Shown in pieces: positions 1 through 64,000 of a DNA stretch of 64,000 nucleotides; positions within the stretch are counted from its first letter, which is position 1; the number at the start of each line of letters is the position of its first letter. The DNA lies in assembly GCF_023277745.1 (NCBI RefSeq), contig NZ_CP086322.1, forward strand, positions 8,556,001-8,620,000, given 5' to 3'. The notes below the pieces were generated by a model. That model had not been told where the DNA came from, made no database searches, and was given only the letters and a program-made list of their open reading frames with translations. This DNA comes from Streptomyces halobius. Lineage in GTDB: Bacteria > Actinomycetota > Actinomycetes > Streptomycetales > Streptomycetaceae. The position numbers and the translations under genes are program-made.

Positions 1-121
1 CGGTGCACGGGGAAGGCCGCGCGGGGTCGCGTAATTCCCGATATGTGTCAGCTCCCTGACAGTTGCGACAGTCGACGCGGCGCTGACGGGTTTCTGATGG
101 TGTGCCGCGCTCCTGCGCAGT

Positions 122-150
122 GCCGTACGACTGCAGTACTTCCGTACGGC
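122..150. repeat. Inverted repeat upstream of the DUF302 lipoprotein gene
   Basis: Arms GCCGTACG and CGTACGGC flank a short palindromic centre (CTGCAG lies inside). It sits about 90 bases before the first gene and could be an operator or a terminator of an upstream gene. The rest of 1-239 shows no gene I can support. Confidence 0.4.
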
Positions 151-239
151 TCGCGAACAGGTCGCAGCGGCATACGGCACCGGCACGGCCTCCGGCACGG
201 CGAGGCCGGCCTCCCGACACACTCATGGGGACCCGTCTC

Positions 240-827
240 ATGTCACTGACCCGCAAGACTCGCTTCCGTAAGACCCGCTTCCGCACCAAGCCCGTCCGCT
301 ACAGCGTGCTGACGGCGGGTGCGCTGGTACTGGCCCTCGGCGCCACTGCCTGCGGCTCGGACGCGGAGGAGACCACCTCCGGCAAGACCCCGAATCCGAC
401 GAAGGAGGCAGGCTCCCCCTCTCGGCCCGCTGAGTCGGTGCAGACAACCTTCATCTCCTACGCCTCGTCAAAGTCCTTCGCCGACACCCAGAGCGCGCTG
501 AAGAAGGCCGTGGCCGACAGCGGGATGATGGTCCTCGGCGACCTCAACCAGGCGGGAGCCCTGAAGTCCACGGGGCTGGATCTGAAGGGCGCGCACGCCT
601 ACTTCGTGGGCAATCCGGCCAAGGGCAAGATGTTCTTCCAGCAGAACCCGGCCATCGGCGCGGTGATCCCGCTGCGCATGTACGTGTGGGCGGATGAGCA
701 CGGCACTTCCCACATCGGCTACTTCGACCCGGCAACGCTGTTCACCGCCATCGACGGCAAGCTCAGCGACGGTGGCAAGCAGATGAAGATGGCCGCCGAG
801 AAGATCGCGAACGGCGCGGTCAAGTGA
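240..827 (+). CDS. DUF302-domain lipoprotein
   Basis: A 195-residue exported protein. The start is the ATG with GGGGAC about eight bases upstream; longer in-frame starts lack this. The N-terminus is basic, with the duplicated motif KTRFR, then a hydrophobic segment and a lipobox (LGATAC) with the lipidated Cys near residue 38. A Ser/Thr/Pro linker follows, and then a globular domain (from about residue 70) with the alternating pattern and the late 'YFDPATLF' strand of DUF302 (TT1751-like) proteins. DUF302 proteins are small homodimeric alpha/beta folds of unknown biochemical role. The stop overlaps the next start (GTGA), so the two are probably translated together. Function at the membrane is unknown. 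Confidence 0.75.
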   Translation: MSLTRKTRFRKTRFRTKPVRYSVLTAGALVLALGATACGSDAEETTSGKTPNPTKEAGSPSRPAESVQTTFISYASSKSFADTQSALKKAVADSGMMVLGDLNQAGALKSTGLDLKGAHAYFVGNPAKGKMFFQQNPAIGAVIPLRMYVWADEHGTSHIGYFDPATLFTAIDGKLSDGGKQMKMAAEKIANGAVK

Positions 828-1585
828 CTGCGGCCCCCGGCAGACACCCGGCCCGCACTCTGCTCGATCTGGTGCTTACCGCCCTGGTGTTGGCCGGGGC
901 GACCGCCGCCGGAGCGCTGCTGTTCGCCCTCGCCGAAGGCGGCTACGCGACGCTGCCCGACCTTGTGAGCGAGGTCGGGATTCCCGGTGCGATCACCGTT
1001 GTCCTCGCCCCGTTGATCGCCCTGGGCATCAGCGGGCCGCGACTGAGGCGCGCGGTGCTGCTGGGGGCGCTGGCGGGAATCGCGGGCACGGTGGTGCTGG
1101 AGCTGGTACGCGAGATCGGCTTCCGGGTCTTCGACTCGATGCCCGGCGACATCGCCATGCTGATGGGCGTCCTGCTGCGCGACCAGATCATGCGGGGCCC
1201 CGACACCGCGTCGAACATCACCGGATGGGCGGACCACGTCTGGAACGGCGCGATGTTCGGCGTCATCTACGCCGTACTCGTGGGCGGTTTTTCCTTCCGT
1301 CGCCACGGGGGTGCGCTCACCGCCACCGGGCTCGGCACGCTCTACGGGCTCGTGCTGGCGACCGGATTCCTGCTCAGCCCCGTGCCGAACGCGGTCGGAG
1401 CCGGCGTGCTCGGCGCCGACATGTGGCCGAAGTTCCAGATCACCGTCTATCTCGCACACGCCGGGTTCGGTGCGCTGACGGGCTGGCTGGTGCACCGCTT
1501 CGGTTCCCGCATCGCCCCGCTGTGGACCATCGCGTACGAGCTGCTGCCCGGTCACCGGCAGGTGCGGGACACGGCGGGGGCGTGA
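824..1585 (+). CDS. Polytopic membrane protein, unknown function
   Basis: A 253-residue protein starting at GTG that overlaps the preceding stop codon, so it is translationally coupled to the DUF302 lipoprotein gene. It shows about six hydrophobic segments (near residues 12-35, 53-70, 75-95, 143-160, 165-185 and 205-222) and a short polar loop around residues 100-140. No catalytic or transport signature is recognisable. The coupling suggests that the lipoprotein and this protein form one envelope unit, but that is inference from position only. Confidence 0.65.
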   Translation: MTAAPGRHPARTLLDLVLTALVLAGATAAGALLFALAEGGYATLPDLVSEVGIPGAITVVLAPLIALGISGPRLRRAVLLGALAGIAGTVVLELVREIGFRVFDSMPGDIAMLMGVLLRDQIMRGPDTASNITGWADHVWNGAMFGVIYAVLVGGFSFRRHGGALTATGLGTLYGLVLATGFLLSPVPNAVGAGVLGADMWPKFQITVYLAHAGFGALTGWLVHRFGSRIAPLWTIAYELLPGHRQVRDTAGA

Positions 1586-1918
1586 AGACGCCGCGGTGTG
1601 CGGGCCACCGCCTGCCGCACGCTGCGGACCGGTGAGGGAGAGCCGACCGGAGGGTACGTGTCCGGTACGCCGCCACGGGTCCCGGCCGGAGGCGTACCGG
1701 CCCGGCTCCCCTTCATCCGGTGAGGGGACACGAAAGGGGAAGGGACCACTTCCCCGACCGGGTCCCAGGGGCCGGCCGCTCCTCTCGCGTCGCGGCCGGC
1801 CCCGTCCGCTGCCCAGGCCGGCATCGCCACCGCCGGCCGGGTTCGGCGTCACCGCACAGCCCGCGCTCGCCTTCGTCAACGACGACGGCACGTTCGACAC
1901 TGTCCTCGGCGGCCTCGG

Positions 1919-2010
1919 CGCCACTATCGGGCCATGCGGCGGTACGAAGAACGCGGGCTGCTGCCGTCCGCCAAGCGCACCGCGGCCGGGTACCGTCACC
2001 GAACCGGAGC
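1919..2010 (+). pseudogene. Remnant of a MerR-type DNA-binding domain
   Basis: A short stretch reads RRYEERGLLP, then RTAAGYRHRT, which is the helix and wing signature of MerR-family winged-helix regulators. No start codon, upstream recognition helix or effector domain is present in the same frame, and the continuation is out of frame. It lies about 260 bases before merB. It may be the relic of a regulator that once controlled this locus. The surrounding 1586-2268 otherwise holds no gene I can support. Confidence 0.4.
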
Positions 2011-2268
2011 CAGGCGACGGCGTCTGCCCGATCATCGAGCGTCATACGGCCGCTTCAACCCGCTGAGGCGCAGGGCCGGCGCCGCCCGCTCATCAGTCGA
2101 TGATTCAGCCGGTCCGCGACGAACACCGGGAAGACCCGGCGAGGGCCCGCCGCCGCCGGGCCGGGGGCTTCAACGGAGGCGGCCCGCGGGCTTGACCCTC
2201 ACCCCGGGGGCAGACCCTATGGTCGGCAGGCATCGGACCCATCCACACAGGGAACGGAGGGACCCGCT

Positions 2269-2910
2269 GTGAACACCGACCCCCGGAAGATCGCCGACCG
2301 CTTCACCGACACGGTCAACCGAGCCCCCGGCGTAAAGCTCCGGCTACTGCGCCCTCTGCTCACGCTCCTGGCGACCGGGGAGCCGGTCGCCGTCGGCCGG
2401 CTCGCCGCCCAGGCCGGCCGGACCGTGGACGAGATCCGCGAGGCGCTGGCCGACATGCCCGACACCGAGTACGACACCGAAGGCCGCATCATCGGCAGCG
2501 GCCTCACCCACAACCCCACACCGCACCGCTACCAGACCAACGGCCGCACCCTCTACGCCTGGTGCGCCATGGACACCCTGGTCTTCCCGGCCATCCTCGG
2601 CCACATCGCCCAGGTCACCTCCGCCTGCCGGGCCACCGGAGAGCCGGTTCGCCTGACCGCGACCCCCGACGGACCCGCCAACGTGGAGCCGGCCACCACC
2701 GTTGTCTCCCTCGTCACCCCCGACGCGCCGGCCTCGGTCCGCGCCTCCTTCTGCAATCTGGTCCATTTCTTCACCAGCGCCGACGCCGCCAAGCACTGGC
2801 TCGCCGAGCATCCCGACGCCCGGGTACTGCCGGTCGCCGACGCCTATGAGGTCGGACGACCGGTCATCGAGCAGATCCTCTCCGGCGGCGCCGGGAGCGG
2901 CTGCTGCTGA
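2269..2910 (+). CDS. merB: Organomercurial lyase (alkylmercury lyase)
   Basis: A 213-residue cytoplasmic enzyme that would break the carbon-mercury bond of organomercurials, releasing Hg(II) and a hydrocarbon. The GTG start has GGAGG eight bases upstream. An N-terminal winged-helix-like region (residues 1-75) precedes the MerB core. The catalytic set is visible: Cys99 and Asp102 in the motif WCAMD, and Cys162 in SFCNLVHFF. These match Cys96, Asp99 and Cys159 of the plasmid R831b enzyme with a three-residue offset. The protein ends in a Cys-Cys pair, which in Mer proteins can help pass Hg(II) on. No merA, merP or merT lies in the window, so released Hg(II) would have to be handled by genes elsewhere. 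Confidence 0.92.
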   Translation: MNTDPRKIADRFTDTVNRAPGVKLRLLRPLLTLLATGEPVAVGRLAAQAGRTVDEIREALADMPDTEYDTEGRIIGSGLTHNPTPHRYQTNGRTLYAWCAMDTLVFPAILGHIAQVTSACRATGEPVRLTATPDGPANVEPATTVVSLVTPDAPASVRASFCNLVHFFTSADAAKHWLAEHPDARVLPVADAYEVGRPVIEQILSGGAGSGCC

Positions 2911-3117
2911 AGACACAGAAGGATGTCCCCGTCCGGGGCGTAGGGCCCCGGACCTGGCGCCTGGCGCGTCAGGCGGGCGCCGCCGTGTCGCCGGGCGGCC
3001 CGCGTCCCGCCGGGACGCCCCGGGCGCGCGATCCCGTCTTCGGCGCCACGTTCTGCTCCACGTGGGCCGGTGGATCCGCTGTACGACCCGCGGCCGCCCG
3101 TGTGGATACTGATCATC

Positions 3118-3738
3118 ATGCGCATCGACTTTGATCCCGCTGACATGAGCCGCAACGAGTTCTACAAGCTGCTGACCGCGACGGTGGTGCCGCGGCCGAT
3201 CGCCTGGGTGTCGACCTACGATCCACATAGTGATTCGGCGAATCTTGCCCCGCACTCCTTCTTCAACGTTGCCAGCGTGGCGCCGCCCGTCGTGCAGTTC
3301 AGCTCTGTGGGGCGTAAGGACACCCTGCGGAATGTCGAGGCGACCGGGCAGTTTGTGGTGAATCTTTCGCCCGAGGGGCTTTTTGAGCAGATCAATGACA
3401 CTGCTACCGATTTTCCGCACGGGGTGAGCGAATTCGAGGCGGCGGGAATCGCTTCCGAGCCGAGTCTGCGGGTGAAGCCGCCACGGGTCGCTGACTCGCC
3501 CGTGGCGCTGGAGTGCGAGGTGCACAGCACCCTCGGGATCGGGGACTCCACGGTTGTGTTCGGGCGGGTGGTGCACGCGGTCGTTTCGCAGGCTGTGATG
3601 GTCGACGGACATCCGGAGATCTCCGAGATGCGACCCCTGTCGCGGCTCGGGAAGGACGAATGGGGCACGCTCGGCGATGTACGGAGGCTCGCCCGCATCC
3701 GGCACGCGGAGTGGCAGGGGGCCGCCGGCGACAGGTAA
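3118..3738 (+). CDS. Flavin reductase-like (FMN-binding split barrel) protein
   Basis: A 206-residue cytoplasmic protein of the flavin-reductase-like family. The N-terminal motif VVPRPIAWVST, the following APHSFFNV and the central GQFVVN are the FMN-binding hallmarks of this fold. Members reduce flavins with NAD(P)H or act as FMN-dependent oxidoreductases; the exact substrate cannot be told. The ATG at 3118 is chosen because the family begins just before this point and upstream sequence is low-complexity. It stands alone, followed by a G-rich spacer. Length is normal for the family. Confidence 0.8.
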   Translation: MRIDFDPADMSRNEFYKLLTATVVPRPIAWVSTYDPHSDSANLAPHSFFNVASVAPPVVQFSSVGRKDTLRNVEATGQFVVNLSPEGLFEQINDTATDFPHGVSEFEAAGIASEPSLRVKPPRVADSPVALECEVHSTLGIGDSTVVFGRVVHAVVSQAVMVDGHPEISEMRPLSRLGKDEWGTLGDVRRLARIRHAEWQGAAGDR

Positions 3739-3829
3739 GGGGATAAGGGGGAAGGGAGAAGGGGCTGGGGGACAGGCAGGACAAGGGGGCGCGGAGACAG
3801 GGGGAGGGGAGGCGCGGGGAGTAACGGAG
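3736..3829 (+). repeat. Purine-rich G-tract (possible G-quadruplex)
   Basis: The spacer after the flavin reductase gene is almost entirely purines on the + strand and carries ten or more runs of three to five G residues separated by short A-rich spacers, unlike the mixed G/C composition around it. It could fold into G-quadruplexes or act as a transcription pause. It also lies in front of the EEP hydrolase gene. Confidence 0.5.
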
Positions 3830-3939
3830 GCTTTCAAGTGGGTTCATTTGAGGGGTACTTCCGCCCTGCGGTGATATCCGGGACTCTGTGGTGAGCTTGT
3901 CAGCGGTGTCTGTCTCTGCAACGGACCACTGGAGTCGCT

Positions 3940-4899
3940 GTGTCGGATATGGCCAATGTGACCGCTCTTGTTTCCGCGTCCCGTCAGTCTCCCGGTATCC
4001 GTGCCAGCGCTGTGAAAGGGGCCTTGAGCAGGCGTTTCGCGCTGCGGGCGGCGGCCGCCACGGCGGTTGGCGCCCCCGTGGCGGCGTATGGGACCGGGAC
4101 CGGGTACGCGGCCGACCGCGGGCGGGGTCTGCGGGTGATGACCTTCAATCTGCGGTACGCCGCCGAGACCCGGCCGAACTCCTGGGCCGAACGCCGGCCC
4201 GTGATGCGGACGCTGCTGCGCCACGAAGCTCCGCATCTGCTCGGCACCCAGGAGGGGCTGTACGGGCAACTACGCGATATCGCCGAGGACCTGGGACCGC
4301 ATTACGACTGGGTGGGAACGGGCCGGGCCGGCGGAAGCAGGGATGAATTCGCGGCGGTCTTCTACGATGTCCGCCGCCTCGTGCCCGTCGAGTACGACCA
4401 TTTCTGGCTGTCCGACTCGCCGTATCTGATCGGATCGGCCACCTGGGGAAACACCATCGTACGGATGGTGACCTGGGTCCGCTTCCGGGACGTGCGGGTG
4501 GGCGGTGAGTTCTATGCGCTCAATACGCACCTCGACCATCTCCATCAGTATTCGCGTGAGCGGTCCGCGGCGCTGATCACCGAACGGCTGCGCGCGCTGG
4601 ATTCCGCACTGCCCCGGATCGTGACGGGCGATTTCAATGTCCCGGCTCACGGCAATCCCGTGTACGAGGCGATGCTTGACGGCGGGTCGCTCGTCGACAG
4701 CTGGGACACGGCCGAGGAGCGAAGCGCGCAGTACGCCACGTTTCACGGATACCGGCCGCTGGTGCCGGACGGGGAACGAATCGACTGGATTCTCACCTCA
4801 CCGGCCGTGCGTACCCGCCGCGCCGCGATCAACACCTTCTCCGAGCTCGGTCAGTTTCCGAGCGATCACCTGCCGGTGCAGGCGTGGGTCGATTGGTGA
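3940..4899 (+). CDS. Tat-exported endonuclease/exonuclease/phosphatase-family hydrolase
   Basis: A 319-residue secreted metal-dependent phosphodiesterase fold. The GTG start has GGAG upstream. A twin-arginine signal is visible at residues 29-56 (SRRFALR followed by an Ala-rich stretch). The mature domain shows the EEP motifs in order: TFNLRY near residue 70, TQEG with the metal-binding Glu at 105, NTHLDH in the middle, GDFN with the Asp/Asn pair, and a C-terminal SDHLPV (Asp309-His310). The substrate could be a nucleic acid, phospholipid or phosphoinositide; sequence alone does not decide. A second, cytoplasmic EEP protein lies at 55838. Confidence 0.85.
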   Translation: MSDMANVTALVSASRQSPGIRASAVKGALSRRFALRAAAATAVGAPVAAYGTGTGYAADRGRGLRVMTFNLRYAAETRPNSWAERRPVMRTLLRHEAPHLLGTQEGLYGQLRDIAEDLGPHYDWVGTGRAGGSRDEFAAVFYDVRRLVPVEYDHFWLSDSPYLIGSATWGNTIVRMVTWVRFRDVRVGGEFYALNTHLDHLHQYSRERSAALITERLRALDSALPRIVTGDFNVPAHGNPVYEAMLDGGSLVDSWDTAEERSAQYATFHGYRPLVPDGERIDWILTSPAVRTRRAAINTFSELGQFPSDHLPVQAWVDW

Positions 4900-5009
4900 G
4901 GGGCGGGAGGGCAGGTGGCGTCGGGCTGCCGTGGCAGAGATTCTGTCAGTGCTAGGAATGCTGCCGGTGCTGTCGAAGCCGCCGGTGGCTGTCCATGGTG
5001 TTGGCGAGA

Positions 5010-5273
5010 TCAGTGTCGGCGGGTGGCGGAGCCGCGGATCTGGAGGCCGTCGAGGAGTTCCTGGGTCGCGGCCGCGACGGCGTTCACGGCGTGATCGAAC
5101 ACCTCGCGGTTGTGCGCGGCGGGCGCGCGGAATCCCGAGACCTTGCGGACGTACTGCAGGGCCGCGGCCCGGATGTCCTCGTCGGTGACCTCGGGTGTGA
5201 TGGGCGGACGGAGCGTCTTGATGCTGCGGAAGAAACCGCTGATCTGGGATGCAGCAGGTCGGAGGGATGACCA
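5010..5273 (-). pseudogene. DUF2277-family gene lacking its start codon
   Basis: The minus strand encodes a near-complete DUF2277 protein (SIKTLRPPI, then EDIRAAALQYVRKVSGF and HNREVFDHAV) ending at 5010. Family members normally begin with Met-Cys-Arg directly before SIKTL. Here that start is replaced by Gly-Phe-Phe-Arg and the frame runs back to a stop at 5274-5276 without any ATG, GTG or TTG. The 5' end has therefore been altered, apparently at the edge of the IS-rich region. Confidence 0.7.
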
Positions 5274-5701
5274 TCATCTGACCTGCGGCGCAGCATGCGT
5301 GTTCGGGTAGGTCGCTGCGTCTTCGTGCACTACGTCGGGGAGGTTTGCATGATCGTTTTCCCGTTGGTTTCCCAGTTTCCCGCCTGATCGGGCCGGGAGG
5401 CGGGAGACGTGAGCGCGGCTGTTACAGGGGCCGGAGAGCAGCAATGGTCTCCGGCTACTCGACCTCACCACCGAGCTACGTGATCGTGCTGTATCGAGTG
5501 CTGTTGATCGGTCATGAGTGACGTGGACGACCGGCTGGCGGTGTTGCGTTTCCGTGGCGATGTGATCGTCTGATCGTCGCGCAGGTGCTGCTCTGCGGAC
5601 GAGGTACAGGCACCCATCCGGCCCCGGAGCCGCGGCGCCAGGAACCCCAGATGGCCCAGAACGCTGATGCAATCCCTCGCCGCGAACTTCCGCGCGACCA
5701 T
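5274..5701. other. Unassigned spacer before the IS630 element
   Basis: About 430 bases. Overlapping minus-strand frames exist but none shows a plausible start, family motif or normal codon pattern. I see no gene here; it may be degraded flanking DNA from earlier insertions. Confidence 0.4.
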
Positions 5702-6335
5702 TACTGACTTCGGCTCGTCAGGGTGACGCTGGATCGTCGAGGGACAGGACGGTTCCGGCTATGAAGCCGTCGAGGGTCTCGGGTCGGTACTGGAGGCGTT
5801 TGAGGCGGTTGCGGACGAGTGTTTCCAGGCGGTCGAGGGCGACGACAGCGAGGTTGGCCAGGCTGCGTTTGACGTGTGCCCACACCGCCTCGACGGGGTT
5901 GAGGTCGGGCGCGTAGGCGGGCAGCAGGAACACCGTCAGCCACTCGCGCTGGGCGATCAACTCCCGTATGGCGTGAGAGACATGGGTGTTCAGCCGGTCC
6001 CACACCAGCACGATCGGCGCCTTGACCAGCTGGTGCACGCCGTCGATCAGCGCGACGAAGTCGCGTTCGCTCATGCTGCGGCGCTTGCCGGCTCCCGCCC
6101 GGTGGGTGCGCAGGCGGTGGCACAGCCGGGTGCGGGACCCGGGCCGCATCGCGATCAGCCCGGCCACCGACAGCCGCCCCGAGCGCCGCCCGCTGACCGT
6201 CACGGCCGGGGTGACGCCACGCCGGCCCCACGTGCGTCCTCGGGGCGGCCGACGGGTGAAGCCTGCCTCGTCCTCGAAGCAGATGCAGCCGCCGCAGGCC
6301 GCCCGGGCTCTTCTACCTCCGCCCAGGTCGCCTCC

Positions 6336-6538
6336 GTAAGTTGTTGGGCGGCCCGGGAGGGCCGGGTGTGGCTCAGGTTGCCTTGCCTGTAGTGGCTCGG
6401 AAGGAGTGGCCGCCCGGCTTTCCGGGGCGCCCTGGCTGCTGATTGAGATGTGCGCGCCTTGTGCGGTCGCTGATTACGGAGATGACAGCGGGGTGTTCCT
6501 CGGGCCGACAGCATGATGTTGGAGACGAGGAGGGGCGC
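6336..6538 (+). ncRNA. Candidate IS110 bridge RNA region
   Basis: IS110-group elements encode a structured bridge RNA in the non-coding left end that pairs with target and donor DNA and guides the recombinase. This 203-base GC-rich stretch between the left junction and the transposase start is in the right place and of the right size. I can see potential stems but did not fold it, so loops and guide segments are not assigned. Confidence 0.5.
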
Positions 6539-7741
6539 GTGCGCAAGGAACGGGACCGGGTCTGGGCCGGCATCGACGCCGGCAAGGCTCATCACTGGGC
6601 CGCAGTGGTCGACGAGACCGGAGCCACCTTGTGGTCGAAGAAGATCGACAACGACGAGTCTGCCATCCTGGCTGCGCTCGGCGAGATCCTGGCCCTGGCC
6701 GACGATGTCCACTGGGCGGTGGACATCTCCGGCACGGCCTCCGCGTTGCTGCTGGCCCTGCTCGCAGCTCACGGCCAGCGGGCCGTCTACGTGCCCGGCC
6801 GCACGGTCAACCGGATGTCCGGCGCCTACCGGGGCGAGGCCAAGACGGACGCCCGCGACGCCTACGTCATCGCTGAGACCGCCCGCCACCGCAACGACTT
6901 CACCGCGATCGACGTGCCGGCCCAGCTGGCCGCCGACCTCGCTTTGCTCACCGCCCACCGCTCCGACCTGGTGGCCGATCGGGTAAGGATGATCAATCGG
7001 CTGCGCGACGTGCTGACCGGCGTCTTCCCCGCGCTGGAGCGGGCTTTCGACTACTCGGCGCACAAGGGTGCGCTGGTGCTCCTGACCGGCTACCAGACTC
7101 CTGCCGCCATCCGGCGCCGCGGCCGGGCCCGGCTGACGGCCTGGCTAGCCAACCGCAGCGTCCGGAGTGCCGATACGGTCGCCGCCACCGCCCTGGAAGC
7201 CGCTCAGGCCCAGCAGACCGCGCTGCCCGGCGAGGACATCGCCGCCCAGATCGTCGCCGACTTGGCGGCGCAGATCCTGGCCTTGGACGACCGGCTCAAC
7301 CGGATCGACAAACAGATTCGCGAGACCTTCCGCAGTCACCCGCAGGCCGAGATCATCGAGTCCCTGCCCGGGATGGGGCCAATACTCGGAGCGGAGTTCG
7401 TCGTGGCGGCGGGCGATATGTCTGCCTACGCGGACGCCGGGCACCTGGCCTCGGCAGCCGGGCTCGTGCCCGTTCCCCGCGACTCCGGCCGACGGACCGG
7501 CAACCTTCACCGGCCCAAGCGCTACAGCCGTCGCCTACGCCGGGTGTTCTATCTGTCGGCGCAGACCAGCATCATCCGCGACGGCCCGAACCGGGACTTC
7601 TACCTCAAGAAGCGCGGCGAGGGCTGCAAACACGTTCAAGCTGTCATCGCCCTCGCCCGACGCCGGGCCGGGGTGCTCTGGGCACTCCTGCGTGACGGAC
7701 GGCTCTTCACCCCCGCCCCGCCGGTCGCGCAAGCGGCTTGA
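6539..7741 (+). CDS. IS110-family transposase (DEDD recombinase)
   Basis: A 400-residue transposase. The GTG at 6539 is preferred because AGGAGG precedes it, although the frame is open upstream. The N-terminal RuvC-like DEDD domain begins with WAGIDAGKAHH (first Asp) and includes GEAKTDARDAYV (later Asp pair). The C-terminal Tnp20 domain shows IESLPGMGP and the SAAGLVPVPRDSGRR segment, with the serine implicated in catalysis. These are full-length hallmarks without visible damage. The gene is oriented opposite to the IS630 gene that it interrupts. Confidence 0.92.
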   Translation: MRKERDRVWAGIDAGKAHHWAAVVDETGATLWSKKIDNDESAILAALGEILALADDVHWAVDISGTASALLLALLAAHGQRAVYVPGRTVNRMSGAYRGEAKTDARDAYVIAETARHRNDFTAIDVPAQLAADLALLTAHRSDLVADRVRMINRLRDVLTGVFPALERAFDYSAHKGALVLLTGYQTPAAIRRRGRARLTAWLANRSVRSADTVAATALEAAQAQQTALPGEDIAAQIVADLAAQILALDDRLNRIDKQIRETFRSHPQAEIIESLPGMGPILGAEFVVAAGDMSAYADAGHLASAAGLVPVPRDSGRRTGNLHRPKRYSRRLRRVFYLSAQTSIIRDGPNRDFYLKKRGEGCKHVQAVIALARRRAGVLWALLRDGRLFTPAPPVAQAA

Positions 7742-8324
7742 CTTCGTCATTGAGACTCCTTCCACAAGGTCACGGCCTGCTCGTCGCGCTCGGCCACCCG
7801 CCGTGCGGGCACCTGCGGGCTGAATCCGAGCCGGTGCATCAGCCTGGTGGCACCCGAGACGCTGTAGGAGACGTGGAACTTCCGCCCGATCAGCGTGGCC
7901 ACCCGCGCGGCCGTCCACACCTGGTCCTCCACCCAGCCATGCGCGGCCGGCCCCTGCTCCAGGTACCCGGCCAGCTTCTCCAGACAGCGCGACGACAGAC
8001 GGCACCGCGACCCGCTCGGACCACGCGAGGCCAGGGCCTGCACACCGCCTTCCCACCATATCCGGTACCACTGGTAGGCCGACTTCCGGCTCACCCGCAG
8101 CCGTTGCGCCACCTCCGGCGGCTTGACCCCCTCATCGAACAGCTCGGCCGCCTGCATGCGTACCGTCTCCCGGCGCTGACGTCCCGCAGCGGTGAGCCCG
8201 CCGCCATCCGCATACCTCACCCACCACGAAGTACAACCAACACCCCAGCCCCATCAGGGGAACCAGGAAAGATCACCCTGACGAGCCGAAGTCAGTAATG
8301 ATCCTTATTTTTTCCGTGTGCACT

Positions 8325-8370
8325 ATAGGCGTAGGGGCCCGTTCCATGTGGAGCGGGCCCCTACGCCTAT
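8325..8370. terminator. Strong hairpin, likely terminator of the RHS operon
   Basis: A stem of about 21 bp (one G-T wobble) with a four-base ATGT loop lies just beyond the stop of the minus-strand immunity gene. Arms start ATAGGCGTAGGGGCCC. T-rich and A-rich flanks on either side make it a plausible bidirectional terminator. Confidence 0.75.
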
Positions 8371-8379
8371 GGATTTTCC

Positions 8380-8817
8380 TTATCGGAGCAGCTCTTCAGG
8401 TACGGGGTTCTCGTACCCGATCAGCATCTGCACCGTGTCCTTGCGGGTCTTCTCCCTCATGAAGGGGATGGCCCTCTCCAGCAGGTCCTCCTCTTCCAGG
8501 AGTGCATCCAGAACCTGGAAGTACACGGCTCCTGTGAAGTACTGGCTCGACGCGCGCGTCAGGATCTCCACGAACTCGAAGCACCTGCCCATGAGCTCCG
8601 CGTCCGGTGCCTCTTTCCGGAGCTCCGGTTGCACGATCGGCCTCGTGAAAGCTTCGTCCAGGAGCTGGTACAGGTCGTACCAGACGTCCTCGGTTCCGAC
8701 GGCTTCGGACGCGGGCATCTCGTACATCTCCGCGATGTACTGCGCCGTCTCCGGCACCATCCGCAGCAGGAGCAGAGGGGCTTCTTGTACTTGGATCTCG
8801 CTCATCATGCCTCCCAT
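8380..8817 (-). CDS. Probable immunity protein of the RHS toxin
   Basis: An acidic, helical 145-residue protein without signal peptide. Its first ATG overlaps the RHS stop (TGATG); a GGGAGG motif just inside could instead direct start at the ATG pair at 8808/8805. Position immediately downstream of an RHS polymorphic toxin, tight coupling, small size and acidity fit a cognate immunity protein that protects the producing cell from the toxin tip. I do not recognise a named immunity family with certainty, so the role rests on context. The strong hairpin at 8325-8370 closes the operon. Confidence 0.6.
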   Translation of the reverse strand: MGGMMSEIQVQEAPLLLLRMVPETAQYIAEMYEMPASEAVGTEDVWYDLYQLLDEAFTRPIVQPELRKEAPDAELMGRCFEFVEILTRASSQYFTGAVYFQVLDALLEEEDLLERAIPFMREKTRKDTVQMLIGYENPVPEELLR

Positions 8818-11800
8818 CAGGCGCAGTTGCCGGACGAGGGGGCGCAGATGCCCCCTCCGCCCCTGCCGCCATTGTCCTCAGGGTAGAAGGAGTCCTGCCC
8901 CTTGGAGACGCCGAACGGGTCGACCACGTCCTTGAACAGTTCCCAGCCACCTCGCTTCCACCCGTACTCACCAACATAGCTGGGTGCCTGGGCGGCCGAT
9001 GTCACACCGCCCGCGATGCCGAACGACTTGGCAAAGCCGCGCAGGCGTGTGGGCTCGCCGACCGGCTGGGGGCCCTTGTACTTGGTCGGCTCGAACTTCT
9101 GGCCCGTGAGGTCCTTGACGGCCGCCGTCTTCATGACGTTCCCCATGTTATTCCTGATGGAGTCCTTCATAACTGCGTCCGCCTGGACTGTCTTGTCGAC
9201 CTTTCCGGTGACATCGCGGGAGCTGAGCGCGTTCCAGAGTTCCTTCGCCTCGGACTTGGCGATCGCCAGGTCGTGGTCGTTCAGCAGGTTCTTCATGTTC
9301 TTGCCCGTCTCCCGGGCCTTTCGGTCCAGCTCGAGGATCGAGGACATGTTCCGCAGTGCGCTCCAGCCCTTCTTGATGTGCCACTGCTCCTTGTTGTCGA
9401 GGCGCTTCCCGTTGTTGAACTCGTAGATGATCGCGGTCGCGGCCTTTCCGTCGCCGTAGACCTTCTTCGCCACGTCCTTGGCGTAGATGTTCATCAGGCC
9501 GTCGGCCAGTTTCGTGTTGGTGACCTTTGGCCGGTACGCCCTCGGCTTCGACGCGCCGGGGTTCTTGTTCTTGACCTTGAACGCGTTCTTGGTCGATTCA
9601 ACGAGACTGTTCATGAACTGGTTGAAGAACCAGCCGAAGAACTTCCCGCTCGGATCCGCGTACACCAGCGGGTTGTTGTTCCCGTAGGTGTAGCCGTGCA
9701 TCTGCTGGGCATCCGACGTGACCATCACCGGGTCGACGGAGAGGAACCGACCCGTGCCCGGGTCGTACTCGCGAGCGCCGAGGTGTGTGAACCCGGTGCG
9801 CTTCGTCTCGTCGGTGCCGCCGACGAAGCCCTTGGTGCCGGGCCATGACTTCGGGGCCTCACCGCGCGTGCCGCCGAAGGGCAGCACCCGGCGCTGGGAG
9901 AGGGCCATGTCACCGGCCGCGACGGCCAGGAGGCCCGTGCCGTGGTGGTCGCCGATCGTGAAGGAGAAGGAACCGTCGTCGGAGCGCACGGCCTGGTGGC
10001 CGCTGCCCAGGTCGACGTAGCGGGTGGCCTTCGTCTTGGTCGCGCCCTTGTCCAGTGTGACCTCGGTGTGGCCGAGGTGCAGCGTGGTCCGCTCGCCCGT
10101 GCGGGAGATCAGGCGCTGGCCGTCGGCATCGTAGAGGTATTCGGTGACCTTGTCGGGCTTGCCCTTGACCGGATCGGTCACCTTGGCGAGGTTGCCCTCC
10201 GCGTCCCAGGTCAGCTTCTGGTCACCGCGGCCTGTGGTGTTGCCGGTTTTGTCGTAGGCGTAGCCCGTCTTCTGTGTGCCGGCCGGTCCTTCGGTGGTGA
10301 CCGAGGTCAGCGCGTGGGCCTGTGCGGTGCCAGGCTTGGGATAGGTGTAGGCGCGCTTGACGTCCTTCTTGCTGTCGCCGGTCGGGTCGTGACGGGTCTC
10401 CGAGAGGCGGTTGCCGGTCTTGTCGTAGGTGTACGAGTGCCAGTACGGGGCCGGGCCGCCGATGGCCCCGGCGGACGGAGAGTTCCCGCACGCCTTGTCA
10501 TCCTGCGTCCAGGCCTCGGTCAGGCGCCGCAGGTAGTCGTAGCGGAAGCACTGGTTGTCCGTGCCCGTGCGCGAGACGTCCTTGATCGACAGGACGTTGC
10601 CCGCCTCGTCGTAGGAGTAGCTGGCCTGCTGGTCGACGCCCTTCTGGTCCTCGCGGTCCACGCGGGTGGTGGCCAGGCGCTGGGTGCCCCACTCATAGGT
10701 GTTGGTGACCCACGTCTTCTTGCCGCCGTCCGTCAGGCCCAGTTCGTGCTGCAGCGGCTTGCCGGTGTGGCTGAACTTGGTGGACGCCGTCATGCCCTGC
10801 CCGAACACGGACGTCGGGCGCAGCGTGTCGGCCTCGTAGCCATAGTTGACCGAGCCCCCGGGCAGCGAGCCCGCCGCCGAGTAGCTGATCGAGGCGACCT
10901 TGCCCGACGGCTTGTATGCGGTCCCGGTCTGATAGGTGCCCGCAAGCGCGCCCTCGGACTTCGGGATCACGACCGCGGTCCGCGCGGGGCGGTAGAGCCG
11001 GTCGTAGCCGGTGACCTTGGTGGTGTACTTCGCGTCGCCCACGTAGCGGGTGGACTCGGCGAGCTGTCCCTTGGCGCCGGGGATGGTGTCGTAGGTCCAG
11101 CTCAGGCGCAGCTTGCCGGTCCGCGAGCCCTCGCGGACCTCGGTCTTGCGGCCGCTGTCGTCGTAGACGTTGACGAGGGTGACGCCGCGGGCGTCGGTGC
11201 TGGAGATCAGCTGGTTGTGGTCGTCGTACGTGCTGGTCGTGGTGCCCTTGTCCGGGTCGCTCGATGCGACCGTGCGGCCCAGCTGGTCATAGGTGGTCGT
11301 CCAGCTGTTGCCTGCCGGGTCGGTGACCTTGGACGGCTGGCCGGAGGGCGTGTACTCGTACGTGGTGCTGTCGTACGCCGCGTCGGCCTTCCGTTCGTGG
11401 TGCTGGCGCAGTTCGACCGTGCGGCCGCGGACGTCGGTGATCGTGGTCGTGGCGGTCTCACCCGCCGGCGGGATGACGGTGGTCCGGTCGCCGAGGTAAC
11501 TGGTCGTCGTGGTGTTCAAGACCTTGCCGCCGTCACCGTTCCCGGCGATCATCTGCATCTGCACCGGGCGGCCGAGGCCGTCGTAGGCGGTGCGGGTCTG
11601 TGACTCCACGGGCAGCGCGTCGGCGGGCTTGAACAGCTCGGTGACGGGCTTGCCGTCCGCGTAGTAGTCCGCGAACTTCTTGGTCACCAGGCCCCGTTCG
11701 TCGTAGAAGACGTCCGCGACGAGACGGCCGCCCTCCGGGCCGGGCGCCTGGGACTGTCGTTCCCGCAGGAAGCCGTCGTAGAGCTTGTACGAGGTGACCT

Positions 11801-14800
11801 GGCCGCCGTTGTTGTCGAGCAGCTTGGTGGCGACGGCCACCGGCTTGCCCTCGACGACACGGTAGGCGAATTCGTAGGTCGGCGTGCTGGAGGTCTTGCG
11901 GTCGGCGAGCCACACCTTGGTGGAGCGGCCGAGCGCGTCGTAGGCGAACTGCGTCACCTTGCCGTTGGTGTCCGTCTCCTTGAGTACGTGCCCGCGCAGC
12001 GGATCCAGCTGCGACGTCGTCGTCTGCGCGCTCTTGGGGTCGAGGCGCCTGGCCGGCGGGGATGCCGTCTTGGTCTGTGTGGGCAGGCCGGTGGCTGGGG
12101 TGTAACTCGTCGTCGTGGTCCGGCCGTCGGTGCGCTTGGTGCGCACCGGTGCGCTGTCGCCGATCGCCGTGACGTCGGCCGTGAGGTCCGTCGTCGTCAG
12201 CTCGCGGCCGTAGTTGTCGAAGGTCGCACCGGATTCCAGGTAGCTGGCCTTCGCGCCGTCGTGGCTCTTGAGCGTCGCCGTCGCGGTGGCATCACCCTTC
12301 GTCGGCGCCGCGCCGTAGGCTCCACCGTCATAGGCCGTGCGGACATCACTTATGACGTCCTTGCTGCGGTCGGCCGTGTCAGCGCATCCCTTGGCGACTG
12401 TCTCCACTCGGGAGGGGAGCTGAAGGATGTTCTTGTCGACGTTGGTGGCGTACGTGGTGCGAGTACACCGGTCGTCCGCGTCTGTCGTGTCCTCACCGCG
12501 GTCGTCGACCGAGGTCACGCGCCCGGCGACCGTGTCATAGCTGGTGACGGTGGATGCCGTCCGCCACTTGGCACCCGCGCCACCGTCGAGGGACGTCCAT
12601 GCCCGGGTCAAGGAACTGCCGGTGAAGTTGGCGGTGACAGTACCCCAGTCGCGCACCTTCTTGGCCGTCTCGTGATGCCAAGGACGATTCACCGTCTTAC
12701 CGACCGTATTGCCTCCCGGCTTGTCGAACTGGACGGTCTTGTAGGTGAACCCTGCCATCGCCGCGTCGTCGGTGATCGCAGAGCCCTCGCCGTCGCCGAG
12801 GGGCACACTCACGCTCTTGGTCCCGCCGGACGGTTCCTTGCGGTCGCCGTTCATGCCGCGCAGGAAGTAGGTGTCCGTCTGCGACTTCATGGCCGAAGCG
12901 CCGCCCTGGCCTCCGGCCTTGACCCGGACGTGTCCGTAGCCGCGCCACTGCGACCAGGTCTTGTGCTTCTCCTTGGTCAGGCCGTCGTCGTCGTTGTAGT
13001 GCCAGGCGCCGCCATCCAGATAGTCGTAGGTCGTCACCTGGTCCGGGGAGCCGCCGGTCCGGTCGGTCGCCACCACGGAGGTGACGACGTACTTGTTGAA
13101 CCACTGCCGCACCGGGTCGTTCTTGGCGTCACCTCCGATGTACTGCGGGAAGCAGCGTGTGGTGTTCGACTGCGGTGTCGGCAGCTTGGCCGGGTCACAG
13201 GCGGGCGCCGAGTACCTGGCGTCGATCTGGCCGCCGGACTCGTCGGCGACCGTGGACAGCCGGGACTTGATGAACGGCGCGAAGCCGTCACCGGTCTTGT
13301 CCATGCGGTTGGCGAGCTGCGTGTACGCGAACGTGGTCTTCGGCAGCGTGATCGCCGGGCTCGCGGTGTGGCCCGTGTGCTGGACGCTGTCGAGCAGCAG
13401 CTGATAGTCCGTATCGGCCATGCCCCAGCGGTGGTCAAGCTTCCAGGAGTCGACCTTGCCGTAGCTGCCGTCGGCCTTCAGGACCTCCGTGCTGACCTCG
13501 GTCAGACGCTTGCGGGTCCAGAAGGAGGGGGCGAGGCGTGCGCCGTCGCACTTCTTACCGGCCTCGCAGTTGAGGTCCCAGGGCGTGTCGTACCAGTAGA
13601 ACGACTTCTTGCCGATCGCGTCCGGCGTACACGTGACGCCGTCCTTCGGCAGGCACCGCTCGGAGTTGCCAAAGACGACGCGTGCCTCCGGCTTGGTGCC
13701 GTACATGGACGAGGACTTCAGGCCGTAGTCGATGCGCTTGAGGTAGCCGCCGCGGGTGTACGGGGTCTCGTCCTCAGCCCTGAGGTTGCGGCCGTAATGG
13801 TTGGTCTCCTTGCCGTAGAAGTAGGAGATCGCGTTGCCGTGCGTGTCGACCACATAGTCGAGGTTCCAACGCCAGGCCTGCTGGCACCAGGATTTGGCGT
13901 AGGAGCCGGCGTGGCAGGGTTCACCTGAGTTGTTGCCGAAGACCGGCACGGTCCAGGTGGAGTCCGTGGTCTCCTTGCCGTCCTTCCAGCCCGGCAGGCG
14001 GTGGTAGCCGAAGTAGTAGCGGGTGCCGTTGGGGTCGGTCACCCGCCAGTACTCACCGTCATTGTCGCCGTTGCCGCGGTTGGTGGACTTCAGCCGCTTG
14101 ATCTTGGTGCCGTCGTCTTGCTGCAGCTTCCACTCGTCGTTGCCTGCGGGCACGAGCTCGCCGCCCTTGCCGTTGAACGAGACGAAGGCGTTGTCGTACT
14201 TCCAGCACAGGTCGCCCGGCTTGGTGCCGTCGGCGTTCTTCTGCCCGTCCTCGGCACAGGAGACGTACCGCCGCTCGATGAAGCCCGGGGAGAGGTCGAA
14301 GCCGTCGCCGACCCAGGATGCTTGGTTGTTGGTCGCGCCGGTACGCCCGTCGACGGTGCCGGAGTTGTAGCTCAGACCCACATCGGGAGCGAGGCCGCCG
14401 GGGACCTCCGGCACGGGCATGTCGTAGGCCCAGGTGAAGTCACCGGTATTGAGGTTCGTCTGCCAAGAGGCCGACGGTGACAACGGGGTGGCCTTGTAGT
14501 CGCCCTTGTCGCCCTTGGTGTCAGCAGCGGCGGCGAAGACGGTCGCCCGGCCCGCGCGCAGGGACACCGCGTCCGCAGTGAGGGTCTGCCGGGCGGTGTC
14601 GTTCTTCGCGTCGACCGGGGTGCCGGTCCGGCACTCGGTCTTGCCGGGATTGGTGAGGACACAGGCCGGGAGCTGGATCAGCTTGAGGCGGGAGGCGTAG
14701 CCGCCGCCGAAGGCGCCGGCGAAGTCCCCGTAGTCGACGGTGACGGAGACGTCGCCAGTGGTGGCCGCGGGCTCAGGCTTGGAATCGGGCTTGGGCTCGG

Positions 14801-15344
14801 GCGTGGGCTTGGGCTTGGACTCGGGCTTGGCTGTGGTCTTGAGGGAGCTCCTTGCGGCGAGGTGGCCGGCGGGCTTCGCGCCCCGGTCGTTCTTCGGCGC
14901 GAGGGTGAACAACAGGCCGTCCAGACCGGCGCGTTCGGAGTGGCCGCGGTCCAGGACCTTGGCTTCCACCGTGCCGTCGAGCGCGCCCTTCCCCTTGCCG
15001 GCCGGGGCCAGCCCGACGGGCAGGTCACCGGCGCGCCGCGCATGCTTGCCGGACTGCCGGGAAAGATCGACCGTCGCCGTTTGCGACTTGGGCCAGTCGG
15101 CCTTGGGTGCCTTTGCGGGCGTACGGGGCCCCGACGTGACCTTGCGGGGTTGGGCCTGGATGCCGTCCTGGCCTGGAACGGGTTTATCGGTCTTCAGCAG
15201 GCCCGGTCGGTCGCTGCCCTGCGCCGCGGACGGGGAGGCGGTGGCGCCCTGGATCAAGCCGCCGACCATGAGGACCGACAGGGCCAGAGCGACGCATTTA
15301 CGTGCTGCGCCTGCACCGCCAGGCGGTGCGGGTATGGGATGCAT
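8817..15344 (-). CDS. Secreted RHS/YD-repeat polymorphic toxin
   Basis: A protein of about 2,175 residues (start placed at the ATG encoding MHPIPAP, followed by a signal peptide with core LALSVLMVGGL; a longer GTG-type start at 15488 is possible). After a Lys/Pro/Glu-rich linker come a large beta-rich shell and dozens of YD repeats (patterns such as YDALGR, YDEAGN, YDKTGN), then the RHS core signature REYDPGTGRFLSVDP...NNPLVYADPSG. The variable tip is the last about 275 residues, with a YGDGKAATA...H-IKK...segment of unknown fold that is the presumed effector, and a Gly/Cys tail. RHS shells encapsulate and release C-terminal toxins in contact competition. It follows the LamG gene and overlaps the immunity gene. 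Confidence 0.85.
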   Translation of the reverse strand: MHPIPAPPGGAGAARKCVALALSVLMVGGLIQGATASPSAAQGSDRPGLLKTDKPVPGQDGIQAQPRKVTSGPRTPAKAPKADWPKSQTATVDLSRQSGKHARRAGDLPVGLAPAGKGKGALDGTVEAKVLDRGHSERAGLDGLLFTLAPKNDRGAKPAGHLAARSSLKTTAKPESKPKPTPEPKPDSKPEPAATTGDVSVTVDYGDFAGAFGGGYASRLKLIQLPACVLTNPGKTECRTGTPVDAKNDTARQTLTADAVSLRAGRATVFAAAADTKGDKGDYKATPLSPSASWQTNLNTGDFTWAYDMPVPEVPGGLAPDVGLSYNSGTVDGRTGATNNQASWVGDGFDLSPGFIERRYVSCAEDGQKNADGTKPGDLCWKYDNAFVSFNGKGGELVPAGNDEWKLQQDDGTKIKRLKSTNRGNGDNDGEYWRVTDPNGTRYYFGYHRLPGWKDGKETTDSTWTVPVFGNNSGEPCHAGSYAKSWCQQAWRWNLDYVVDTHGNAISYFYGKETNHYGRNLRAEDETPYTRGGYLKRIDYGLKSSSMYGTKPEARVVFGNSERCLPKDGVTCTPDAIGKKSFYWYDTPWDLNCEAGKKCDGARLAPSFWTRKRLTEVSTEVLKADGSYGKVDSWKLDHRWGMADTDYQLLLDSVQHTGHTASPAITLPKTTFAYTQLANRMDKTGDGFAPFIKSRLSTVADESGGQIDARYSAPACDPAKLPTPQSNTTRCFPQYIGGDAKNDPVRQWFNKYVVTSVVATDRTGGSPDQVTTYDYLDGGAWHYNDDDGLTKEKHKTWSQWRGYGHVRVKAGGQGGASAMKSQTDTYFLRGMNGDRKEPSGGTKSVSVPLGDGEGSAITDDAAMAGFTYKTVQFDKPGGNTVGKTVNRPWHHETAKKVRDWGTVTANFTGSSLTRAWTSLDGGAGAKWRTASTVTSYDTVAGRVTSVDDRGEDTTDADDRCTRTTYATNVDKNILQLPSRVETVAKGCADTADRSKDVISDVRTAYDGGAYGAAPTKGDATATATLKSHDGAKASYLESGATFDNYGRELTTTDLTADVTAIGDSAPVRTKRTDGRTTTTSYTPATGLPTQTKTASPPARRLDPKSAQTTTSQLDPLRGHVLKETDTNGKVTQFAYDALGRSTKVWLADRKTSSTPTYEFAYRVVEGKPVAVATKLLDNNGGQVTSYKLYDGFLRERQSQAPGPEGGRLVADVFYDERGLVTKKFADYYADGKPVTELFKPADALPVESQTRTAYDGLGRPVQMQMIAGNGDGGKVLNTTTTSYLGDRTTVIPPAGETATTTITDVRGRTVELRQHHERKADAAYDSTTYEYTPSGQPSKVTDPAGNSWTTTYDQLGRTVASSDPDKGTTTSTYDDHNQLISSTDARGVTLVNVYDDSGRKTEVREGSRTGKLRLSWTYDTIPGAKGQLAESTRYVGDAKYTTKVTGYDRLYRPARTAVVIPKSEGALAGTYQTGTAYKPSGKVASISYSAAGSLPGGSVNYGYEADTLRPTSVFGQGMTASTKFSHTGKPLQHELGLTDGGKKTWVTNTYEWGTQRLATTRVDREDQKGVDQQASYSYDEAGNVLSIKDVSRTGTDNQCFRYDYLRRLTEAWTQDDKACGNSPSAGAIGGPAPYWHSYTYDKTGNRLSETRHDPTGDSKKDVKRAYTYPKPGTAQAHALTSVTTEGPAGTQKTGYAYDKTGNTTGRGDQKLTWDAEGNLAKVTDPVKGKPDKVTEYLYDADGQRLISRTGERTTLHLGHTEVTLDKGATKTKATRYVDLGSGHQAVRSDDGSFSFTIGDHHGTGLLAVAAGDMALSQRRVLPFGGTRGEAPKSWPGTKGFVGGTDETKRTGFTHLGAREYDPGTGRFLSVDPVMVTSDAQQMHGYTYGNNNPLVYADPSGKFFGWFFNQFMNSLVESTKNAFKVKNKNPGASKPRAYRPKVTNTKLADGLMNIYAKDVAKKVYGDGKAATAIIYEFNNGKRLDNKEQWHIKKGWSALRNMSSILELDRKARETGKNMKNLLNDHDLAIAKSEAKELWNALSSRDVTGKVDKTVQADAVMKDSIRNNMGNVMKTAAVKDLTGQKFEPTKYKGPQPVGEPTRLRGFAKSFGIAGGVTSAAQAPSYVGEYGWKRGGWELFKDVVDPFGVSKGQDSFYPEDNGGRGGGGICAPSSGNCA

Positions 15345-15524
15345 GGGTAGTTCCGTCCATCGCTGAGAGGCACCACGCCATGGGTGGCGCGGTGCGGGGG
15401 TGGATGGGGTGATGTCGGCGGAGCCGACGGATGGGTGCCGGTCGGAGCCGACAGATGCCGGTGCGTTCCGCCTGAACAGCGAGCACACCGCACCGGCACA
15501 CGGCCGGTCGTGGTGCCTAGAGGT

Positions 15525-18500
15525 CTAGGAGCCCGAGCCGGCCGGGACTTCGGTCGGCACGTCGAACCACGAGCCGGCCAGTTCCTCGATCTGGCTGTCG
15601 TTCAGAGCGCCTTGGAAGACCCAGACGTCGTCGACGGAGCCGCCGAAGTACTCGCCCCAGGCACCGTCGTTCTTCACACGGCCGACCTGCAGGGAGTCGG
15701 TCGCCTTGAAGCTGAGGACGTTGTCACCGGTGGCGGCCCGGTCCTCGCAGGCGACCCCGTCACCGTCCGGGCAGGCCACCTCCTGCAGGACCCCGTTGAC
15801 GTACAGGCGGGCCTGCTTGGCGAAGCCGTCGTAAACCACCGCCAGGTGGTTCCACTCACGCACGTCGTAGAACTCGGTGTTCACGATGCGCTCGTACGCC
15901 CCCGTCGAACCGTCCTTGTCCGGCATCGCCAGCTCCCAACGCCCTCGCGCCTCAGAGTCCTTCGGGTCGGGTACGTAGCGCACCGCGAAGGCGCTCTGCT
16001 TCGCGCCCGCCGCGCTCACCACGGACACCCCGCCCTTCGGCATCGAGGCGGCCTGCACCCACGCGGTCGCCGTGAAGCTGGTGCCGGTGTCGACGGGCAC
16101 CCCGGAGGTCGCGGCGTAGCCGGAGGAGCCGTTGAGGACAAGGCCGCTGTCGCCCATGTAAGCGCCCTCGCCGGACACCTCGGCGCCGCCTCCGAGGGCC
16201 ATCGTGCGGCCCCAATCGGAGTCGTCCGGCGTCGTGACCGGGGAGCCGGTGCTGGCCGCGTCGAACTTCCAGCGGCCCTTGACCAGCGACCGCTGCTGGA
16301 ACAGCTGCCGGACCTCCTCGGCCGACACGGGCCGATCGTAGAGGCGTACGTCGTCAACCTCGCCCGGGAAAAAGGCGCCGGGCTTGCCGCTGTAGTTGCC
16401 CGCGCCGATGTACATCGACCCGTCGGCGCGGAAGGCCCCGCCACGCTTGGTCGAACCGGCCTCCTGGCCGTTGATGTAGAGGGTCAGGGTGTCGGCGACG
16501 GTGTCGTGCACGCCGGTCAGGTGGACCCATTCGCCAACGGTCGCCGTGCCGCCCTTCGGGCCCATCGCACGAATGACGCCCGCGCCCGCCTTGTCCTCCG
16601 CGTACTGGTTGAACACCCAGCGGTCGAGGTCCCTGGAGTAGTACAGCTCGAAGCCGGGGCTCTCTTTGCCCGCCTGCGCAGTGATGATCGCCGCGCCACT
16701 CGGCTTCTTGTCGAGCTTGGCCCAGGCGGAGATCGTGAAGCTGCGAGAGGTGTTCACGTGCGGCCCAGTACTCTGGCCGATGCGGGCGTAGCCGTCGGTA
16801 CCGTTGAACTTCACGGCGTTACCGGCCACACCCTTGCGGCCAGGGGTCACACCGCCATGGAACTTCGCGGGCAGCACGTCGCCGTGGCCCTCGACCCGCG
16901 TAGCCGACTCCGACTCGTCGAGCGGGAACACCGCGAGGGCCGGGCGGCCGGGGTCGCCGATCTGCTTGAGGTCATACAGCTTGGCGACCTCGTTCGCGGA
17001 GACCCGCTTGTCGAATATCTGGAGCTCGTCGACCGTTCCGGGAAAGAACGCGCCGGGCTTGCCACTGTACGAGCCCGCGCCGAGTTGCAGGCCGCGCCGG
17101 GCGTTCCAGGGCTTCGGCAGATCGGCCTCGCCCATCAACTTGCCGTCGACGTAGAGCTGCAGGCGCTTGGCGATGCTGTCGTAGGAGCCGACCAGCTGGG
17201 TCCACTCGCCGACCTTCACGCCGCCGGGCTCGTCCGCCATCGCGCGCACGATCTTCGCGCCTGCCTTGTCCTCCGCATACTGGTTGAAGACCCAGCGGTC
17301 GAGGCCCTTGGAGTAGTAGATCTCGAAGCCCGGACTGTGGTTGCCCGGCTGGGTCACGGCGATTGCCGGGGCGTCCGGCTTCTTGTCGAGCTTCACCCAC
17401 GTCGAGACGGAGAAGCCACGGTCGGTGTTCACCACCGGGATGTCGGTCGCCGCGTACCCGGTGGAGCCGTCGAAGTGCACAGCCGTGCCTTTCTTCCCGG
17501 GGACGCCGGGCTTCGCCCCGCCGTGCAGGACGGCGGGCCGCGCCGGCGCCGATCCCTTCGCCTCCGTCGCCCCGGCGCCCTCGTCCATCTGCCAGGTGGC
17601 GCGCTCGGGCTGGCCTGCCTTCACGCGGTACTGATAGGTGCGGATCTCCGAGGCGTTGCCCGCCTTGTCGAAGGCCTGCGCGGTGACGAAGTTCAGGCCC
17701 GGCTTGCCCGGCAGGACCTTCGCGCTCTTGGCCGCGCCACCAGACGTGGAGATCTCGTGCTGGGAGCTCGGGTCGCCGTTGATGCCGTAGCGGTAGCGGG
17801 TGACATCAGTGGACGACGACTTCAGGGAGAAACTGCCGTACTGGCCCACCCCGTCGAACCACGGGTCATTCGGGTTCTCCGGATCGGAGGCCGGATACTC
17901 CCCGGAGGACACCGTAGGCGCCTTCGGCACGCTGGTGTCGTACACGAAGTAGCAAGCGGTCGGATCGCCCGCCCACGACCACGGCGAGTACTGCGCCCCG
18001 TCATAGGAGCGCACGTACCAGTGCACCTGCTTGTTCGACGGGATCGACTTGGGCAGGCTGAGGGAGAAGCTGGAGCCGGACTTCTTCGCCGACGTCCGCG
18101 CCGGCTTCCAGCGCGGGATCAGGCCCTTGCCGTCGCCTGCATCCCAGTTGGCCTGGAACTGCACCGACACGCTGTCCTTGTCGGGGTCGGTGACGTTGTT
18201 GGCGTAGATCTTGCCGAGTGTACGTACCCGCGATGCACTCCCAGGCTTCTTGCAGGTGCCGCCGTACTCCATCGTCAGCTGCGACATCTTGATCTGGGAC
18301 GGCGGGCGGTTGTACTTCACACGCAGGTACGCCTTGTCGGAGAACCGCTTCCAGCCGTACTTGTCGCCCTCGGACGTGGCCTTCATTCCGAAGGTCATTG
18401 TCGGCCACTTCTTGGTGGCGGCTTCCTGCAGCGCGGACTTGATGTTGAATTCCGCGTCCCTGGCGCCACAGCCGGAGTAGCCGTAGGCGAAGGACTTCGA

Positions 18501-19826
18501 CGCCAGCTTCTTGATCCAGAACCCGGACGCGTTCTGCGAGTTCCAGGTGGTCTTGTTGTTGATCCCCTTCGTGCGCCACAGCTGCACCTCGCGCTTGGAG
18601 CACGACGCCGAGTGCACATTGCGGACCACGAACTCCGCAGACAGGATCGACTTGCCCGCGAACCTTGAGGTCGGAATCTGGTAGAAGAGCCGCTTCGTGT
18701 CGTGCGGTGCACAGTAGCTCCAGCCACAGTAGCCCAGGCCCGCGTCGTGCTTGCCGTTGAACTTCCACTGCGGGGAGCCGGCCCAGTACTTGGAGGCCAT
18801 CGTCCAGGTCGACGCGCGCGGCGAATACCACTGCGGGTCGATGAACACCGGGTACTGCGTGTCCTCGCCCTTCAGGACGTCCGCGTCCGGCTTGAGGACC
18901 AGCGCATCGCCCTTGGCAGGGATCTCCACGTCCACGGGGGCGAGCTTGCCGGATTCGGCGGCGCCGGGCTCGTCCTTGGCAAGCTCTGGGGTGCCGGCTT
19001 CTGCGGCCACTGCGGCACGTGCTTGAGGCGCCCCCGCAGGAGTTGCCTCGCCGGAGGCCACCGCCCCGCCGGAGCTTGAGTCCCACATCATCGGCTTCGG
19101 CGCCTCGAAGACGACGCCCTTGGCTCCCTTGTCGGCGGCCTCCAGGCCACCATCCGCCGTCTCGCGCGTGTCCAGGCCCTCGGTACGGAGCTTCAACTTC
19201 AGCTCCGCGAGCTCCGAACTTGCCGCCGCCTTCACGGACTTGACAACGAGGAGTTGGGAGAAGCCGTCCTCCTGTGCGCCCATCCGCAGGTCCACGTCCG
19301 GTAGTACATCGTGATATGTGGCTGTCGCACCGTTAAGCTCTGGCGCGGGCAGTGTCCCGGGCCAGGACAGCGCCAGTTCACGGCCCGCCTTCGTCATCCG
19401 CACCAGCGGGCGGTCGGTCCCGCCACCGGAGAACGCGAGTCCAGTGGTCGTCACTTTCGGCGCGACCATGCCGTCAGGGGACGGCGCCAGATCGGTGTCG
19501 ACCGGCTTCCACTCACCACCTACCCGGGCCCGCACTGGTCGCAGATACTCACGGGCCTCCAAGTTCCCATCCGGCGTGGCCCAGACATCGCTGCTCTCAC
19601 CGCGCAGCGATGCGATCTCCACGTTCTCACCTGTCAACTTGGCCTTGGCCCGTGCCTCTTCCTCGGAGAGCGGCGTGGAATACGAGCCGGTCCGCGCCTC
19701 CTGCCCGTCTGCAGCCGTCGCTTCCGTCGCGGGCAGCAGTCCCAAAGCCAGCGCACTGCTCAGCACGAGAGCACTAGCTCTCCCAGCAACGCCCCCGACG
19801 CGACGCACGCGCGTACGCGTCTCCAT
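15525..19826 (-). CDS. Large secreted DNRLRE/LamG-repeat protein
   Basis: About 1,433 residues. The ATG at 19826 has GAGG seven bases upstream; an in-frame GTG six bases earlier is possible. A signal peptide with core ASALVLSSALALGLLP ends at Ala-Thr-Ala-Ala. The N-terminal half contains a DNRLRE-like beta domain (around residues 320-500, with paired Cys), then an Ig/fibronectin-like stretch. The C-terminal half holds three LamG jellyroll repeats (about residues 735-925, 935-1155, 1165-1430) with near-identical segments LDRWVFNQYAEDKAGA and YSGKPGAFFPG in the first two. LamG domains bind carbohydrate or surface proteins. It lies directly upstream of the RHS toxin on the same strand, so it is probably an export or surface partner of that system. 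Upstream 19833-20037 is AT-richer and likely contains the operon promoter. Confidence 0.8.
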   Translation of the reverse strand: METRTRVRRVGGVAGRASALVLSSALALGLLPATEATAADGQEARTGSYSTPLSEEEARAKAKLTGENVEIASLRGESSDVWATPDGNLEAREYLRPVRARVGGEWKPVDTDLAPSPDGMVAPKVTTTGLAFSGGGTDRPLVRMTKAGRELALSWPGTLPAPELNGATATYHDVLPDVDLRMGAQEDGFSQLLVVKSVKAAASSELAELKLKLRTEGLDTRETADGGLEAADKGAKGVVFEAPKPMMWDSSSGGAVASGEATPAGAPQARAAVAAEAGTPELAKDEPGAAESGKLAPVDVEIPAKGDALVLKPDADVLKGEDTQYPVFIDPQWYSPRASTWTMASKYWAGSPQWKFNGKHDAGLGYCGWSYCAPHDTKRLFYQIPTSRFAGKSILSAEFVVRNVHSASCSKREVQLWRTKGINNKTTWNSQNASGFWIKKLASKSFAYGYSGCGARDAEFNIKSALQEAATKKWPTMTFGMKATSEGDKYGWKRFSDKAYLRVKYNRPPSQIKMSQLTMEYGGTCKKPGSASRVRTLGKIYANNVTDPDKDSVSVQFQANWDAGDGKGLIPRWKPARTSAKKSGSSFSLSLPKSIPSNKQVHWYVRSYDGAQYSPWSWAGDPTACYFVYDTSVPKAPTVSSGEYPASDPENPNDPWFDGVGQYGSFSLKSSSTDVTRYRYGINGDPSSQHEISTSGGAAKSAKVLPGKPGLNFVTAQAFDKAGNASEIRTYQYRVKAGQPERATWQMDEGAGATEAKGSAPARPAVLHGGAKPGVPGKKGTAVHFDGSTGYAATDIPVVNTDRGFSVSTWVKLDKKPDAPAIAVTQPGNHSPGFEIYYSKGLDRWVFNQYAEDKAGAKIVRAMADEPGGVKVGEWTQLVGSYDSIAKRLQLYVDGKLMGEADLPKPWNARRGLQLGAGSYSGKPGAFFPGTVDELQIFDKRVSANEVAKLYDLKQIGDPGRPALAVFPLDESESATRVEGHGDVLPAKFHGGVTPGRKGVAGNAVKFNGTDGYARIGQSTGPHVNTSRSFTISAWAKLDKKPSGAAIITAQAGKESPGFELYYSRDLDRWVFNQYAEDKAGAGVIRAMGPKGGTATVGEWVHLTGVHDTVADTLTLYINGQEAGSTKRGGAFRADGSMYIGAGNYSGKPGAFFPGEVDDVRLYDRPVSAEEVRQLFQQRSLVKGRWKFDAASTGSPVTTPDDSDWGRTMALGGGAEVSGEGAYMGDSGLVLNGSSGYAATSGVPVDTGTSFTATAWVQAASMPKGGVSVVSAAGAKQSAFAVRYVPDPKDSEARGRWELAMPDKDGSTGAYERIVNTEFYDVREWNHLAVVYDGFAKQARLYVNGVLQEVACPDGDGVACEDRAATGDNVLSFKATDSLQVGRVKNDGAWGEYFGGSVDDVWVFQGALNDSQIEELAGSWFDVPTEVPAGSGS

Positions 19827-20039
19827 CGCCACACCTCACTCCAAGATGAAATTTTCCTAAAAAGCAATGGTCAGACCGTAACTGCCGGTCCGAGGGAAAG
19901 GGCAAACCGACAAAATTTCCAAATGGCTTCAAGTCGCCTTAAGTGAGTGTGATGAATGTCATGACCAAATATGGTTGCATGAACCGCAGGAGCAATCTGA
20001 TAACTGATTGGCTACCTGGATATTTCTAAGAGAGCGTTA

Positions 20040-20907
20040 AGAGCTTGTCTCACGTGGTGTGAGCTGGATGCGGCATGATGCTTGGCCATGGGTGTCGATC
20101 TGTCACAGCGGTTGGTTCCTGACGAACTCTGGGCGCTGGTCGCTCCATTGCTGCCGTCTTTCGCGTCACGTCCGCAGGGCGGTGGGTCGGCCCCGTGCGA
20201 TGAGCGAGCCGCGTTTACCGCTGTGGTGTACGTGCTGACCAGCGGGTGCGCATGGCGACATCTTCCTGAGACATTCGGGGTGTCTCCCGCTACCGCGCAC
20301 CGCCGATTCTCCGCCTGGACCGAGGCCGGGCTCTGGAGACGGTTGCACCGGGCAGTTCTGGACGAACTCGGTGCCCGCGGTGAAGTGGACTGGACCTCGG
20401 CGATCGTGGATGCGGCCTCGGTCCGCGCGAGAAGGGGGGATCGCTGACCGAGCGCAATCCGGTCGGCCGGGGCAAGAAGGGCAGCAAGCTGCACGTCCTG
20501 TCCGATGCCCAGGGCTTACCCCTGGCGCTGGGCGTGTCCGGTGCGAACGTCCATGACAGTCAGGCTCTGCTGCCGCTGGTCCTGGGCATACCCGCCATCG
20601 TCGCGGCGCGGGCCGCGCCGACCCGGCAAGCTCCGCGCGGACAAGGCCTACCACTCTGCTGAGCACCTGAGGTGGCTGCGCAGCCGCGGCATCGTCCCGC
20701 GCATCGCCCGCCCGGGCATGGAGTCCAGCGAGCGACTTGGCCGGCACCGCTGGAAGAACGAACGGTCGATCTCCTGGCTCTTCGGCTACCGTCGCGTCAC
20801 CGTCCGGTACGAGCGGAAGGGCACACACTTTCTCGGCTTCCTCGGACTCGCAGCCGCACTGACCTGCTACAAGAAGCTGACCAACCCCACCACATGAGAC
20901 AAGCTCT
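20040..20907 (+). mobile_element. IS5-family element (IS427/IS1031-like)
   Basis: An 868-bp element with imperfect terminal inverted repeats beginning AGAGCTTGTCTCA(C/T)GTGGTG and a TA duplication (20038-20039 and 20908-20909). It is inserted exactly at the left edge of the IS701 element. The encoded transposase is typical of small Streptomyces IS5 members. Confidence 0.85.
20088..20897 (+). pseudogene. IS5-family transposase with two frameshifts
   Basis: The first frame (20088-20447) encodes the N-terminal region (LVPDELWALVAPLLP and SGCAWRHLP). A run of six G at 20434-20439 would allow a -1 slip that bypasses the stop at 20447 and continues as GSLTERNPVGRGKKGSKLHVL, the usual arrangement for IS5/IS427 members with orfA/orfB. 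A second shift near 20600 (from ...GIPAIVA to SRRGPRR) has no slippery run and breaks the catalytic domain before ADKAYHS and the final ERSISWLFGYRR. The first shift looks programmed, the second looks like inactivation. Confidence 0.8.
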
Positions 20908-20910
20908 TAG

Positions 20911-21004
20911 TACTCCAGTTGCAGTTTGCTATTCCTGCTGGTCAGGGATCTGTTTCTGAGTGTAGCGAGCTGACTGCCAGTCAGGTGGCGGGAGTTCGTG
21001 ACCG
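20911..21004 (+). repeat. Left inverted end of the IS701 element
   Basis: Begins TACTCCAGTTGCAGTTTGCT and matches the reverse complement of 30920-31013 except for about three bases near the middle. This is far longer than the roughly 20-30 bp terminal repeats usual for IS701. Confidence 0.9.
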
Positions 21005-21961
21005 GCTGAGTGTGATCGCTGTTGTGCTGATCGTGCAAGATGATGTGCAGCCCGAGGTGTGGGCCGGGGAGCTTGAGGAGGTGCTGCTGCGGGTTGGTCA
21101 CCGGTTCGGCCGGGCTGATCTGCGGCGGCGGATGCGGGACTACGTGCGGGCCCTGCTCGGTCCGGTGGGGCGGAAGAACAGCTGGCAGCTGGCTGAACAT
21201 GCAGGTCACGGCACACCTCATGGGCTCCAGAACCTCCTCAACCGGGCCCGCTGGAACGCGGACGAGATCCGCGACGATGTGCAGGCATACACCGCCGAAC
21301 GCCTCGGCGAGCCTGGCGGTGTTCTGATCATCGATGAGACGGGCTGTGCGCCACGAGGCGCTGGTGCGCCGTGAGGCGCGGTGAATCGAAGGAGGTGCAA
21401 GACCTCCTCGCCAGGCTGTCGCAGCAGCCTGGTGGGAGCTGAGCGCAGTCCGACCCGGGAGACGCCGGGAAGGGCGGGAAGCAGCGCTGACAAAGCCGGG
21501 ACGGCTCGGAACTGCCAGACGGGCCGGGTCCGGCGAGCGAGATCAGAGGGCATACGAGAGGAATCAGTGGTAAAGCTCCGTAAGCGTGGCACCGGCTCAA
21601 ATCTGGTGGATATGGGCCGGGTTGCAGTGCACAGTCTGCCGATTTGGCAGGATGACTCCGTAGCTGACTTGGCGTGTCGGTGGGGAGGCCACGGCGAAAG
21701 CCTGGGGCGTAACCGTGGCGATGCTGCCGGGGCAAAGCTGGATGCCGGACTGATCGATCGATTCACCGTGAACACGGGAACCATCCCGCATCGCTCCCGC
21801 GATCCGAAAGCCATTCGGAGCTGTGGGATAGATGCGTCGTCCGTCGAAGGTGCGGGATGGGGCGGAGGCCCCGTAGTAGTCGGAGCGGACGAGAGGTCCG
21901 CACATGGCGAAGGGGGCCAGCAAGTCAGCAGTACGGACACTGGAATGCCGGGAGGACGTTG

Positions 21962-23380
21962 GTGAATACCGACGAACTGGAATACGCCTTACTCAAGGCG
22001 GAACGCCGGGTACTGGAGATCCAGACCAAGCTGCACCGTTGGGCCAATGACGACCCTCATCGCAGGTTCGATGATCTGCACAACCTCGTTGCCGACCCAG
22101 GCTTTCTGCTGGTTTCCTGGGATCGGGTGCGGAACAACAAGGGCACGCGCACGGCAGGGGTAGACGGGGAAACCGCCTACTACATTGAGTCCGAGCGTGG
22201 GCTGGAGGGGTTTCTGAAGGAACTGCGGGAAGATCTCAAGGCCCGCACCTTCCGTCCCCTTCCGGCGCGACGACGCGCGATTCCCAAGGCTGGCGGCAAG
22301 GTCCGCTATCTGGGGATCGCGACCATCCGTGACCGGGTGGCCCAGGCGTCCTTGAAACTGGTGTTGGAGCCAATTTTCGAGACGGATTTTCGCCCGTGCT
22401 CCTACGGGTTCCGTCCGAACCGCCGGGCTCACGATGCAGTGGCCGAGGTGCACCATTTCGCATCCCGCTCATACGAGTGGGTTGTTGAGGGTGACATCAA
22501 AGCCTGCTTCGACGAAATCTCACACTCTGCCCTTATGGACCGGGTGCGGGAACGTATCGGAGACAAACGCATCCTGGCTCTGGTGAAGGCGTTTCTGAAG
22601 GCGGGCATCCTCGATGAGGACGGCACGCTGGTGGATACCGATGCCGGAACTCCGCAGGGATCGATTCTCTCCCCGTTGCTGAGCAACGTGGCTCTCTCGG
22701 TCTTGGACGACCATGTCGCCCAAGGGCCAGGTGGGCCCGGAGCCAGCCCGTATGGAAGGGCCAAGCGACGCCGACAAGGTCTGCCGAACTACCGCCTTGT
22801 GCGGTATGCAGACGACTGGTGCTTGCTCGTTTCGGGCACCGAGGCGCACGCCGAAGCCCTGCGGGAAGAGCTCGCAGGGGTCTTGTCCACGATGGGCCTG
22901 CGCCTCTCTCCGGAGAAGACTCTGATCACCCACGTCGACGAGGGTCTTGATTTCCTCGGCTGGCGCATCCAGCGCCACCGGAAACGAGGCACCGGCAAGC
23001 AGTACGTCTACGTCTATCCGGCCAAGAAGGCCCTGGTGGCCGTCATGGCCAAGGTGAAGACGATCTGCCGGCGGAGCACGAACCTGCCGCTCGAAGACCT
23101 GCTGCATCAGCTCAATCGGATGCTGCGGGGATGGACCGCGTACTTCAAGTACGGATGCTCGAATGCGACATTCAGCTATCTGAGGGCCTATCTCTGGAAG
23201 GAGATCGTCAGATGGCAGGAGCGCAAGCACAGGCGTGTTCCTTGGAAGGTACTACGCCGACGCTACGGCATCTGGCCCGCCGCGGATGGAGTGGAGTTGT
23301 TCGACCCGGCAAGGGTAAGCGCCAAGCGCTACTACTACCGGGGAACACGCATCCCGACACCGTGGCCGAGCACAGCATGA
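21962..23380 (+). CDS. Group II intron reverse transcriptase/maturase (inner intron 1)
   Basis: A 472-residue multifunctional intron protein. The GTG at 21962 follows GGGAGG; the frame is open further upstream but that is structured intron RNA. RT motifs run in order: KVRYLGIATIRDRV (RT2), EGDIKACFD (RT3), GTPQGSILSPLLSN (RT4), VRYADDW (RT5 catalytic YADD) and LSPEKT, then FLGWRIQR and a maturase (X/thumb) domain with LRGWTAYFKYG. There is no C-terminal HNH endonuclease, so mobility would rely on target-primed mechanisms without second-strand cleavage. All catalytic residues are intact, so it could promote splicing of its own intron and perhaps of the related outer one. Confidence 0.92.
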   Translation: MNTDELEYALLKAERRVLEIQTKLHRWANDDPHRRFDDLHNLVADPGFLLVSWDRVRNNKGTRTAGVDGETAYYIESERGLEGFLKELREDLKARTFRPLPARRRAIPKAGGKVRYLGIATIRDRVAQASLKLVLEPIFETDFRPCSYGFRPNRRAHDAVAEVHHFASRSYEWVVEGDIKACFDEISHSALMDRVRERIGDKRILALVKAFLKAGILDEDGTLVDTDAGTPQGSILSPLLSNVALSVLDDHVAQGPGGPGASPYGRAKRRRQGLPNYRLVRYADDWCLLVSGTEAHAEALREELAGVLSTMGLRLSPEKTLITHVDEGLDFLGWRIQRHRKRGTGKQYVYVYPAKKALVAVMAKVKTICRRSTNLPLEDLLHQLNRMLRGWTAYFKYGCSNATFSYLRAYLWKEIVRWQERKHRRVPWKVLRRRYGIWPAADGVELFDPARVSAKRYYYRGTRIPTPWPSTA

Positions 23381-23409
23381 GGTGAACACAAACCCACGGG
23401 ACTTGTGGA

Positions 23410-23443
23410 GAGCCCGGTGCGCTTAGCGGTGCACGCCGGGTTC
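23410..23443 (+). ncRNA. Domain V of inner intron 1
   Basis: A 34-base hairpin with arms GAGCCCGG and CCGGGTTC containing the catalytic AGC triad. It is followed by a domain VI stem. This is the signature catalytic element of group II introns. Confidence 0.8.
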
Positions 23444-24584
23444 GGGAGGCGACCCGGAGAAACGGGCTGGCCGCGAGGCCAGCACCGCGCTCCGGGTCGA
23501 CCTCACAGGAATCGAGCGGGAGGAGGAACCCGCCGCTGGTCATCGCAGTGACTGGTTGAAGCTGGAGGCAGGTGGATCCCCGGGTTGGGGGTGACGCCGG
23601 AAGCGGCCTCGACAACGTAGGGGCGAATCGACACCACCAGGCGGTTCGTGCCCGCAAGCGAAGACGGAATGGGTGTAAGGAAACTGAATCGGTGGTTGAA
23701 GCCCCGTGAGTCGTCAGCGGTCTGCCGAATCTGGTGGATGGGCCGCGCCGCAGTGCTGGAGAGTGCTCTATCCGGTGGCCTCTCCTCTTCCGGCGTCTTT
23801 AGCCTGTGGGCGCCGGGAGGCCCGGACCAAGACTGCGATATGCGGTCCGTGGCGATGCTGCCGGGGTAAAGCCGGGCACCGAAGCCGTCGCAGAGATTCT
23901 CAGTGAACGTGGGAAGCGATCTGGCATCGCCCTTCCCGTCCGGCAGCCGGTCGGACGGCGGGCAGGCGCAACGCCCGCTGATGATGCCAGATCGTGGCGG
24001 AGTCGCCGTAGTACTCAGAGTCCGGGAAAGCCGGTCACACGGGAAAGTTGCGCCGTCTAACTCGGCGTTGGATCACTCTCGCAGAGAGTAGAGGTTCGGA
24101 AGGAGAAGCCTCTGGACTACCCGCCTTACCTGGACGCGAAAGCGCGAGGGGACAACAGCATGGCGGGAAAGCGTGGAGCGTTGTGAAGGCGTTTATGGCG
24201 CTGCCGCGCAAAGTCCGTGTGATATGGCGAAGACCAAACTGTTTGAAGCCAAGTTCCCAGGGATGGAAATGTGCATCCTCCGACATACAACGCCCGGAGC
24301 GGAGTCATCAGCATCAGGCGAATCCCCTTTGCTTCGCCCCAACCCTTCCGGCTGGTGGACGGTGAGCAACGAGCTCACTCAAGGGAACGGACAGGCCGCC
24401 TACGTCACGCTCGATACGTCCAATGCAAGAGGAATTCGGGATCACCTAAGGGGCGCGAGCCCTATGGTGACGGGGTGTCAATAGTAGTCGTGGGAGTAAC
24501 GCCCCACCGAGGAGAGCGGGAGAGCCGCTTACAGGGCCAAGTGGCACAGGTGTCCACGATATCCGGAGAGGCAAGGTACGCGTA

Positions 24585-26408
24585 ATGCAGAGAGCCGAAG
24601 CCCTGATGGAGATCATCCACGAACGCGGCAAGAGAGGATTTCCACTGGAGAGACTGTACCGGCACCTGTTCAACCCGGAGTTGTATTTGCGGGCCTACGG
24701 CAAGATCTACCGCAACGATGGCTCTATGACACCCGGTTCTAACCAAGAGACCGTGGATGGTATGAGTCTGAAGAAAATTCAGACGATCATCGATGCTTTG
24801 CGACATGAGCGGTATCGGTGGACCCCGGTTCGGCGCGTATACATCGAGAAGAAAGGAACACCAGGGAAGCGCCGGCCTCTGGGTCTGCCTTCGTGGTCGG
24901 ACAAGCTGCTGCAAGAAGTGATCCGCTCTCTGCTGGAGGCGTATTACGAGCCGCAGTTCTCCGATCGGTCCCATGGTTTCAGGCCAGGGAAGGGCTGTCA
25001 CACAGCACTCGCGGAAGTTTCCGAGTCGTGGGGCGGGGTAACGTGGTTCGTCGAGGGAGACATCTCCCAGTGTTTCGACCGGCTGGATCATGGGGTACTG
25101 CGCTCCATCTTAGCCGAAGACATTCACGACAACCGTTTTCTACGGTTGATCGACGGGCTATTCCAGGCTGGATACTTGGAGGAATGGCGCTATCACGAAA
25201 CACTGAGTGGTGCGCCACAAGGGGGTGTTCTGAGCCCACTGCTCTCCAACATCTACCTGGACCGCTTGGACAAGTACGTCGAGACAACGCTCTTGCCTGT
25301 CTTCAACCGGGGCGCCCGACGCAAGCCGTATCTGCCGTACATGCGGATACACAAGGCAGCTTGGAAACTGGAGAAGCGCGGACGGCGGGAGGAAGCACGG
25401 CAGTTGCGCCATCAGCTGCAACGACTTCCCTCGCGTGACCCAAACGATTCAGGTTTCCGGCGGCTGCACTACGTCCGCTATGCGGACGATTGGCTGCTCG
25501 GATTCTCCGGGACGAGGCAGGAAGCCGAGAACATCAAGGGACTGATCGGGAGATTCCTGCGGAATCATTTGAAGCTGGAACTCTCTGATCGGAAGACCTT
25601 GATCACCCATGGGCGGACACGAGCCGCTCGTTTCCTCGGCTACGAGATCGTGGTCCACCACAACGACGCCAAACGCAACCGACACGGCCATAGGTCCATC
25701 AACGGACAGATCGGCTTGAAGGTGCCAATGGATGTCGTGCGCGCCAAGCGCAAGCCCTACATGCGACGCGGCAAACCGGCCGCCAAACTGGAACGTGTCC
25801 ACGACTCGAACTTTCAGATCGTGGCGCGGTACCAGGCGGAGTTCCGGGGAATCGCAGAGTATTACCAGCTGGCCTACAACCGGCACCGCCTCGGCTCGCT
25901 GAGGTACGTCATGGAACGGTCTCTGGGCAAGACGCTGGGGCACAAGAACAAGCTCAGCGTCAATAAGATCTGGAACCGTTTCCGGGCGACTTGGCAAACT
26001 CCTGGAGGTCCTCGCAGAGGGCTACAGGTCACAGTCGAACGTGCCGGAAAGAGACCGCTGGTCGCCCGTTGGGGCGGGGTACCTCTGGCGCGCAGGACCA
26101 CGAGGGTAATCCTCAGAGACGAACTCCCGGCTGTATGGAGACAGCGACCAGCGGAGCTCATCGACCGGCTCATGTCCAGTCGCTGCGAGCTCTGCCGAGC
26201 GCATACAGACGTCGAAGTGCATCACATTCGACGTTTGGAAGATCTCCCTACCCGGGATCAGGCTGAACAGCCTGAGTGGGCACAGCGGATGGCATCACGT
26301 CGCCGCAAGACCCTCGTAGTCTGCCGCGACTGCCACGGTGAAATCCACAATGGACGCACCGACCGGCAGGGCTCGCGGAATTGGGCACTGGAGAGCCGGG
26401 TGCGGTGA
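24585..26408 (+). CDS. Group II intron reverse transcriptase/maturase with HNH endonuclease (inner intron 2)
   Basis: A 607-residue intron protein of a different class from its neighbours. RT motifs include DGSMTPGSN (RT0-1), RPLGLPSWSDKL (RT2), EGDISQCFDRLDH (RT3), GAPQGGVLSPLLSN (RT4) and VRYADDW (RT5). A maturase domain follows, then a C-terminal HNH endonuclease with CELC, VEVHHIRRL and CRDCHGEIH (His and metal-binding Cys pairs). The protein should support retrohoming with second-strand cleavage. The stop codon lies inside the first strand of domain V, which is usual for this class. All catalytic motifs look intact. Confidence 0.93.
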   Translation: MQRAEALMEIIHERGKRGFPLERLYRHLFNPELYLRAYGKIYRNDGSMTPGSNQETVDGMSLKKIQTIIDALRHERYRWTPVRRVYIEKKGTPGKRRPLGLPSWSDKLLQEVIRSLLEAYYEPQFSDRSHGFRPGKGCHTALAEVSESWGGVTWFVEGDISQCFDRLDHGVLRSILAEDIHDNRFLRLIDGLFQAGYLEEWRYHETLSGAPQGGVLSPLLSNIYLDRLDKYVETTLLPVFNRGARRKPYLPYMRIHKAAWKLEKRGRREEARQLRHQLQRLPSRDPNDSGFRRLHYVRYADDWLLGFSGTRQEAENIKGLIGRFLRNHLKLELSDRKTLITHGRTRAARFLGYEIVVHHNDAKRNRHGHRSINGQIGLKVPMDVVRAKRKPYMRRGKPAAKLERVHDSNFQIVARYQAEFRGIAEYYQLAYNRHRLGSLRYVMERSLGKTLGHKNKLSVNKIWNRFRATWQTPGGPRRGLQVTVERAGKRPLVARWGGVPLARRTTRVILRDELPAVWRQRPAELIDRLMSSRCELCRAHTDVEVHHIRRLEDLPTRDQAEQPEWAQRMASRRRKTLVVCRDCHGEIHNGRTDRQGSRNWALESRVR

Positions 26409-26427
26409 TAAGTCGCATGCCCGGTTC
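26393..26427 (+). ncRNA. Domain V of inner intron 2
   Basis: A hairpin with arms GAGCCGGG and CCCGGTTC, containing the AGC triad and overlapping the end of the RT2 gene. Confidence 0.8.
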
Positions 26428-26528
26428 GGGAAGGGGCCGTCGGAAAAGGACCCCGCTGGGGCACCTCGCCGGCGGCCTACTTCACGGCGACAGCGTGATA
26501 GCAGCAGAGCTGCTGTCGGGGAGGAACG

Positions 26529-28055
26529 TTGTTGAACAACGACGCACCGCCGATATCTTGGCCGGGCAGTATGGCGGCCGAGCGGCGGGTACTCGATCAT
26601 CAGCTCAAGCTGCACCGATGGGCAAGGAATGAGCCGCATCGACGGTTCAAGGATGTATTCAACTTGGTCTGTGACCGGGCCACATTGCTGGTGGCCTGGG
26701 AACGGGTGTCCGGCAACCGGGGTGCCAGGACAGCAGGCGTGGACGGGTTAACCCGTTATCACGTCGAGGAACGTCACGGAGTGATTCCGTTTCTGGAGGA
26801 GCTGCGCTCCTCCCTCAAAGACGGGTCCTTCACGGCGCTTCCGGTCAAGCAGGCGGTGATCCCGAAGAAGAACGGCAAGGTCCGTTACCTGGGTATCCCG
26901 ACTCTGCGTGACCGGGTGGCGCAGATGGCCCTCAAGCTGGTTCTGGAGCCGATCTTCGAGGTCGATTTCTACCCGTCCAGTTACGGGTATCGGCCTGGCC
27001 GGCGGGCTCAGGATGCCATCGCCGAAATCCACCACTGCACCAGCAAGCCGTCAAACTACGAGTGGGTCATCGAGGGCGACATCAAGGCTTGCTTCGACAA
27101 TGTCGATCACCATGTTCTGATGAACTTGGTGGCCGAGCGCATCAAGGACCGCAAGGTTCTGCGGCTGGTCAGCGTGTTTCTGCGGGCTGGGGTTGTCGAA
27201 TTGCAGGGCGGGTTCGCGGAGTCCCTTACGGGTACTCCGCAAGGAGGAGTTGTTTCCCCGCTGCTGGCTAACATCTATCTCACTGTCCTGGACCGGCATT
27301 TCTCGCGGATCTGGGAGACCGAGATGACCCCGGCGTGGCGTCGGCAGCATCGACGTCGCAAGGGTCTGCCGAACTTCCGGCTGGTGCGTTATGCGGACGA
27401 CTTCGTGGTGCTTGTTCATGGCACGAGGGATGACGCTGAGGCGCTGAAGGCGGAGATCGGTGAACTGCTGGCCAGCAGAATGAAGATGACCCTCTCGGAC
27501 GAGAAGACCCGCATCACCCACATCGACGACGGGTTCGTCTTCTTGGGCTTCCACATCCAGCGCAGGTTCTGGGGCGGCGGCCGTCGTGTTGTGCTCACCA
27601 TTCCGGCCAAGCAAGCCTTGGCATCGGCGATGCACAAGATCAAGAAACTGACAGGGCGAGGCACAACCTCGCTCTCGTTGAAGGAGGTGCTGCGGACGGT
27701 CAACCCGGTCCTTCGGGGCTGGGCGGCTTACTTCCGCTACGGCGTTTCGAAGAGAACGTTCTCGTATCTCGGCTGGTACGCGTGGCGGAGGATGAATCTC
27801 TGGATTCGTCGCAAGCACCCTCGTATGACCTGGAAACAGATGCGCCGCCGTTACTTTGCAGCGGACAGCATCGCAGAGGGTGGGGTCACCCTCTACAACC
27901 CGGCGAAGATGAAGGTCGAGCGTTACCGCTTCCGCGGAGCGAAGATCAGCACGCCATACAACATCGATGAGGTCGATCCGGGCGGGGCGCGTTTCCGCCG
28001 GATCAACCACGACGATGTGGCCTTCGTCGGCCAGGTCAGTGAATACCTCGCCTGA
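26529..28055 (+). CDS. Group II intron reverse transcriptase/maturase (outer intron)
   Basis: A 508-residue intron protein, clearly related to RT1. It begins at a TTG (26529 or the next codon) after GGGGAGG. RT motifs are KVRYLGIPTLRDRV, EGDIKACFDNVDH, GTPQGGVVSPLLAN and VRYADDF; the maturase domain has VLRGWAAYFRYGVSK. No HNH domain. The initial residues are less conserved than in RT1. The intact catalytic motifs suggest that the outer intron could splice once the inner introns have been removed. The gene lies in domain IV of the outer intron, 19 bases ahead of its domain V. Confidence 0.92.
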   Translation: MLNNDAPPISWPGSMAAERRVLDHQLKLHRWARNEPHRRFKDVFNLVCDRATLLVAWERVSGNRGARTAGVDGLTRYHVEERHGVIPFLEELRSSLKDGSFTALPVKQAVIPKKNGKVRYLGIPTLRDRVAQMALKLVLEPIFEVDFYPSSYGYRPGRRAQDAIAEIHHCTSKPSNYEWVIEGDIKACFDNVDHHVLMNLVAERIKDRKVLRLVSVFLRAGVVELQGGFAESLTGTPQGGVVSPLLANIYLTVLDRHFSRIWETEMTPAWRRQHRRRKGLPNFRLVRYADDFVVLVHGTRDDAEALKAEIGELLASRMKMTLSDEKTRITHIDDGFVFLGFHIQRRFWGGGRRVVLTIPAKQALASAMHKIKKLTGRGTTSLSLKEVLRTVNPVLRGWAAYFRYGVSKRTFSYLGWYAWRRMNLWIRRKHPRMTWKQMRRRYFAADSIAEGGVTLYNPAKMKVERYRFRGAKISTPYNIDEVDPGGARFRRINHDDVAFVGQVSEYLA

Positions 28056-28073
28056 TTCATCGGATCGCGTGGA

Positions 28074-28108
28074 GAGCCGGATGCTCGGCCAACGGGCACG
28101 TCCGGTTC
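28074..28108 (+). ncRNA. Domain V of the outer group II intron
   Basis: A hairpin with arms GAGCCGGA and TCCGGTTC and the AGC triad, followed by a domain VI stem and the 3' splice site. Confidence 0.8.
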
Positions 28109-28227
28109 GGCGGGCGGGGATGGGAAGACCGGCACCCGAGAAGGTGCACGGCGTCCCGTCCCCGACCCAACTCCTCAAGAAGGGCACCACCTCGGCCGGG
28201 GTGCAACGGCAGTACTCAGGCACCGCG

Positions 28228-29966
28228 GGGGCCTGTGTCTGAATAACTGTCAGGGTTGGTCTGCTCGGTGGTCTTCGTCGGGAGTCAAGCGGGCTCGGAT
28301 CTGTTCCACGGTGCGGGCGGGTGGTCCGGGGAGCGGTGTGACGACTACGCGGTGCAGGTCCAGGAGTCGGTGGCCGTCCTGGAACTGGTTGGACAGGTTG
28401 GTGCGGCCGACTCCCAGCAGTTGGGCCAGGAAGGTGCTGGTGATCGCTCGGCGGCGGCGTAAGAGGGCCGCCAGGAGGCGGTGGTAGTGGTCCAGGCTGC
28501 TGGATTGCGGGTGGAGGTAGCTGCGCGGGCGGTGGAAGCGCCGTTGGAAGGCCGCCTCGGCCAGGGCATCCCAGTACGGCTCCGAGGCTGTGACGAGGTG
28601 TTCGAAGGCGGGCCGTGGCATGCCGGTCAGGGCCGGATCGGTGAGCATCGTGGTCACGGCGGGATCGATTCGTCGGATGGTCGCTGGTGCCTGCGGGGGT
28701 TGGGGCGGGATGGGGGCCACGGTGTAGTTCCAGTCGCCGTGGAACGCGTTGGGCGTGATTGGCAGGGCTTGGAACTCGGCGGGGGTGACGGTGCTGCCCA
28801 GGCAGTAGCTGCCCGTGTCCAACTCGGCGCCGATGGTCAGCCCGCTCCGGGTGGTCGTCGCGGCGATGGTTTCGATGACGACCTGGTAGCTGGTCAGTGG
28901 CCGGCCCCGCCAGTTCGCGGTGATGTGGCAGAACATCCGATGTTCTATTTTGTTCCATTTGGATGTGCCGGGCGGAAAGTGGCAGACCGCGATCTCCAGT
29001 CCGCTCTCCAGGGCGAAGGCGGCCAGGTGCTTCTTCCAGGTCCAGCGGCGGGGATCGTTCGAACCACCGGCGTCGGCGGTGATCAACAACCGGGTAGCGT
29101 CCGGGTGGACGACCCGTCCGCGGCTCTGCCACCAGCGGCGTATCGATTCCACCGCGAACTCGGCGGTGTCGTGGTCGGTCCCGACGTTGACCCAGCCGGT
29201 GTTGGTGGCGATGTCGTAGATCCCGTAGGGGATCGCCACCGGCTGGTCGCTGGTGGTGAAGGTGTGGCAGTCGACCCTGATCGGGTCCTTGCCCGGCCGC
29301 CAGGTGCGACCGGGTCGGTCGCGGTTGCCGAGCCATTCCTTGGCTTTGGTGTCGACACTGATCACCGGCTGCTCGTCGTCGAGGAAGGCGGTGGCCGTAG
29401 CGTTCAGATGAGCGAACTGGGCGTCGCGGTCCGGATGGCTGGCGCCTTCGGTGGTCTTGACGGTGCCCTGCAGGCTGTAACCCAGGCTGTGCAGCAGGCG
29501 CCCGACGGTTGCGGCACTGACCCGATGACCTTGTGACGTGAGGTTCAAGGCCAGGGCACGCAGTGACAGGGTGGTCCACCGCAACGGAGAGACGGGATCA
29601 CCACGGGTGTGCGGCTCGATCAACGATTCCAGCGCCGGCAGCAGTCCGGGGTCGGTGACCGTCAACGGCTTGCGGCCGGCTCCCGGAGCACGAACCCTCC
29701 TCGTCGGCAGCGGGTCTCCCGCCAGTTCAGTGACGCCCCGCGCGACGGTGGCGGTGCTGGCCCCAGAGGCGGCAGCGACCAGAGTGATCCCACCGTGGCC
29801 GATGGCCGCAGACTCGCTTGCCAGGTAGAGCCGACGGCGACGCTCGTCGAGATGCGGCAGGATCCGATCGAACTTGGCCCGTAACACGGCAACGGGCGGA
29901 CGCACAGTCATGGTCCACCCTCCCACCAACACCAGCTGAGCGAGCACTAATTGAAATACAGGCCCC
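28228..29966 (-). mobile_element. ISAzo13-family element in the IS701 transposase
   Basis: Imperfect terminal inverted repeats beginning GGGGCCTGT bound the element. Its insertion point lies 56 bases beyond the 3' splice site of the outer intron, and removing it plus about one base restores GTAGRTENCQ of the host transposase. The encoded protein is a Rhodopirellula-type DDE transposase. Confidence 0.85.
28250..29911 (-). CDS. ISAzo13-family transposase
   Basis: A 553-residue protein. The ATG at 29911 has GGGAGGG upstream; the frame extends further back but through the host gene. It contains an N-terminal HTH with GHGGITLVAAASG, a central DDE domain with ISVDTKAKEW (Asp), ITADAGGSND (Asp) and KWNKIEHRMFCHI (Glu), and a C-terminal arm. 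This matches the 'Rhodopirellula transposase' domain family. No frameshift is visible, so the element may be active. Confidence 0.9.
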   Translation of the reverse strand: MTVRPPVAVLRAKFDRILPHLDERRRRLYLASESAAIGHGGITLVAAASGASTATVARGVTELAGDPLPTRRVRAPGAGRKPLTVTDPGLLPALESLIEPHTRGDPVSPLRWTTLSLRALALNLTSQGHRVSAATVGRLLHSLGYSLQGTVKTTEGASHPDRDAQFAHLNATATAFLDDEQPVISVDTKAKEWLGNRDRPGRTWRPGKDPIRVDCHTFTTSDQPVAIPYGIYDIATNTGWVNVGTDHDTAEFAVESIRRWWQSRGRVVHPDATRLLITADAGGSNDPRRWTWKKHLAAFALESGLEIAVCHFPPGTSKWNKIEHRMFCHITANWRGRPLTSYQVVIETIAATTTRSGLTIGAELDTGSYCLGSTVTPAEFQALPITPNAFHGDWNYTVAPIPPQPPQAPATIRRIDPAVTTMLTDPALTGMPRPAFEHLVTASEPYWDALAEAAFQRRFHRPRSYLHPQSSSLDHYHRLLAALLRRRRAITSTFLAQLLGVGRTNLSNQFQDGHRLLDLHRVVVTPLPGPPARTVEQIRARLTPDEDHRADQP

Positions 29967-30919
29967 GGGACGTACTGAGAACTGCCAGGTCGCGGTGTTC
30001 GCCGCGTACGCGTCCTCGCGGGGGCGGACGTTGGTGGACCGGGAGCTGTACCTGCCGAAGTCCTGGACGTCCGACCGGGAGCGGTGCCGGGCGGCGAAGG
30101 TGCCCGACGAGCGTGGTTTCGCCACCAAGACCGAGCTGGCCCGGGTCCTGATCGCCCGGGCCCTGTCGTCACCGCTGCCTATCGCGTGGGTGACCGCCGA
30201 TGCCCTCTACGGCCAGGACTGGCACTTCCGCCGCATGCTCGAGGAGGCCGGGCTCGGATACGTCGTCGCGGTCCCGAAATCGCAGCAGGTCAAGTCGCTG
30301 GCCGGGTGCTGGCGCATCGACCAGCTCATCGGCGAGGCCCCCGACGAGGCATGGGAGCGGCTCTCGTGCGGTGACGGCGCCAAGGGTCCTCGCCTCTACG
30401 ACTGGGCAGCTGCCCAGTTGCCGGCCGTCCCGTTCTTCGACGGCGACGAACCGGCCCACCGGCGCTGGGTGTTGGCCCGCCGCAGCATCGCGCGTCCTGA
30501 GGAGGTCGCCTACTACCTGGCCCACGCTCCCACCGGCACCAGCGTCGGCAAGCTGGTCGAAGTCGCCGGCAGCCGCTGGGCCGTCGAGTCGTGCTTCCAG
30601 AGCGCGAAGAACGAGTGCGGCCTGGACCAGTACGAAGTCCGCCGTTACCCCGCCTGGTACCGGCACATCACCCTGGCCATGCTCGCCCACGCCTTCCTGG
30701 CAGCCATGGCGGTTCAGGCCGGGACGGAGAGGGGGGCCGCAGAAACGGATCATCCCTCGCGTCCCTCACGCTGGCAGAAATCCGCAGACTTCTGGCAGCT
30801 TGCCGCCCCAGGGCAGCACACCACCACCGGCATCACACCGATCAGGCACTGAGGTGGTCCTGCTGGCGCCGCCGTCACCAGGCCACCGCCAGACACTGCC
30901 ACTACAAGCGCCGCACCGC

Positions 30920-31013
30920 CGGTCACGAACTCCCGCCACCTGACTGCCCGTCAGCTCGCTACACTCAGAAACAGATCCCTGACCAGCAGGAATAGCAAAC
31001 TGCAACTGGAGTA
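30920..31013 (-). repeat. Right inverted end of the IS701 element
   Basis: Reverse complement of 20911-21004 with about three mismatches; marks the right boundary of the composite element. Confidence 0.9.
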
Positions 31014-31023
31014 CTAAGCTAAG

Positions 31024-31049
31024 AGGCCCCACCGCTTTCAGTAGGGCCT
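31024..31049. terminator. Small hairpin after the minus-strand DUF7660-like gene
   Basis: AGGCCC and GGGCCT arms with a 14-base loop and a T run on the + side; positioned after the stop of the minus-strand gene at 31074. Confidence 0.5.
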
Positions 31050-31073
31050 TTGTCGCTTCTCACTTAAATTCGA

Positions 31074-31331
31074 CTACTCGTAAATGAAGGCCGCCGAAAA
31101 TATCATGGCGATCATTTCCCAGCTAGGGTATTCGGGGATCTCTTCGCCACGGTTCAAGAAGAACCCCTTCATGGAGCGAACCCAGTACCCTGCAGCCCGG
31201 ACATAGTCTACTGAGGATTCGTTCTCATTGGGGAATGTACCCGCATCGGTCCTCTCAGCCAAGGCGAGCAAGAATCTCGACAGATCCTCAGGCGATTGAA
31301 CGGATGATGTATCTGGATCGAGCTTACTCAT
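31074..31331 (-). CDS. Small acidic protein, DUF7660-like; possible immunity or accessory protein
   Basis: About 85 residues from the ATG at 31331 (GGAGAGG upstream; an earlier ATG at 31385 is in frame). The C-terminal pattern Y-W-x-x-x-M-K-G-F ... PSWEMIAMIFSAAFIYE resembles the DUF7660 type of small cytoplasmic proteins that often sit near polymorphic toxins. It is the last gene of the minus-strand toxin locus, separated from the TriTu-like gene by a terminator and a decayed gene, so a role as an orphan immunity protein is only a suggestion. Confidence 0.5.
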   Translation of the reverse strand: MSKLDPDTSSVQSPEDLSRFLLALAERTDAGTFPNENESSVDYVRAAGYWVRSMKGFFLNRGEEIPEYPSWEMIAMIFSAAFIYE

Positions 31332-31510
31332 GGAGTCCACACCTCTCCCCGTTTCGCGGAGAACGATCGAATCATCGTTGGTCACCGTCGTGAATTTCTA
31401 GGATTCGGCAGCCGCCTCTTCCCGTGTGGCCATCCTGAACGGGGCTGGAATTCCAGCTTTCTGGAATGCTGTCAGGCGGCGTTGCCGTCAGCGTTGCCGC
31501 CAAGCGGCCA

Positions 31511-31546
31511 GGAGCCCCCGTCAATCACAAGATTGGCGGGGGCTCC
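31511..31546. terminator. Hairpin terminator of the TreTu/TriTu operon
   Basis: A 16-bp stem (one mismatch) with an ACAA loop; arms begin GGAGCCCCCG. It lies downstream of the minus-strand immunity gene. Confidence 0.7.
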
Positions 31547-31557
31547 CGTATGTGCGC

Positions 31558-31720
31558 CTATAAACGAGCCCAGAAATTCTCGACGTCATCTTCCTTCACG
31601 CCGATGATGTTTGCAAACCTCGAGGTCTATTGCACACTCCTTGAGTTGGGTGTCACGACGACCAATAGAACTCGAGCAACTACTACCCTGCGAGGCTGGA
31701 AAGTAACCCCGTCCTACTGC
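31558..31720 (-). pseudogene. Decayed tail of an unknown small gene
   Basis: On the minus strand the last codons before a TAG at 31558-31560 read FANIIGVKEDDVENFWARL, which looks like genuine coding sequence. It is preceded by an in-frame stop, while the adjacent frame reads RRDTQLKECAIDLE. A single frameshift would join the two. It sits between two immunity-type genes, so it may be the relic of a third. The family is not recognised. Confidence 0.35.
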
Positions 31721-31725
31721 TGGAC

Positions 31726-32040
31726 CTAGAGGTCCTGGAGGACCCAATCGCGGGCGCGCGTAAGGCAGGATTCGAGATCACCAGGTGATGCCAGTCGGCC
31801 GCTCCGTGTCCGAACCTGGCCTGCGTCCACATTCGCGAAATCTTCCTCGAATTCCCCCGTGTCCCACAGTACTACCTGGGCCATGAATTTTCCGCTGTCA
31901 AGGATCCAGCTCAGCGAATTGGCCCCCTGCTTAGAGGGGGATATTTCGATATTCGAAATGCCCTCTAGGGCCTCTGTGGTACGGATTTCCTGAAGGATCC
32001 ATTCCTGGGCCGATGCTACCAACGTACTACCTAGAGACAT
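31726..32040 (-). CDS. TriTu-like immunity protein
   Basis: A 104-residue cytoplasmic protein. The ATG at 32040 is favoured because GGGAGG lies six bases upstream; an ATG two codons earlier is possible. It overlaps the end of the toxin gene by ten bases, so the two are co-translated. The pattern (N-terminal helix, beta-strand IEISPSKQ, then AQVVLWDTGEFEEDF, and a final helix) matches the TriTu immunity type that accompanies TreTu toxins. It would bind and neutralise the toxin tip encoded just upstream. The family match is from memory of the pattern, not a search. Confidence 0.6.
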   Translation of the reverse strand: MSLGSTLVASAQEWILQEIRTTEALEGISNIEISPSKQGANSLSWILDSGKFMAQVVLWDTGEFEEDFANVDAGQVRTRSGRLASPGDLESCLTRARDWVLQDL

Positions 32041-35000
32041 CCCCATCCTCCCAACTTGACATTCTTCGCTTTGGGAAGTTCAGGAACGGGGTTCCCCTTC
32101 TTCTTTGCCAGCCGAGCAAAGATGGTGTCAGAATCTGACATCTTGAAGTCCCCCGGTCGACCGCCGGGAATGAGCGAAGATTTAGGTACGTCAAATTCGA
32201 CGTAGACAGATCCCGGACGCGCGGATATGTATGCGTCTCGACTTGCCGGGTACACAACGTAGGTGAAACCACCTCCGCCGCGCTGAACCATTCCGGTCTC
32301 CATCATCGCCTGATGCTCTGCCGGCGACATCCAGCGGCCAACAGTGACCATCCCATTTTCTGGAGTGTGGCCTCCGCTGTTGTGAACGAGGACTGGCGTT
32401 TCGCCCGCAAGTACATAGTACGTGTGGAGGCCGTTGACCGTGAGGTTGTAGGTGCGTGCGTGTTTCTCGAAGGCGTGGTTGGCTTCGACTCGGACGGTGC
32501 TGCCGTCGTTGCTGCGGAGACTGGTGCCTGGTTTGAGGTCGCTTGCTGGGACCCAACGGTGTTCGGACGGGCTCCAGAAGGGATGTTCATACGTGGCGGT
32601 CAGCTTCTCCGGGCCACGGTGGGTTGCGATAGTGAGTTCATTGAAGCGCTTGTCATGTTCAGTGACGATCTTGTGGGTGGCTTCTTGGGAGCCTGTTTCA
32701 CCGCTGATCGGGTCGGTTGAGAGGACCTGGTCGCCCGGTTTGATGTCCTCGATATTGCGTGTGGATCCATCGCCCATGAGCACCTTGGTGCCAGCCGGGA
32801 AGCACTGAATGCACCATCCTTTGGACAGGTGGTTTAGTGTCTCGTATGCCGTGCGCAGTGCCTTGAGCTTCGAGCTGATCAGGACGTCTTTGAAGAGGTC
32901 ACCGCAGGTGAGGATGTCCTTGTCCTTCGCGCATGCCTCAAGCGATTCAAGTCCAAGGATCTTCTTTTCAACGTTCCATATCCCCCTCATCGCCTCCTCG
33001 ATGTTGTCCGCATCCGCCAGGATGTCGCACATGAGGCGGTTTTTCGTGCACCATGTGGGGAAGTTGGGGGACGACACCCGGGCGTCGCAGCCCAGCATTC
33101 CGCAGCGGTAGAGCTCACTGGCCCTCCTGCCGGCCTCCTGGTGCGCTTTCTCCTTGGCGTCCGCCTCGGCCTTCCGCTGGGCCTTGGCCTCGGCCATGGC
33201 TTTTTCGACGGCTATTTTGAGGGCGTCCTTGGCGGCCTTATTGGCCGCCTTTGCATCCTTGCCCGCAGCCAGCGCCGATGCGCGGGCCTTTTTTGCAGAG
33301 GTCCAGGCAATGGAGGCAGAGACATGCGCCAGTTCGGCCGAGACGGAAGCATCATTAACTGAAAGGGCAGCATTTTCCGCAGCGCGGTTGGCATCGGCTG
33401 CGGCCTTGCGTGCAGTCTTGGCCGACTCCGCAGCGCGTGCAGCAGAGGCCTTAGCGTTCTTGGCGAAACCGCGGGCCTGGTCGGCCGACTTCTTCGCACT
33501 GGCCGCCGATTCCTTCGCCTGCCGGGCATAACTCTTCGCCTCCGCGGCCTTGTGGGCGGCAAGGGCGGCTGCCTTCTCGGCTTCGAAAGCGTTCTGCTGG
33601 GCAGTGGCTGCTGTGCGCGCCGACTCTGCGATCAGCTGCTGGACACGTGCCTTGTGCGTGGCAGCCAGCAAGTCCTTCCGCTTGGCCATGTACTGGCCGT
33701 GCCCAATGAAGGCGTGGAGCACATAGGGCGGGCTCTCCATGGCGATGCGGGCTGCGGCTTTGAGCTCCGGGCCACCGCTGTTGGCCAGCTGCGCCGCGCG
33801 AACCCGCTCGTCCTGATACCGGGCCGTGTACTGCCCGGTGAGGATGAACTTCCGGTACTGGTCCGGGGAATTGGAGTTCAAGGCCGCCCGACCGGCCTGC
33901 TGAACACCGGGACCGCCCTCGTTGATGATCTGTGCGATGTGCACACGGAAGTCACTGGCACCGGCCTGATACTGGCCGGTGGTCAAGAACTCCGAAATCT
34001 GCGTGGGGCCACCCTTAAGCGCCTTTTCCGCTGCTTGTCGGACCGCTGCTAGGGAACTCTCGCTGGCCAGCCTCTCGGCCTGGACACGCTCATCCTGCGC
34101 AGCGGCAAGCTTCCAGCCGTTGCGGATGTATTCGGCGACATCCTGGTCCGAACCGCCGAGGGCGGCTGCGGCAGCTGCACGCCCCCACGGACCACGAACC
34201 TTCATTGCCAGCAGCGCGGCCTTGCGGCCCTTGGTCGCCACGTCCTTCACATCGACACCAGGCTTGGCAGCCTCGGTGGTCAGCCGACGCGCCTGGGCCT
34301 CGAACTGCTCTTCCTGCCGGACGTCCGCGTCTTGCTCAGACTGAAGCTCATCGGCTTTGCTCTTGAGCTCCTTGGCCTGCTCGATCCCCTTGTGGGTCCG
34401 TGTCAGGAGCTCGGCGTCCTCGATCTTACGCGCCAGCTTGTAGGTGGCCTTCGCTTTGGCCACGGCTGAGCTGGCCTCGTTGGCGGCCTCCCGGGCGGCC
34501 TTGGCGTGAACAGCGGACCTTTCCGCAGCCTTACCTGCCTGACCGGCATATTTGGCGGCCTTCTCCGCAGCGTCAGCCGACTCCCGAGCGTGCTGCGCGG
34601 CCTTACGTGCCGCATCGCGTGCTTCCCGCGCCTTCGCGGCAGCTTGACGCGCGAGGCTCTCGGCCGTACCGGCTGCGCGGTTGGCCTCCTCGGCCTGACG
34701 GCGGGACTGTGCCGCCGCCCGCCTGGCAGCGGCAGCATGCGCATCAGCCTGACCGGCGTAACTGCTGGCACGCTCCGCGGACTCGGCGGCCATCAGAGCG
34801 TTGGCTCCCGCACTGGCCGCAGACTTCGCCGCCACCCCGGCCTGTGTAGCAGCCTTGGTGGCCTCATCAGCGGCATCCGCCGCCTTGTCAGCGCCCTTGG
34901 CCGCAGCCCTGGCATCTTCAGCCGCCTTACGTGCCGCAGCCGCGTTACGGGCATCGCCAGCAGCAGCGGCAGCTGCCTGACGGGCCCGCGACGACGCCTG

Positions 35001-36017
35001 AGAAGCACCAGCGGCAGCGGACGCAGCCTGCGCAGCCGCATTCGCCGCAACCCGAGCCGAGCGATTCGCCGCACGCGCCGCGTCGACCGCACGCCGCGCA
35101 GCGACGGCAGCCCCCTTGGCCGCATTCGCCGCGCCCCTGGCCGCGTCGGCAGCCTCCTGCGTGTTCTTGTGGGCCTTGGACGCGGCCTTGGCCGCCCGCT
35201 GGGCCTCCCGCTTGGCGTTGTCCGACGCGGTCACGGCTTGCGCCGAAGCCCGCTTGGCCGCCGCCGTCTCCGCAGCCGCACGACGACCCGCGTTGCGGGC
35301 CATCTCAGCCAGCTGGGCAACCGTGGTCTGTTCCTGATCCTGGGCCCGTGCTACGAACTGGCCGACCTCCAGGAACTCACGGATGTCCTGGGCGGTCCCG
35401 TTCAGAGCGGTCCTGCCGGCCGCGCGGACCTGAGATCCGCCCTCGTTGATGACCTGGGCTACTTCGACCCGGCCATCCTTCTCACGCTCGACGTACTGGC
35501 CCCGTTCAAGGAACTTCCGGATATCAGCTGCCGAACCATCGAGCGCAGCACGTCCGGCCTCCCGGACACCTGGCCCACCCTCGTTGATGACCTGGGCCAC
35601 AAAGACCCGCTGATCCTCTTCAAGCGGAGTCTTCCAGTCATATTCAAGGAATGCTCGGAGCTTGTACGGATCGTTGCTGTTTAGCGCTTCGCGGGCAGCC
35701 TTCTGCAGGGCCGGACCGCCGATGGTGGTCTTCTGGCTTGCGGCTACCCGGTCGTCCTCATACTCCTCTTTTGGCCACACAGTGTCCAGGAAGCGCTGTA
35801 CGTCTTCGTCACCGCCTGTCAGGGCAGCTTCCGCCGCGGCCTTCGTTCCCGGCCCCCCGGACTTCCAAGCAGCCACCACCCAAGCCCGTCGGGAGGCGGG
35901 TGCGGATTCTCCGGCAGGGGGCCCACTGTCGTGATCCGTGGCACTGGCGGGTGTGGGCCCCACCAGGCCGGCTATGACGGCCAAGGGCAACAGCAGGCTG
36001 AGGCACAGCACGCGCAT
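32031..36017 (-). CDS. Secreted ALF-repeat/HINT polymorphic toxin with TreTu-like tip
   Basis: About 1,328 residues from the ATG at 36017 (GGGGAGG upstream; in-frame TTG starts lie further back). A signal peptide (LCLSLLLPLAVIAGLV) is followed by ALF repeats of the form VAQVINEGGPGVREAGRAAL...FL, a very long Ala/Lys/Arg/Glu-rich coiled coil (about residues 230-560 and again 830-960), and further ALF repeats between them. A HINT autoprotease follows (starts at Cys in CFPAGTKVLMGDGST, ends VLVHN, about 32385-32812). The last about 115 residues read GRWMSPAEHQAMMETG...SVYVEFDVPKSSL..., the TreTu toxin pattern. HINT should cleave to release the tip. Cognate immunity is the next gene. Confidence 0.8.
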   Translation of the reverse strand: MRVLCLSLLLPLAVIAGLVGPTPASATDHDSGPPAGESAPASRRAWVVAAWKSGGPGTKAAAEAALTGGDEDVQRFLDTVWPKEEYEDDRVAASQKTTIGGPALQKAAREALNSNDPYKLRAFLEYDWKTPLEEDQRVFVAQVINEGGPGVREAGRAALDGSAADIRKFLERGQYVEREKDGRVEVAQVINEGGSQVRAAGRTALNGTAQDIREFLEVGQFVARAQDQEQTTVAQLAEMARNAGRRAAAETAAAKRASAQAVTASDNAKREAQRAAKAASKAHKNTQEAADAARGAANAAKGAAVAARRAVDAARAANRSARVAANAAAQAASAAAGASQASSRARQAAAAAAGDARNAAAARKAAEDARAAAKGADKAADAADEATKAATQAGVAAKSAASAGANALMAAESAERASSYAGQADAHAAAARRAAAQSRRQAEEANRAAGTAESLARQAAAKAREARDAARKAAQHARESADAAEKAAKYAGQAGKAAERSAVHAKAAREAANEASSAVAKAKATYKLARKIEDAELLTRTHKGIEQAKELKSKADELQSEQDADVRQEEQFEAQARRLTTEAAKPGVDVKDVATKGRKAALLAMKVRGPWGRAAAAAALGGSDQDVAEYIRNGWKLAAAQDERVQAERLASESSLAAVRQAAEKALKGGPTQISEFLTTGQYQAGASDFRVHIAQIINEGGPGVQQAGRAALNSNSPDQYRKFILTGQYTARYQDERVRAAQLANSGGPELKAAARIAMESPPYVLHAFIGHGQYMAKRKDLLAATHKARVQQLIAESARTAATAQQNAFEAEKAAALAAHKAAEAKSYARQAKESAASAKKSADQARGFAKNAKASAARAAESAKTARKAAADANRAAENAALSVNDASVSAELAHVSASIAWTSAKKARASALAAGKDAKAANKAAKDALKIAVEKAMAEAKAQRKAEADAKEKAHQEAGRRASELYRCGMLGCDARVSSPNFPTWCTKNRLMCDILADADNIEEAMRGIWNVEKKILGLESLEACAKDKDILTCGDLFKDVLISSKLKALRTAYETLNHLSKGWCIQCFPAGTKVLMGDGSTRNIEDIKPGDQVLSTDPISGETGSQEATHKIVTEHDKRFNELTIATHRGPEKLTATYEHPFWSPSEHRWVPASDLKPGTSLRSNDGSTVRVEANHAFEKHARTYNLTVNGLHTYYVLAGETPVLVHNSGGHTPENGMVTVGRWMSPAEHQAMMETGMVQRGGGGFTYVVYPASRDAYISARPGSVYVEFDVPKSSLIPGGRPGDFKMSDSDTIFARLAKKKGNPVPELPKAKNVKLGGWGCL

Positions 36018-36369
36018 AGCGCGAGTCGTCCTCCCCGTGATGCCCTTCAAACGTGCTCTTCGTTTCAAGGAAAACTCATCTCACCTACCTGGCGACTCCG
36101 TTGCCAGGTCCTGACTTTCAGCGTGGTGAGCATAGCTGTGACGATTGGCTATGCTCCAGGGCGTTATCGGTCACTGCAGGCCAGGGGCGGGCACTCAGGA
36201 ATTTTCGATTTGACATAACGCCTATCGGTCGGCAAGAGAGTCCCGCCTCCCTGCAGGTTGCGGTCGCGTCGGCGGTGCAACCTGCCCGATGCCCCAAACA
36301 TGCGTTGACTGCCGTTATGTGACGGGTGTTAATGTGACGTGCCGCGCCCTACGCTCGAAGGAATTATTT
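36018..36369. promoter_or_regulatory. Divergent intergenic region between toxin and secreted-protein genes
   Basis: About 350 bases between the minus-strand toxin and the plus-strand secreted protein gene, noticeably less GC-rich than the genes. It should hold two divergent promoters. I see a short inverted repeat (CCTGGCGAC...GTTGCCAGG, near 36091-36110) but no confident -10/-35 pair. Confidence 0.45.
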
Positions 36370-36873
36370 ATGATATCTCGCCCCCGAGGACTGGCACTTG
36401 CCGCCGGAGTCGCCTGTACTCTTGGCGTGCTGATCGCAGGTCCAGCCCTGGCAACCGCCACCGAGTCGCCCGCCAAATCGGCGGCGAGTGACCGCCTGCC
36501 CGCCGCGGTAGAGGACTTCAGCTACCCCAATGCAGAGAAGATCCTTCAGGAGAAGGGGATCAAGCTGATCAGGGGCGACGGGCATCTCACGCTTGCTGAC
36601 TGCGGCACCTCGCCTCAGCAGATCAAGGTCTGGACACGCAACGGGGACTTCTGCTTCCAGGCCACAGCCAAGCAGGCTTACCTCGATATGGAAGTCCCTA
36701 AGGTCTGGGCCTTGGAGACGGCGAAGCGTCCCATTAGCGCCGACCTCACTGCTGGGGCGAAAAAGGAGACCGTGAAGGTCACCAAGGAAGGCCCCCAGGA
36801 CGGCTATCAGAGTGTCGGCGAAGGAACACGCGGCGCCGAGACCACACTCATTCGGCTGCGAGTTACTGGATGA
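36370..36873 (+). CDS. Small secreted protein, paralogue of the next gene's C-terminal half
   Basis: A 167-residue exported protein. The ATG has AAGGA eight bases upstream. A signal peptide (LALAAGVACTLGVLIAGPALA) precedes a beta-rich domain with one Cys pair (LADCGTS and FCFQATA). From residue about 65 it aligns with the second half of the protein at 36988 (RGDGHLTLADC versus RGDSHITLTDI; GDFCFQATAKQAYLDME versus GAFCFHTNAKSGYLTME; the final LIRLRV versus LVEIRV). It has lost, or never had, the protease-like N-terminal half. Function unknown; extracellular. Confidence 0.65.
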   Translation: MISRPRGLALAAGVACTLGVLIAGPALATATESPAKSAASDRLPAAVEDFSYPNAEKILQEKGIKLIRGDGHLTLADCGTSPQQIKVWTRNGDFCFQATAKQAYLDMEVPKVWALETAKRPISADLTAGAKKETVKVTKEGPQDGYQSVGEGTRGAETTLIRLRVTG

Positions 36874-36987
36874 TCTGGAATGCCTAGGCCGCTGTTGGGT
36901 AATTGGATCTGATCTGGCTGCCCTACACGGCTAACTGCTGCTTCCTCGCATGGCCTGTAGCCGCCCCCTATGAACCAGGAAAGAAAC

Positions 36988-37614
36988 ATGCTCAGTAGAC
37001 GTCCGCGCGCAGCGTGGATGACCGGACTCCTTACCACCGCGATAGCCGCGAGTGTGTTGACTGCCACGCCGGCGAACGCGATGATCGGCCAGTCCGTGAA
37101 GGACGGTATATACACCTTCGCTGCCGAGCTCAACATCGGGTCTGCCAAGCGCGGTTGCTCCGGTGCGCTGGTGGACAAGCAGTGGGTTCTCACCGCTGCC
37201 CGTTGTTTCAGCGACGATCCGTGGAAGGGCTTCGAACTCTCTGAGTCTGCGCCGAAGTGGAACACGACCGCCACCATCGGCCGTACGGATCTGACCCTCA
37301 AGCGTGGCGACAGTCACATCACGCTCACCGACATCACGGATGTCAACAAGTGCCGTGCAGACCCCGCGAACATCGCGGTCGAGTCCTGGCTCGGCGCTTT
37401 CTGCTTCCACACCAACGCCAAGAGCGGCTACCTGACCATGGAACTGGCCGACACCTTCAACCTCTGGACCGGTGACCAGCCCGTGAAGGCGACGCTCACC
37501 GCCGAGGGCAAGGAGACCGTCGTCGACGCCCCCGCCAACAAACTCACCACCGTCGGCCAGTCCGGCGACACCGGCAAGCGCTCCGCACTCGTCGAGATCC
37601 GCGTCAACGACTGA
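36988..37614 (+). CDS. Secreted protein with degenerate trypsin-like N-terminal half
   Basis: A 208-residue exported protein. The ATG at 36988 has AGGA upstream (an ATG at 36970 is also in frame). A signal peptide ends near ANA. Residues about 45-95 match the start of chymotrypsin-fold proteases (CSGALVDKQWVLTAARCF), but the catalytic His of the TAAHC motif is Arg here, and the Asp and Ser regions are missing, replaced by the domain shared with the preceding gene. It is thus not a protease. It shares the segment KWNTTATIGRTDLT with the next, larger paralogue. Confidence 0.7.
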   Translation: MLSRRPRAAWMTGLLTTAIAASVLTATPANAMIGQSVKDGIYTFAAELNIGSAKRGCSGALVDKQWVLTAARCFSDDPWKGFELSESAPKWNTTATIGRTDLTLKRGDSHITLTDITDVNKCRADPANIAVESWLGAFCFHTNAKSGYLTMELADTFNLWTGDQPVKATLTAEGKETVVDAPANKLTTVGQSGDTGKRSALVEIRVND

Positions 37615-37731
37615 CCCCCGCGCGCTCCCGACCCGCCGCAAAGGAGCGCCATACGGGGTAGACAACTCCGCCCGGCCGGCGCCGTGCCCGCCTCACCGCT
37701 TTCACCTGATCTTTTTGACAAGGAATTTGTT

Positions 37732-39867
37732 GTGCGTTCGTCCCATCGGCTACGCCGCCCGATACGTGCTGCGTCGGCCGCGATTCTGCTTGCCGCGCCC
37801 CTGACGCTGTCCGCTGCTCCCGCACAGGCCGTGGCCGGCGATCCGGTGCCTGCGGCCTCCTACGAGTTCACCGCCCGCCTGGATATCGGCGGCGGCCAGC
37901 GGGCCTGCTCCGGGGCCCTGGTATCGCCGCAGTGGATCGCCACCGCCGCCAACTGCTTCGCCGATGACCCCGCCACCGGCCAGGCCACCGCGGGCAAGCC
38001 GAAGTGGAAGACCACGGCCACCATCGGCCGCACCGACCTGACCACCGCCAAGGGGCAGGTCCGTCAGGTCGTCGAGCTGGTGCCGCGCCAGGACCGGAAC
38101 ATCGTCCTGGCTCGCCTCGCCCAGCCCACCACCGGCATCACCCCGGTCCCGTTCGCCACCGCCGCGCCGAAGGCCGGGCAGGAGCTGAAGACCGCCGGGT
38201 TCGGCCGCACCCAGGACGAGTGGGTTCCGAACAAGCTCCACACGGCCGCCTTCCAGGTGGACTCGCTGGCCGATGCCACCCTTAGGGTCAGCGGCAAGAG
38301 CGCCTCGGACGCGATCTGCAAGGGCGACGCCGGTGCCCCGCTCGTCCGCGAGACCAACGGGGCCCTGGAGCTGGTCGCCCTGGCCACCGGGACCAACGAA
38401 GCCGGCTGCTTCGGCTCCGAGACCACCGGCAACGCGGCGATCTCGGCCCGCCTGGACAACACCGTCGGCGGCAACACCCTCACCCCCGGTACCACGCTGC
38501 TGCCCGGCGACACCCTGACCTCGAATGCGGCCCGGCTGACCATGCAGGAAGACGGCGACCTCGTCATCGTCTCCAACGCCGGCAAGCCCCTGTGGTCCAC
38601 CGGCACAGCCGGACGCCCCGGGGCGACCGCCCGCTTCACCGACCAGGGCAACCTCACCGTCCTCGCCGCCGACGGATCCACGCAACTCTGGGAGTCCAAG
38701 ACCTCCGCCCCCGGCGGCAAGGCCGTGCTCCAGCACCGCGGCAACTTCGTCATCCACAACGCCAAGGGCGCATCCCAGTGGGCCAGCGGCACGGTCGTGC
38801 GCCACGACTACAACGGTGACGGCCGCAGCGACCTGGCCGACTGGTACGACTACGGCGACGGCCACGACGAGATCCACGCCTTCACCGGCAAGCCGGACGG
38901 CGGCTTCAACGCCCCGATCCACGGCTGGAAGACGGCCGCCGGGAACTACTGGGCCGAGAACATGAAGCGCACCACCGGTGACTTCAACGGTGACGGCATC
39001 GGCGACGTGGCCGCCGTCTACGGCTACTCCGACGGCCGGGTCAAGCTCATCACCTGGCTCGGCACGGGCGACGGACACTTCCGTGATCCGCTGCACTCCT
39101 GGAGCGTGCCCGCCGGGCAGTGGGTGTTCTCCCACATGAACGTGCAGGCCGGTGACTTCAACGGCGACGGACGCGACGACATCGCCGTCTGGTACGCCTA
39201 CGACGATGGACGCGACAAGCTGTTCACCTTCACCGCCAAACCGAACGGCGGCTTCAACGCCCCCGCCGCCTCCCACTTCGCCCCCGCGGGCTGGTACAAC
39301 GCGGCCAAGATGAAGTTCGCCACCGGTGACTACAACGGCGACGGCCGCGACGACCTGGCGGTCTTCTACGGCTACTCCGACGGCACGGTCAAGCTCCTGA
39401 CCTTCCTCACCAAGCCCAACGGCGGCTTCAACGCCCCCACCAAGCAGGGCTGGGAATCCGCCACCGGCTGGAACTTCGACCAGGCCAGCGTGCACTCCGG
39501 CGACTTCAACGGCGACGGCCGCGACGACCTCGCCACCTGGTACGACTACGGCGACGGCCACGACTCCGTGATCGGCTTCAACCCCAGCGGGCCCGACGGC
39601 ACGTTCGGCAACCGCACCGAGCTGTGGACGGTCAAGGCCGGAAGCTACTACCGCGAGAACATGAAGATCGCCACCGGTGACTTCAACGGTGACGGCCGCG
39701 ACGACCTCGCCACCGTGTACGGCTACTCCGACGGCCGCGTCAAGACCATCACCTGGACCGCCAAGACCAACGGCACCCTCAACGGGCCCCTGCACAGCTG
39801 GGAAACACCCGCAGGCAACTGGACCTTCGACCGCATGCACGTGATCGAGCGATACAGCCCCGCCTAG
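37732..39867 (+). CDS. Secreted trypsin-like pseudoprotease fused to lectin and FG-GAP repeats
   Basis: A 711-residue exported protein. The GTG at 37732 has AAGGA upstream. After a signal peptide (ILLAAPLTLSAAPAQA) comes a chymotrypsin-like domain (about residues 40-245) in which every catalytic position is replaced: TAANCF has Asn for His, RNIVLARL has Asn for Asp, and CKGDAGAPL has Ala for Ser. A bulb-lectin-like domain (residues about 255-355, with LTMQEDGDLVIVSNAG and LWSTGT) and six FG-GAP/VCBS-type repeats (DFNGDGRDDLA with calcium-binding Asp residues) follow. The likely role is extracellular binding, not cleavage. A strong hairpin at 39883 ends the transcript. Confidence 0.82.
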   Translation: MRSSHRLRRPIRAASAAILLAAPLTLSAAPAQAVAGDPVPAASYEFTARLDIGGGQRACSGALVSPQWIATAANCFADDPATGQATAGKPKWKTTATIGRTDLTTAKGQVRQVVELVPRQDRNIVLARLAQPTTGITPVPFATAAPKAGQELKTAGFGRTQDEWVPNKLHTAAFQVDSLADATLRVSGKSASDAICKGDAGAPLVRETNGALELVALATGTNEAGCFGSETTGNAAISARLDNTVGGNTLTPGTTLLPGDTLTSNAARLTMQEDGDLVIVSNAGKPLWSTGTAGRPGATARFTDQGNLTVLAADGSTQLWESKTSAPGGKAVLQHRGNFVIHNAKGASQWASGTVVRHDYNGDGRSDLADWYDYGDGHDEIHAFTGKPDGGFNAPIHGWKTAAGNYWAENMKRTTGDFNGDGIGDVAAVYGYSDGRVKLITWLGTGDGHFRDPLHSWSVPAGQWVFSHMNVQAGDFNGDGRDDIAVWYAYDDGRDKLFTFTAKPNGGFNAPAASHFAPAGWYNAAKMKFATGDYNGDGRDDLAVFYGYSDGTVKLLTFLTKPNGGFNAPTKQGWESATGWNFDQASVHSGDFNGDGRDDLATWYDYGDGHDSVIGFNPSGPDGTFGNRTELWTVKAGSYYRENMKIATGDFNGDGRDDLATVYGYSDGRVKTITWTAKTNGTLNGPLHSWETPAGNWTFDRMHVIERYSPA

Positions 39868-39882
39868 CCACCACCTGAACAC

Positions 39883-39918
39883 GCCTCGGGGGCTGGCACC
39901 CGCACCAGCCCCCGAGGC
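39883..39918. terminator. Hairpin terminator after the pseudoprotease gene
   Basis: A perfect 14-bp stem (arms GCCTCGGGGGCTGG) with an eight-base loop shortly after the stop codon. Confidence 0.75.
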
Positions 39919-39991
39919 AGGCGCCATGCAGTCGCTTAGCATGCGCTAATCAACAGCAGATTGCGGAGCACTGCGTAACAAGGGGGGATCC

Positions 39992-41068
39992 GTGCGTTTG
40001 ATCAGTAATTTCAGGATGGCTGCCGTGGGAGCGGCGGGGATAGTCCTGCTCGTGGGGTGCGCAGGTGCACGTGGCTCGGTGGAGTCGGAGGGGGAACCGG
40101 CTTCCGGGACAGAGCTGCCCGTGAAGACCGGCGCCCGGGATGTTGTCCACACCGCCCTCGATGAGAAGGAATACGGGATCCGGCTCGCGGTCAAGAGCCT
40201 GGCCCGTGGCTCGGAGGACGACCTCGACGGTGTGCGCGTCAACGACAGCCTGAAGGGCAAGATCCCCTACTACCTCACCTACGAGGTCACCAACACCGGC
40301 AAGAAGAAGATCCCCCACGCCTACGAGGTCTTCCGAAACCTCGCCCTGACCGGCACCGACTGGGCGCCCGGAACGCAGGTCACGACCTCCGGCGGATTCG
40401 GCACCGCGAACGCCTCCGTGCCCTGCGAGGACTCCGCACCGGACACGCTGGCGCCCGGCGACTCGTACACCTCCTGCGGGACGTACATGATGCCGAAGGG
40501 CGTCGGCGTGATGGCCGTGACGCACACCACCGGGGGCGGGTTCATCAGCCCGGCTGACCAGGTCACCTCCTGGCCAGTCGACGGCGGCCTGGCCACGGCC
40601 TCCAAGGAGATGGCGGACCCGGGCGACACGATCGCCGTCCGCTGGGACGCCGGCAAGGAGCACGGCGGCGTCCTCGAACTGCCCGCCACCCTGAAGTCCG
40701 TGCGCAAGGGCAGCCCGGCCGACCTCACCGGTCTCAAACTCGACGACGACCAGCGCCACCGCACCCCGTACTACGTGACGATCTCCTACCGCAATCCCGG
40801 CAAGACCGACCTCTACCCTGGCCAGGCGAGCAGCATCCGCGTGCTCACCGAGGGCGGCCAGCAGATCGGAGGCGCGCCGACCCTGGCCCTGGGTGGGCCG
40901 GAGATCGCCGCCTGCCCGTCCAGAGGGCCCCTCGACATGGTCCCGCCTGGTGGCAAGGTGACGCAGTGCACCGTCCACCTGATGGCGGACGGCGACAAAC
41001 CGGTCGCGGTCGGCTTCGCGGACGCGGACGAGGGGGACCTCTCCGCCTGGCGAGCGCATGTCTCCTGA
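39992..41068 (+). CDS. Lipoprotein with two repeated beta domains
   Basis: A 358-residue surface lipoprotein. The GTG start has AGGGGGG eight bases upstream. The lipobox is LLVGC with the lipidated Cys at residue 23. The mature part holds two similar beta-sandwich segments, each with a YYLTYEVTNTGK / YYVTISYRNPGK core and a late Cys pair (near residues 149-165 and 310-328), resembling DUF4352-type extracellular domains. Function unknown. Its stop lies 11 bases inside the start of the following phosphotransferase-derived gene, an original overlap typical of an operon. Confidence 0.7.
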   Translation: MRLISNFRMAAVGAAGIVLLVGCAGARGSVESEGEPASGTELPVKTGARDVVHTALDEKEYGIRLAVKSLARGSEDDLDGVRVNDSLKGKIPYYLTYEVTNTGKKKIPHAYEVFRNLALTGTDWAPGTQVTTSGGFGTANASVPCEDSAPDTLAPGDSYTSCGTYMMPKGVGVMAVTHTTGGGFISPADQVTSWPVDGGLATASKEMADPGDTIAVRWDAGKEHGGVLELPATLKSVRKGSPADLTGLKLDDDQRHRTPYYVTISYRNPGKTDLYPGQASSIRVLTEGGQQIGGAPTLALGGPEIAACPSRGPLDMVPPGGKVTQCTVHLMADGDKPVAVGFADADEGDLSAWRAHVS

Positions 41069-42784
41069 CCCACCGGGCCGGGCCCGGCCCGGTGCCGGAG
41101 AAAGCAATCAGGCTGCCTTCGACGCGGACAGTGCCGAGGCCCTGCTCCGCCGGGCCTGCCGGGTCGCCGACCTCGATCCGGATGGGGTCGAGCTGCTGCG
41201 CCTCGGCGACCACGCCGTGTACAGGGTCGACGGCGGCAAGGTGGTCGCCCGTGTCAGTCGGAGCCCCGACCGGCTCCCCTCCGTACGCACCGAGGTCGCC
41301 GTCGCGCTCTGGCTGGCCGCCGAGGACTACTCATCGGCTCGGCTCGTCACCGAGGCCGAACAGCCCGTCGTCGTCGACGGCCACCCGGTGACCTTCTGGG
41401 AAGGGCTCGCCGACGGGGACACGTACGCCAGCATGCGCGAGATGGGCGAAGTGCTCCACCAGTTGCACGAGTTGCAGCCGCCGGCCTTTGCGCTGCCCGA
41501 ACTGCACCCCTTCGCCAAGGTCGACGACCGCTTGCAGCGGGCCGTGGTCCGCCAGGAGACCAGGGCCTATCTCTCTCAGCTCGCCCAGGACCTGGCCGTG
41601 CAGTACCGCGAGCTGCGGTTCACCCTGCAGCCTGGCCCCATCCACGGGGACTTCAACATCGGCAACGTGCTGCGCGACAGCTCTGGGCATCCCAAGGTCA
41701 TCGACCTGGACGGGTTCGTCACGGGCCCGCGCGAGTGGGACCTGATGCACACCGCGATGTACTACGACAGCTTCGGCTGGCACACCGAGGCTGAGTACGC
41801 CGACTTCGTCGCCGGGTACGGCTCCGACGTCCGTGAATGGTCCGGGTACCCCGTGCTGCGAGCCGTCCGCGAGCTGCTCGCGGACCTGTCGGCGGCGTTC
41901 GACCGCATCGAACACGACCACCTCATGGCCATGCTCGGCAAGTTCCCCGCCAGGGATCTCATCCGAGGCTGGCTGAAGGCGGGCGTGATCGACCGCGGCT
42001 GGTTCGCACCGACCGAGGAGGGAACTCCTCAAGAGGGGGCCGGGGCCCCGCAGTACTGCGGGGCACTGGGCAAACGGGCGAACTGCCAGGTCGCGGTCAG
42101 CGTCCACGCCGCAACCGATACTGCCTCCTGCCCGCTGCAATGGCGCCTGTTCCTGCCCCGTCAATGGGCGTCGGACACCGACCGCTGGACCCCCGCACCC
42201 TCAGTGGCAGCTCTTGCCGCCGACCTGGGACAAGAAGCCTTCACCACTCTCACCTGGCGGCAAGGCTCACGAGGGGCGTTACGCTCCCGCTTCGCCGCCG
42301 TGCGCGTCCGGCCCGCCGGCAAGGCAGTCGAGCGTCCGATCCGGGCCACTGCCTCAGCAGAACAGGGCTGGTGGGACGGGATCCTGCCCGACTGCTGGTT
42401 GCTGGCCGAATGGCCCGCGGACAGCGAAGCACCGACCGACTACCGGCTGTCCAACCTGCCAGCAGACACACCGATCGCCGACCTCGTCCGTCTCGCCAAG
42501 GTCCGCTGGCGCATCGAGCACGACTACCGCGAACTCAAACGCGGCCTGGGCCTGGACCACTTCGAAGGACGTTCCTGGCCCGGCTGGCACCACCACGTCA
42601 CCCTCGTGACCGCCGCCCACGCCTTCCTCACCGAACAGCGCCTGGCCCCAAAAGTCCCCACGCCGGCCTCACCCTCTACCACGTCCTCGACACTCTCCAG
42701 GACGTCCTGAGGTGCTGGACCGGCATCTGCACCACCTGCCACCAACCCCTGCCCAGCAGGCCCCCAAGATCGAGACAGACCTAA
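41058..42784 (+). pseudogene. Chimera: aminoglycoside phosphotransferase + RT fragment + transposase fragment
   Basis: One continuous frame (41058-42710) joins three unrelated pieces. Residues 1 to about 274 are an APH/choline-kinase-type phosphotransferase with PIHGDFNIGNVL (catalytic loop) and VIDLDG (metal-binding Asp), lacking its C-terminal helices. Residues about 275-325 are a group II intron RT fragment (AAFDRIEHDHL, LIRGWLKAG and TEEGTPQ). From about 42045 it reads as the C-terminal half of an IS701-like transposase (QYCGALGKRANCQVAVS, then IEHDYRELKRGLGLDHFEG). The transposase end continues in another frame to 42784 (LDTLQDVLRCWTG). The kinase part keeps its catalytic residues but probably cannot fold properly. 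Confidence 0.8.
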
Positions 42785-42891
42785 CGGAGTCCTACTAGGG
42801 GCCACCACATCAGCCCGGGCTGCTGCTGGCCGACGGGCCTTGGTACGGTTCAACCGCTCATATGTGCCAGGTACACAATCGTTGGGGGGAT

Positions 42892-43194
42892 ATGTCGGGG
42901 TACTACCGTGCTGAACTGGAGGGTATGGGACGTCTTGCCATGGACTTGGCGTCGAATGCGGGCAACATGCGGGGCGCCATGAGGCCGTTGAAGGAGTCGG
43001 CCGGTGAATCCGTCGGCCACCAGGAACTCCAGGAGGCTTGCGAGCGTTTCCAGTCGGCCTGGGGCTACGGCATCGATCAGATAGCCGAGGCAACCGACGG
43101 CATCACCGAAGGACTGCGCACCACCAGCCGTATTTACCGGGATCTGGAGGAGTCGGTCGCGCAGCTCTTCACCAGCGGGAAGGCCGCGAAGTGA
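42892..43194 (+). CDS. WXG100-like ESX/T7SS-associated protein
   Basis: A 100-residue helical-hairpin protein. The ATG at 42892 follows a G-rich run; an ATG ten codons earlier is possible. Two amphipathic helices (about residues 5-35 and 50-95) and the length fit the WXG100/ESAT-6-like or LXG helper family, although the central WxG is not obvious (a W-G-Y occurs in the turn region). Its stop overlaps the next GTG, and three further genes follow on the same strand, one of them a clear T7SS substrate, so it is probably a small helper exported with or needed by that substrate. Confidence 0.6.
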   Translation: MSGYYRAELEGMGRLAMDLASNAGNMRGAMRPLKESAGESVGHQELQEACERFQSAWGYGIDQIAEATDGITEGLRTTSRIYRDLEESVAQLFTSGKAAK

Positions 43195-43952
43195 CGACCG
43201 CCACGGAAACGACCAGTTCATCCGATGCACCGGACGCACCCATGTTCCGGTTCCGGGTCCCGCACGGCTTCCACGAAGTGCCCTTGGGCGTCACGCCGGA
43301 GACGCACGCTCAGTTGCTCCAGGAGTTCGCTCGGGACTACTGGGGGGACGACGACAGGCTGGCACCGCTGCGTGCCATGACCGGCGCCCTGTACGGAGCG
43401 GCTCGACACGCCTTGGCAGTCCAAGGCGTCCGGTATCAGGCCGTGGGCATCTTCCCGCGAGCTGCGGATACGCAGCGGGACGGGGGGTATGAGGAGCTGT
43501 CTGATGAACAGGACGAGTCCCTGCCCTACGTCCGCAACTCACTCCTTGCGACGGTCCACGACCTGGACTCACCTGATCCGGACCTCGCGGCTGCCGGCAT
43601 CGCTGAAACCCTCTTTCGCCAGCATCCCGATGACGAAGTCGTACGGGTCGACCTGCCCGCCGGCCCCGCCGTCCTCCACGTCGCCGCAACCCGTCTGCTG
43701 TGGGATGGCCCGGACGCACCAGAGCAGCTGGCCGGCACCGTACGCACGACCGCACGGCTGGAGCTGTGGATCCCCTTCCCCTCCGGCGACCGGATCCTGC
43801 TGCTGACCCTGACGACGCCCGACACCGAGGACCTCGACATCCATCAGACACTGCTGGCGGAGGTCGCGGGCACGGTCGCGTTCCCCATCGAAGGCGAGTT
43901 CCCGCCCGACGAGCCCGCTGACCCGCTCGCTCAGGTCAATCCGTTCGGCTGA
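43191..43952 (+). CDS. T7SS-cluster cytoplasmic protein, unknown function
   Basis: A 253-residue soluble protein. The GTG overlaps the preceding stop (GTGA). There is no signal peptide or membrane segment. It has an acidic, alpha/beta pattern with a conserved-looking segment MFRFRVPHGFHEVPLG at the start and a terminal NPFG. Proteins of this kind in actinobacterial T7SS loci are often substrate chaperones (EspG-like or SAV_6107-like), but I do not recognise the family. The operon position between the WXG-like gene and the secreted effector supports such a role. Confidence 0.6.
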   Translation: MTTATETTSSSDAPDAPMFRFRVPHGFHEVPLGVTPETHAQLLQEFARDYWGDDDRLAPLRAMTGALYGAARHALAVQGVRYQAVGIFPRAADTQRDGGYEELSDEQDESLPYVRNSLLATVHDLDSPDPDLAAAGIAETLFRQHPDDEVVRVDLPAGPAVLHVAATRLLWDGPDAPEQLAGTVRTTARLELWIPFPSGDRILLLTLTTPDTEDLDIHQTLLAEVAGTVAFPIEGEFPPDEPADPLAQVNPFG

Positions 43953-43973
43953 ATCGCAGGGGGGAGCAGACAT

Positions 43974-45305
43974 ATGGCCACCGAACAGTTCGAGGCGCTC
44001 GGATTTGATCCCGCTCCGGGCATTCCCGAGTCCGTGCAGCAACTCGCGTCCAAGCTCAGCCGGGCAGGCCAGCAGTTGGGAGAGACCCACTCCGCGCTCT
44101 CCAGGCTCGGAAAGAGCGGCGGAGTCTGGGAAGGGGAAGCAGCCACACAATTCGCTGGAACCGTCGGCAAGCTTCCCTCTCAACTAGGGACGGCACGGGA
44201 CTCTCTCCTCCAGGCTGCCGGTGTGATGCAGCGCTGGGAGACCCGGCTCGGGGAGTACCAGTCTCTGGCCCACTCTCTCGAAACGCAGGCCAAGACCGCC
44301 CAGCAGAACCTGAAGAGTGCACAGTCACACCCGGATCTGGGTCTTGCCGGCCAAACCTTCGACACCGAGGAAGCCCTCGCCTCGGCACAGCAAAGACTGG
44401 ATTTGGCGCAGAACCGTGTGAACAGCGCCCACGAGGAGCTAAATAGCCTCCGTCGCCGGGCACAGGATCTCCTGGGGAACCACAACGACACAGCGATCGC
44501 CACTGCGCAGGCACTCAACACTGCTGCCGAATCCGCCCCGGACAAACCCGGGCGCTTCGAGATGCTTCTGAACGCCATCAAGGACCTGGGCTCGAAGCTT
44601 GGGGACCTGGCGAGCGACGTCTGGGGATGGATCAAGGAACATGCAGATGTCATCTACGACATCGGCACCTTGATGGGCTATGCCAGCGCCGCGTGTGACC
44701 TGCTCGCGGTTGTCTTCTCGGAGACGGTTGTCGGCGCCGTCATCTTCGAGGTCGGTGCGCGGGCCTTCGGAATCGGAGCGCTGGGGTTCCACGCCCTTGG
44801 CGGGTTGGCCGGCTCGAAGAACTTCGCGTGGAGCGATCTCGCCCTCGACGGATTCGCGCTGGTGCCCTTCGGAGGACTGGCCAAGGGCGGAGTGGGAATC
44901 GCCGAGGGGGGTGCGGACCTTGTACGAGCCATCGACGGTGCCGGTCGGATCGGGCAGATCGCGAACAACATCTATGGGCTTGGCAACGCCACTAAGGAGA
45001 AGATCATCGACGTCGTCTCGGATTTGTGGACAGTCGATGATGACAAAAAGAAGACCGTTGCACCGGGCACGCCGGAGCCGGTGCAGTCGATGTCCCTCGC
45101 CAGCGCTGCTGGGATGGATGCTCCGGGTTCGGAGCAGCTGCTGCCGCGGACCGAAAGCGTTCCAGTCAAGGAGCTCACGGGGCAGGACAACGCAGTGATC
45201 AGCCGGACCACATGGGACATCCGGGAACCCTCACAGCGGCCCGCCCGCCCTGATGCCATGGTTCCCGCATCTGGCTCCCCGTCTGCCGCCCCTGCCTTCG
45301 GCTGA
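43974..45305 (+). CDS. Putative T7SS-secreted protein with WXG-type N-terminal domain
   Basis: A 443-residue protein. The ATG has GGGGGAG about ten bases upstream. The N-terminal 190 residues are a helical T7SS-signal domain with a WxG-like turn (GGVWEGEAATQFAG) and long coiled-coil helices. The middle (residues 225-320) has hydrophobic, glycine-rich segments such as ALGFHALGGLAG, probably membrane-interacting. The C-terminal 120 residues are variable and Pro/Ser-rich with no recognised toxin fold. It may be a channel-like effector or a scaffold; the true effector tip cannot be assigned. Confidence 0.7.
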   Translation: MATEQFEALGFDPAPGIPESVQQLASKLSRAGQQLGETHSALSRLGKSGGVWEGEAATQFAGTVGKLPSQLGTARDSLLQAAGVMQRWETRLGEYQSLAHSLETQAKTAQQNLKSAQSHPDLGLAGQTFDTEEALASAQQRLDLAQNRVNSAHEELNSLRRRAQDLLGNHNDTAIATAQALNTAAESAPDKPGRFEMLLNAIKDLGSKLGDLASDVWGWIKEHADVIYDIGTLMGYASAACDLLAVVFSETVVGAVIFEVGARAFGIGALGFHALGGLAGSKNFAWSDLALDGFALVPFGGLAKGGVGIAEGGADLVRAIDGAGRIGQIANNIYGLGNATKEKIIDVVSDLWTVDDDKKKTVAPGTPEPVQSMSLASAAGMDAPGSEQLLPRTESVPVKELTGQDNAVISRTTWDIREPSQRPARPDAMVPASGSPSAAPAFG

Positions 45306-45344
45306 CCGCAGCCCCGTCACCCTCTTCTTCCCCAAGGACTCGCC

Positions 45345-45920
45345 GTGCAGGTTCCCCCACCGGCAACACACACACCTGTCTCACCCAGCGTTTCTCGCCG
45401 AGGGTTTGCCTCTCTGAGCCGGGTGTGCGCGTGTGCGGTAATCTTGATCAGCTTCGGCGTAACGGCCTTCGGGCTGGTGAGTGTTGCCGCGTCGCTCGGG
45501 TACGCAGGGATGCCGGGCACGTTGACGGTGAAGGAGTGCCAAGATGTGGGGCGGGACAACGATCAAAGGAGTTGCCTCGGGCCGGTGCACGCCACGGATG
45601 GAACGCTTCTGGACGAGGAGAGCTCCGTCGATGACGAGTACCGGGTTGGTGACCGTGTGGCGGTTCGTCGTGTTGCCGCGATGTCGGTAATTGAGGGACG
45701 AAAGCACATCGGAATGCCAGGGCTGGTCGCCGGTATGGGGCTGCTAGTGGCCGGCTTTTGGATGCCCTACCTCACCACTGGCACCTTCCCATGGAGGACC
45801 ACCCCGCCGCCCAGGACCGAGCTTCGCACACCCGGCCCACGCGCACGTCTCACGCGCAATGTGCTGTGCGCACTCGGCGCCTGCATGGTCGCGGCGTGCA
45901 CGATCGCCTCGCTGCTCTGA
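45345..45920 (+). CDS. Membrane protein of the T7SS-like cluster
   Basis: A 191-residue protein; the GTG start has AAGGA upstream. Four hydrophobic segments are visible (about residues 27-55, 124-145, and two near the C-terminus), with an extracytoplasmic loop between the first two carrying a Cys pair (ECQD and SCLG). It is the last gene of the cluster, 39 bases after the secreted protein. It could be the immunity protein of that effector, since many T7SS immunity proteins are small and membrane-bound, but no family is recognised. Confidence 0.6.
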   Translation: MQVPPPATHTPVSPSVSRRGFASLSRVCACAVILISFGVTAFGLVSVAASLGYAGMPGTLTVKECQDVGRDNDQRSCLGPVHATDGTLLDEESSVDDEYRVGDRVAVRRVAAMSVIEGRKHIGMPGLVAGMGLLVAGFWMPYLTTGTFPWRTTPPPRTELRTPGPRARLTRNVLCALGACMVAACTIASLL

Positions 45921-45959
45921 GGGGGTGTTCTGCTAGACCCGTACTTCGCGGGTCGTTGA

Positions 45960-46441
45960 TTCGTATGGTGTGACCGGTGCGGGGGTGTTCCGGGCCGGCT
46001 ACTCGGCGCGGCCAGCTTGCTGCCTTCAACCGCGTGCGAGTGGCCTGTCAGGTCGTCGCCGGAGTTGTTCTGGTACATGTGCCCGTCGCCGGGGGCGTAG
46101 GCGAAGTAGCTCGGGTTGACCGCTACGTTCGCGTTCAGGCACATCAGCTCTTCCCCGGCCGCGGGGGTCATCTTGTCCTCGTCCTTGAAGAACCATTCGC
46201 ACCAGGTACACGACCCTCGGTCTTCCAGGACGTACGCCCAATCACCGGACGTGCCGTACATACAGGGTGCGTGCCGGGCCGGGCGGAAGTCCCGGTACGG
46301 CGTAGCGCTTGATATCTCCTCCTCATCTGCGCCCAGCTTGACCAGCAGATCCCGGACAGGGACCCCGCGCATCGCGGTCATGGAGATCCCGCCGAGCATC
46401 CCGTCAGCCGCCGGTTTATCGAACGTGTGCTGCCCATCCAC
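45960..46441 (-). pseudogene. DUF6461-like gene, 3' truncated
   Basis: The minus-strand frame from 46441 reads MTAMRGVPVRDLLVKLGA, GDWAYVLEDRGSCTW and ELMCLNANVAVNPSYFAYAPG, which follows the DUF6461 pattern (short helix, then GxWxxxxExxG and a final FxYxxDG strand). After about 46020 the frame loses any family resemblance and runs into the antisense of the membrane protein gene, so the end of the gene has probably been lost. Function of DUF6461 is unknown; such proteins often occur near immunity genes. Confidence 0.5.
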
Positions 46442-46491
46442 TTCAAGCCGTCCGTCACTGCGCTGCGCCTCCTCGGTGCCGTTGGGGTGCC

Positions 46492-46543
46492 GACCGTCAT
46501 GATGCCCGGGCTTTCGGCCCGAGGCCGGGGCATCATGACAGTC
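46492..46543. terminator. Long hairpin upstream of the DUF6461-like remnant
   Basis: Arms GACCGTCATGATGCCCGGGC and GCCGGGGCATCATGACAGTC form a stem of about 20 bp (a few mismatches) around a GC-rich loop. A terminator or a relic IS end. Confidence 0.6.
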
Positions 46544-47027
46544 GCTGGTCGCGGGGCTGGTGAGGGTCCGGCAAGGGGCACTCGGGCTGGTCGTGGCGGT
46601 GATGCTGTCTGCCGTGTCGGGAGTTGGCCGGAATCGCAGCGCCCTCGTCTGCTCTTCCTCCTACTGTCCCTGGAACACGGGGAGATGGCAGTGCGGGAAG
46701 GACCGACGGGTGGCGGAGATTCTGACGTGGGTGATGCAGCGGCGCCGGGTGCTTGCGGACCGGGCCGAGCCTTGCCGAGCACGGCTGGCTGACTGGATTG
46801 CGCCGTAACACCCGAACTCCCAGCGAGTGGTGTGCATCGTGAAGTTTGCAGGTCACGGGTCTGGCGTGCGTGTGGTTCTGGGTACTTACGCTGGTCGGCG
46901 GCCGGTGTCCATGGTGAAGATCGTCTGACCTGTCGGCCGGAGGTGTTGTCGGGTTCGGCTGCGCTCGCCGTTTCGCTGCTCTGACGAGCTGTCACCGGGT
47001 CGGTACGCCGGGAAAACGCGGGAGGGC
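46544..47027. other. Unassigned region
   Basis: About 480 bases. A short + strand frame (46560-46808) ends with ...VLADRAEPCRARLADWIAP but has no convincing start or family. I see no supported gene. Confidence 0.35.
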
Positions 47028-47033
47028 GTGGGG

Positions 47034-47488
47034 ATGCAGGAGCTGGAGCGGATCACGGCTCGCCGGAGTGAACTGGACACGCTCGCCGAGGAGCTGGCCA
47101 AGCAGCTGCAGGAGGTCCAGGCCGAGCGGGAGGAGCTGGTGATCGCCGAGCGGGTCCTGAACCGGCTGGCCGAGCAGGGCCGGGCTGTAGAGGGGGCCGC
47201 CGCGACCATTGCCCCGACTCCCGCCGGGTAGCGGGGCGGGCGGTCCTGCTGATCCCGCACCACGGCGAGAATCCCGACGGGGTCGCCCTGCCGGACGACT
47301 ACCGCAGGATCCTGGCGATCGTGCGGGCCGCCGACGGCCCCGTCCAGGTCAGGGGCGTCGGCGAGGAGCTGGGTCTTGAGGTTGCGGTGCGTGGGAAGCT
47401 GGAGCCGCTGCGCGCGAAGATGACCAAGCTCGCCGATCGGGGCTGGCTGCACAAACGCCCTGACGGCCGGTTCACCGCACGCCGGTGA
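47034..47488 (+). pseudogene. Small coiled-coil/winged-helix protein gene with a frameshift
   Basis: The first part (47034-47231) encodes a coiled coil (LERITARRSELDTLAEELA). A stop follows, but in the next frame the sequence continues directly as GRAVLLIPHH, ALPDDYRRILAIV and GKLEPLRAKMTKLADRGWLHKRPDGRFTAR, ending at 47488. Together they form the roughly 150-residue protein common in Streptomyces, often beside transposases, with an N-terminal coiled coil and a C-terminal winged helix. One base change near 47225 has broken it. Confidence 0.65.
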
Positions 47489-47635
47489 CCGTGCTGGCGG
47501 AGGAATCCGGCAGGCCGTAACTGGCGCTCCTTCGACGGCAGTTGGGTTTGGTGTGAAGAAAAACAACGGGTCCGCCGAGGGCCCTGACGGCCTTGTCTGC
47601 ACCGCCCGCCTGCCGCTGTCGAGCGCCACCCTGAA

Positions 47636-48073
47636 CTATCTCGCCGCCTTTCGTCGCAGGCTTTCCGGCATCCCCTCGATCGCCGGGATCACCAGCTCCT
47701 GCAGCACCCTTGGCCCGTCATCCGCTACTGCCCGGGGCTCTGTCACAGCATCGAGTGCGTCGCCGCTCATCAGCACCAGCCGTCTGCCGCGCTGCTGCTC
47801 GCGGCACCGGTCGAGGGCGAGATTGCGGGCTGTCCGCCGCAGATACGCCATCACGTTCGTCCCCGGCGGCAGCTTTCCGGCGTCCGCCTTCGACCCCACC
47901 CGCAGATAGGCCTCCTGCGCGATGTCCTGGCACGCAGCCAGCGACAGCACCCGAAACGCCCGCCGCAGCGCCGCAGGCTCGGTCTCCATGAAGACCGGGT
48001 AGCAGTCCAGCAGCCGCTGCGCCACATGCCCTCCCAGCGCCACCGCCTCTTGGGACAGGCCGTCTCCTACCAC
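47636..48073 (-). pseudogene. Truncated sigma-70 family factor (region 2 only)
   Basis: The 145-residue frame contains a sigma region 2 signature (AQEAYLRVGS, then TNVMAYLRRTARNLALDRCREQQR), followed by an acidic linker and MPESLRR, where region 4 should begin. It then stops after only three more residues. The HTH needed to bind the -35 element is therefore missing. The N-terminus is plausible with the GTG/ATG at 48073. Non-functional as a sigma factor unless the remaining part has a regulatory role. Confidence 0.65.
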
Positions 48074-48099
48074 GGGCCCGGCCCCTCACCCGCCGTCGC

Positions 48100-48480
48100 G
48101 GGACCAAGCCATGCGCGCCCTCACCTAGGGCGTCGATCCATGCGCCCTGTGCCGCCCCGACACCGAGCTCGGGATCTTCTAATCGCGCACGGCGGGATAA
48201 CGGGGAGCGGCGCTGGCTGGGCCGGAGGTCGTGGTGCCGTGCTGTGACTGAGCGCTTCGCTTGGCGGATGAGCGTTTGAGCTGGCGGGGTTGAGCGTCCG
48301 AGTTGGCGCAGGCCGAGCAGGGCTGCAGATCGTCGCCGTACGGATCCGCAGCCCCGGCCCCGGGCGGCGGCGCGGGTGCCGCACCGGTCCGCAGCGCGGC
48401 CACGATGCCGGCGGAGATCTCGCCGCAGGGCTCAGGGCAGTGGCGGGCTGCTGTGGCGTGCCTCGACAGGGGCGGGCATC
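48100..48480. other. Unassigned region
   Basis: About 380 bases; only overlapping low-complexity frames rich in Arg and Pro. No supported gene. Confidence 0.4.
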
Positions 48481-48485
48481 AGCGC

Positions 48486-48710
48486 CTACCCCTTGGCTTC
48501 GACTTGGGCATCGGGCTCGGTGCGGCGGCGGTGGCTGGTGTCGCACCACGGATAGGCCCGGCTGCGTCGACAGGTACAGACGGCGACGGCGAGACGCCGC
48601 GAGATGCGGACGCTGCCGTCGCCGCAGATGAATTCGACCGGCCCTTCCACGAGCAGCGGCCCGTCATAGTCCCGGGTGATGCGCCGCGGCCGGTCAAAAG
48701 TGCTCGGCAC
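48486..48710 (-). CDS. CDGSH-type iron-sulfur protein
   Basis: A 74-residue protein with one CDGSH domain. The motif CTCRRSRAYPWCDTSH supplies the three Cys and one His that hold a 2Fe-2S cluster in this family (CxC, then C and H). It starts at GTG 48710, which overlaps the end of the upstream chimeric remnant. No signal peptide, so cytoplasmic. In Streptomyces this gene usually sits between a HemK2-type methyltransferase gene and an iron-containing redox enzyme gene; here only a damaged methyltransferase remains upstream. Probably redox or iron-sulfur transfer. Confidence 0.8.
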   Translation of the reverse strand: MPSTFDRPRRITRDYDGPLLVEGPVEFICGDGSVRISRRLAVAVCTCRRSRAYPWCDTSHRRRTEPDAQVEAKG

Positions 48711-49161
48711 GGATAATCACCAGCCCTTCCTCGCTGTCGCTCAACAAGCCCTGCCGACGCAGCCATGCCTGCCGGCAGCGCAGTACCGGACCGAGTGGAA
48801 TGACCGTGCGGTCGGCGACCTCGGGCCGCAGGCCCACCTCGGCGAGCCGGTGCAGGGTGGCGTCAACGCCGCACAGGGCGGAGTGCACCACGAGCAGCAC
48901 CCTCCGGGCCCCAGAACGTTCGGCGCCGCGTCGCAGATCCGGTCCACCACCCCGCGGCCGTCGGGCCCGGCGTCCCAGGCGCGCGCCTGTGCTGAGGACG
49001 GGCCCGGGCAAAGCCGATCGACGGTGTACATGGTTCTCGTCGTAGAAGAACCCGACGGCAGCGGGGCCCCGCAGAGCTATGGCGGGCTTGCCCAGGAGCC
49101 GTGCGCGGACGGCGCCTGGCTCCTCACGGCGGGCCAAGTCGGGGAACGCCCCCAACGTCAC
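48694..49161 (-). pseudogene. Chimeric remnant: cytochrome P450 (CYP152-like) N-part joined to methyltransferase C-part
   Basis: The 5' portion (about 49161-48995) reads PDLARREEPGAVRARLLGKP, then GPAAVGFFYDENHVHR and ALPGPVLST, which is the start of fatty-acid peroxygenase-type P450s. The 3' portion reads VVHSALCGVDATLHRLAEVG and LRPEVADRTVIPLGPVLR, the end of the HemK2/MTQ2-type methyltransferase usually found beside the CDGSH gene. Between them the methyltransferase continues upstream in another frame (RAWDAGPDGRGVVDRICDAA). A deletion has fused the two genes, and neither can be active. Confidence 0.6.
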
Positions 49162-49211
49162 CTCGAACTGATTGCCCTACACAAGCAATGATATTGGGTA
49201 TAAGGAGGCAC

Positions 49212-50747
49212 ATGGATGAACAACCGACGAGGCACCCCGTCCGCACGCTGCTCAGGACCCTGGACCACGCCGTCTTCCGCCGCGTGGGCGAGCGTTCCTG
49301 GCCGATGGCCGAGCCGGTGCTTCCGCGTCTGAGCCGGAGCGCCAACCACGGGCTGCTGTGGGGTGGTGTCGCCGTAGGGATGTGGGCCCTGGGCGGTACG
49401 CGGGGGCGGCGGGCAGCCGTGCGCGGAGTCGCGTCGCTCGCGCTGGTCTCGGCCACCGTCAACACTTTGGGCAAGGGTGCGGTGCGCCGGAAGCGGCCCG
49501 TGCTCGACGCGGTGCCGGTCGTACGCCATCTGCCCCGCCAGCCTGTCACCAGCTCGTTCCCGTCTGGGCATGCCGCGTCCGCGGTGGCGTTCACCGTCGG
49601 CGTGGCCCTCGAGTCCCGTGGCTGGGGCGCGGCCCTGGCGCCCGTGGCCGCGTCGGTGGCCTTCTCCCGTATCTATACCGGCGTGCACTACCCCAGCGAT
49701 GTCCTGGTCGGTTCGGCTCTCGGTGTGGGCGCCGCCTTCGCCGTGCGCGGCTTGGTGCCCTCGCGCGCGCAGCTACCGCCGCCGGCCCGACCTCGCACGG
49801 ACGCGCCTGCGCTGCCCGACGGTGACGGCCTGTACGTGGTGGTCAACCCGTCCTCCGGGGCCCAGCCGCAACTCATGGACTCTGTAAGGCAGTTGAAGTC
49901 CGAGTTGCCCCGCGCTGAGATCATCGTCCACGAGGAGGGAGGCGGACCGCTGCCCAAGGTGATCTCCGATGCCGCACGCGAAGCAGCGCGCCGGGGCGGT
50001 GCCCTCGGTGTGTGCGGCGGCGACGGCACCATCAACGCGGCCGTGGCTCCCGCCCTGCAGTTCCAGGTGCCGCTCGTGGTCCTGCCCAGTGGCACCTTCA
50101 ACCACTTCGCCGCCGACCTCGGCACCGAGACAGTGGCCGCCGCCTGCGCCGCGGTCGCGAACGGCAGCGCGGTCCGCGTCGACGTCGGCCGGATCACCCC
50201 CTTGGCCGCCAGATCGGCAGAGCCGACCTGCTTCCTGAACACCTTCAGCCTCGGCTCGTACCCTGATCTCATACGCCTCAGGGAACACTGGTCGCCGAAG
50301 ATCGGCGACCCGGCCGCCACCCTCCTCGGCGTCGCGAAGATCCTGCACACCGCACATCCCTTGAAGGCCGTCGTCAACGGCCGCCGTCGCGCGATGTGGC
50401 TGCTTTTCGCGGGCAACGGCGCCTACCGCAACCTGGGCATCGCCCCGGTACGTCGCCACGATCTCACCGATGGCCTCCTCGACGTACGCATCGCCCACGG
50501 CGGCCGCTTCGCGCGCACCCGTCTGCTCGCCACGGTACTGGCCGGGGGAGTGGCCAGGACCCGCCTGTACGCTGCGGCGCACTCGCGGCAGCTGCTTATT
50601 TCCGGACTGCCGGAAGGTGCACGGATGGCATACGACGGGGAAGTCGTCGAAGCGCCCACCGCGTTCCAGGTCGACAAGCTCCAGGAGGCACTGACCGTGT
50701 ACCGGCCGCTGGAGGAACGGCCGCGTGCTCGACCGATGAGCGGTTGA
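49212..50747 (+). CDS. PAP2 phosphatase - diacylglycerol kinase fusion
   Basis: A 511-residue membrane-associated lipid enzyme. The ATG has a perfect AAGGAGG upstream. The N-terminal PAP2 domain (residues about 25-190) shows KGAVRRKRP, SSFPSGHAAS and SRIYTGVHYPSDV, the three phosphatase motifs with catalytic His residues and several membrane helices. The C-terminal domain (residues about 205-500) is a DAGK/YegS-type lipid kinase with VVNPSSG, GGDGTIN and LPSGTFNHFA. The fusion would act on phosphatidate, diacylglycerol or undecaprenyl lipids. All motifs appear intact; the neighbours are decayed, so it is a preserved island. Confidence 0.9.
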   Translation: MDEQPTRHPVRTLLRTLDHAVFRRVGERSWPMAEPVLPRLSRSANHGLLWGGVAVGMWALGGTRGRRAAVRGVASLALVSATVNTLGKGAVRRKRPVLDAVPVVRHLPRQPVTSSFPSGHAASAVAFTVGVALESRGWGAALAPVAASVAFSRIYTGVHYPSDVLVGSALGVGAAFAVRGLVPSRAQLPPPARPRTDAPALPDGDGLYVVVNPSSGAQPQLMDSVRQLKSELPRAEIIVHEEGGGPLPKVISDAAREAARRGGALGVCGGDGTINAAVAPALQFQVPLVVLPSGTFNHFAADLGTETVAAACAAVANGSAVRVDVGRITPLAARSAEPTCFLNTFSLGSYPDLIRLREHWSPKIGDPAATLLGVAKILHTAHPLKAVVNGRRRAMWLLFAGNGAYRNLGIAPVRRHDLTDGLLDVRIAHGGRFARTRLLATVLAGGVARTRLYAAAHSRQLLISGLPEGARMAYDGEVVEAPTAFQVDKLQEALTVYRPLEERPRARPMSG

Positions 50748-51170
50748 CTGCGGACGGGTGAACCCGGGGAGGTGCGTTGCGGAGACGGGTCCGGTCTCGC
50801 TCGAACTGCAACACCCCATCATTCGCGCTTGCTGGTGATCGCCATATGGCGAAGTAGGTGCCGCGGGCGTCGAAGAGGCGTTGCCGGCTCTCGCCGAGGA
50901 GGTGTCCCGTCGGGCGTGCTGCGGCGCGGAGATCACGGACTTACGCGACTTCTCAGACACGCCCGAGTCTGGAGCGGGCTCCTGGGCCTACGCATTCAAG
51001 AATGGCAGCAGAAGGAGAACGAAAAGGCCGCCGAAACGAACCGCCGGACCGCTTTGCGCGAGGCCAGCCTTGAGCGCATCGCGGAAGAGCTCTTCGCTAT
51101 CGTCCGCCATCAGGATTCGATTCCGTATCAACACACCCCAGTGCATGAGCACTTGGCCTGAGAGGGGACG
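50748..51170 (+). other. Decayed region, no supported gene
   Basis: About 420 bases with fragments in different frames: one reads LAEEVSRRACCGAEITDLRD, another ALREASLERIAEELFAIVRH. These may be pieces of one broken gene, but I do not recognise a family. Confidence 0.35.
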
Positions 51171-51788
51171 CTGCGTGAGCACCTGCTCCGCATCCAGCTG
51201 ACAGCCCTGCGCTTGGACGCGGCGATGGACGCCATGCTGAGCGGTCTGGAAGCCGGCCTGTCTGATCCTGACGTGGTCGAGGCCCAGCGGGCCAGGGACG
51301 TTTCCTCCGAGGCTCACCGGCACGCTTTCACCACCTGGTATGCATCGGTCCCCGAGCTGGCACCGGTCGCGGAGGGGCTCTATGGGCAACTGCAGACGCC
51401 TGAGCACTGGGTGCCGTATGTGGACACTGCGTCCACGCTGACCTGCTTGGCAGATCACGGCGTGGCCCTGGGCGTGGTCAGTGACGTGGGTTGGGATCTG
51501 CGCAAGACCTTCGCCCACCATGGCCTGGACGGCTACTTCTCCACGTGGGTGCATTCCTATGAACACAACACGGAGAAGCCGAACCCGCTGCTGTTCCACC
51601 ACGCTTGTCGTGAGCTGGGTGTCGAGCCAGCCGAAACTCTCATGGTGGGTGATCACCCCGCCAAGGACGGCGGTGCTGTCGGCGCGGGACTGCGCTCGTA
51701 TGTCCTGCCCGCCGGAGCTGCTCCTGGCTCGCACCGGGGACTGGATGCCGTGCTGCGGCTGGCCGGTTTCGACTCTTCCGGGCTCTGA
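51171..51788 (+). pseudogene. HAD-superfamily hydrolase lacking its nucleophile motif
   Basis: From 51171 the frame reads LREHLLRIQLTALRLD and later DHGVALGVVSDVGWDLR (motif II Ser), EKPNPLLFHHAC (motif III Lys) and MVGDHPAKDG (motif IV Asp), typical of HAD subfamily IA phosphatases. The N-terminal DxDxT nucleophile motif is missing: an in-frame TGA at 51159 is followed by EGTLREH, so the break lies right at the active-site loop. Only weak TTG or ATG starts remain. A catalytically dead or non-expressed remnant. Confidence 0.7.
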
Positions 51789-52246
51789 ACCAGGCTGGGC
51801 TGGACGGCCGTCGAGCTGGCACTCGCGAGCGGTGCTTGCGGTCAGCTGGCCTGGGCTTGTTCGGCAAGGGCCTTGGTGTGAGCGAGGCGGTAGGACTTGG
51901 TGCCCGGGCTTGGTACTGGTGGGCTCGCGTATTCAACTGTCGTGTATTGGTCCACCGGCAGCCTCGAACAGTGACTTTGGGTGACGGAGCTGGGGAGCGT
52001 TGAGTCCGGGCAAGCGGTGATGTGCTGGTGGAACGACGGCAGGCCTCTGCGGCAGGTGCGCAACGGCTCGCTGGGTGGCCGCTCTGTAGGCTGATCGTGC
52101 GATTCGATGAGGGGAGTTCGGGGTGGAGCAGCCGGTCCAGCGCGGTGCGGGCGCCGGTGTGGAGGTGGTCGTCCTCCCCGCGCCAGGCGCTGCGGCCATG
52201 ACCAGGGAGGTCAGGGCGCCGGTAGAGACGTTGTGGCCTGGACCGG
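51789..52246. other. Unassigned spacer between the HAD remnant and the encapsulin operon
   Basis: About 460 bases with no supported reading frame. It contains the 3' side of the encapsulin operon, but I see no strong terminator hairpin. Confidence 0.4.
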
Positions 52247-53113
52247 TCAAACCGGGGCAGCCACGACCGTGACGGTCAGGGCGGCGCTCGGCCGGGCCAC
52301 CCGGAAGGTGAAGGTCTCCTCCAGATAGAGGCTGACGTCAGTGTTGCTGGTGGTGGGGAGGTAGCCGATCGACAGGTCCTGGCCGACAATGAGCAGGAAG
52401 TCCCCGCCGCGCTCGCTGAGCACGACCGCCTGCGTGTCTTTGCCCGTCTTCTCGTCGAGGCAGGGCATCAGGACGATCTTTCCGCCGAGGATTTCTGTGA
52501 GGCGTTCGGACAGCACATAACAGCAGCTGCCGGCATCCGCGATGATGCGTTGGTAGCCCGTCGTGCCGATGGCCAGCGTGTACGGGCCGACGACACCACT
52601 GGTCCGCAGCTTGTCCACCACCTTGGCGATGTCGGCGGGGTAGGTGTCGGTTGCCACCGGCAGCGTCACGCCCGAGGGTGATGCCTGATTAACGATTCCG
52701 GCGATGAACGCTCTGTCCCATCCGTTGAACACCGCGTAGTTCTCAAAGTCGGCAGCCAGTTTCGCGGCCTTGTCCAGCTGGGTGAGGTCGGGGTTGATGC
52801 TGCCGCGCTCGATTTCTTCGATGGCTTTGAGGGGGAGGGTGAACGGGATGCGGACCTGGGTCAGCGGCTGTACGACCCGCAGCGCCTTGACGTTGGTGCC
52901 AGAGGGGGTCAGCTTGTCGGGGTAGGTGTTGAGTTCGGTGGCTTTTCCGGTGGGTACGGCGTCTTGCTCCCAGCCGCCGGGGCCGGCGAAGCTCACGACC
53001 TGTCGTGCGGCGAGCAAGGGGATGAGCCGGTTGCGGGCCTCGTCCTCGATCACCTGCCAGACGCGGGGGGTGATGGGTGCCAGGCCGCGCAGCAGGTGGT
53101 TGATGGTGTCCAT
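52247..53113 (-). CDS. Family 1 encapsulin shell protein
   Basis: A 288-residue HK97-fold protein that self-assembles into a protein nanocompartment. The N-terminus NHLLRGLAPITPRVWQVIEDEA is the characteristic family 1 N-terminal arm, and the early strand VVSFAGPGGWE and the late LEETFTFRV also match. The cargo-docking pocket of family 1 shells lies between the N-terminal helix and P-domain. It starts at an ATG five bases after the stop of the glycine-rich cargo gene, and its AAGGAG lies within that gene's last codons. Slightly longer than the usual 265-270 residues. Cargo would be the product of the upstream gene. Confidence 0.9.
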   Translation of the reverse strand: MDTINHLLRGLAPITPRVWQVIEDEARNRLIPLLAARQVVSFAGPGGWEQDAVPTGKATELNTYPDKLTPSGTNVKALRVVQPLTQVRIPFTLPLKAIEEIERGSINPDLTQLDKAAKLAADFENYAVFNGWDRAFIAGIVNQASPSGVTLPVATDTYPADIAKVVDKLRTSGVVGPYTLAIGTTGYQRIIADAGSCCYVLSERLTEILGGKIVLMPCLDEKTGKDTQAVVLSERGGDFLLIVGQDLSIGYLPTTSNTDVSLYLEETFTFRVARPSAALTVTVVAAPV

Positions 53114-53118
53114 GGTGT

Positions 53119-53961
53119 TTATCGCTCCTTCAGGTTTCCGATGGCCAGTGACCCGTCGCCACCGGTAGATGTGGCCGCACCGTCCTCACGGGCTGAGGTG
53201 CCGCCTGCGGAGCCGGTGGCCGAGCCGGAACCCCCCGCAGCGCCGCGGCCTCCGCTGCCGCCGTCACCGCCGGGACCGGCCGCGCCTCCGCTGCCGCCGT
53301 CACCGCCGGGGCCGGCCGCTCCGCCGCGCCCGCCGGTACCGAAGTTGAGGGATCTGGCCCGGGCATTCCCGCCGTCGTTGCCGCCTTCCGCGCCGCCGGC
53401 CCCGCCGGTCGCGGTGGCCGCCGCGCCGGCTCCGGCGTAGCCACCTGCTCCCGCGTAGCCGCCCGTACCGCCGTAACCGCCGGCCCCGGCGTAGCCGCCC
53501 GTACCGCCGATGCCGCCGATACCCAGCGACCCGTCGCCGGCACCGCCTCCGCTTCCGCCGGTGCCGCCACCTCCGGCAGTGCCTCCGGAGCCGCCGGTTC
53601 CTCCGGACCCGGCGTCGCCGCCGCTGCTACCGGGCCCGCCGTCACCGCCGGTACCGAAGTTGACGGCCTCGGCATCGGCGCTACCGCCGCGGCCACCGCC
53701 TTCCGCACCGCCGACACCGCCGGTCGCGGTGGCCGCCGAGCCGGCTCCGCCGTAGCCGCCGACAGCGCCGTACCCACCGGCTCCCGCATAGCCGCCTGCC
53801 CCGCCATAGCCACCAGCACCGCCATAACCACCGGTGCCGGCAGCGGCGGTGGCCCGGGCACGGCCGTCGGAGCTGAGTTCCATCGCGAGCGTTACCTCTG
53901 CGGCCTGGTCCGGACGATGGGGCAGGGAAGGTCCAGCCGAACGGGGGGAAGTGTCATCCAT
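53119..53961 (-). CDS. Glycine-rich encapsulin cargo candidate with C-terminal targeting peptide
   Basis: A 280-residue, low-complexity protein rich in Gly, Ala, Ser, Asp and Tyr. After a roughly 40-residue leader it has two similar modules: AATATGG at 76-82 and 181-187, NFGTGG at 101-106 and 206-211, then DGSLGIGGIGG at 143-153 and, at the C-terminus, DGSLAIGNLKER at 269-280. The terminal motif matches the family 1 encapsulin targeting peptide consensus (D-G-S-L-x-I-G-x-L-K). GYGGAG repeats occur in both modules. No PE or signal peptide is seen. It is the first gene of the encapsulin operon. It does not resemble known cargos (DyP, ferritin-like, hemerythrin), and its physical role is unknown. 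Confidence 0.75.
   Translation of the reverse strand: MDDTSPRSAGPSLPHRPDQAAEVTLAMELSSDGRARATAAAGTGGYGGAGGYGGAGGYAGAGGYGAVGGYGGAGSAATATGGVGGAEGGGRGGSADAEAVNFGTGGDGGPGSSGGDAGSGGTGGSGGTAGGGGTGGSGGGAGDGSLGIGGIGGTGGYAGAGGYGGTGGYAGAGGYAGAGAAATATGGAGGAEGGNDGGNARARSLNFGTGGRGGAAGPGGDGGSGGAAGPGGDGGSGGRGAAGGSGSATGSAGGTSAREDGAATSTGGDGSLAIGNLKER
53125..53130 (-). promoter_or_regulatory. Encapsulin ribosome binding site inside the cargo gene
   Basis: The sequence AAGGAG that serves the encapsulin start also encodes Lys-Glu of the cargo's targeting peptide (LKER). Shell and cargo are thus translationally linked. Confidence 0.75.
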
Positions 53962-54069
53962 CAGATCTCTCTAACGTTGCGGGCGGCTCGGGTGGCCCGT
54001 GGGGCCTATGGGTCGTGTTGTCAGGGCTTCCCCGCGGTGGCCGTCCGGCTCTGCGGGACATCGAGGAGG

Positions 54070-54219
54070 GTGGGCAAGATCGCCCGGGTATTCGATGACC
54101 ACCCCGATGGCCTCGGGATCAACCGGATCGCTGAGGCAGCCGGGCTGACGGTGCCGCAGGTCGAGCGAGCACTGGCATGGCAGAGCGAGCGGTTCGCCGC
54201 GTGGTGCCGGCGGCACTGA
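54070..54219 (+). pseudogene. Small helix-turn-helix fragment
   Basis: A 49-codon frame reads VGKIARVFDDHPDGLGINRI then AAGLTVPQVERALAWQ and ends at TGA. It looks like the last part of a DNA-binding protein. No upstream continuation is seen. Possibly a relic of a plasmid or IS gene. Confidence 0.35.
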
Positions 54220-54251
54220 GCCCGAACGGGGGTGAACCTGACGTCGGTCAC

Positions 54252-55153
54252 TGAGCTGGCTTCGCCTGGCGTTCGGCCTCGGTGGCCTGGTATCGGTAGG
54301 ACTCGGTGCGGTCTGGATCAGCGTGCAGCGGAAAGTGATCCGGTCGCCGATTGCCGCGCAGAGCCTCGGGTCGGCGAAGATCTTGTCCCATTCGGCGAAC
54401 GGGGAGAACCGCCCGCCCTCGTGCTCGACCCCGCCCTTCTCATGTGCCCCTTCCTCACCAGGCCCGCAGTAAAGGGGCGAGAACGCATACCAGGACCTGA
54501 AGGCCACCCAGCGCGTCGTCTCCGTGCGGGAACGGCCGAACAGCACATGTTTCACCGCGGGCTTGAGGTTGTCGTAGCGGATATGGACCGAAGGCACCCC
54601 GCCCAGCGCCCGAAAGGCTTCCACATGTCCTTCGAAGAACGCCTCCTGCGAGGCGGTGGTATAGACGCGGTGGATGGCCTTGCCCGAGTACGACATCCGC
54701 AGCGTGAACAGCACGCACTTGCGGCGCTGCCCGGCCAGGTCCAGCCACACGTCCGCGAAGTCGACCTCGGCTTCCTCGCCGGGCCGCTTCTCCTGCGGCA
54801 CTGTCCCCTCCAGATGCCGACGCCCCTCCTTGGCCTCCAAGACGATCTGCGGGCGCCGCTTGCGCACGTAGTCACGGATCGTGGAGTAGGACGCGTGCTC
54901 GAAATCGTGCTCGCCTGCCAGACGCTCCAGGATCCGGTCGACGGTGTGCTTCTGCTTCTTCCAGGCGGCTCCAGCACGCTCTTGCGCGGCGGCGGCTTCT
55001 TCCGCCAGAGGGCACCGGACACACCAGCGCCTTCGCCACGGTGTTCCGCGACACCACCTTGTACCGCTGCGCCAGCACCCGCCCCGTGACCGCCGGACCT
55101 AACCGGCGGTCACGACGGATCCGCTCAAAGATCCACTCACGCGACCTGTACAC
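54252..55153 (-). pseudogene. IS21-family element remnant, istA fused to istB
   Basis: The N-terminus of IstA (REWIFERIRRDRRLGPAV and RYKVVSRNTVAKAL) starts at 55153, then passes through frameshifts to the catalytic core (EVDFADVWLDL, HIRYDNLKPAV and HEKGGVEHEG, with Asp, Asp, Glu). Immediately after this the reading continues as FAEWDKIFADPRLC and DRITFRCTLIQT, which is the end of IstB, followed by a final frameshift. A deletion has removed the end of istA and most of istB. No terminal repeats are obvious. Confidence 0.8.
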
Positions 55154-55159
55154 CCACGG

Positions 55160-55837
55160 GCTCCTGACATGACCGTGATCAACGCAGCACAGCGTGACCC
55201 GGCTAATCAGCCCAAAGCCCCCATTACGCCATCAGCGGCATGCCACACACCGTCAGGCAGGCTGGCTCTCAATCTCGTTGCCGAAGCAGTGGCTCTCGTT
55301 CTCAATGCCCCACTGGCTCTACTCCACCCTGTCGAAAACAGCAGAAGGGTATGCAGGCGGAAGAAGTCGTCGCGGAAGTCTGAGCCCGCCATCCCGACGC
55401 CGGCGAACAGCCGACAGGCCCGGGACGCCCCAATCGGGTACGGGCCTGTCGGCTGTGACAGCGCCCCGGTGCGGCGGTCGTGATCCGTCACACCCGCATC
55501 GGACCAGATCACTTGAGACTGGGACCAGGTCGAGTGAGACGGGACAGCAGGAATGGACAGCACTTCGACAGTGGTCCAGTGTTTCCTGCGCGTCGATGCC
55601 CCGTTCGTGCTCTGTCTCCCAGTCGAAGAACAGGCGGGCGTGTTCCATCGCGCGGTTCCACGATCCGTAGCCGTACCTTGCGTGATGCCGACTCTCCCAC
55701 TCCACACCCGAACGCCACCTCGTCCCGCCGCGATGCCCCTTGGGTCAGATGGTGCTCGTCCCTTCTGTTCATGTCCGGTTCAGAGTGCGGGCCTGCGACC
55801 TATGGTGATGGCGTGGGACATGGGGAGAGGAGGGTCC
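55160..55837. other. Mostly unassigned region before the second EEP gene
   Basis: About 680 bases. On the minus strand, 55560-55705 reads YGSWNRAMEHARLFFDWE, which looks like a genuine coding start, but the frame then loses coding character. Probably a truncated hypothetical gene; the rest shows nothing. Confidence 0.35.
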
Positions 55838-56689
55838 GTGGAAATCGTCGCGATGTCGCAGAATTTGGGTCCGGGAGCTTGGCGGTCTCAGAACGGCATT
55901 TTCGAGGACCGTTGGCCGGCGCTCGCGGCGACCATTCAGCGGGTGCAGCCTGACATTCTGATGCTGCAGGAGGCGGAAGGCTGGCCGGCGGATGGTCACG
56001 CGCGGCTGATTCGGGCCGAAGCCGACCTTGAGATGGACGGGGTGCTCGCGCCCAGTCCGTCGGGGCTGGGCCCGGCGATCTTCTACCGTCGCGCGACGAT
56101 GGGGCGGCGCACCTATCAGAACCACGACTACTCCGCCCACGAGACACATCACGGCTTCGAGACGCTCGGCTGGAACCTGCCCGTCCTGCCTGCCACGCTG
56201 CCCGCGGGCAGCGTGCACCTGACCCCGTACGGTGGCCCGCGTGCCGAGAGCCAGGTCAGCTTCATCGGCACCCGGGTCCTGCGTCCTGGTGTCGGCTACG
56301 CCATCCTCGGCGGTGACTTCAACTATGCTCCGGTGGCCGGTCCCCCGCCGCTGGTCGGGGCCATGCGCCCGTATAACAAGGGTTCCCGGCTGAAGGTCAC
56401 CGATCCGGAGAGTCCCGGGCCGGACGAGCCTGATCGTGCTGTCGCCTGGCGGATCGCGCGCAAGGGTTTCGTGGACGTCGCCTGGCATCTCTACAAGCAG
56501 ACCGGCGACGAAGAGCTTCTGCGGCGCACCGCCACGGACGACCGGATCGACTGGATCCTGATCAGCTTCGCCCTGGCGCCGTGCATCGTGGACTACGGCG
56601 TCGTCGAGGGGGGCTCGGACCACGCCGGGGTCTGGGCTCGTCTGGATCTGTCCCTGGCCGCGACCGACAACGTGTGGGAGTACAAGTAA
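55838..56689 (+). CDS. Endonuclease/exonuclease/phosphatase-family protein, cytoplasmic
   Basis: A 283-residue protein. The GTG at 55838 follows AGGAGGG; the longer frame upstream is unsupported. EEP motifs appear in order: MSQNLG near the start, LQEAEGW (metal-binding Glu), GGDFNYAP, DRIDWIL and SDHAGVWARLDL (catalytic Asp-His). Unlike the paralogous fold at 3940 it has no signal peptide. Its stop overlaps the next ATG (TAATG), so the two genes form a coupled pair. Substrate is unknown; nucleic acid is plausible. Confidence 0.78.
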   Translation: MEIVAMSQNLGPGAWRSQNGIFEDRWPALAATIQRVQPDILMLQEAEGWPADGHARLIRAEADLEMDGVLAPSPSGLGPAIFYRRATMGRRTYQNHDYSAHETHHGFETLGWNLPVLPATLPAGSVHLTPYGGPRAESQVSFIGTRVLRPGVGYAILGGDFNYAPVAGPPPLVGAMRPYNKGSRLKVTDPESPGPDEPDRAVAWRIARKGFVDVAWHLYKQTGDEELLRRTATDDRIDWILISFALAPCIVDYGVVEGGSDHAGVWARLDLSLAATDNVWEYK

Positions 56690-57138
56690 TGGCTGAGCCA
56701 ATGGCTGCGGACGACATCCTGCGGGCCTGCGGGTACCTGGAGGCGGTGTGGATGGAGGACGCGACGAACATGGCCGCGCTCCTGAATCATCGGACCGGGG
56801 AGATACCTACGGCGATCCTGGTCACCGAGCTGGGCGAATCCTTCATGCAGCAAGCGCTTCCCGCCCAGTTCGGCGTTCACGACGACATGACGCCCCAGGA
56901 GTTGCAGGACGCGACCGAGAAGATGACCGCCGATCCGACCGTGCGCGTCTCCAAAGTCCTGATCGAGGCACTCAAGGAGATCGCGCCGACCGCGACGCCG
57001 CCGCAGGCCGAGACCATCGCCCGCGCTCTGATCACCTACCTCCTCGCCATCAGCGACGCCACCCAGGACGACGTGATGCCGATGCTCACCGCCCTGCGGC
57101 AGTCCGCGCTCCAGCGCTATGGAGGCCAGGGCACGTAA
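56689..57138 (+). CDS. Helical protein coupled to the EEP gene
   Basis: A 149-residue, mostly helical, acidic protein whose ATG overlaps the preceding stop. No membrane segment or known motif. Segments such as TPQELQDATEKMTADPTVRV and TIARALITYLLAISDAT suggest helical repeats. Overlap with the EEP gene suggests a partner or regulator of that enzyme. Family not recognised. Confidence 0.6.
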   Translation: MAEPMAADDILRACGYLEAVWMEDATNMAALLNHRTGEIPTAILVTELGESFMQQALPAQFGVHDDMTPQELQDATEKMTADPTVRVSKVLIEALKEIAPTATPPQAETIARALITYLLAISDATQDDVMPMLTALRQSALQRYGGQGT

Positions 57139-57530
57139 CCGGTGGCGGCCCGTCATCCACGACGAGCCAGACCGGTCCGTGGCCTGGCGGATCGCTGCCA
57201 CCGAATCAGGTCGGGGCCCGGCTCGCGAGCCTGTGCCCCGGTGTCCTTTTATCGGTTGATTGGATGTTGAAGGCCACGAGGCGGGGAGATGCAGATGAGC
57301 GGCGGGGCGGGCGAGGTACGGCTGACGATGGGGTGTGAGGTGCCCGTCACCCGGTGGCAGCCGGCCCTTGAGACGACGCTGATGGCTCCACTTCACTGTC
57401 CCGAGTGCCTACAGTCCACGGGCAGCGCCGAGCTTCAGCGCGTGCGGTCCGTGCACCCTGCCCACTCACGGATCTCTCCCTGGTCGTGTAGGGCGGTGCC
57501 GCTGCCCTGCCGGATGCGTACGCTGGCGAC
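57139..57530. other. Spacer without supported gene
   Basis: About 390 bases. A frame at 57289-57534 has no family resemblance or clear ribosome binding site. Probably intergenic with the promoter of the next small gene. Confidence 0.4.
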
Positions 57531-57677
57531 ATGACGAAGCGCGATGAGCTGCACCGCCTGGTGGACCAGCTTCGGCCGGAGACACTGGACGACGCCGCGG
57601 CCGCCCTACCCGCGTTCAGTCGGCATGCTGATCATTTCATGAGGCAGCCCCGATGCCGGGGCTGCCTCATGAAATGA
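57531..57677 (+). CDS. Small protein, 48 residues, stop inside a hairpin
   Basis: Reads MTKRDELHRLVDQLRPETLD then a helix and a C-terminal Cys pair. The N-terminus resembles small antitoxin-like proteins of the form 'MTKREELHRLVDxLP'. The last 46 bases of the frame coincide exactly with a perfect palindrome, so the C-terminus may be accidental, with the original gene truncated by the palindrome. Low certainty. Confidence 0.4.
   Translation: MTKRDELHRLVDQLRPETLDDAAAALPAFSRHADHFMRQPRCRGCLMK
57632..57677. terminator. Perfect 21-bp palindromic hairpin
   Basis: Left arm TCATTTCATGAGGCAGCCCCG (57632-57652) and its exact complement (57657-57677) with loop ATGC. Probably a bidirectional terminator, or a transposable-element scar. 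Confidence 0.75.
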
Positions 57678-57679
57678 GT

Positions 57680-58381
57680 GGCCTCGGAGCGCAGATCGAG
57701 GCAGTAGCCGAACACCATGACGCGAAGCGGGGACCGCGGTTCCCACCAGGGTGCCCGACGGGAAGCCTCGGGGCAGTTGGCCAGCGGGGGGACCGAACCC
57801 GGTGCGGCGGTGGGGGATGACGAAGCACCGGCAGCGGGGGAGGGGCCGTGGTCGGAGAACACCGCCGCGACATGATCCCCCACCGTGCCGCCCGCGGGCT
57901 CTGCATCCGGCGTCCCCGCCGCCTGGTCCGTCCCGGCCGGGGCGGTGCGAGTCGGGGGCGGGGCGGTGTCCAGGACACGGCAGTTGGGGGTGGCGGCCGC
58001 GCAGCGCGCGCACATCTCCGCGATCCGCCACAACCTTCCGGTACGGTCCGCGTACACGGTCAGGACCACCGGGCCCCCGCACCGCACCCGTCGGCCGCGC
58101 GGCCCGCCGTCCGGCTTCGGGGTCGGGGGTGTGCCACGCGCAGCCCCCGGAGAACGGAACTTCCAGGCCCGGCGTCGCTTCCTGATCCGTACGGAAGAAT
58201 TACTCTCCGGCCCGGCGGTCTCGGCGCCGCCGACGTACTTGGCTGGCCGGTCGCGATCGGCATCGGCGTCGGCTACGCCATCCTCCGACCCGAACGCGGG
58301 GCGCCTGGCGCCTCGTCCACGACCAGGCCCGCGAGCGCGTGACGCACGCGGGCCCACGATCGGCCCGCACGTCTCGCGCAC
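57680..58381 (-). CDS. Hypothetical Cys-containing protein
   Basis: The minus-strand frame contains RCGGPVVLTVYADRTGRLWR and AEMCARCAAATPNCRVLDTA, a compact beta-rich segment with four Cys that could bind zinc; similar sequences occur on actinomycete plasmids and islands. The flanks are Pro/Arg/Gly-rich and probably poorly folded, and the true start may be well inside the frame. The end runs into the palindrome at 57632. Function unknown. Confidence 0.5.
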
Positions 58382-58476
58382 GGCCGCGGTTGGAGGTGCA
58401 CTGGGACATGTCCGTCGGGCGCCGTCCTGCGCCCTGCCCGATGGCCGCAGACCGCCGACCGGAACCAGGAGCCGTC

Positions 58477-58803
58477 ATGCCAGCAGGTTCGAGCAAGAAG
58501 CGTGAGCGCCAGTACGAGCACATCAAGGAAGGCGCCAAGGAACGGGGCGAGTCGACGCAGCGGGCGAAGGAGATCGCCGCCCGGACCGTCCAGAAGGAGC
58601 GCGCCCGCTCCGGCGAGGTGAAGAAGTCCAGCAGGGTCTCCACCCAGGACCCCAAGTCCGCCCCGCAACGCGGCGGCGAACGGTCCGGCAAGGGAGCCCA
58701 GGGCCCGACCAAGGACCAGTTGTACGAGGAGGCCAGGAGACGCCACATCGACGGCCGCTCCAACATGACCAAGGAGCAGCTCCGTAACGCCCTCGGCAAG
58801 TGA
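58477..58803 (+). CDS. Small basic protein, plasmid-stabilisation/Rho-N-like
   Basis: A 108-residue, highly charged protein. The ATG has AGGAG upstream. It resembles the small basic proteins annotated as plasmid stabilisation or DUF7218 in Streptomyces: an N-terminal KKRERQYEHIKEG helix, a Lys/Arg/Gln-rich linker and a C-terminal Rho-N/SAP-like helix pair (YEEARRRHIDGRSNMTKEQL). Probably a nucleic acid-binding protein. Confidence 0.7.
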   Translation: MPAGSSKKRERQYEHIKEGAKERGESTQRAKEIAARTVQKERARSGEVKKSSRVSTQDPKSAPQRGGERSGKGAQGPTKDQLYEEARRRHIDGRSNMTKEQLRNALGK

Positions 58804-58868
58804 CGGACGTGTCCCGGCTCGCAGCCCGCTGAGCGAGCGGCACGCGCGGAACCCGTAAGGAACGCACC

Positions 58869-59648
58869 ATGGAGCGGATCACGGCCACGGTGAACGGCCG
58901 GCCGATGGTGGCCTGGCGGAGTGCCGGACCGGAGCCGCCGGTGGTGTGCGTCCACGGCGCCGGCATCTCCAGTCGCACATTCCGGCCGTTCACCGAGGTA
59001 CTCGGCCACGCACACGACGCATGGGCCGTGGACCTTCCCGGGTTCGGTGCCGGCGCCGGGCCCCCGCGCCCGCTGGTCCTGCGGGCGCTGGCCGACGCGG
59101 TCGCCGAGTGGCTGACCGCCGTCGGCCTGGACCACGCGGTGCTCCTCGGTGGCTCGTTCGGCTGCCAGGTGGCCGTCGACACCGCCGTCCGGCATCCGGC
59201 GCGGATCGCCGGGCTGGTGCTGGTGGGACCGACCGTCGACGCCGCAGCGCGCGGCTTCACCCGCCAACTGCTGCGCTGGATACGCAACTCGCCCCACGAA
59301 CGGGCCTCGATGGCACCGCTCAACCTCGCCGACTACCGCGACGCGGGCGTGCGCGGCGTGGCCGGCGCGTTCGCCGAGTCGTTGCGCGACCGCATCGAGG
59401 ACAAGCTGCCGCACGTCCTGATGCCCGCGCTGGTGGTCCGCGGGGCGGAGGACCGGCTTGTTCCCCAGGAGCGGGCGGAGGAGGTGACCCGGCTGCTGCC
59501 GGTGGGCCGCCTGTCCGTGGTGCCGGACTCCGGGCACATGGTGCCCTACCGGCGTCCGCATGCCCTGGCCGGGCTCGTCGGCGACTTCCTCACGCACGCC
59601 GGCGTGACCGACCCCGGCGAGCGATCGGCGGACCGGAGGACGGGGTGA
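58869..59648 (+). CDS. Alpha/beta hydrolase
   Basis: A 259-residue alpha/beta hydrolase-fold enzyme. The ATG has AAGGA eight bases upstream. The oxyanion-hole region is CVHGAGISS, the nucleophile elbow is GGSFGCQ (Ser), the acid is in GAEDRLVP (Asp) and the His is in DSGHMVPY, so the catalytic triad is complete. The substrate (ester, lactone or haloalkane) cannot be told. Its stop overlaps the next gene's GTG, so the two are translationally coupled. Confidence 0.88.
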   Translation: MERITATVNGRPMVAWRSAGPEPPVVCVHGAGISSRTFRPFTEVLGHAHDAWAVDLPGFGAGAGPPRPLVLRALADAVAEWLTAVGLDHAVLLGGSFGCQVAVDTAVRHPARIAGLVLVGPTVDAAARGFTRQLLRWIRNSPHERASMAPLNLADYRDAGVRGVAGAFAESLRDRIEDKLPHVLMPALVVRGAEDRLVPQERAEEVTRLLPVGRLSVVPDSGHMVPYRRPHALAGLVGDFLTHAGVTDPGERSADRRTG

Positions 59649-61039
59649 AGGCGTCCAGGGCGGTCGCCTCGTTCGACTCGGCCACCGGGATGCTGCGTGC
59701 CCTGTCCCGCTTCCTCGCCGGCCGGGACATCCCGGCCCTCGGCCAGGTCCCCGCCGCCCTGGAGGCACCGCTTTCCGGCCTGCTCGGCGTCGTCAACCGG
59801 CTGCCGGACGCGGCCCGGGAGCGGATCTACGCGGCGGGCGGCTGGGCCGAGGCGACACCGCTGCGGCGCGCCGGAGAGGTGCGGGCGGAGGCACTCGCCG
59901 CGTGGGTCACCGGTCACTACCCCCGGCGCCGCTATCCGGTGATCTTCGTCGGGTCCGCCAACGGCGCCCTGGTCCATCTGGCCGCGGCGCTGGACGCGGC
60001 GTGGCTGCCGCAGACGCTGCTGCTGCCCGTCCGCCGCCGCGGGGTCGCCCCGGACGACCCGCGCGGCGATCTGCACGCGGTCCGTGACGCGGGCCGGGCA
60101 CTGCTCGCCGCCAACCCCGGCCTCGTACTGCACCACATGCACGATCCCAACCAGGACCGGCTCATGATCGCCGGAATGACGTACTTCCGCGTCAAATGGC
60201 ACCGGCTGCCCGCGGCCTACCGCCGGTTCATCCACGACCACCTGGCCCCCGGCGGCACCCTCGTCGCCGTCGACTGCACACTGCGCTGGCCCACCACCGA
60301 CGTCGCCGACCGGTACGTGTTCCAGTTCGGAGCGCTGGGCGACGCCGCGCCCGAGGAATACCACCGGGGCGGCCCGCGGGTCGCCGACCTGCTCGCCCGC
60401 CACGGCTCCTCGGTGCGCCGCTGGGACCCGCCCGCCCCGAACGGCGAGAGTCCGGAGGCGGAATGGGGCCTGCACCCCGCGCTCCTCGCCGACGTCTCCG
60501 CCTTCGCCGCACAGCACCGGCTCACCCTGGACGTGCTGCGCTTCGACACTCCGCAACGGCTCAGCCCCGCCGTCGCCGGCCTCTACCGCTCCTGGTACGC
60601 CGACCGCGGTCTGCCCGCCGACCGCCTCCTGGTCGAGTCGTTCCTGCTGCTCGACCCCTGGCAGGCGCTGCGCACCGGCTCGGTGCCGTACTGGTCCGTC
60701 TTCGGCACCGAGACCTTCCGCGCCGGTCTGGAGGCGTATCTGGACAGCACCGATCCGTACGACGAGATCCGGGTCCTGCTGTTCAACCACGGCACCGCGT
60801 CCATCGGCCTGGCCGGCGCGGCGGACTGGCGGCGCACCGCCGCCCGCGCCCGCGAGATCGGCGTACTGACCGGCGCGGACGCCACCGCATACCCGCGTGA
60901 CTTCGCCGGCCTGGTCCGGGCGCACCGGGAGCTGGGCAAGATCCGTACCCGCTATCCGCTGCCACTGCCGCCGCTGCACGCCGCCTATGCCGCCACGGCT
61001 CTCACCGGCCATGACGGGATCGTCTGGCGGCGGTGGTAG
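59645..61039 (+). CDS. Unknown 464-residue protein coupled to the alpha/beta hydrolase
   Basis: Begins with GTG overlapping the hydrolase stop. No signal peptide. Segments HYPRRRYPVIFVGSANGALV and RFIHDHLAPGGTLVAVDCTL look like Rossmann-type strands (the latter like a methyltransferase 'PGGxLxxxD' loop), and the C-terminal half (FGTETFRAGLEAYL and VLLFNHGTASIG) is distinct. I do not recognise a family. The coupling implies joint action with the hydrolase, perhaps in a small metabolic or lipid pathway. Confidence 0.6.
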   Translation: MKASRAVASFDSATGMLRALSRFLAGRDIPALGQVPAALEAPLSGLLGVVNRLPDAARERIYAAGGWAEATPLRRAGEVRAEALAAWVTGHYPRRRYPVIFVGSANGALVHLAAALDAAWLPQTLLLPVRRRGVAPDDPRGDLHAVRDAGRALLAANPGLVLHHMHDPNQDRLMIAGMTYFRVKWHRLPAAYRRFIHDHLAPGGTLVAVDCTLRWPTTDVADRYVFQFGALGDAAPEEYHRGGPRVADLLARHGSSVRRWDPPAPNGESPEAEWGLHPALLADVSAFAAQHRLTLDVLRFDTPQRLSPAVAGLYRSWYADRGLPADRLLVESFLLLDPWQALRTGSVPYWSVFGTETFRAGLEAYLDSTDPYDEIRVLLFNHGTASIGLAGAADWRRTAARAREIGVLTGADATAYPRDFAGLVRAHRELGKIRTRYPLPLPPLHAAYAATALTGHDGIVWRRW

Positions 61040-61097
61040 GCCGATGTCCCGTCAAGGGTGCTGGCAGCACAGCGAAAGGGGTAATAGCGTCACGCTC

Positions 61098-61472
61098 ATG
61101 ACCGACGACCAGTTCCCCGACATGCCCGCCGACTCGCTCGCGAAGAGCGAGGACCCGGAGGCGGCAGTCATCCGGCAGTCTCTCCTTCCCGACGCCGTGC
61201 GGAGCGGCGAAAACCTGGTGATGTTCTTGCGCAAGCGTCTTGCGGACGAGGCAACCGCCCTCCGTGAGGCTCTTGCGAAGGGCGCACCCCATGCCTCCGT
61301 GCGCGGCCTTGAGGACATTCAGGCCAAGCTGTATGTGCTGGACGAAGTCGAGTCGGCCGCGCTCGCGAGAGACAGGTCACCGGCCTATATGAAGGGGCTG
61401 ATGTACGCCGTGCGGCAACTGGGAGCCGTGTACTCCGATCATCCGGACTACAAGGCGAATTGGCGCCCCTGA
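61098..61472 (+). CDS. DUF6221-like protein
   Basis: A 124-residue, soluble helical protein. The ATG is preceded by a purine-rich AAAGGGG about 20 bases away, so the ribosome binding site is weak. Central helices (ENLVMFLRKRLADEATALRE) and the ending YSDHPDYKANWRP fit the DUF6221 pattern common in actinobacteria. Function is unknown. A hairpin shared with the opposing gene follows directly. Confidence 0.6.
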   Translation: MTDDQFPDMPADSLAKSEDPEAAVIRQSLLPDAVRSGENLVMFLRKRLADEATALREALAKGAPHASVRGLEDIQAKLYVLDEVESAALARDRSPAYMKGLMYAVRQLGAVYSDHPDYKANWRP

Positions 61473-61522
61473 CGGCCCGGTGCGGGCCGCCGCCCGGCCG
61501 GGCCGGGTTCCGTGCCGTCAGG
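61468..61522. terminator. Bidirectional terminator between convergent genes
   Basis: CCTGACGGC and GCCGTCAGG arms, with further GC-rich pairing between, contain the stop codons of both convergent genes. Confidence 0.6.
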
Positions 61523-62087
61523 CTGCCCGTTTGCGTTTCCGTAGGACGTCGACGAACCGGTCGCCGGTGGCGCCTGCGTCCTTACGGATTCTCGCCAGTG
61601 CCTCGCCGAACTCCTCCGGGCCGGCGGCACGCAGCGCCAGCTGGGAGGCGTACGACTTCACGGGCTTGAGCCAGACCGGGAAGTGTGTCCCGCGCGGCGG
61701 GGCGTCCGTCACGTCCGGGTCGATCAGCGCGAACCAGGGCATCCCGTCGATCACCTTGCGCTGCTCGATTGGGCTCCAGTACTTGTGCTCGCACTTCAGT
61801 ACGGCCTCCAGGCTCGGCCGGCGCAAGCCGTGCCGCGCGCACAGCACCGGCACCATCATGCTGGCCGGAAGGTCCCGGTACGCGACGATCGCGTCGGGCT
61901 CGGCGTCCGCGGCGGCAAGGGCCCGCTCGGCCCGCATGAGCAACTCGGGTACTGGTGTCCCGGCATCCGGCAGCTCGGCCCGGGTGAGGAGACCGTGGAG
62001 CCGGTACTCCTCGGCGTTCGGGATCTTCCGGAGCGTCGCCGGGTTCTTGTCGTCGAGCCCGAGGACGAAGATGTGTGAGCTCGCCAT
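61518..62087 (-). pseudogene. ATP-grasp-type gene, 3' truncated
   Basis: From the ATG at 62087 the frame reads SHIFVLGLDDKN, HGLLTRAELP, AYRDLPASMMVP, EAVLKCEHKYWS and WLKPVKSYASQLAL, matching the first 170 or so residues of carboxylase-like ATP-grasp proteins (normally around 400 residues). It then ends with KDAGATGDRFVDVLRKRKRAA, unrelated to the expected metal-binding domain. The ATP-binding lid and catalytic domain are thus missing, so it is probably inactive. Confidence 0.6.
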
Positions 62088-62176
62088 GGAGACCGAGTAG
62101 CCGCGACGTGCGGCCCCGAAACCCCGCACTGCGCGTGGGCGTGATTCGGCCGGCCGGGCCAGGGGTACCCGGGGCC

Positions 62177-62941
62177 ATGCCCGAGCTGCCTGACGTCGAG
62201 GGATTCCGGGAAATCCTGGCCTCCTGTGCGCGCGGCCGCCGGATCAAGCGGGTCGAAGTCATGGACGCCGACGTGTTGCACGGAGCGGGCGCCCGGAGGC
62301 TGGCCCGTGAGCTGACCGGCCGCCGCCTCGCCGAGCCGGAGCGGCACGGCAAGTGGCTGCTCGTCCGCACCGACGGTCCCACCGTGCTCCTTCACTTCGG
62401 CATGACCGGTCTGCTGCTCTGCTGCGACGCCGACGAGCCGCGCCACCGGCACGACCGGGTCGTTCTCACCGTCGACGGCCACGAGCTCCGCTACCGCGAT
62501 CAGCGCAAGCTGCGCGGCCTGTGGCCCGACGATCCCGACCGCGTACTGAGCGACCAGGGCCCGGACGCGATGGACCTCGGCCTCGCGGACTTCAGGGAGC
62601 TGCTCTCAGCCCGGCGGGGCGGGCTGAAGTCGGCGCTGATGAACCAGTCGCTGCTCGCCGGGCTCGGCAACCTGACCGCCGACGAGATCCTGTGGCGAGC
62701 CCGGCTGCGCCCCTCCCGTGCCGCTTCCGGGCTCACCGGCGAGGAGGTGCGGCGCCTGCACGCACGGCTGCGCAGCGTCCTGCGCTCCTCGATACGCGTC
62801 GGCCAGATCCCGCCGAGGCCCAGCTGGCTGACCGGGCACCGCGACGACGCGGACCCGCACTGCCCGCGCTGCGACGGCCGGCTGCGCCGCGACCGCATCG
62901 CCGGCCGCACGGCGGTGTGGTGCCCGGCGTGCCAGCGCTGA
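62177..62941 (+). CDS. Fpg/Nei-family DNA glycosylase
   Basis: A 254-residue base-excision repair enzyme. The ATG encodes MPELPDVE, so the catalytic N-terminal Pro (after Met removal) and Glu are present. A Lys in GKWLLV, the helix-two-turn-helix segment (NQSLLAGLGNLTADEILW) and the C-terminal zinc finger (CPRC ... CPAC) complete the family. It would remove oxidised bases and nick the abasic site. Whether it is Fpg or Nei is not clear. Intact and independent of its decayed neighbour. Confidence 0.9.
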   Translation: MPELPDVEGFREILASCARGRRIKRVEVMDADVLHGAGARRLARELTGRRLAEPERHGKWLLVRTDGPTVLLHFGMTGLLLCCDADEPRHRHDRVVLTVDGHELRYRDQRKLRGLWPDDPDRVLSDQGPDAMDLGLADFRELLSARRGGLKSALMNQSLLAGLGNLTADEILWRARLRPSRAASGLTGEEVRRLHARLRSVLRSSIRVGQIPPRPSWLTGHRDDADPHCPRCDGRLRRDRIAGRTAVWCPACQR

Positions 62942-63142
62942 ACACGCATGGGCGGAGCGGTGGCGCGCTGCTCCACTTCAGTGACCGGTGACCGGTGCCC
63001 CATGGCCGGGCCTCCCCGGGCGGCGGGCGACCGGAAGTACCGACCACAGGTCCGGCAGGCACGGTCAGGCTCAGGTCAGGGCGCGCGTCCGCCGCGACGT
63101 GCACCGGTCCTGTCGTTCAGTCGGTCCTGTCGTTCTCCGGTC

Positions 63143-64000
63143 TCACCCGTGGGGTGCGCTGCCGCCGGTTGTGCCCGCGCCGGGGCCAGCGGACGCGCCC
63201 TCGCCGGGCGCCACGGCGTCCGCGCCGACCACCCCGAGGGCGACCTTGGTCCAGCCGTGCTCCCGGCGGTCGAACGACCGGTAGGCGCTGAGGGCGTCCT
63301 CCGTCGCCGACCAACGGGTGACCAGCGGCAGCGGGTCGAGCTCCCCCGAGGCCACCTTGGCGACGAGGCCGGGGATGTAGCGGCGGTGGTTGCAGTTGCC
63401 CATATGGAGCGTGAGGTTCTTCTGCATGGCCTCGCCGATGGGGAACCGGTCCGCCTGCGGCGGGTAGACGCCGACGATCCCGATCGTGCCGGCCTTGGCG
63501 GCCAGCTGGACGGACCAACGGGCGGCCAAGCTGGGCGCGTTGCCCGGCTGCCAGTCGGCGTCGGCGGGGGGACGGTGTCCGGCGGCGATCTCGTCGCGTT
63601 CACGGTCGAACCGCTCCTCCTGACCGGCAAGCGCCCGGGCGGCGGGCCCGCCCGCGGGCCGCTCGGCGTCCACGCCGACCGCCTCGATGACCCGGTCCAC
63701 GCCGATGCCGCCGGTGAGCTCAAGCACAGCCTCGACGGGGTCCTCGGCCTGGAAGTCGATGATCTCGGCGTGCTGATCGCGGGCGAGGTCCAGCCGGTCC
63801 TGGACGCCGTCGACGACGATGATGCGGCCCCCGCCCTGGGACCGGGCGGCGGCGATGGCGCACTGGCCCACCGGGCCCGCGCCCAGGACGGCGACCGTGT
63901 CTCCCGGACTGACCTCGGCGAGCTTCGCGCCGAACCAGCCGGTGGGGAAGATGTCCGAGAGCAGGATCGCCTGGGCGTCGTCCACGGTGTCGGGCAGCGG
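63143..64000 (-). CDS. Zinc-type alcohol/formaldehyde dehydrogenase, 5' end beyond the window
   Basis: Minus-strand gene running off the right edge; about 285 residues are seen. VAVLGAGPVGQCAIAAARSQG is the NAD(P)-binding Rossmann loop, followed by IIVVDGVQDRLDLAR. The long insertion (VDAERPAGGPAA ... NAPSLAARW) and KAGTIGIVGVYPPQADRFP are typical of glutathione-independent formaldehyde dehydrogenase-like enzymes. The N-terminal zinc ligands lie outside the window. The C-terminus is Ala/Gly-rich and longer than usual. Confidence 0.82.
   Translation of the reverse strand, partial: PLPDTVDDAQAILLSDIFPTGWFGAKLAEVSPGDTVAVLGAGPVGQCAIAAARSQGGGRIIVVDGVQDRLDLARDQHAEIIDFQAEDPVEAVLELTGGIGVDRVIEAVGVDAERPAGGPAARALAGQEERFDRERDEIAAGHRPPADADWQPGNAPSLAARWSVQLAAKAGTIGIVGVYPPQADRFPIGEAMQKNLTLHMGNCNHRRYIPGLVAKVASGELDPLPLVTRWSATEDALSAYRSFDRREHGWTKVALGVVGADAVAPGEGASAGPGAGTTGGSAPHG

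Follow-up and report, generated by a model that had tools for sequence, protein, structure and literature searches.

A glycine-rich repeat protein is the predicted cargo of a family 1 encapsulin in Streptomyces halobius

Introduction

What does an encapsulin shell hold when the gene standing in its cargo place encodes a glycine-rich repeat protein? The question is posed by a 64,000-nucleotide stretch of the Streptomyces halobius genome, the whole of which is called the window here. In the sections of PMC10960027 and PMC8346489 that treat cargo, the classes described for family 1 encapsulins are enzymes or metal- or redox-handling proteins, and the usual place of the cargo gene is directly before the shell gene (PMC8346489). 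The survey of 2,383 family 1 systems reported there sorted operons by cargo into six or more types, and 90 systems fitted none of them (PMC8346489).

Results

The shell gene and its glycine-rich neighbour

Two profiles assign the shell ORF to family 1: Pfam PF04454 (1.5e-61) and encap_f1 (NF041155), an NCBIfam equivalog whose cut-off of 100 bits the ORF exceeds with 218. It is the one encapsulin of the 9.24 Mb genome, the gene is intact and its coding signature is ordinary (GC3 0.86). The glycine-rich gene lies upstream, with five bases (53114-53118) between the two. The coordinates and both family matches thus bear out the preliminary description of this DNA, in which a family 1 encapsulin gene followed, after a five-base gap, a 280-residue glycine-rich ORF ending in a targeting peptide.

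Table 1 Features of the encapsulin locus (positions in the window).
Feature	Position	Strand	Evidence
Family 1 encapsulin shell, 288 aa, placed by sequence in the hemerythrin-cargo clade	52247..53113	-	PF04454, NF041155, PDB relatives (e.g. 8u50), tree
280-aa glycine-rich GGX-repeat protein, predicted cargo	53119..53961	-	ORF, 115 G of 280, codon-position differences 17/20/36, GGX period
C-terminal targeting peptide DGSLAIGNLKER, residues 269-280	53122..53157	-	22.7 bits on tag matrix, pattern match
AAGGAG, Shine-Dalgarno-like site of the shell gene, also codons of K278-E279	53125..53130	-	Junction sequence, 11 nt ahead of the ATG of the shell gene
Repeat unit 2 (residues 147-231)	53269..53523	-	Shares 57 of 85 residues with unit 1
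Worn tag-like motif between the units, DGSLGIGGIGG, residues 143-153	53503..53535	-	16.8 bits, DNA resembles terminal tag
Repeat unit 1 (residues 42-126)	53584..53838	-	Shares 57 of 85 residues with unit 2
IS21 remnant, IstA middle piece joined in frame to IstB end	53971..54867	-	NCBIfam match, 9 nt upstream of the cargo gene

Glycine makes up 41% of the upstream protein, accompanied by 51 alanines, nine tyrosines, one histidine and no cysteine. The protein had no match to Pfam or NCBIfam at E 0.01 and falls into none of the described cargo classes. Its size of 23.4 kDa, pI of 4.5, charged residues (12 K+R, 20 D+E), single histidine and lack of cysteine are more in keeping with a soft repeat polymer than with a mineral binder, and a mineral-binding role, one of those suggested at first, was set aside on this composition.

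The predicted cargo is built by internal tandem duplication, and a tag-like motif lies between its two units; neither feature was in the preliminary description. Each unit runs from tyrosine-bearing GGX-type repeats through a conserved ATATGG-GGAEGG-NFGTGG stretch into a glycine-serine stretch. The three-residue phase of glycine is sharpest in residues 41-80 (0.71/0.77/0.00) and less regular in other blocks, and exact GGX runs of at least three triplets cover 69 of the 280 residues. An AlphaFold2 model built from the single sequence, with no alignment, had a pLDDT of 41 and supported no fold.

Openness of the cargo frame by itself proves little, because a GC content of 77% makes long frames easy and a second frame, of 243 aa, is also open on the same strand. 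The cargo frame is closed by a stop codon four codons before its ATG, and stops are present in one of the two alternative frames across the repeat halves. Better evidence for a real gene comes from the DNA differences between those halves (Table 1), in which third codon positions are in excess, as in coding DNA.

A search of 5.8 billion predicted proteins returned the shell of the same contig without any self match of the cargo. Hence the cargo gene may be missing from public annotation, and the lack of homologues in those protein searches is weak evidence. With the whole protein as query, three matches were obtained (DnaJ domain, PF00226; E 0.55 and 4.7), and with residues 178-280 none, each search having scored only the 8,000 or so candidates with the most words in common with the query; given these numbers and the absence of the query itself, both negatives count for little. 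The S. halobius genome holds no cargo paralogue, the next best of its 112 candidates, all scored, having an E of 0.03. Among 199 genomes of relatives (12 candidates scored per genome) the one match outside the species' own genome had an E of 9e-5, and its frame contains a stop. The predicted cargo is so far a single example.

The targeting peptide

Sixty of the 63 loci L002-L064 had a tagged ORF upstream of the shell gene, and these gave a tag matrix of 31 distinct cores. Natural tags scored 19.6-35.7 bits on this matrix when left out one at a time and 24.2-36.0 when inside it; in the leave-one-out comparison the tail of the glycine-rich protein scored above two of the 31 and below 29 (Table 1). 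We then asked how often such scores arise elsewhere. The stop-to-stop frames of the window and of L002-L064 contain 794,078 10-mers, of which 65 reached at least 13.8 bits: the 60 matrix tags, two DyP tags not used in the matrix (L033 and L054), the cargo tail, the internal motif at 16.8 bits and one unrelated 10-mer of the window at 16.9 bits. Judged by its sequence, the C-terminal tail is a targeting peptide with the DGSLxIGxLK pattern.

A strict degenerate DNA pattern of DGSx-type tags had one match in the 9.24 Mb genome, at the cargo tail, and a reversed-pattern control also had one. A looser pattern, run over the whole genome, found three further places, which lie 38, 206 and 292 residues before the ends of their frames, so that none is a C-terminal tag. 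For the Klebsiella tag, alanine in place of L, I, L or K abolished loading (PMC10960027). All four of these key residues are kept in the cargo tail, as L272, I274, L277 and K278.

The internal motif sits between the repeat units and resembles a worn copy of the terminal tag. Its function is doubtful because its score lies below that of every natural tag and about equals that of the unrelated 10-mer; the resemblance could be due to chance. The AAGGAG of the terminal tag is likely the ribosome-binding site of the shell gene, as read from the junction sequence, and overlaps the Lys-Glu codons of the targeting peptide.

Elsewhere in the shell survey a hemerythrin-type cargo (L096:921-1484) had the C-terminus DPSLRIGQSG, a tag that departs from the pattern after IG.

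Docking residues of the shell

Loss of R34 or D229 of the Klebsiella shell nearly abolished loading, and D38 pairs with the tag lysine and was called mostly dispensable (PMC10960027). We aligned the window shell with that protein and checked the residues: R37 and D246 occupy the R34 and D229 sites, and the shell has L247 for I230, E234 for T217 and S41 for D38. At position 41 the other sequences of the alignment have aspartate in 12 of 13 cases and glutamate in one. Replacement of the docking aspartate by S41 counts against the predicted loading.

The window shell also has Cys-Cys at residues 197-198, where 13 of 13 aligned relatives have Gly-Gly, and leucine at residue 215, where 13 of 13 have tryptophan. 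We take the 197-198 stretch to lie near the five-fold pore.

Relatives of the shell and their cargos

The closest shells in the protein collection (P0005, P0006 and P0012) are 54-55% identical to the window shell, and the closest in named genome contigs, that of Pseudonocardia lacus (L002), is 45% identical. In the genus set a family 1 shell is present in 93 of 392 genomes, the species' own included, and the other near-full-length shells of the genus reach at most about 40% identity (fragments aside). Overlapping sets from the class (394 genomes), phylum (396), order (391) and relatives (199) yielded nothing above 48% at near-full length, and 26 stretches of IMG/VR viral contigs held no closer shell. 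The 61 shell records from plasmids are all below 60% identity; among the matches listed (40), the neighbouring feature, where named, is DyP.

We collected 100 shell loci, 63 from the nearest-contig and genus searches and 37 from the class, phylum and order searches. Of these, 98 were classified by phmmer against three reference cargos; L033 and L035 were left aside, their matched shell pieces being shorter than 200 residues. The classes were 61 DyP, 31 EncFtn and four hemerythrin, with two shells unassigned. One of the two, L054, has its DyP on the opposite strand. The other, L101, is a family 1 shell at 44% that has no tag-bearing ORF upstream in the fetched stretch. Pfam assigned 59 DyP, one EncFtn and one hemerythrin to the neighbours at 61 of the 63 loci (L019 and L035 left out).

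The preliminary description had called for a search for encapsulins beside tagged glycine-rich proteins. The 98 comparable shells gave none, nor any tagged upstream ORF outside the three classes.

In a tree of 121 shells the window shell grouped with P0005, P0006 and P0012 (support 100/100). The larger clade of 27 (support 100/99) comprises the window shell, all four hemerythrin operons and 22 database shells whose neighbours were unseen; it adjoins an EncFtn clade. By its sequence the window shell is thus placed in the hemerythrin-cargo clade, on a long branch which the tree tool flagged together with its unusual composition.

Genomic surroundings

The piece nearest to the operon is an IS21 remnant, which gave 113 bits with the NCBIfam IS21 transposase model (below the cut-off of 160) and a short IstB tail match of 23 bits. 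A scan for sigma-70 promoters and terminators found neither, which counts against the predicted cargo. The genome encodes two hemerythrins and both end without a tag, so that a tag-bearing hemerythrin is absent from it.

Other features of the window lie farther off. Two adjoining ORFs at 24585-28055 encode reverse transcriptases that have group II intron maturase domains. At 41058-42710 an aminoglycoside-phosphotransferase-like domain shares one frame with DDE transposase pieces, and the 443-aa product of 43974-45305 carries a putative type VII secretion signal domain (PF21725).

Discussion

On our preferred reading of this operon, the hemerythrin has given way to a repeat protein that is not an enzyme, and this protein is loaded into the shell as a non-catalytic matrix that fills the lumen. 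On the sequence evidence we think this probable. The original proposal that the glycine-rich protein is targeted to the shell as cargo is well supported at the sequence level by its terminal tag, the operon order, the retention of R37 and D246 in the shell and the failure of the pattern searches to find a competing tag in the genome.

The operon would have descended from a hemerythrin encapsulin acquired horizontally from another actinobacterium, in which a glycine-rich gene with a tag took the place of the hemerythrin. The tag would dock in the luminal groove through L272, I274, L277 and K278, which would meet R37, D246, L247 and possibly E234 of the shell. If each subunit of a T=1 shell docked one chain, the cargo would take up about 40% of a lumen assumed to be 20 nm wide. 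The GGX chains may form a flexible brush bearing tyrosine and arginine, or short polyglycine-II bundles, and such a soft filling could retain small molecules or a partner protein, or keep them out.

A bolder form of the proposal, which we advance tentatively and would not expect to hold in full, is that this is the first encapsulin with a dedicated non-enzyme cargo, a glycine-tyrosine repeat chain that bears two tags and is packed as a dense matrix, giving a gel- or condensate-filled particle. If true, a virus-derived shell would have been turned into such a particle. Were the cargo indeed a repeat protein that lacks an enzyme domain, it would mean that nature uses these shells beyond reactions, and would offer a natural model of a low-complexity polymer enclosed in a protein capsule.

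Decay is the strongest competing explanation. The enzyme domain, probably a hemerythrin, would have been lost, leaving a duplicated glycine-rich linker and a tag that may still be loaded and has no function. Cargo linkers are typically glycine- and proline-rich (PMC10960027), the gene was built by internal duplication, the shell has diverged and no relative of the cargo was found in the protein collection, the own genome or the 199 relatives. The adjoining IS21 remnant and the other mobile elements of the window make decay possible, and a single example in a region so rich in such elements makes a decayed cargo of expanded linker a serious competitor. However, the ORF is intact and has kept its four key tag residues, the shell gene is likewise intact with an ordinary coding signature, and third codon positions account for more of the differences between the two halves than the other positions do. 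We therefore regard a derelict cargo as unlikely, while giving it real weight.

A second rival accepts loading, as does the lumen-filling matrix that we prefer, but assigns the loaded cargo another physical state: the GGX repeats would fold as a polyglycine-II sandwich to give a rigid structural or binding domain instead of a soft matrix. The GGX phase of glycine argues for such a fold, as does the modelling of GGX-triplet PGRS domains as polyglycine-II sandwiches (PMC10216338). The single-sequence AlphaFold2 model gave no such fold, exact GGX runs take up just a quarter or so of the protein (69 of 280 residues) and, given the lack of a Pfam match, there is no PE domain; this makes a folded, PGRS-like cargo improbable.

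Very improbable is a third reading, that the likeness to a tag arose by chance or from the ribosome-binding site of the shell gene and that the protein either has nothing to do with the shell or is never produced: the Shine-Dalgarno-like AAGGAG in the tag codons, the absence of the protein from database results that include the same-contig shell (annotators may not have called the gene) and the open 243-aa frame speak for it, but a ribosome-binding site accounts for K-E and not for D-G-S-L-x-I-G-x-L, the 10-mer survey makes chance remote and the position directly before the shell gene is the usual cargo place (PMC8346489).

Comparison of the lumen-filling repeat protein with known systems begins outside the encapsulins, with the mycobacterial PE_PGRS proteins, whose GGX repeats it resembles in part (PMC10216338). 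The PE_PGRS proteins have a PE domain, whereas the window protein has none (no Pfam match), and its GGX period of three is clear in some blocks, with exact runs in 69 of 280 residues. To our knowledge, neither an encapsulin tag nor an encapsulin partner is a feature of PE_PGRS proteins.

Within family 1, the DyP-type systems at the other fetched loci of the genus have the same shell family, operon order and type of tag, but their cargo is a DyP-type peroxidase (59 of the 61 neighbours scanned). The EncFtn operons belong to a neighbouring shell clade and, as at the window, have a tag-bearing cargo upstream; they differ in that this cargo is a short ferritin-like protein (31 of 98 shells). The actinobacterial hemerythrin encapsulins, exemplified by Pseudonocardia lacus (L002), share the shell clade and the place of the cargo gene directly upstream; the P. 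lacus cargo ends in DGSLGIGSLRGR. There the cargo is a hemerythrin (PF01814), whereas at the window it is a glycine-repeat protein without a Pfam or NCBIfam match. The open-access literature, searched at the level of titles and abstract openings, yielded no glycine-rich encapsulin cargo, and together with the absence of a counterpart at the 98 shells this sustains the original view that the cargo type had not been described before; such a cargo could be among the 90 systems that the published survey left unfitted. The predicted glycine-rich repeat cargo would be a new variation in family 1 encapsulins, seen once.
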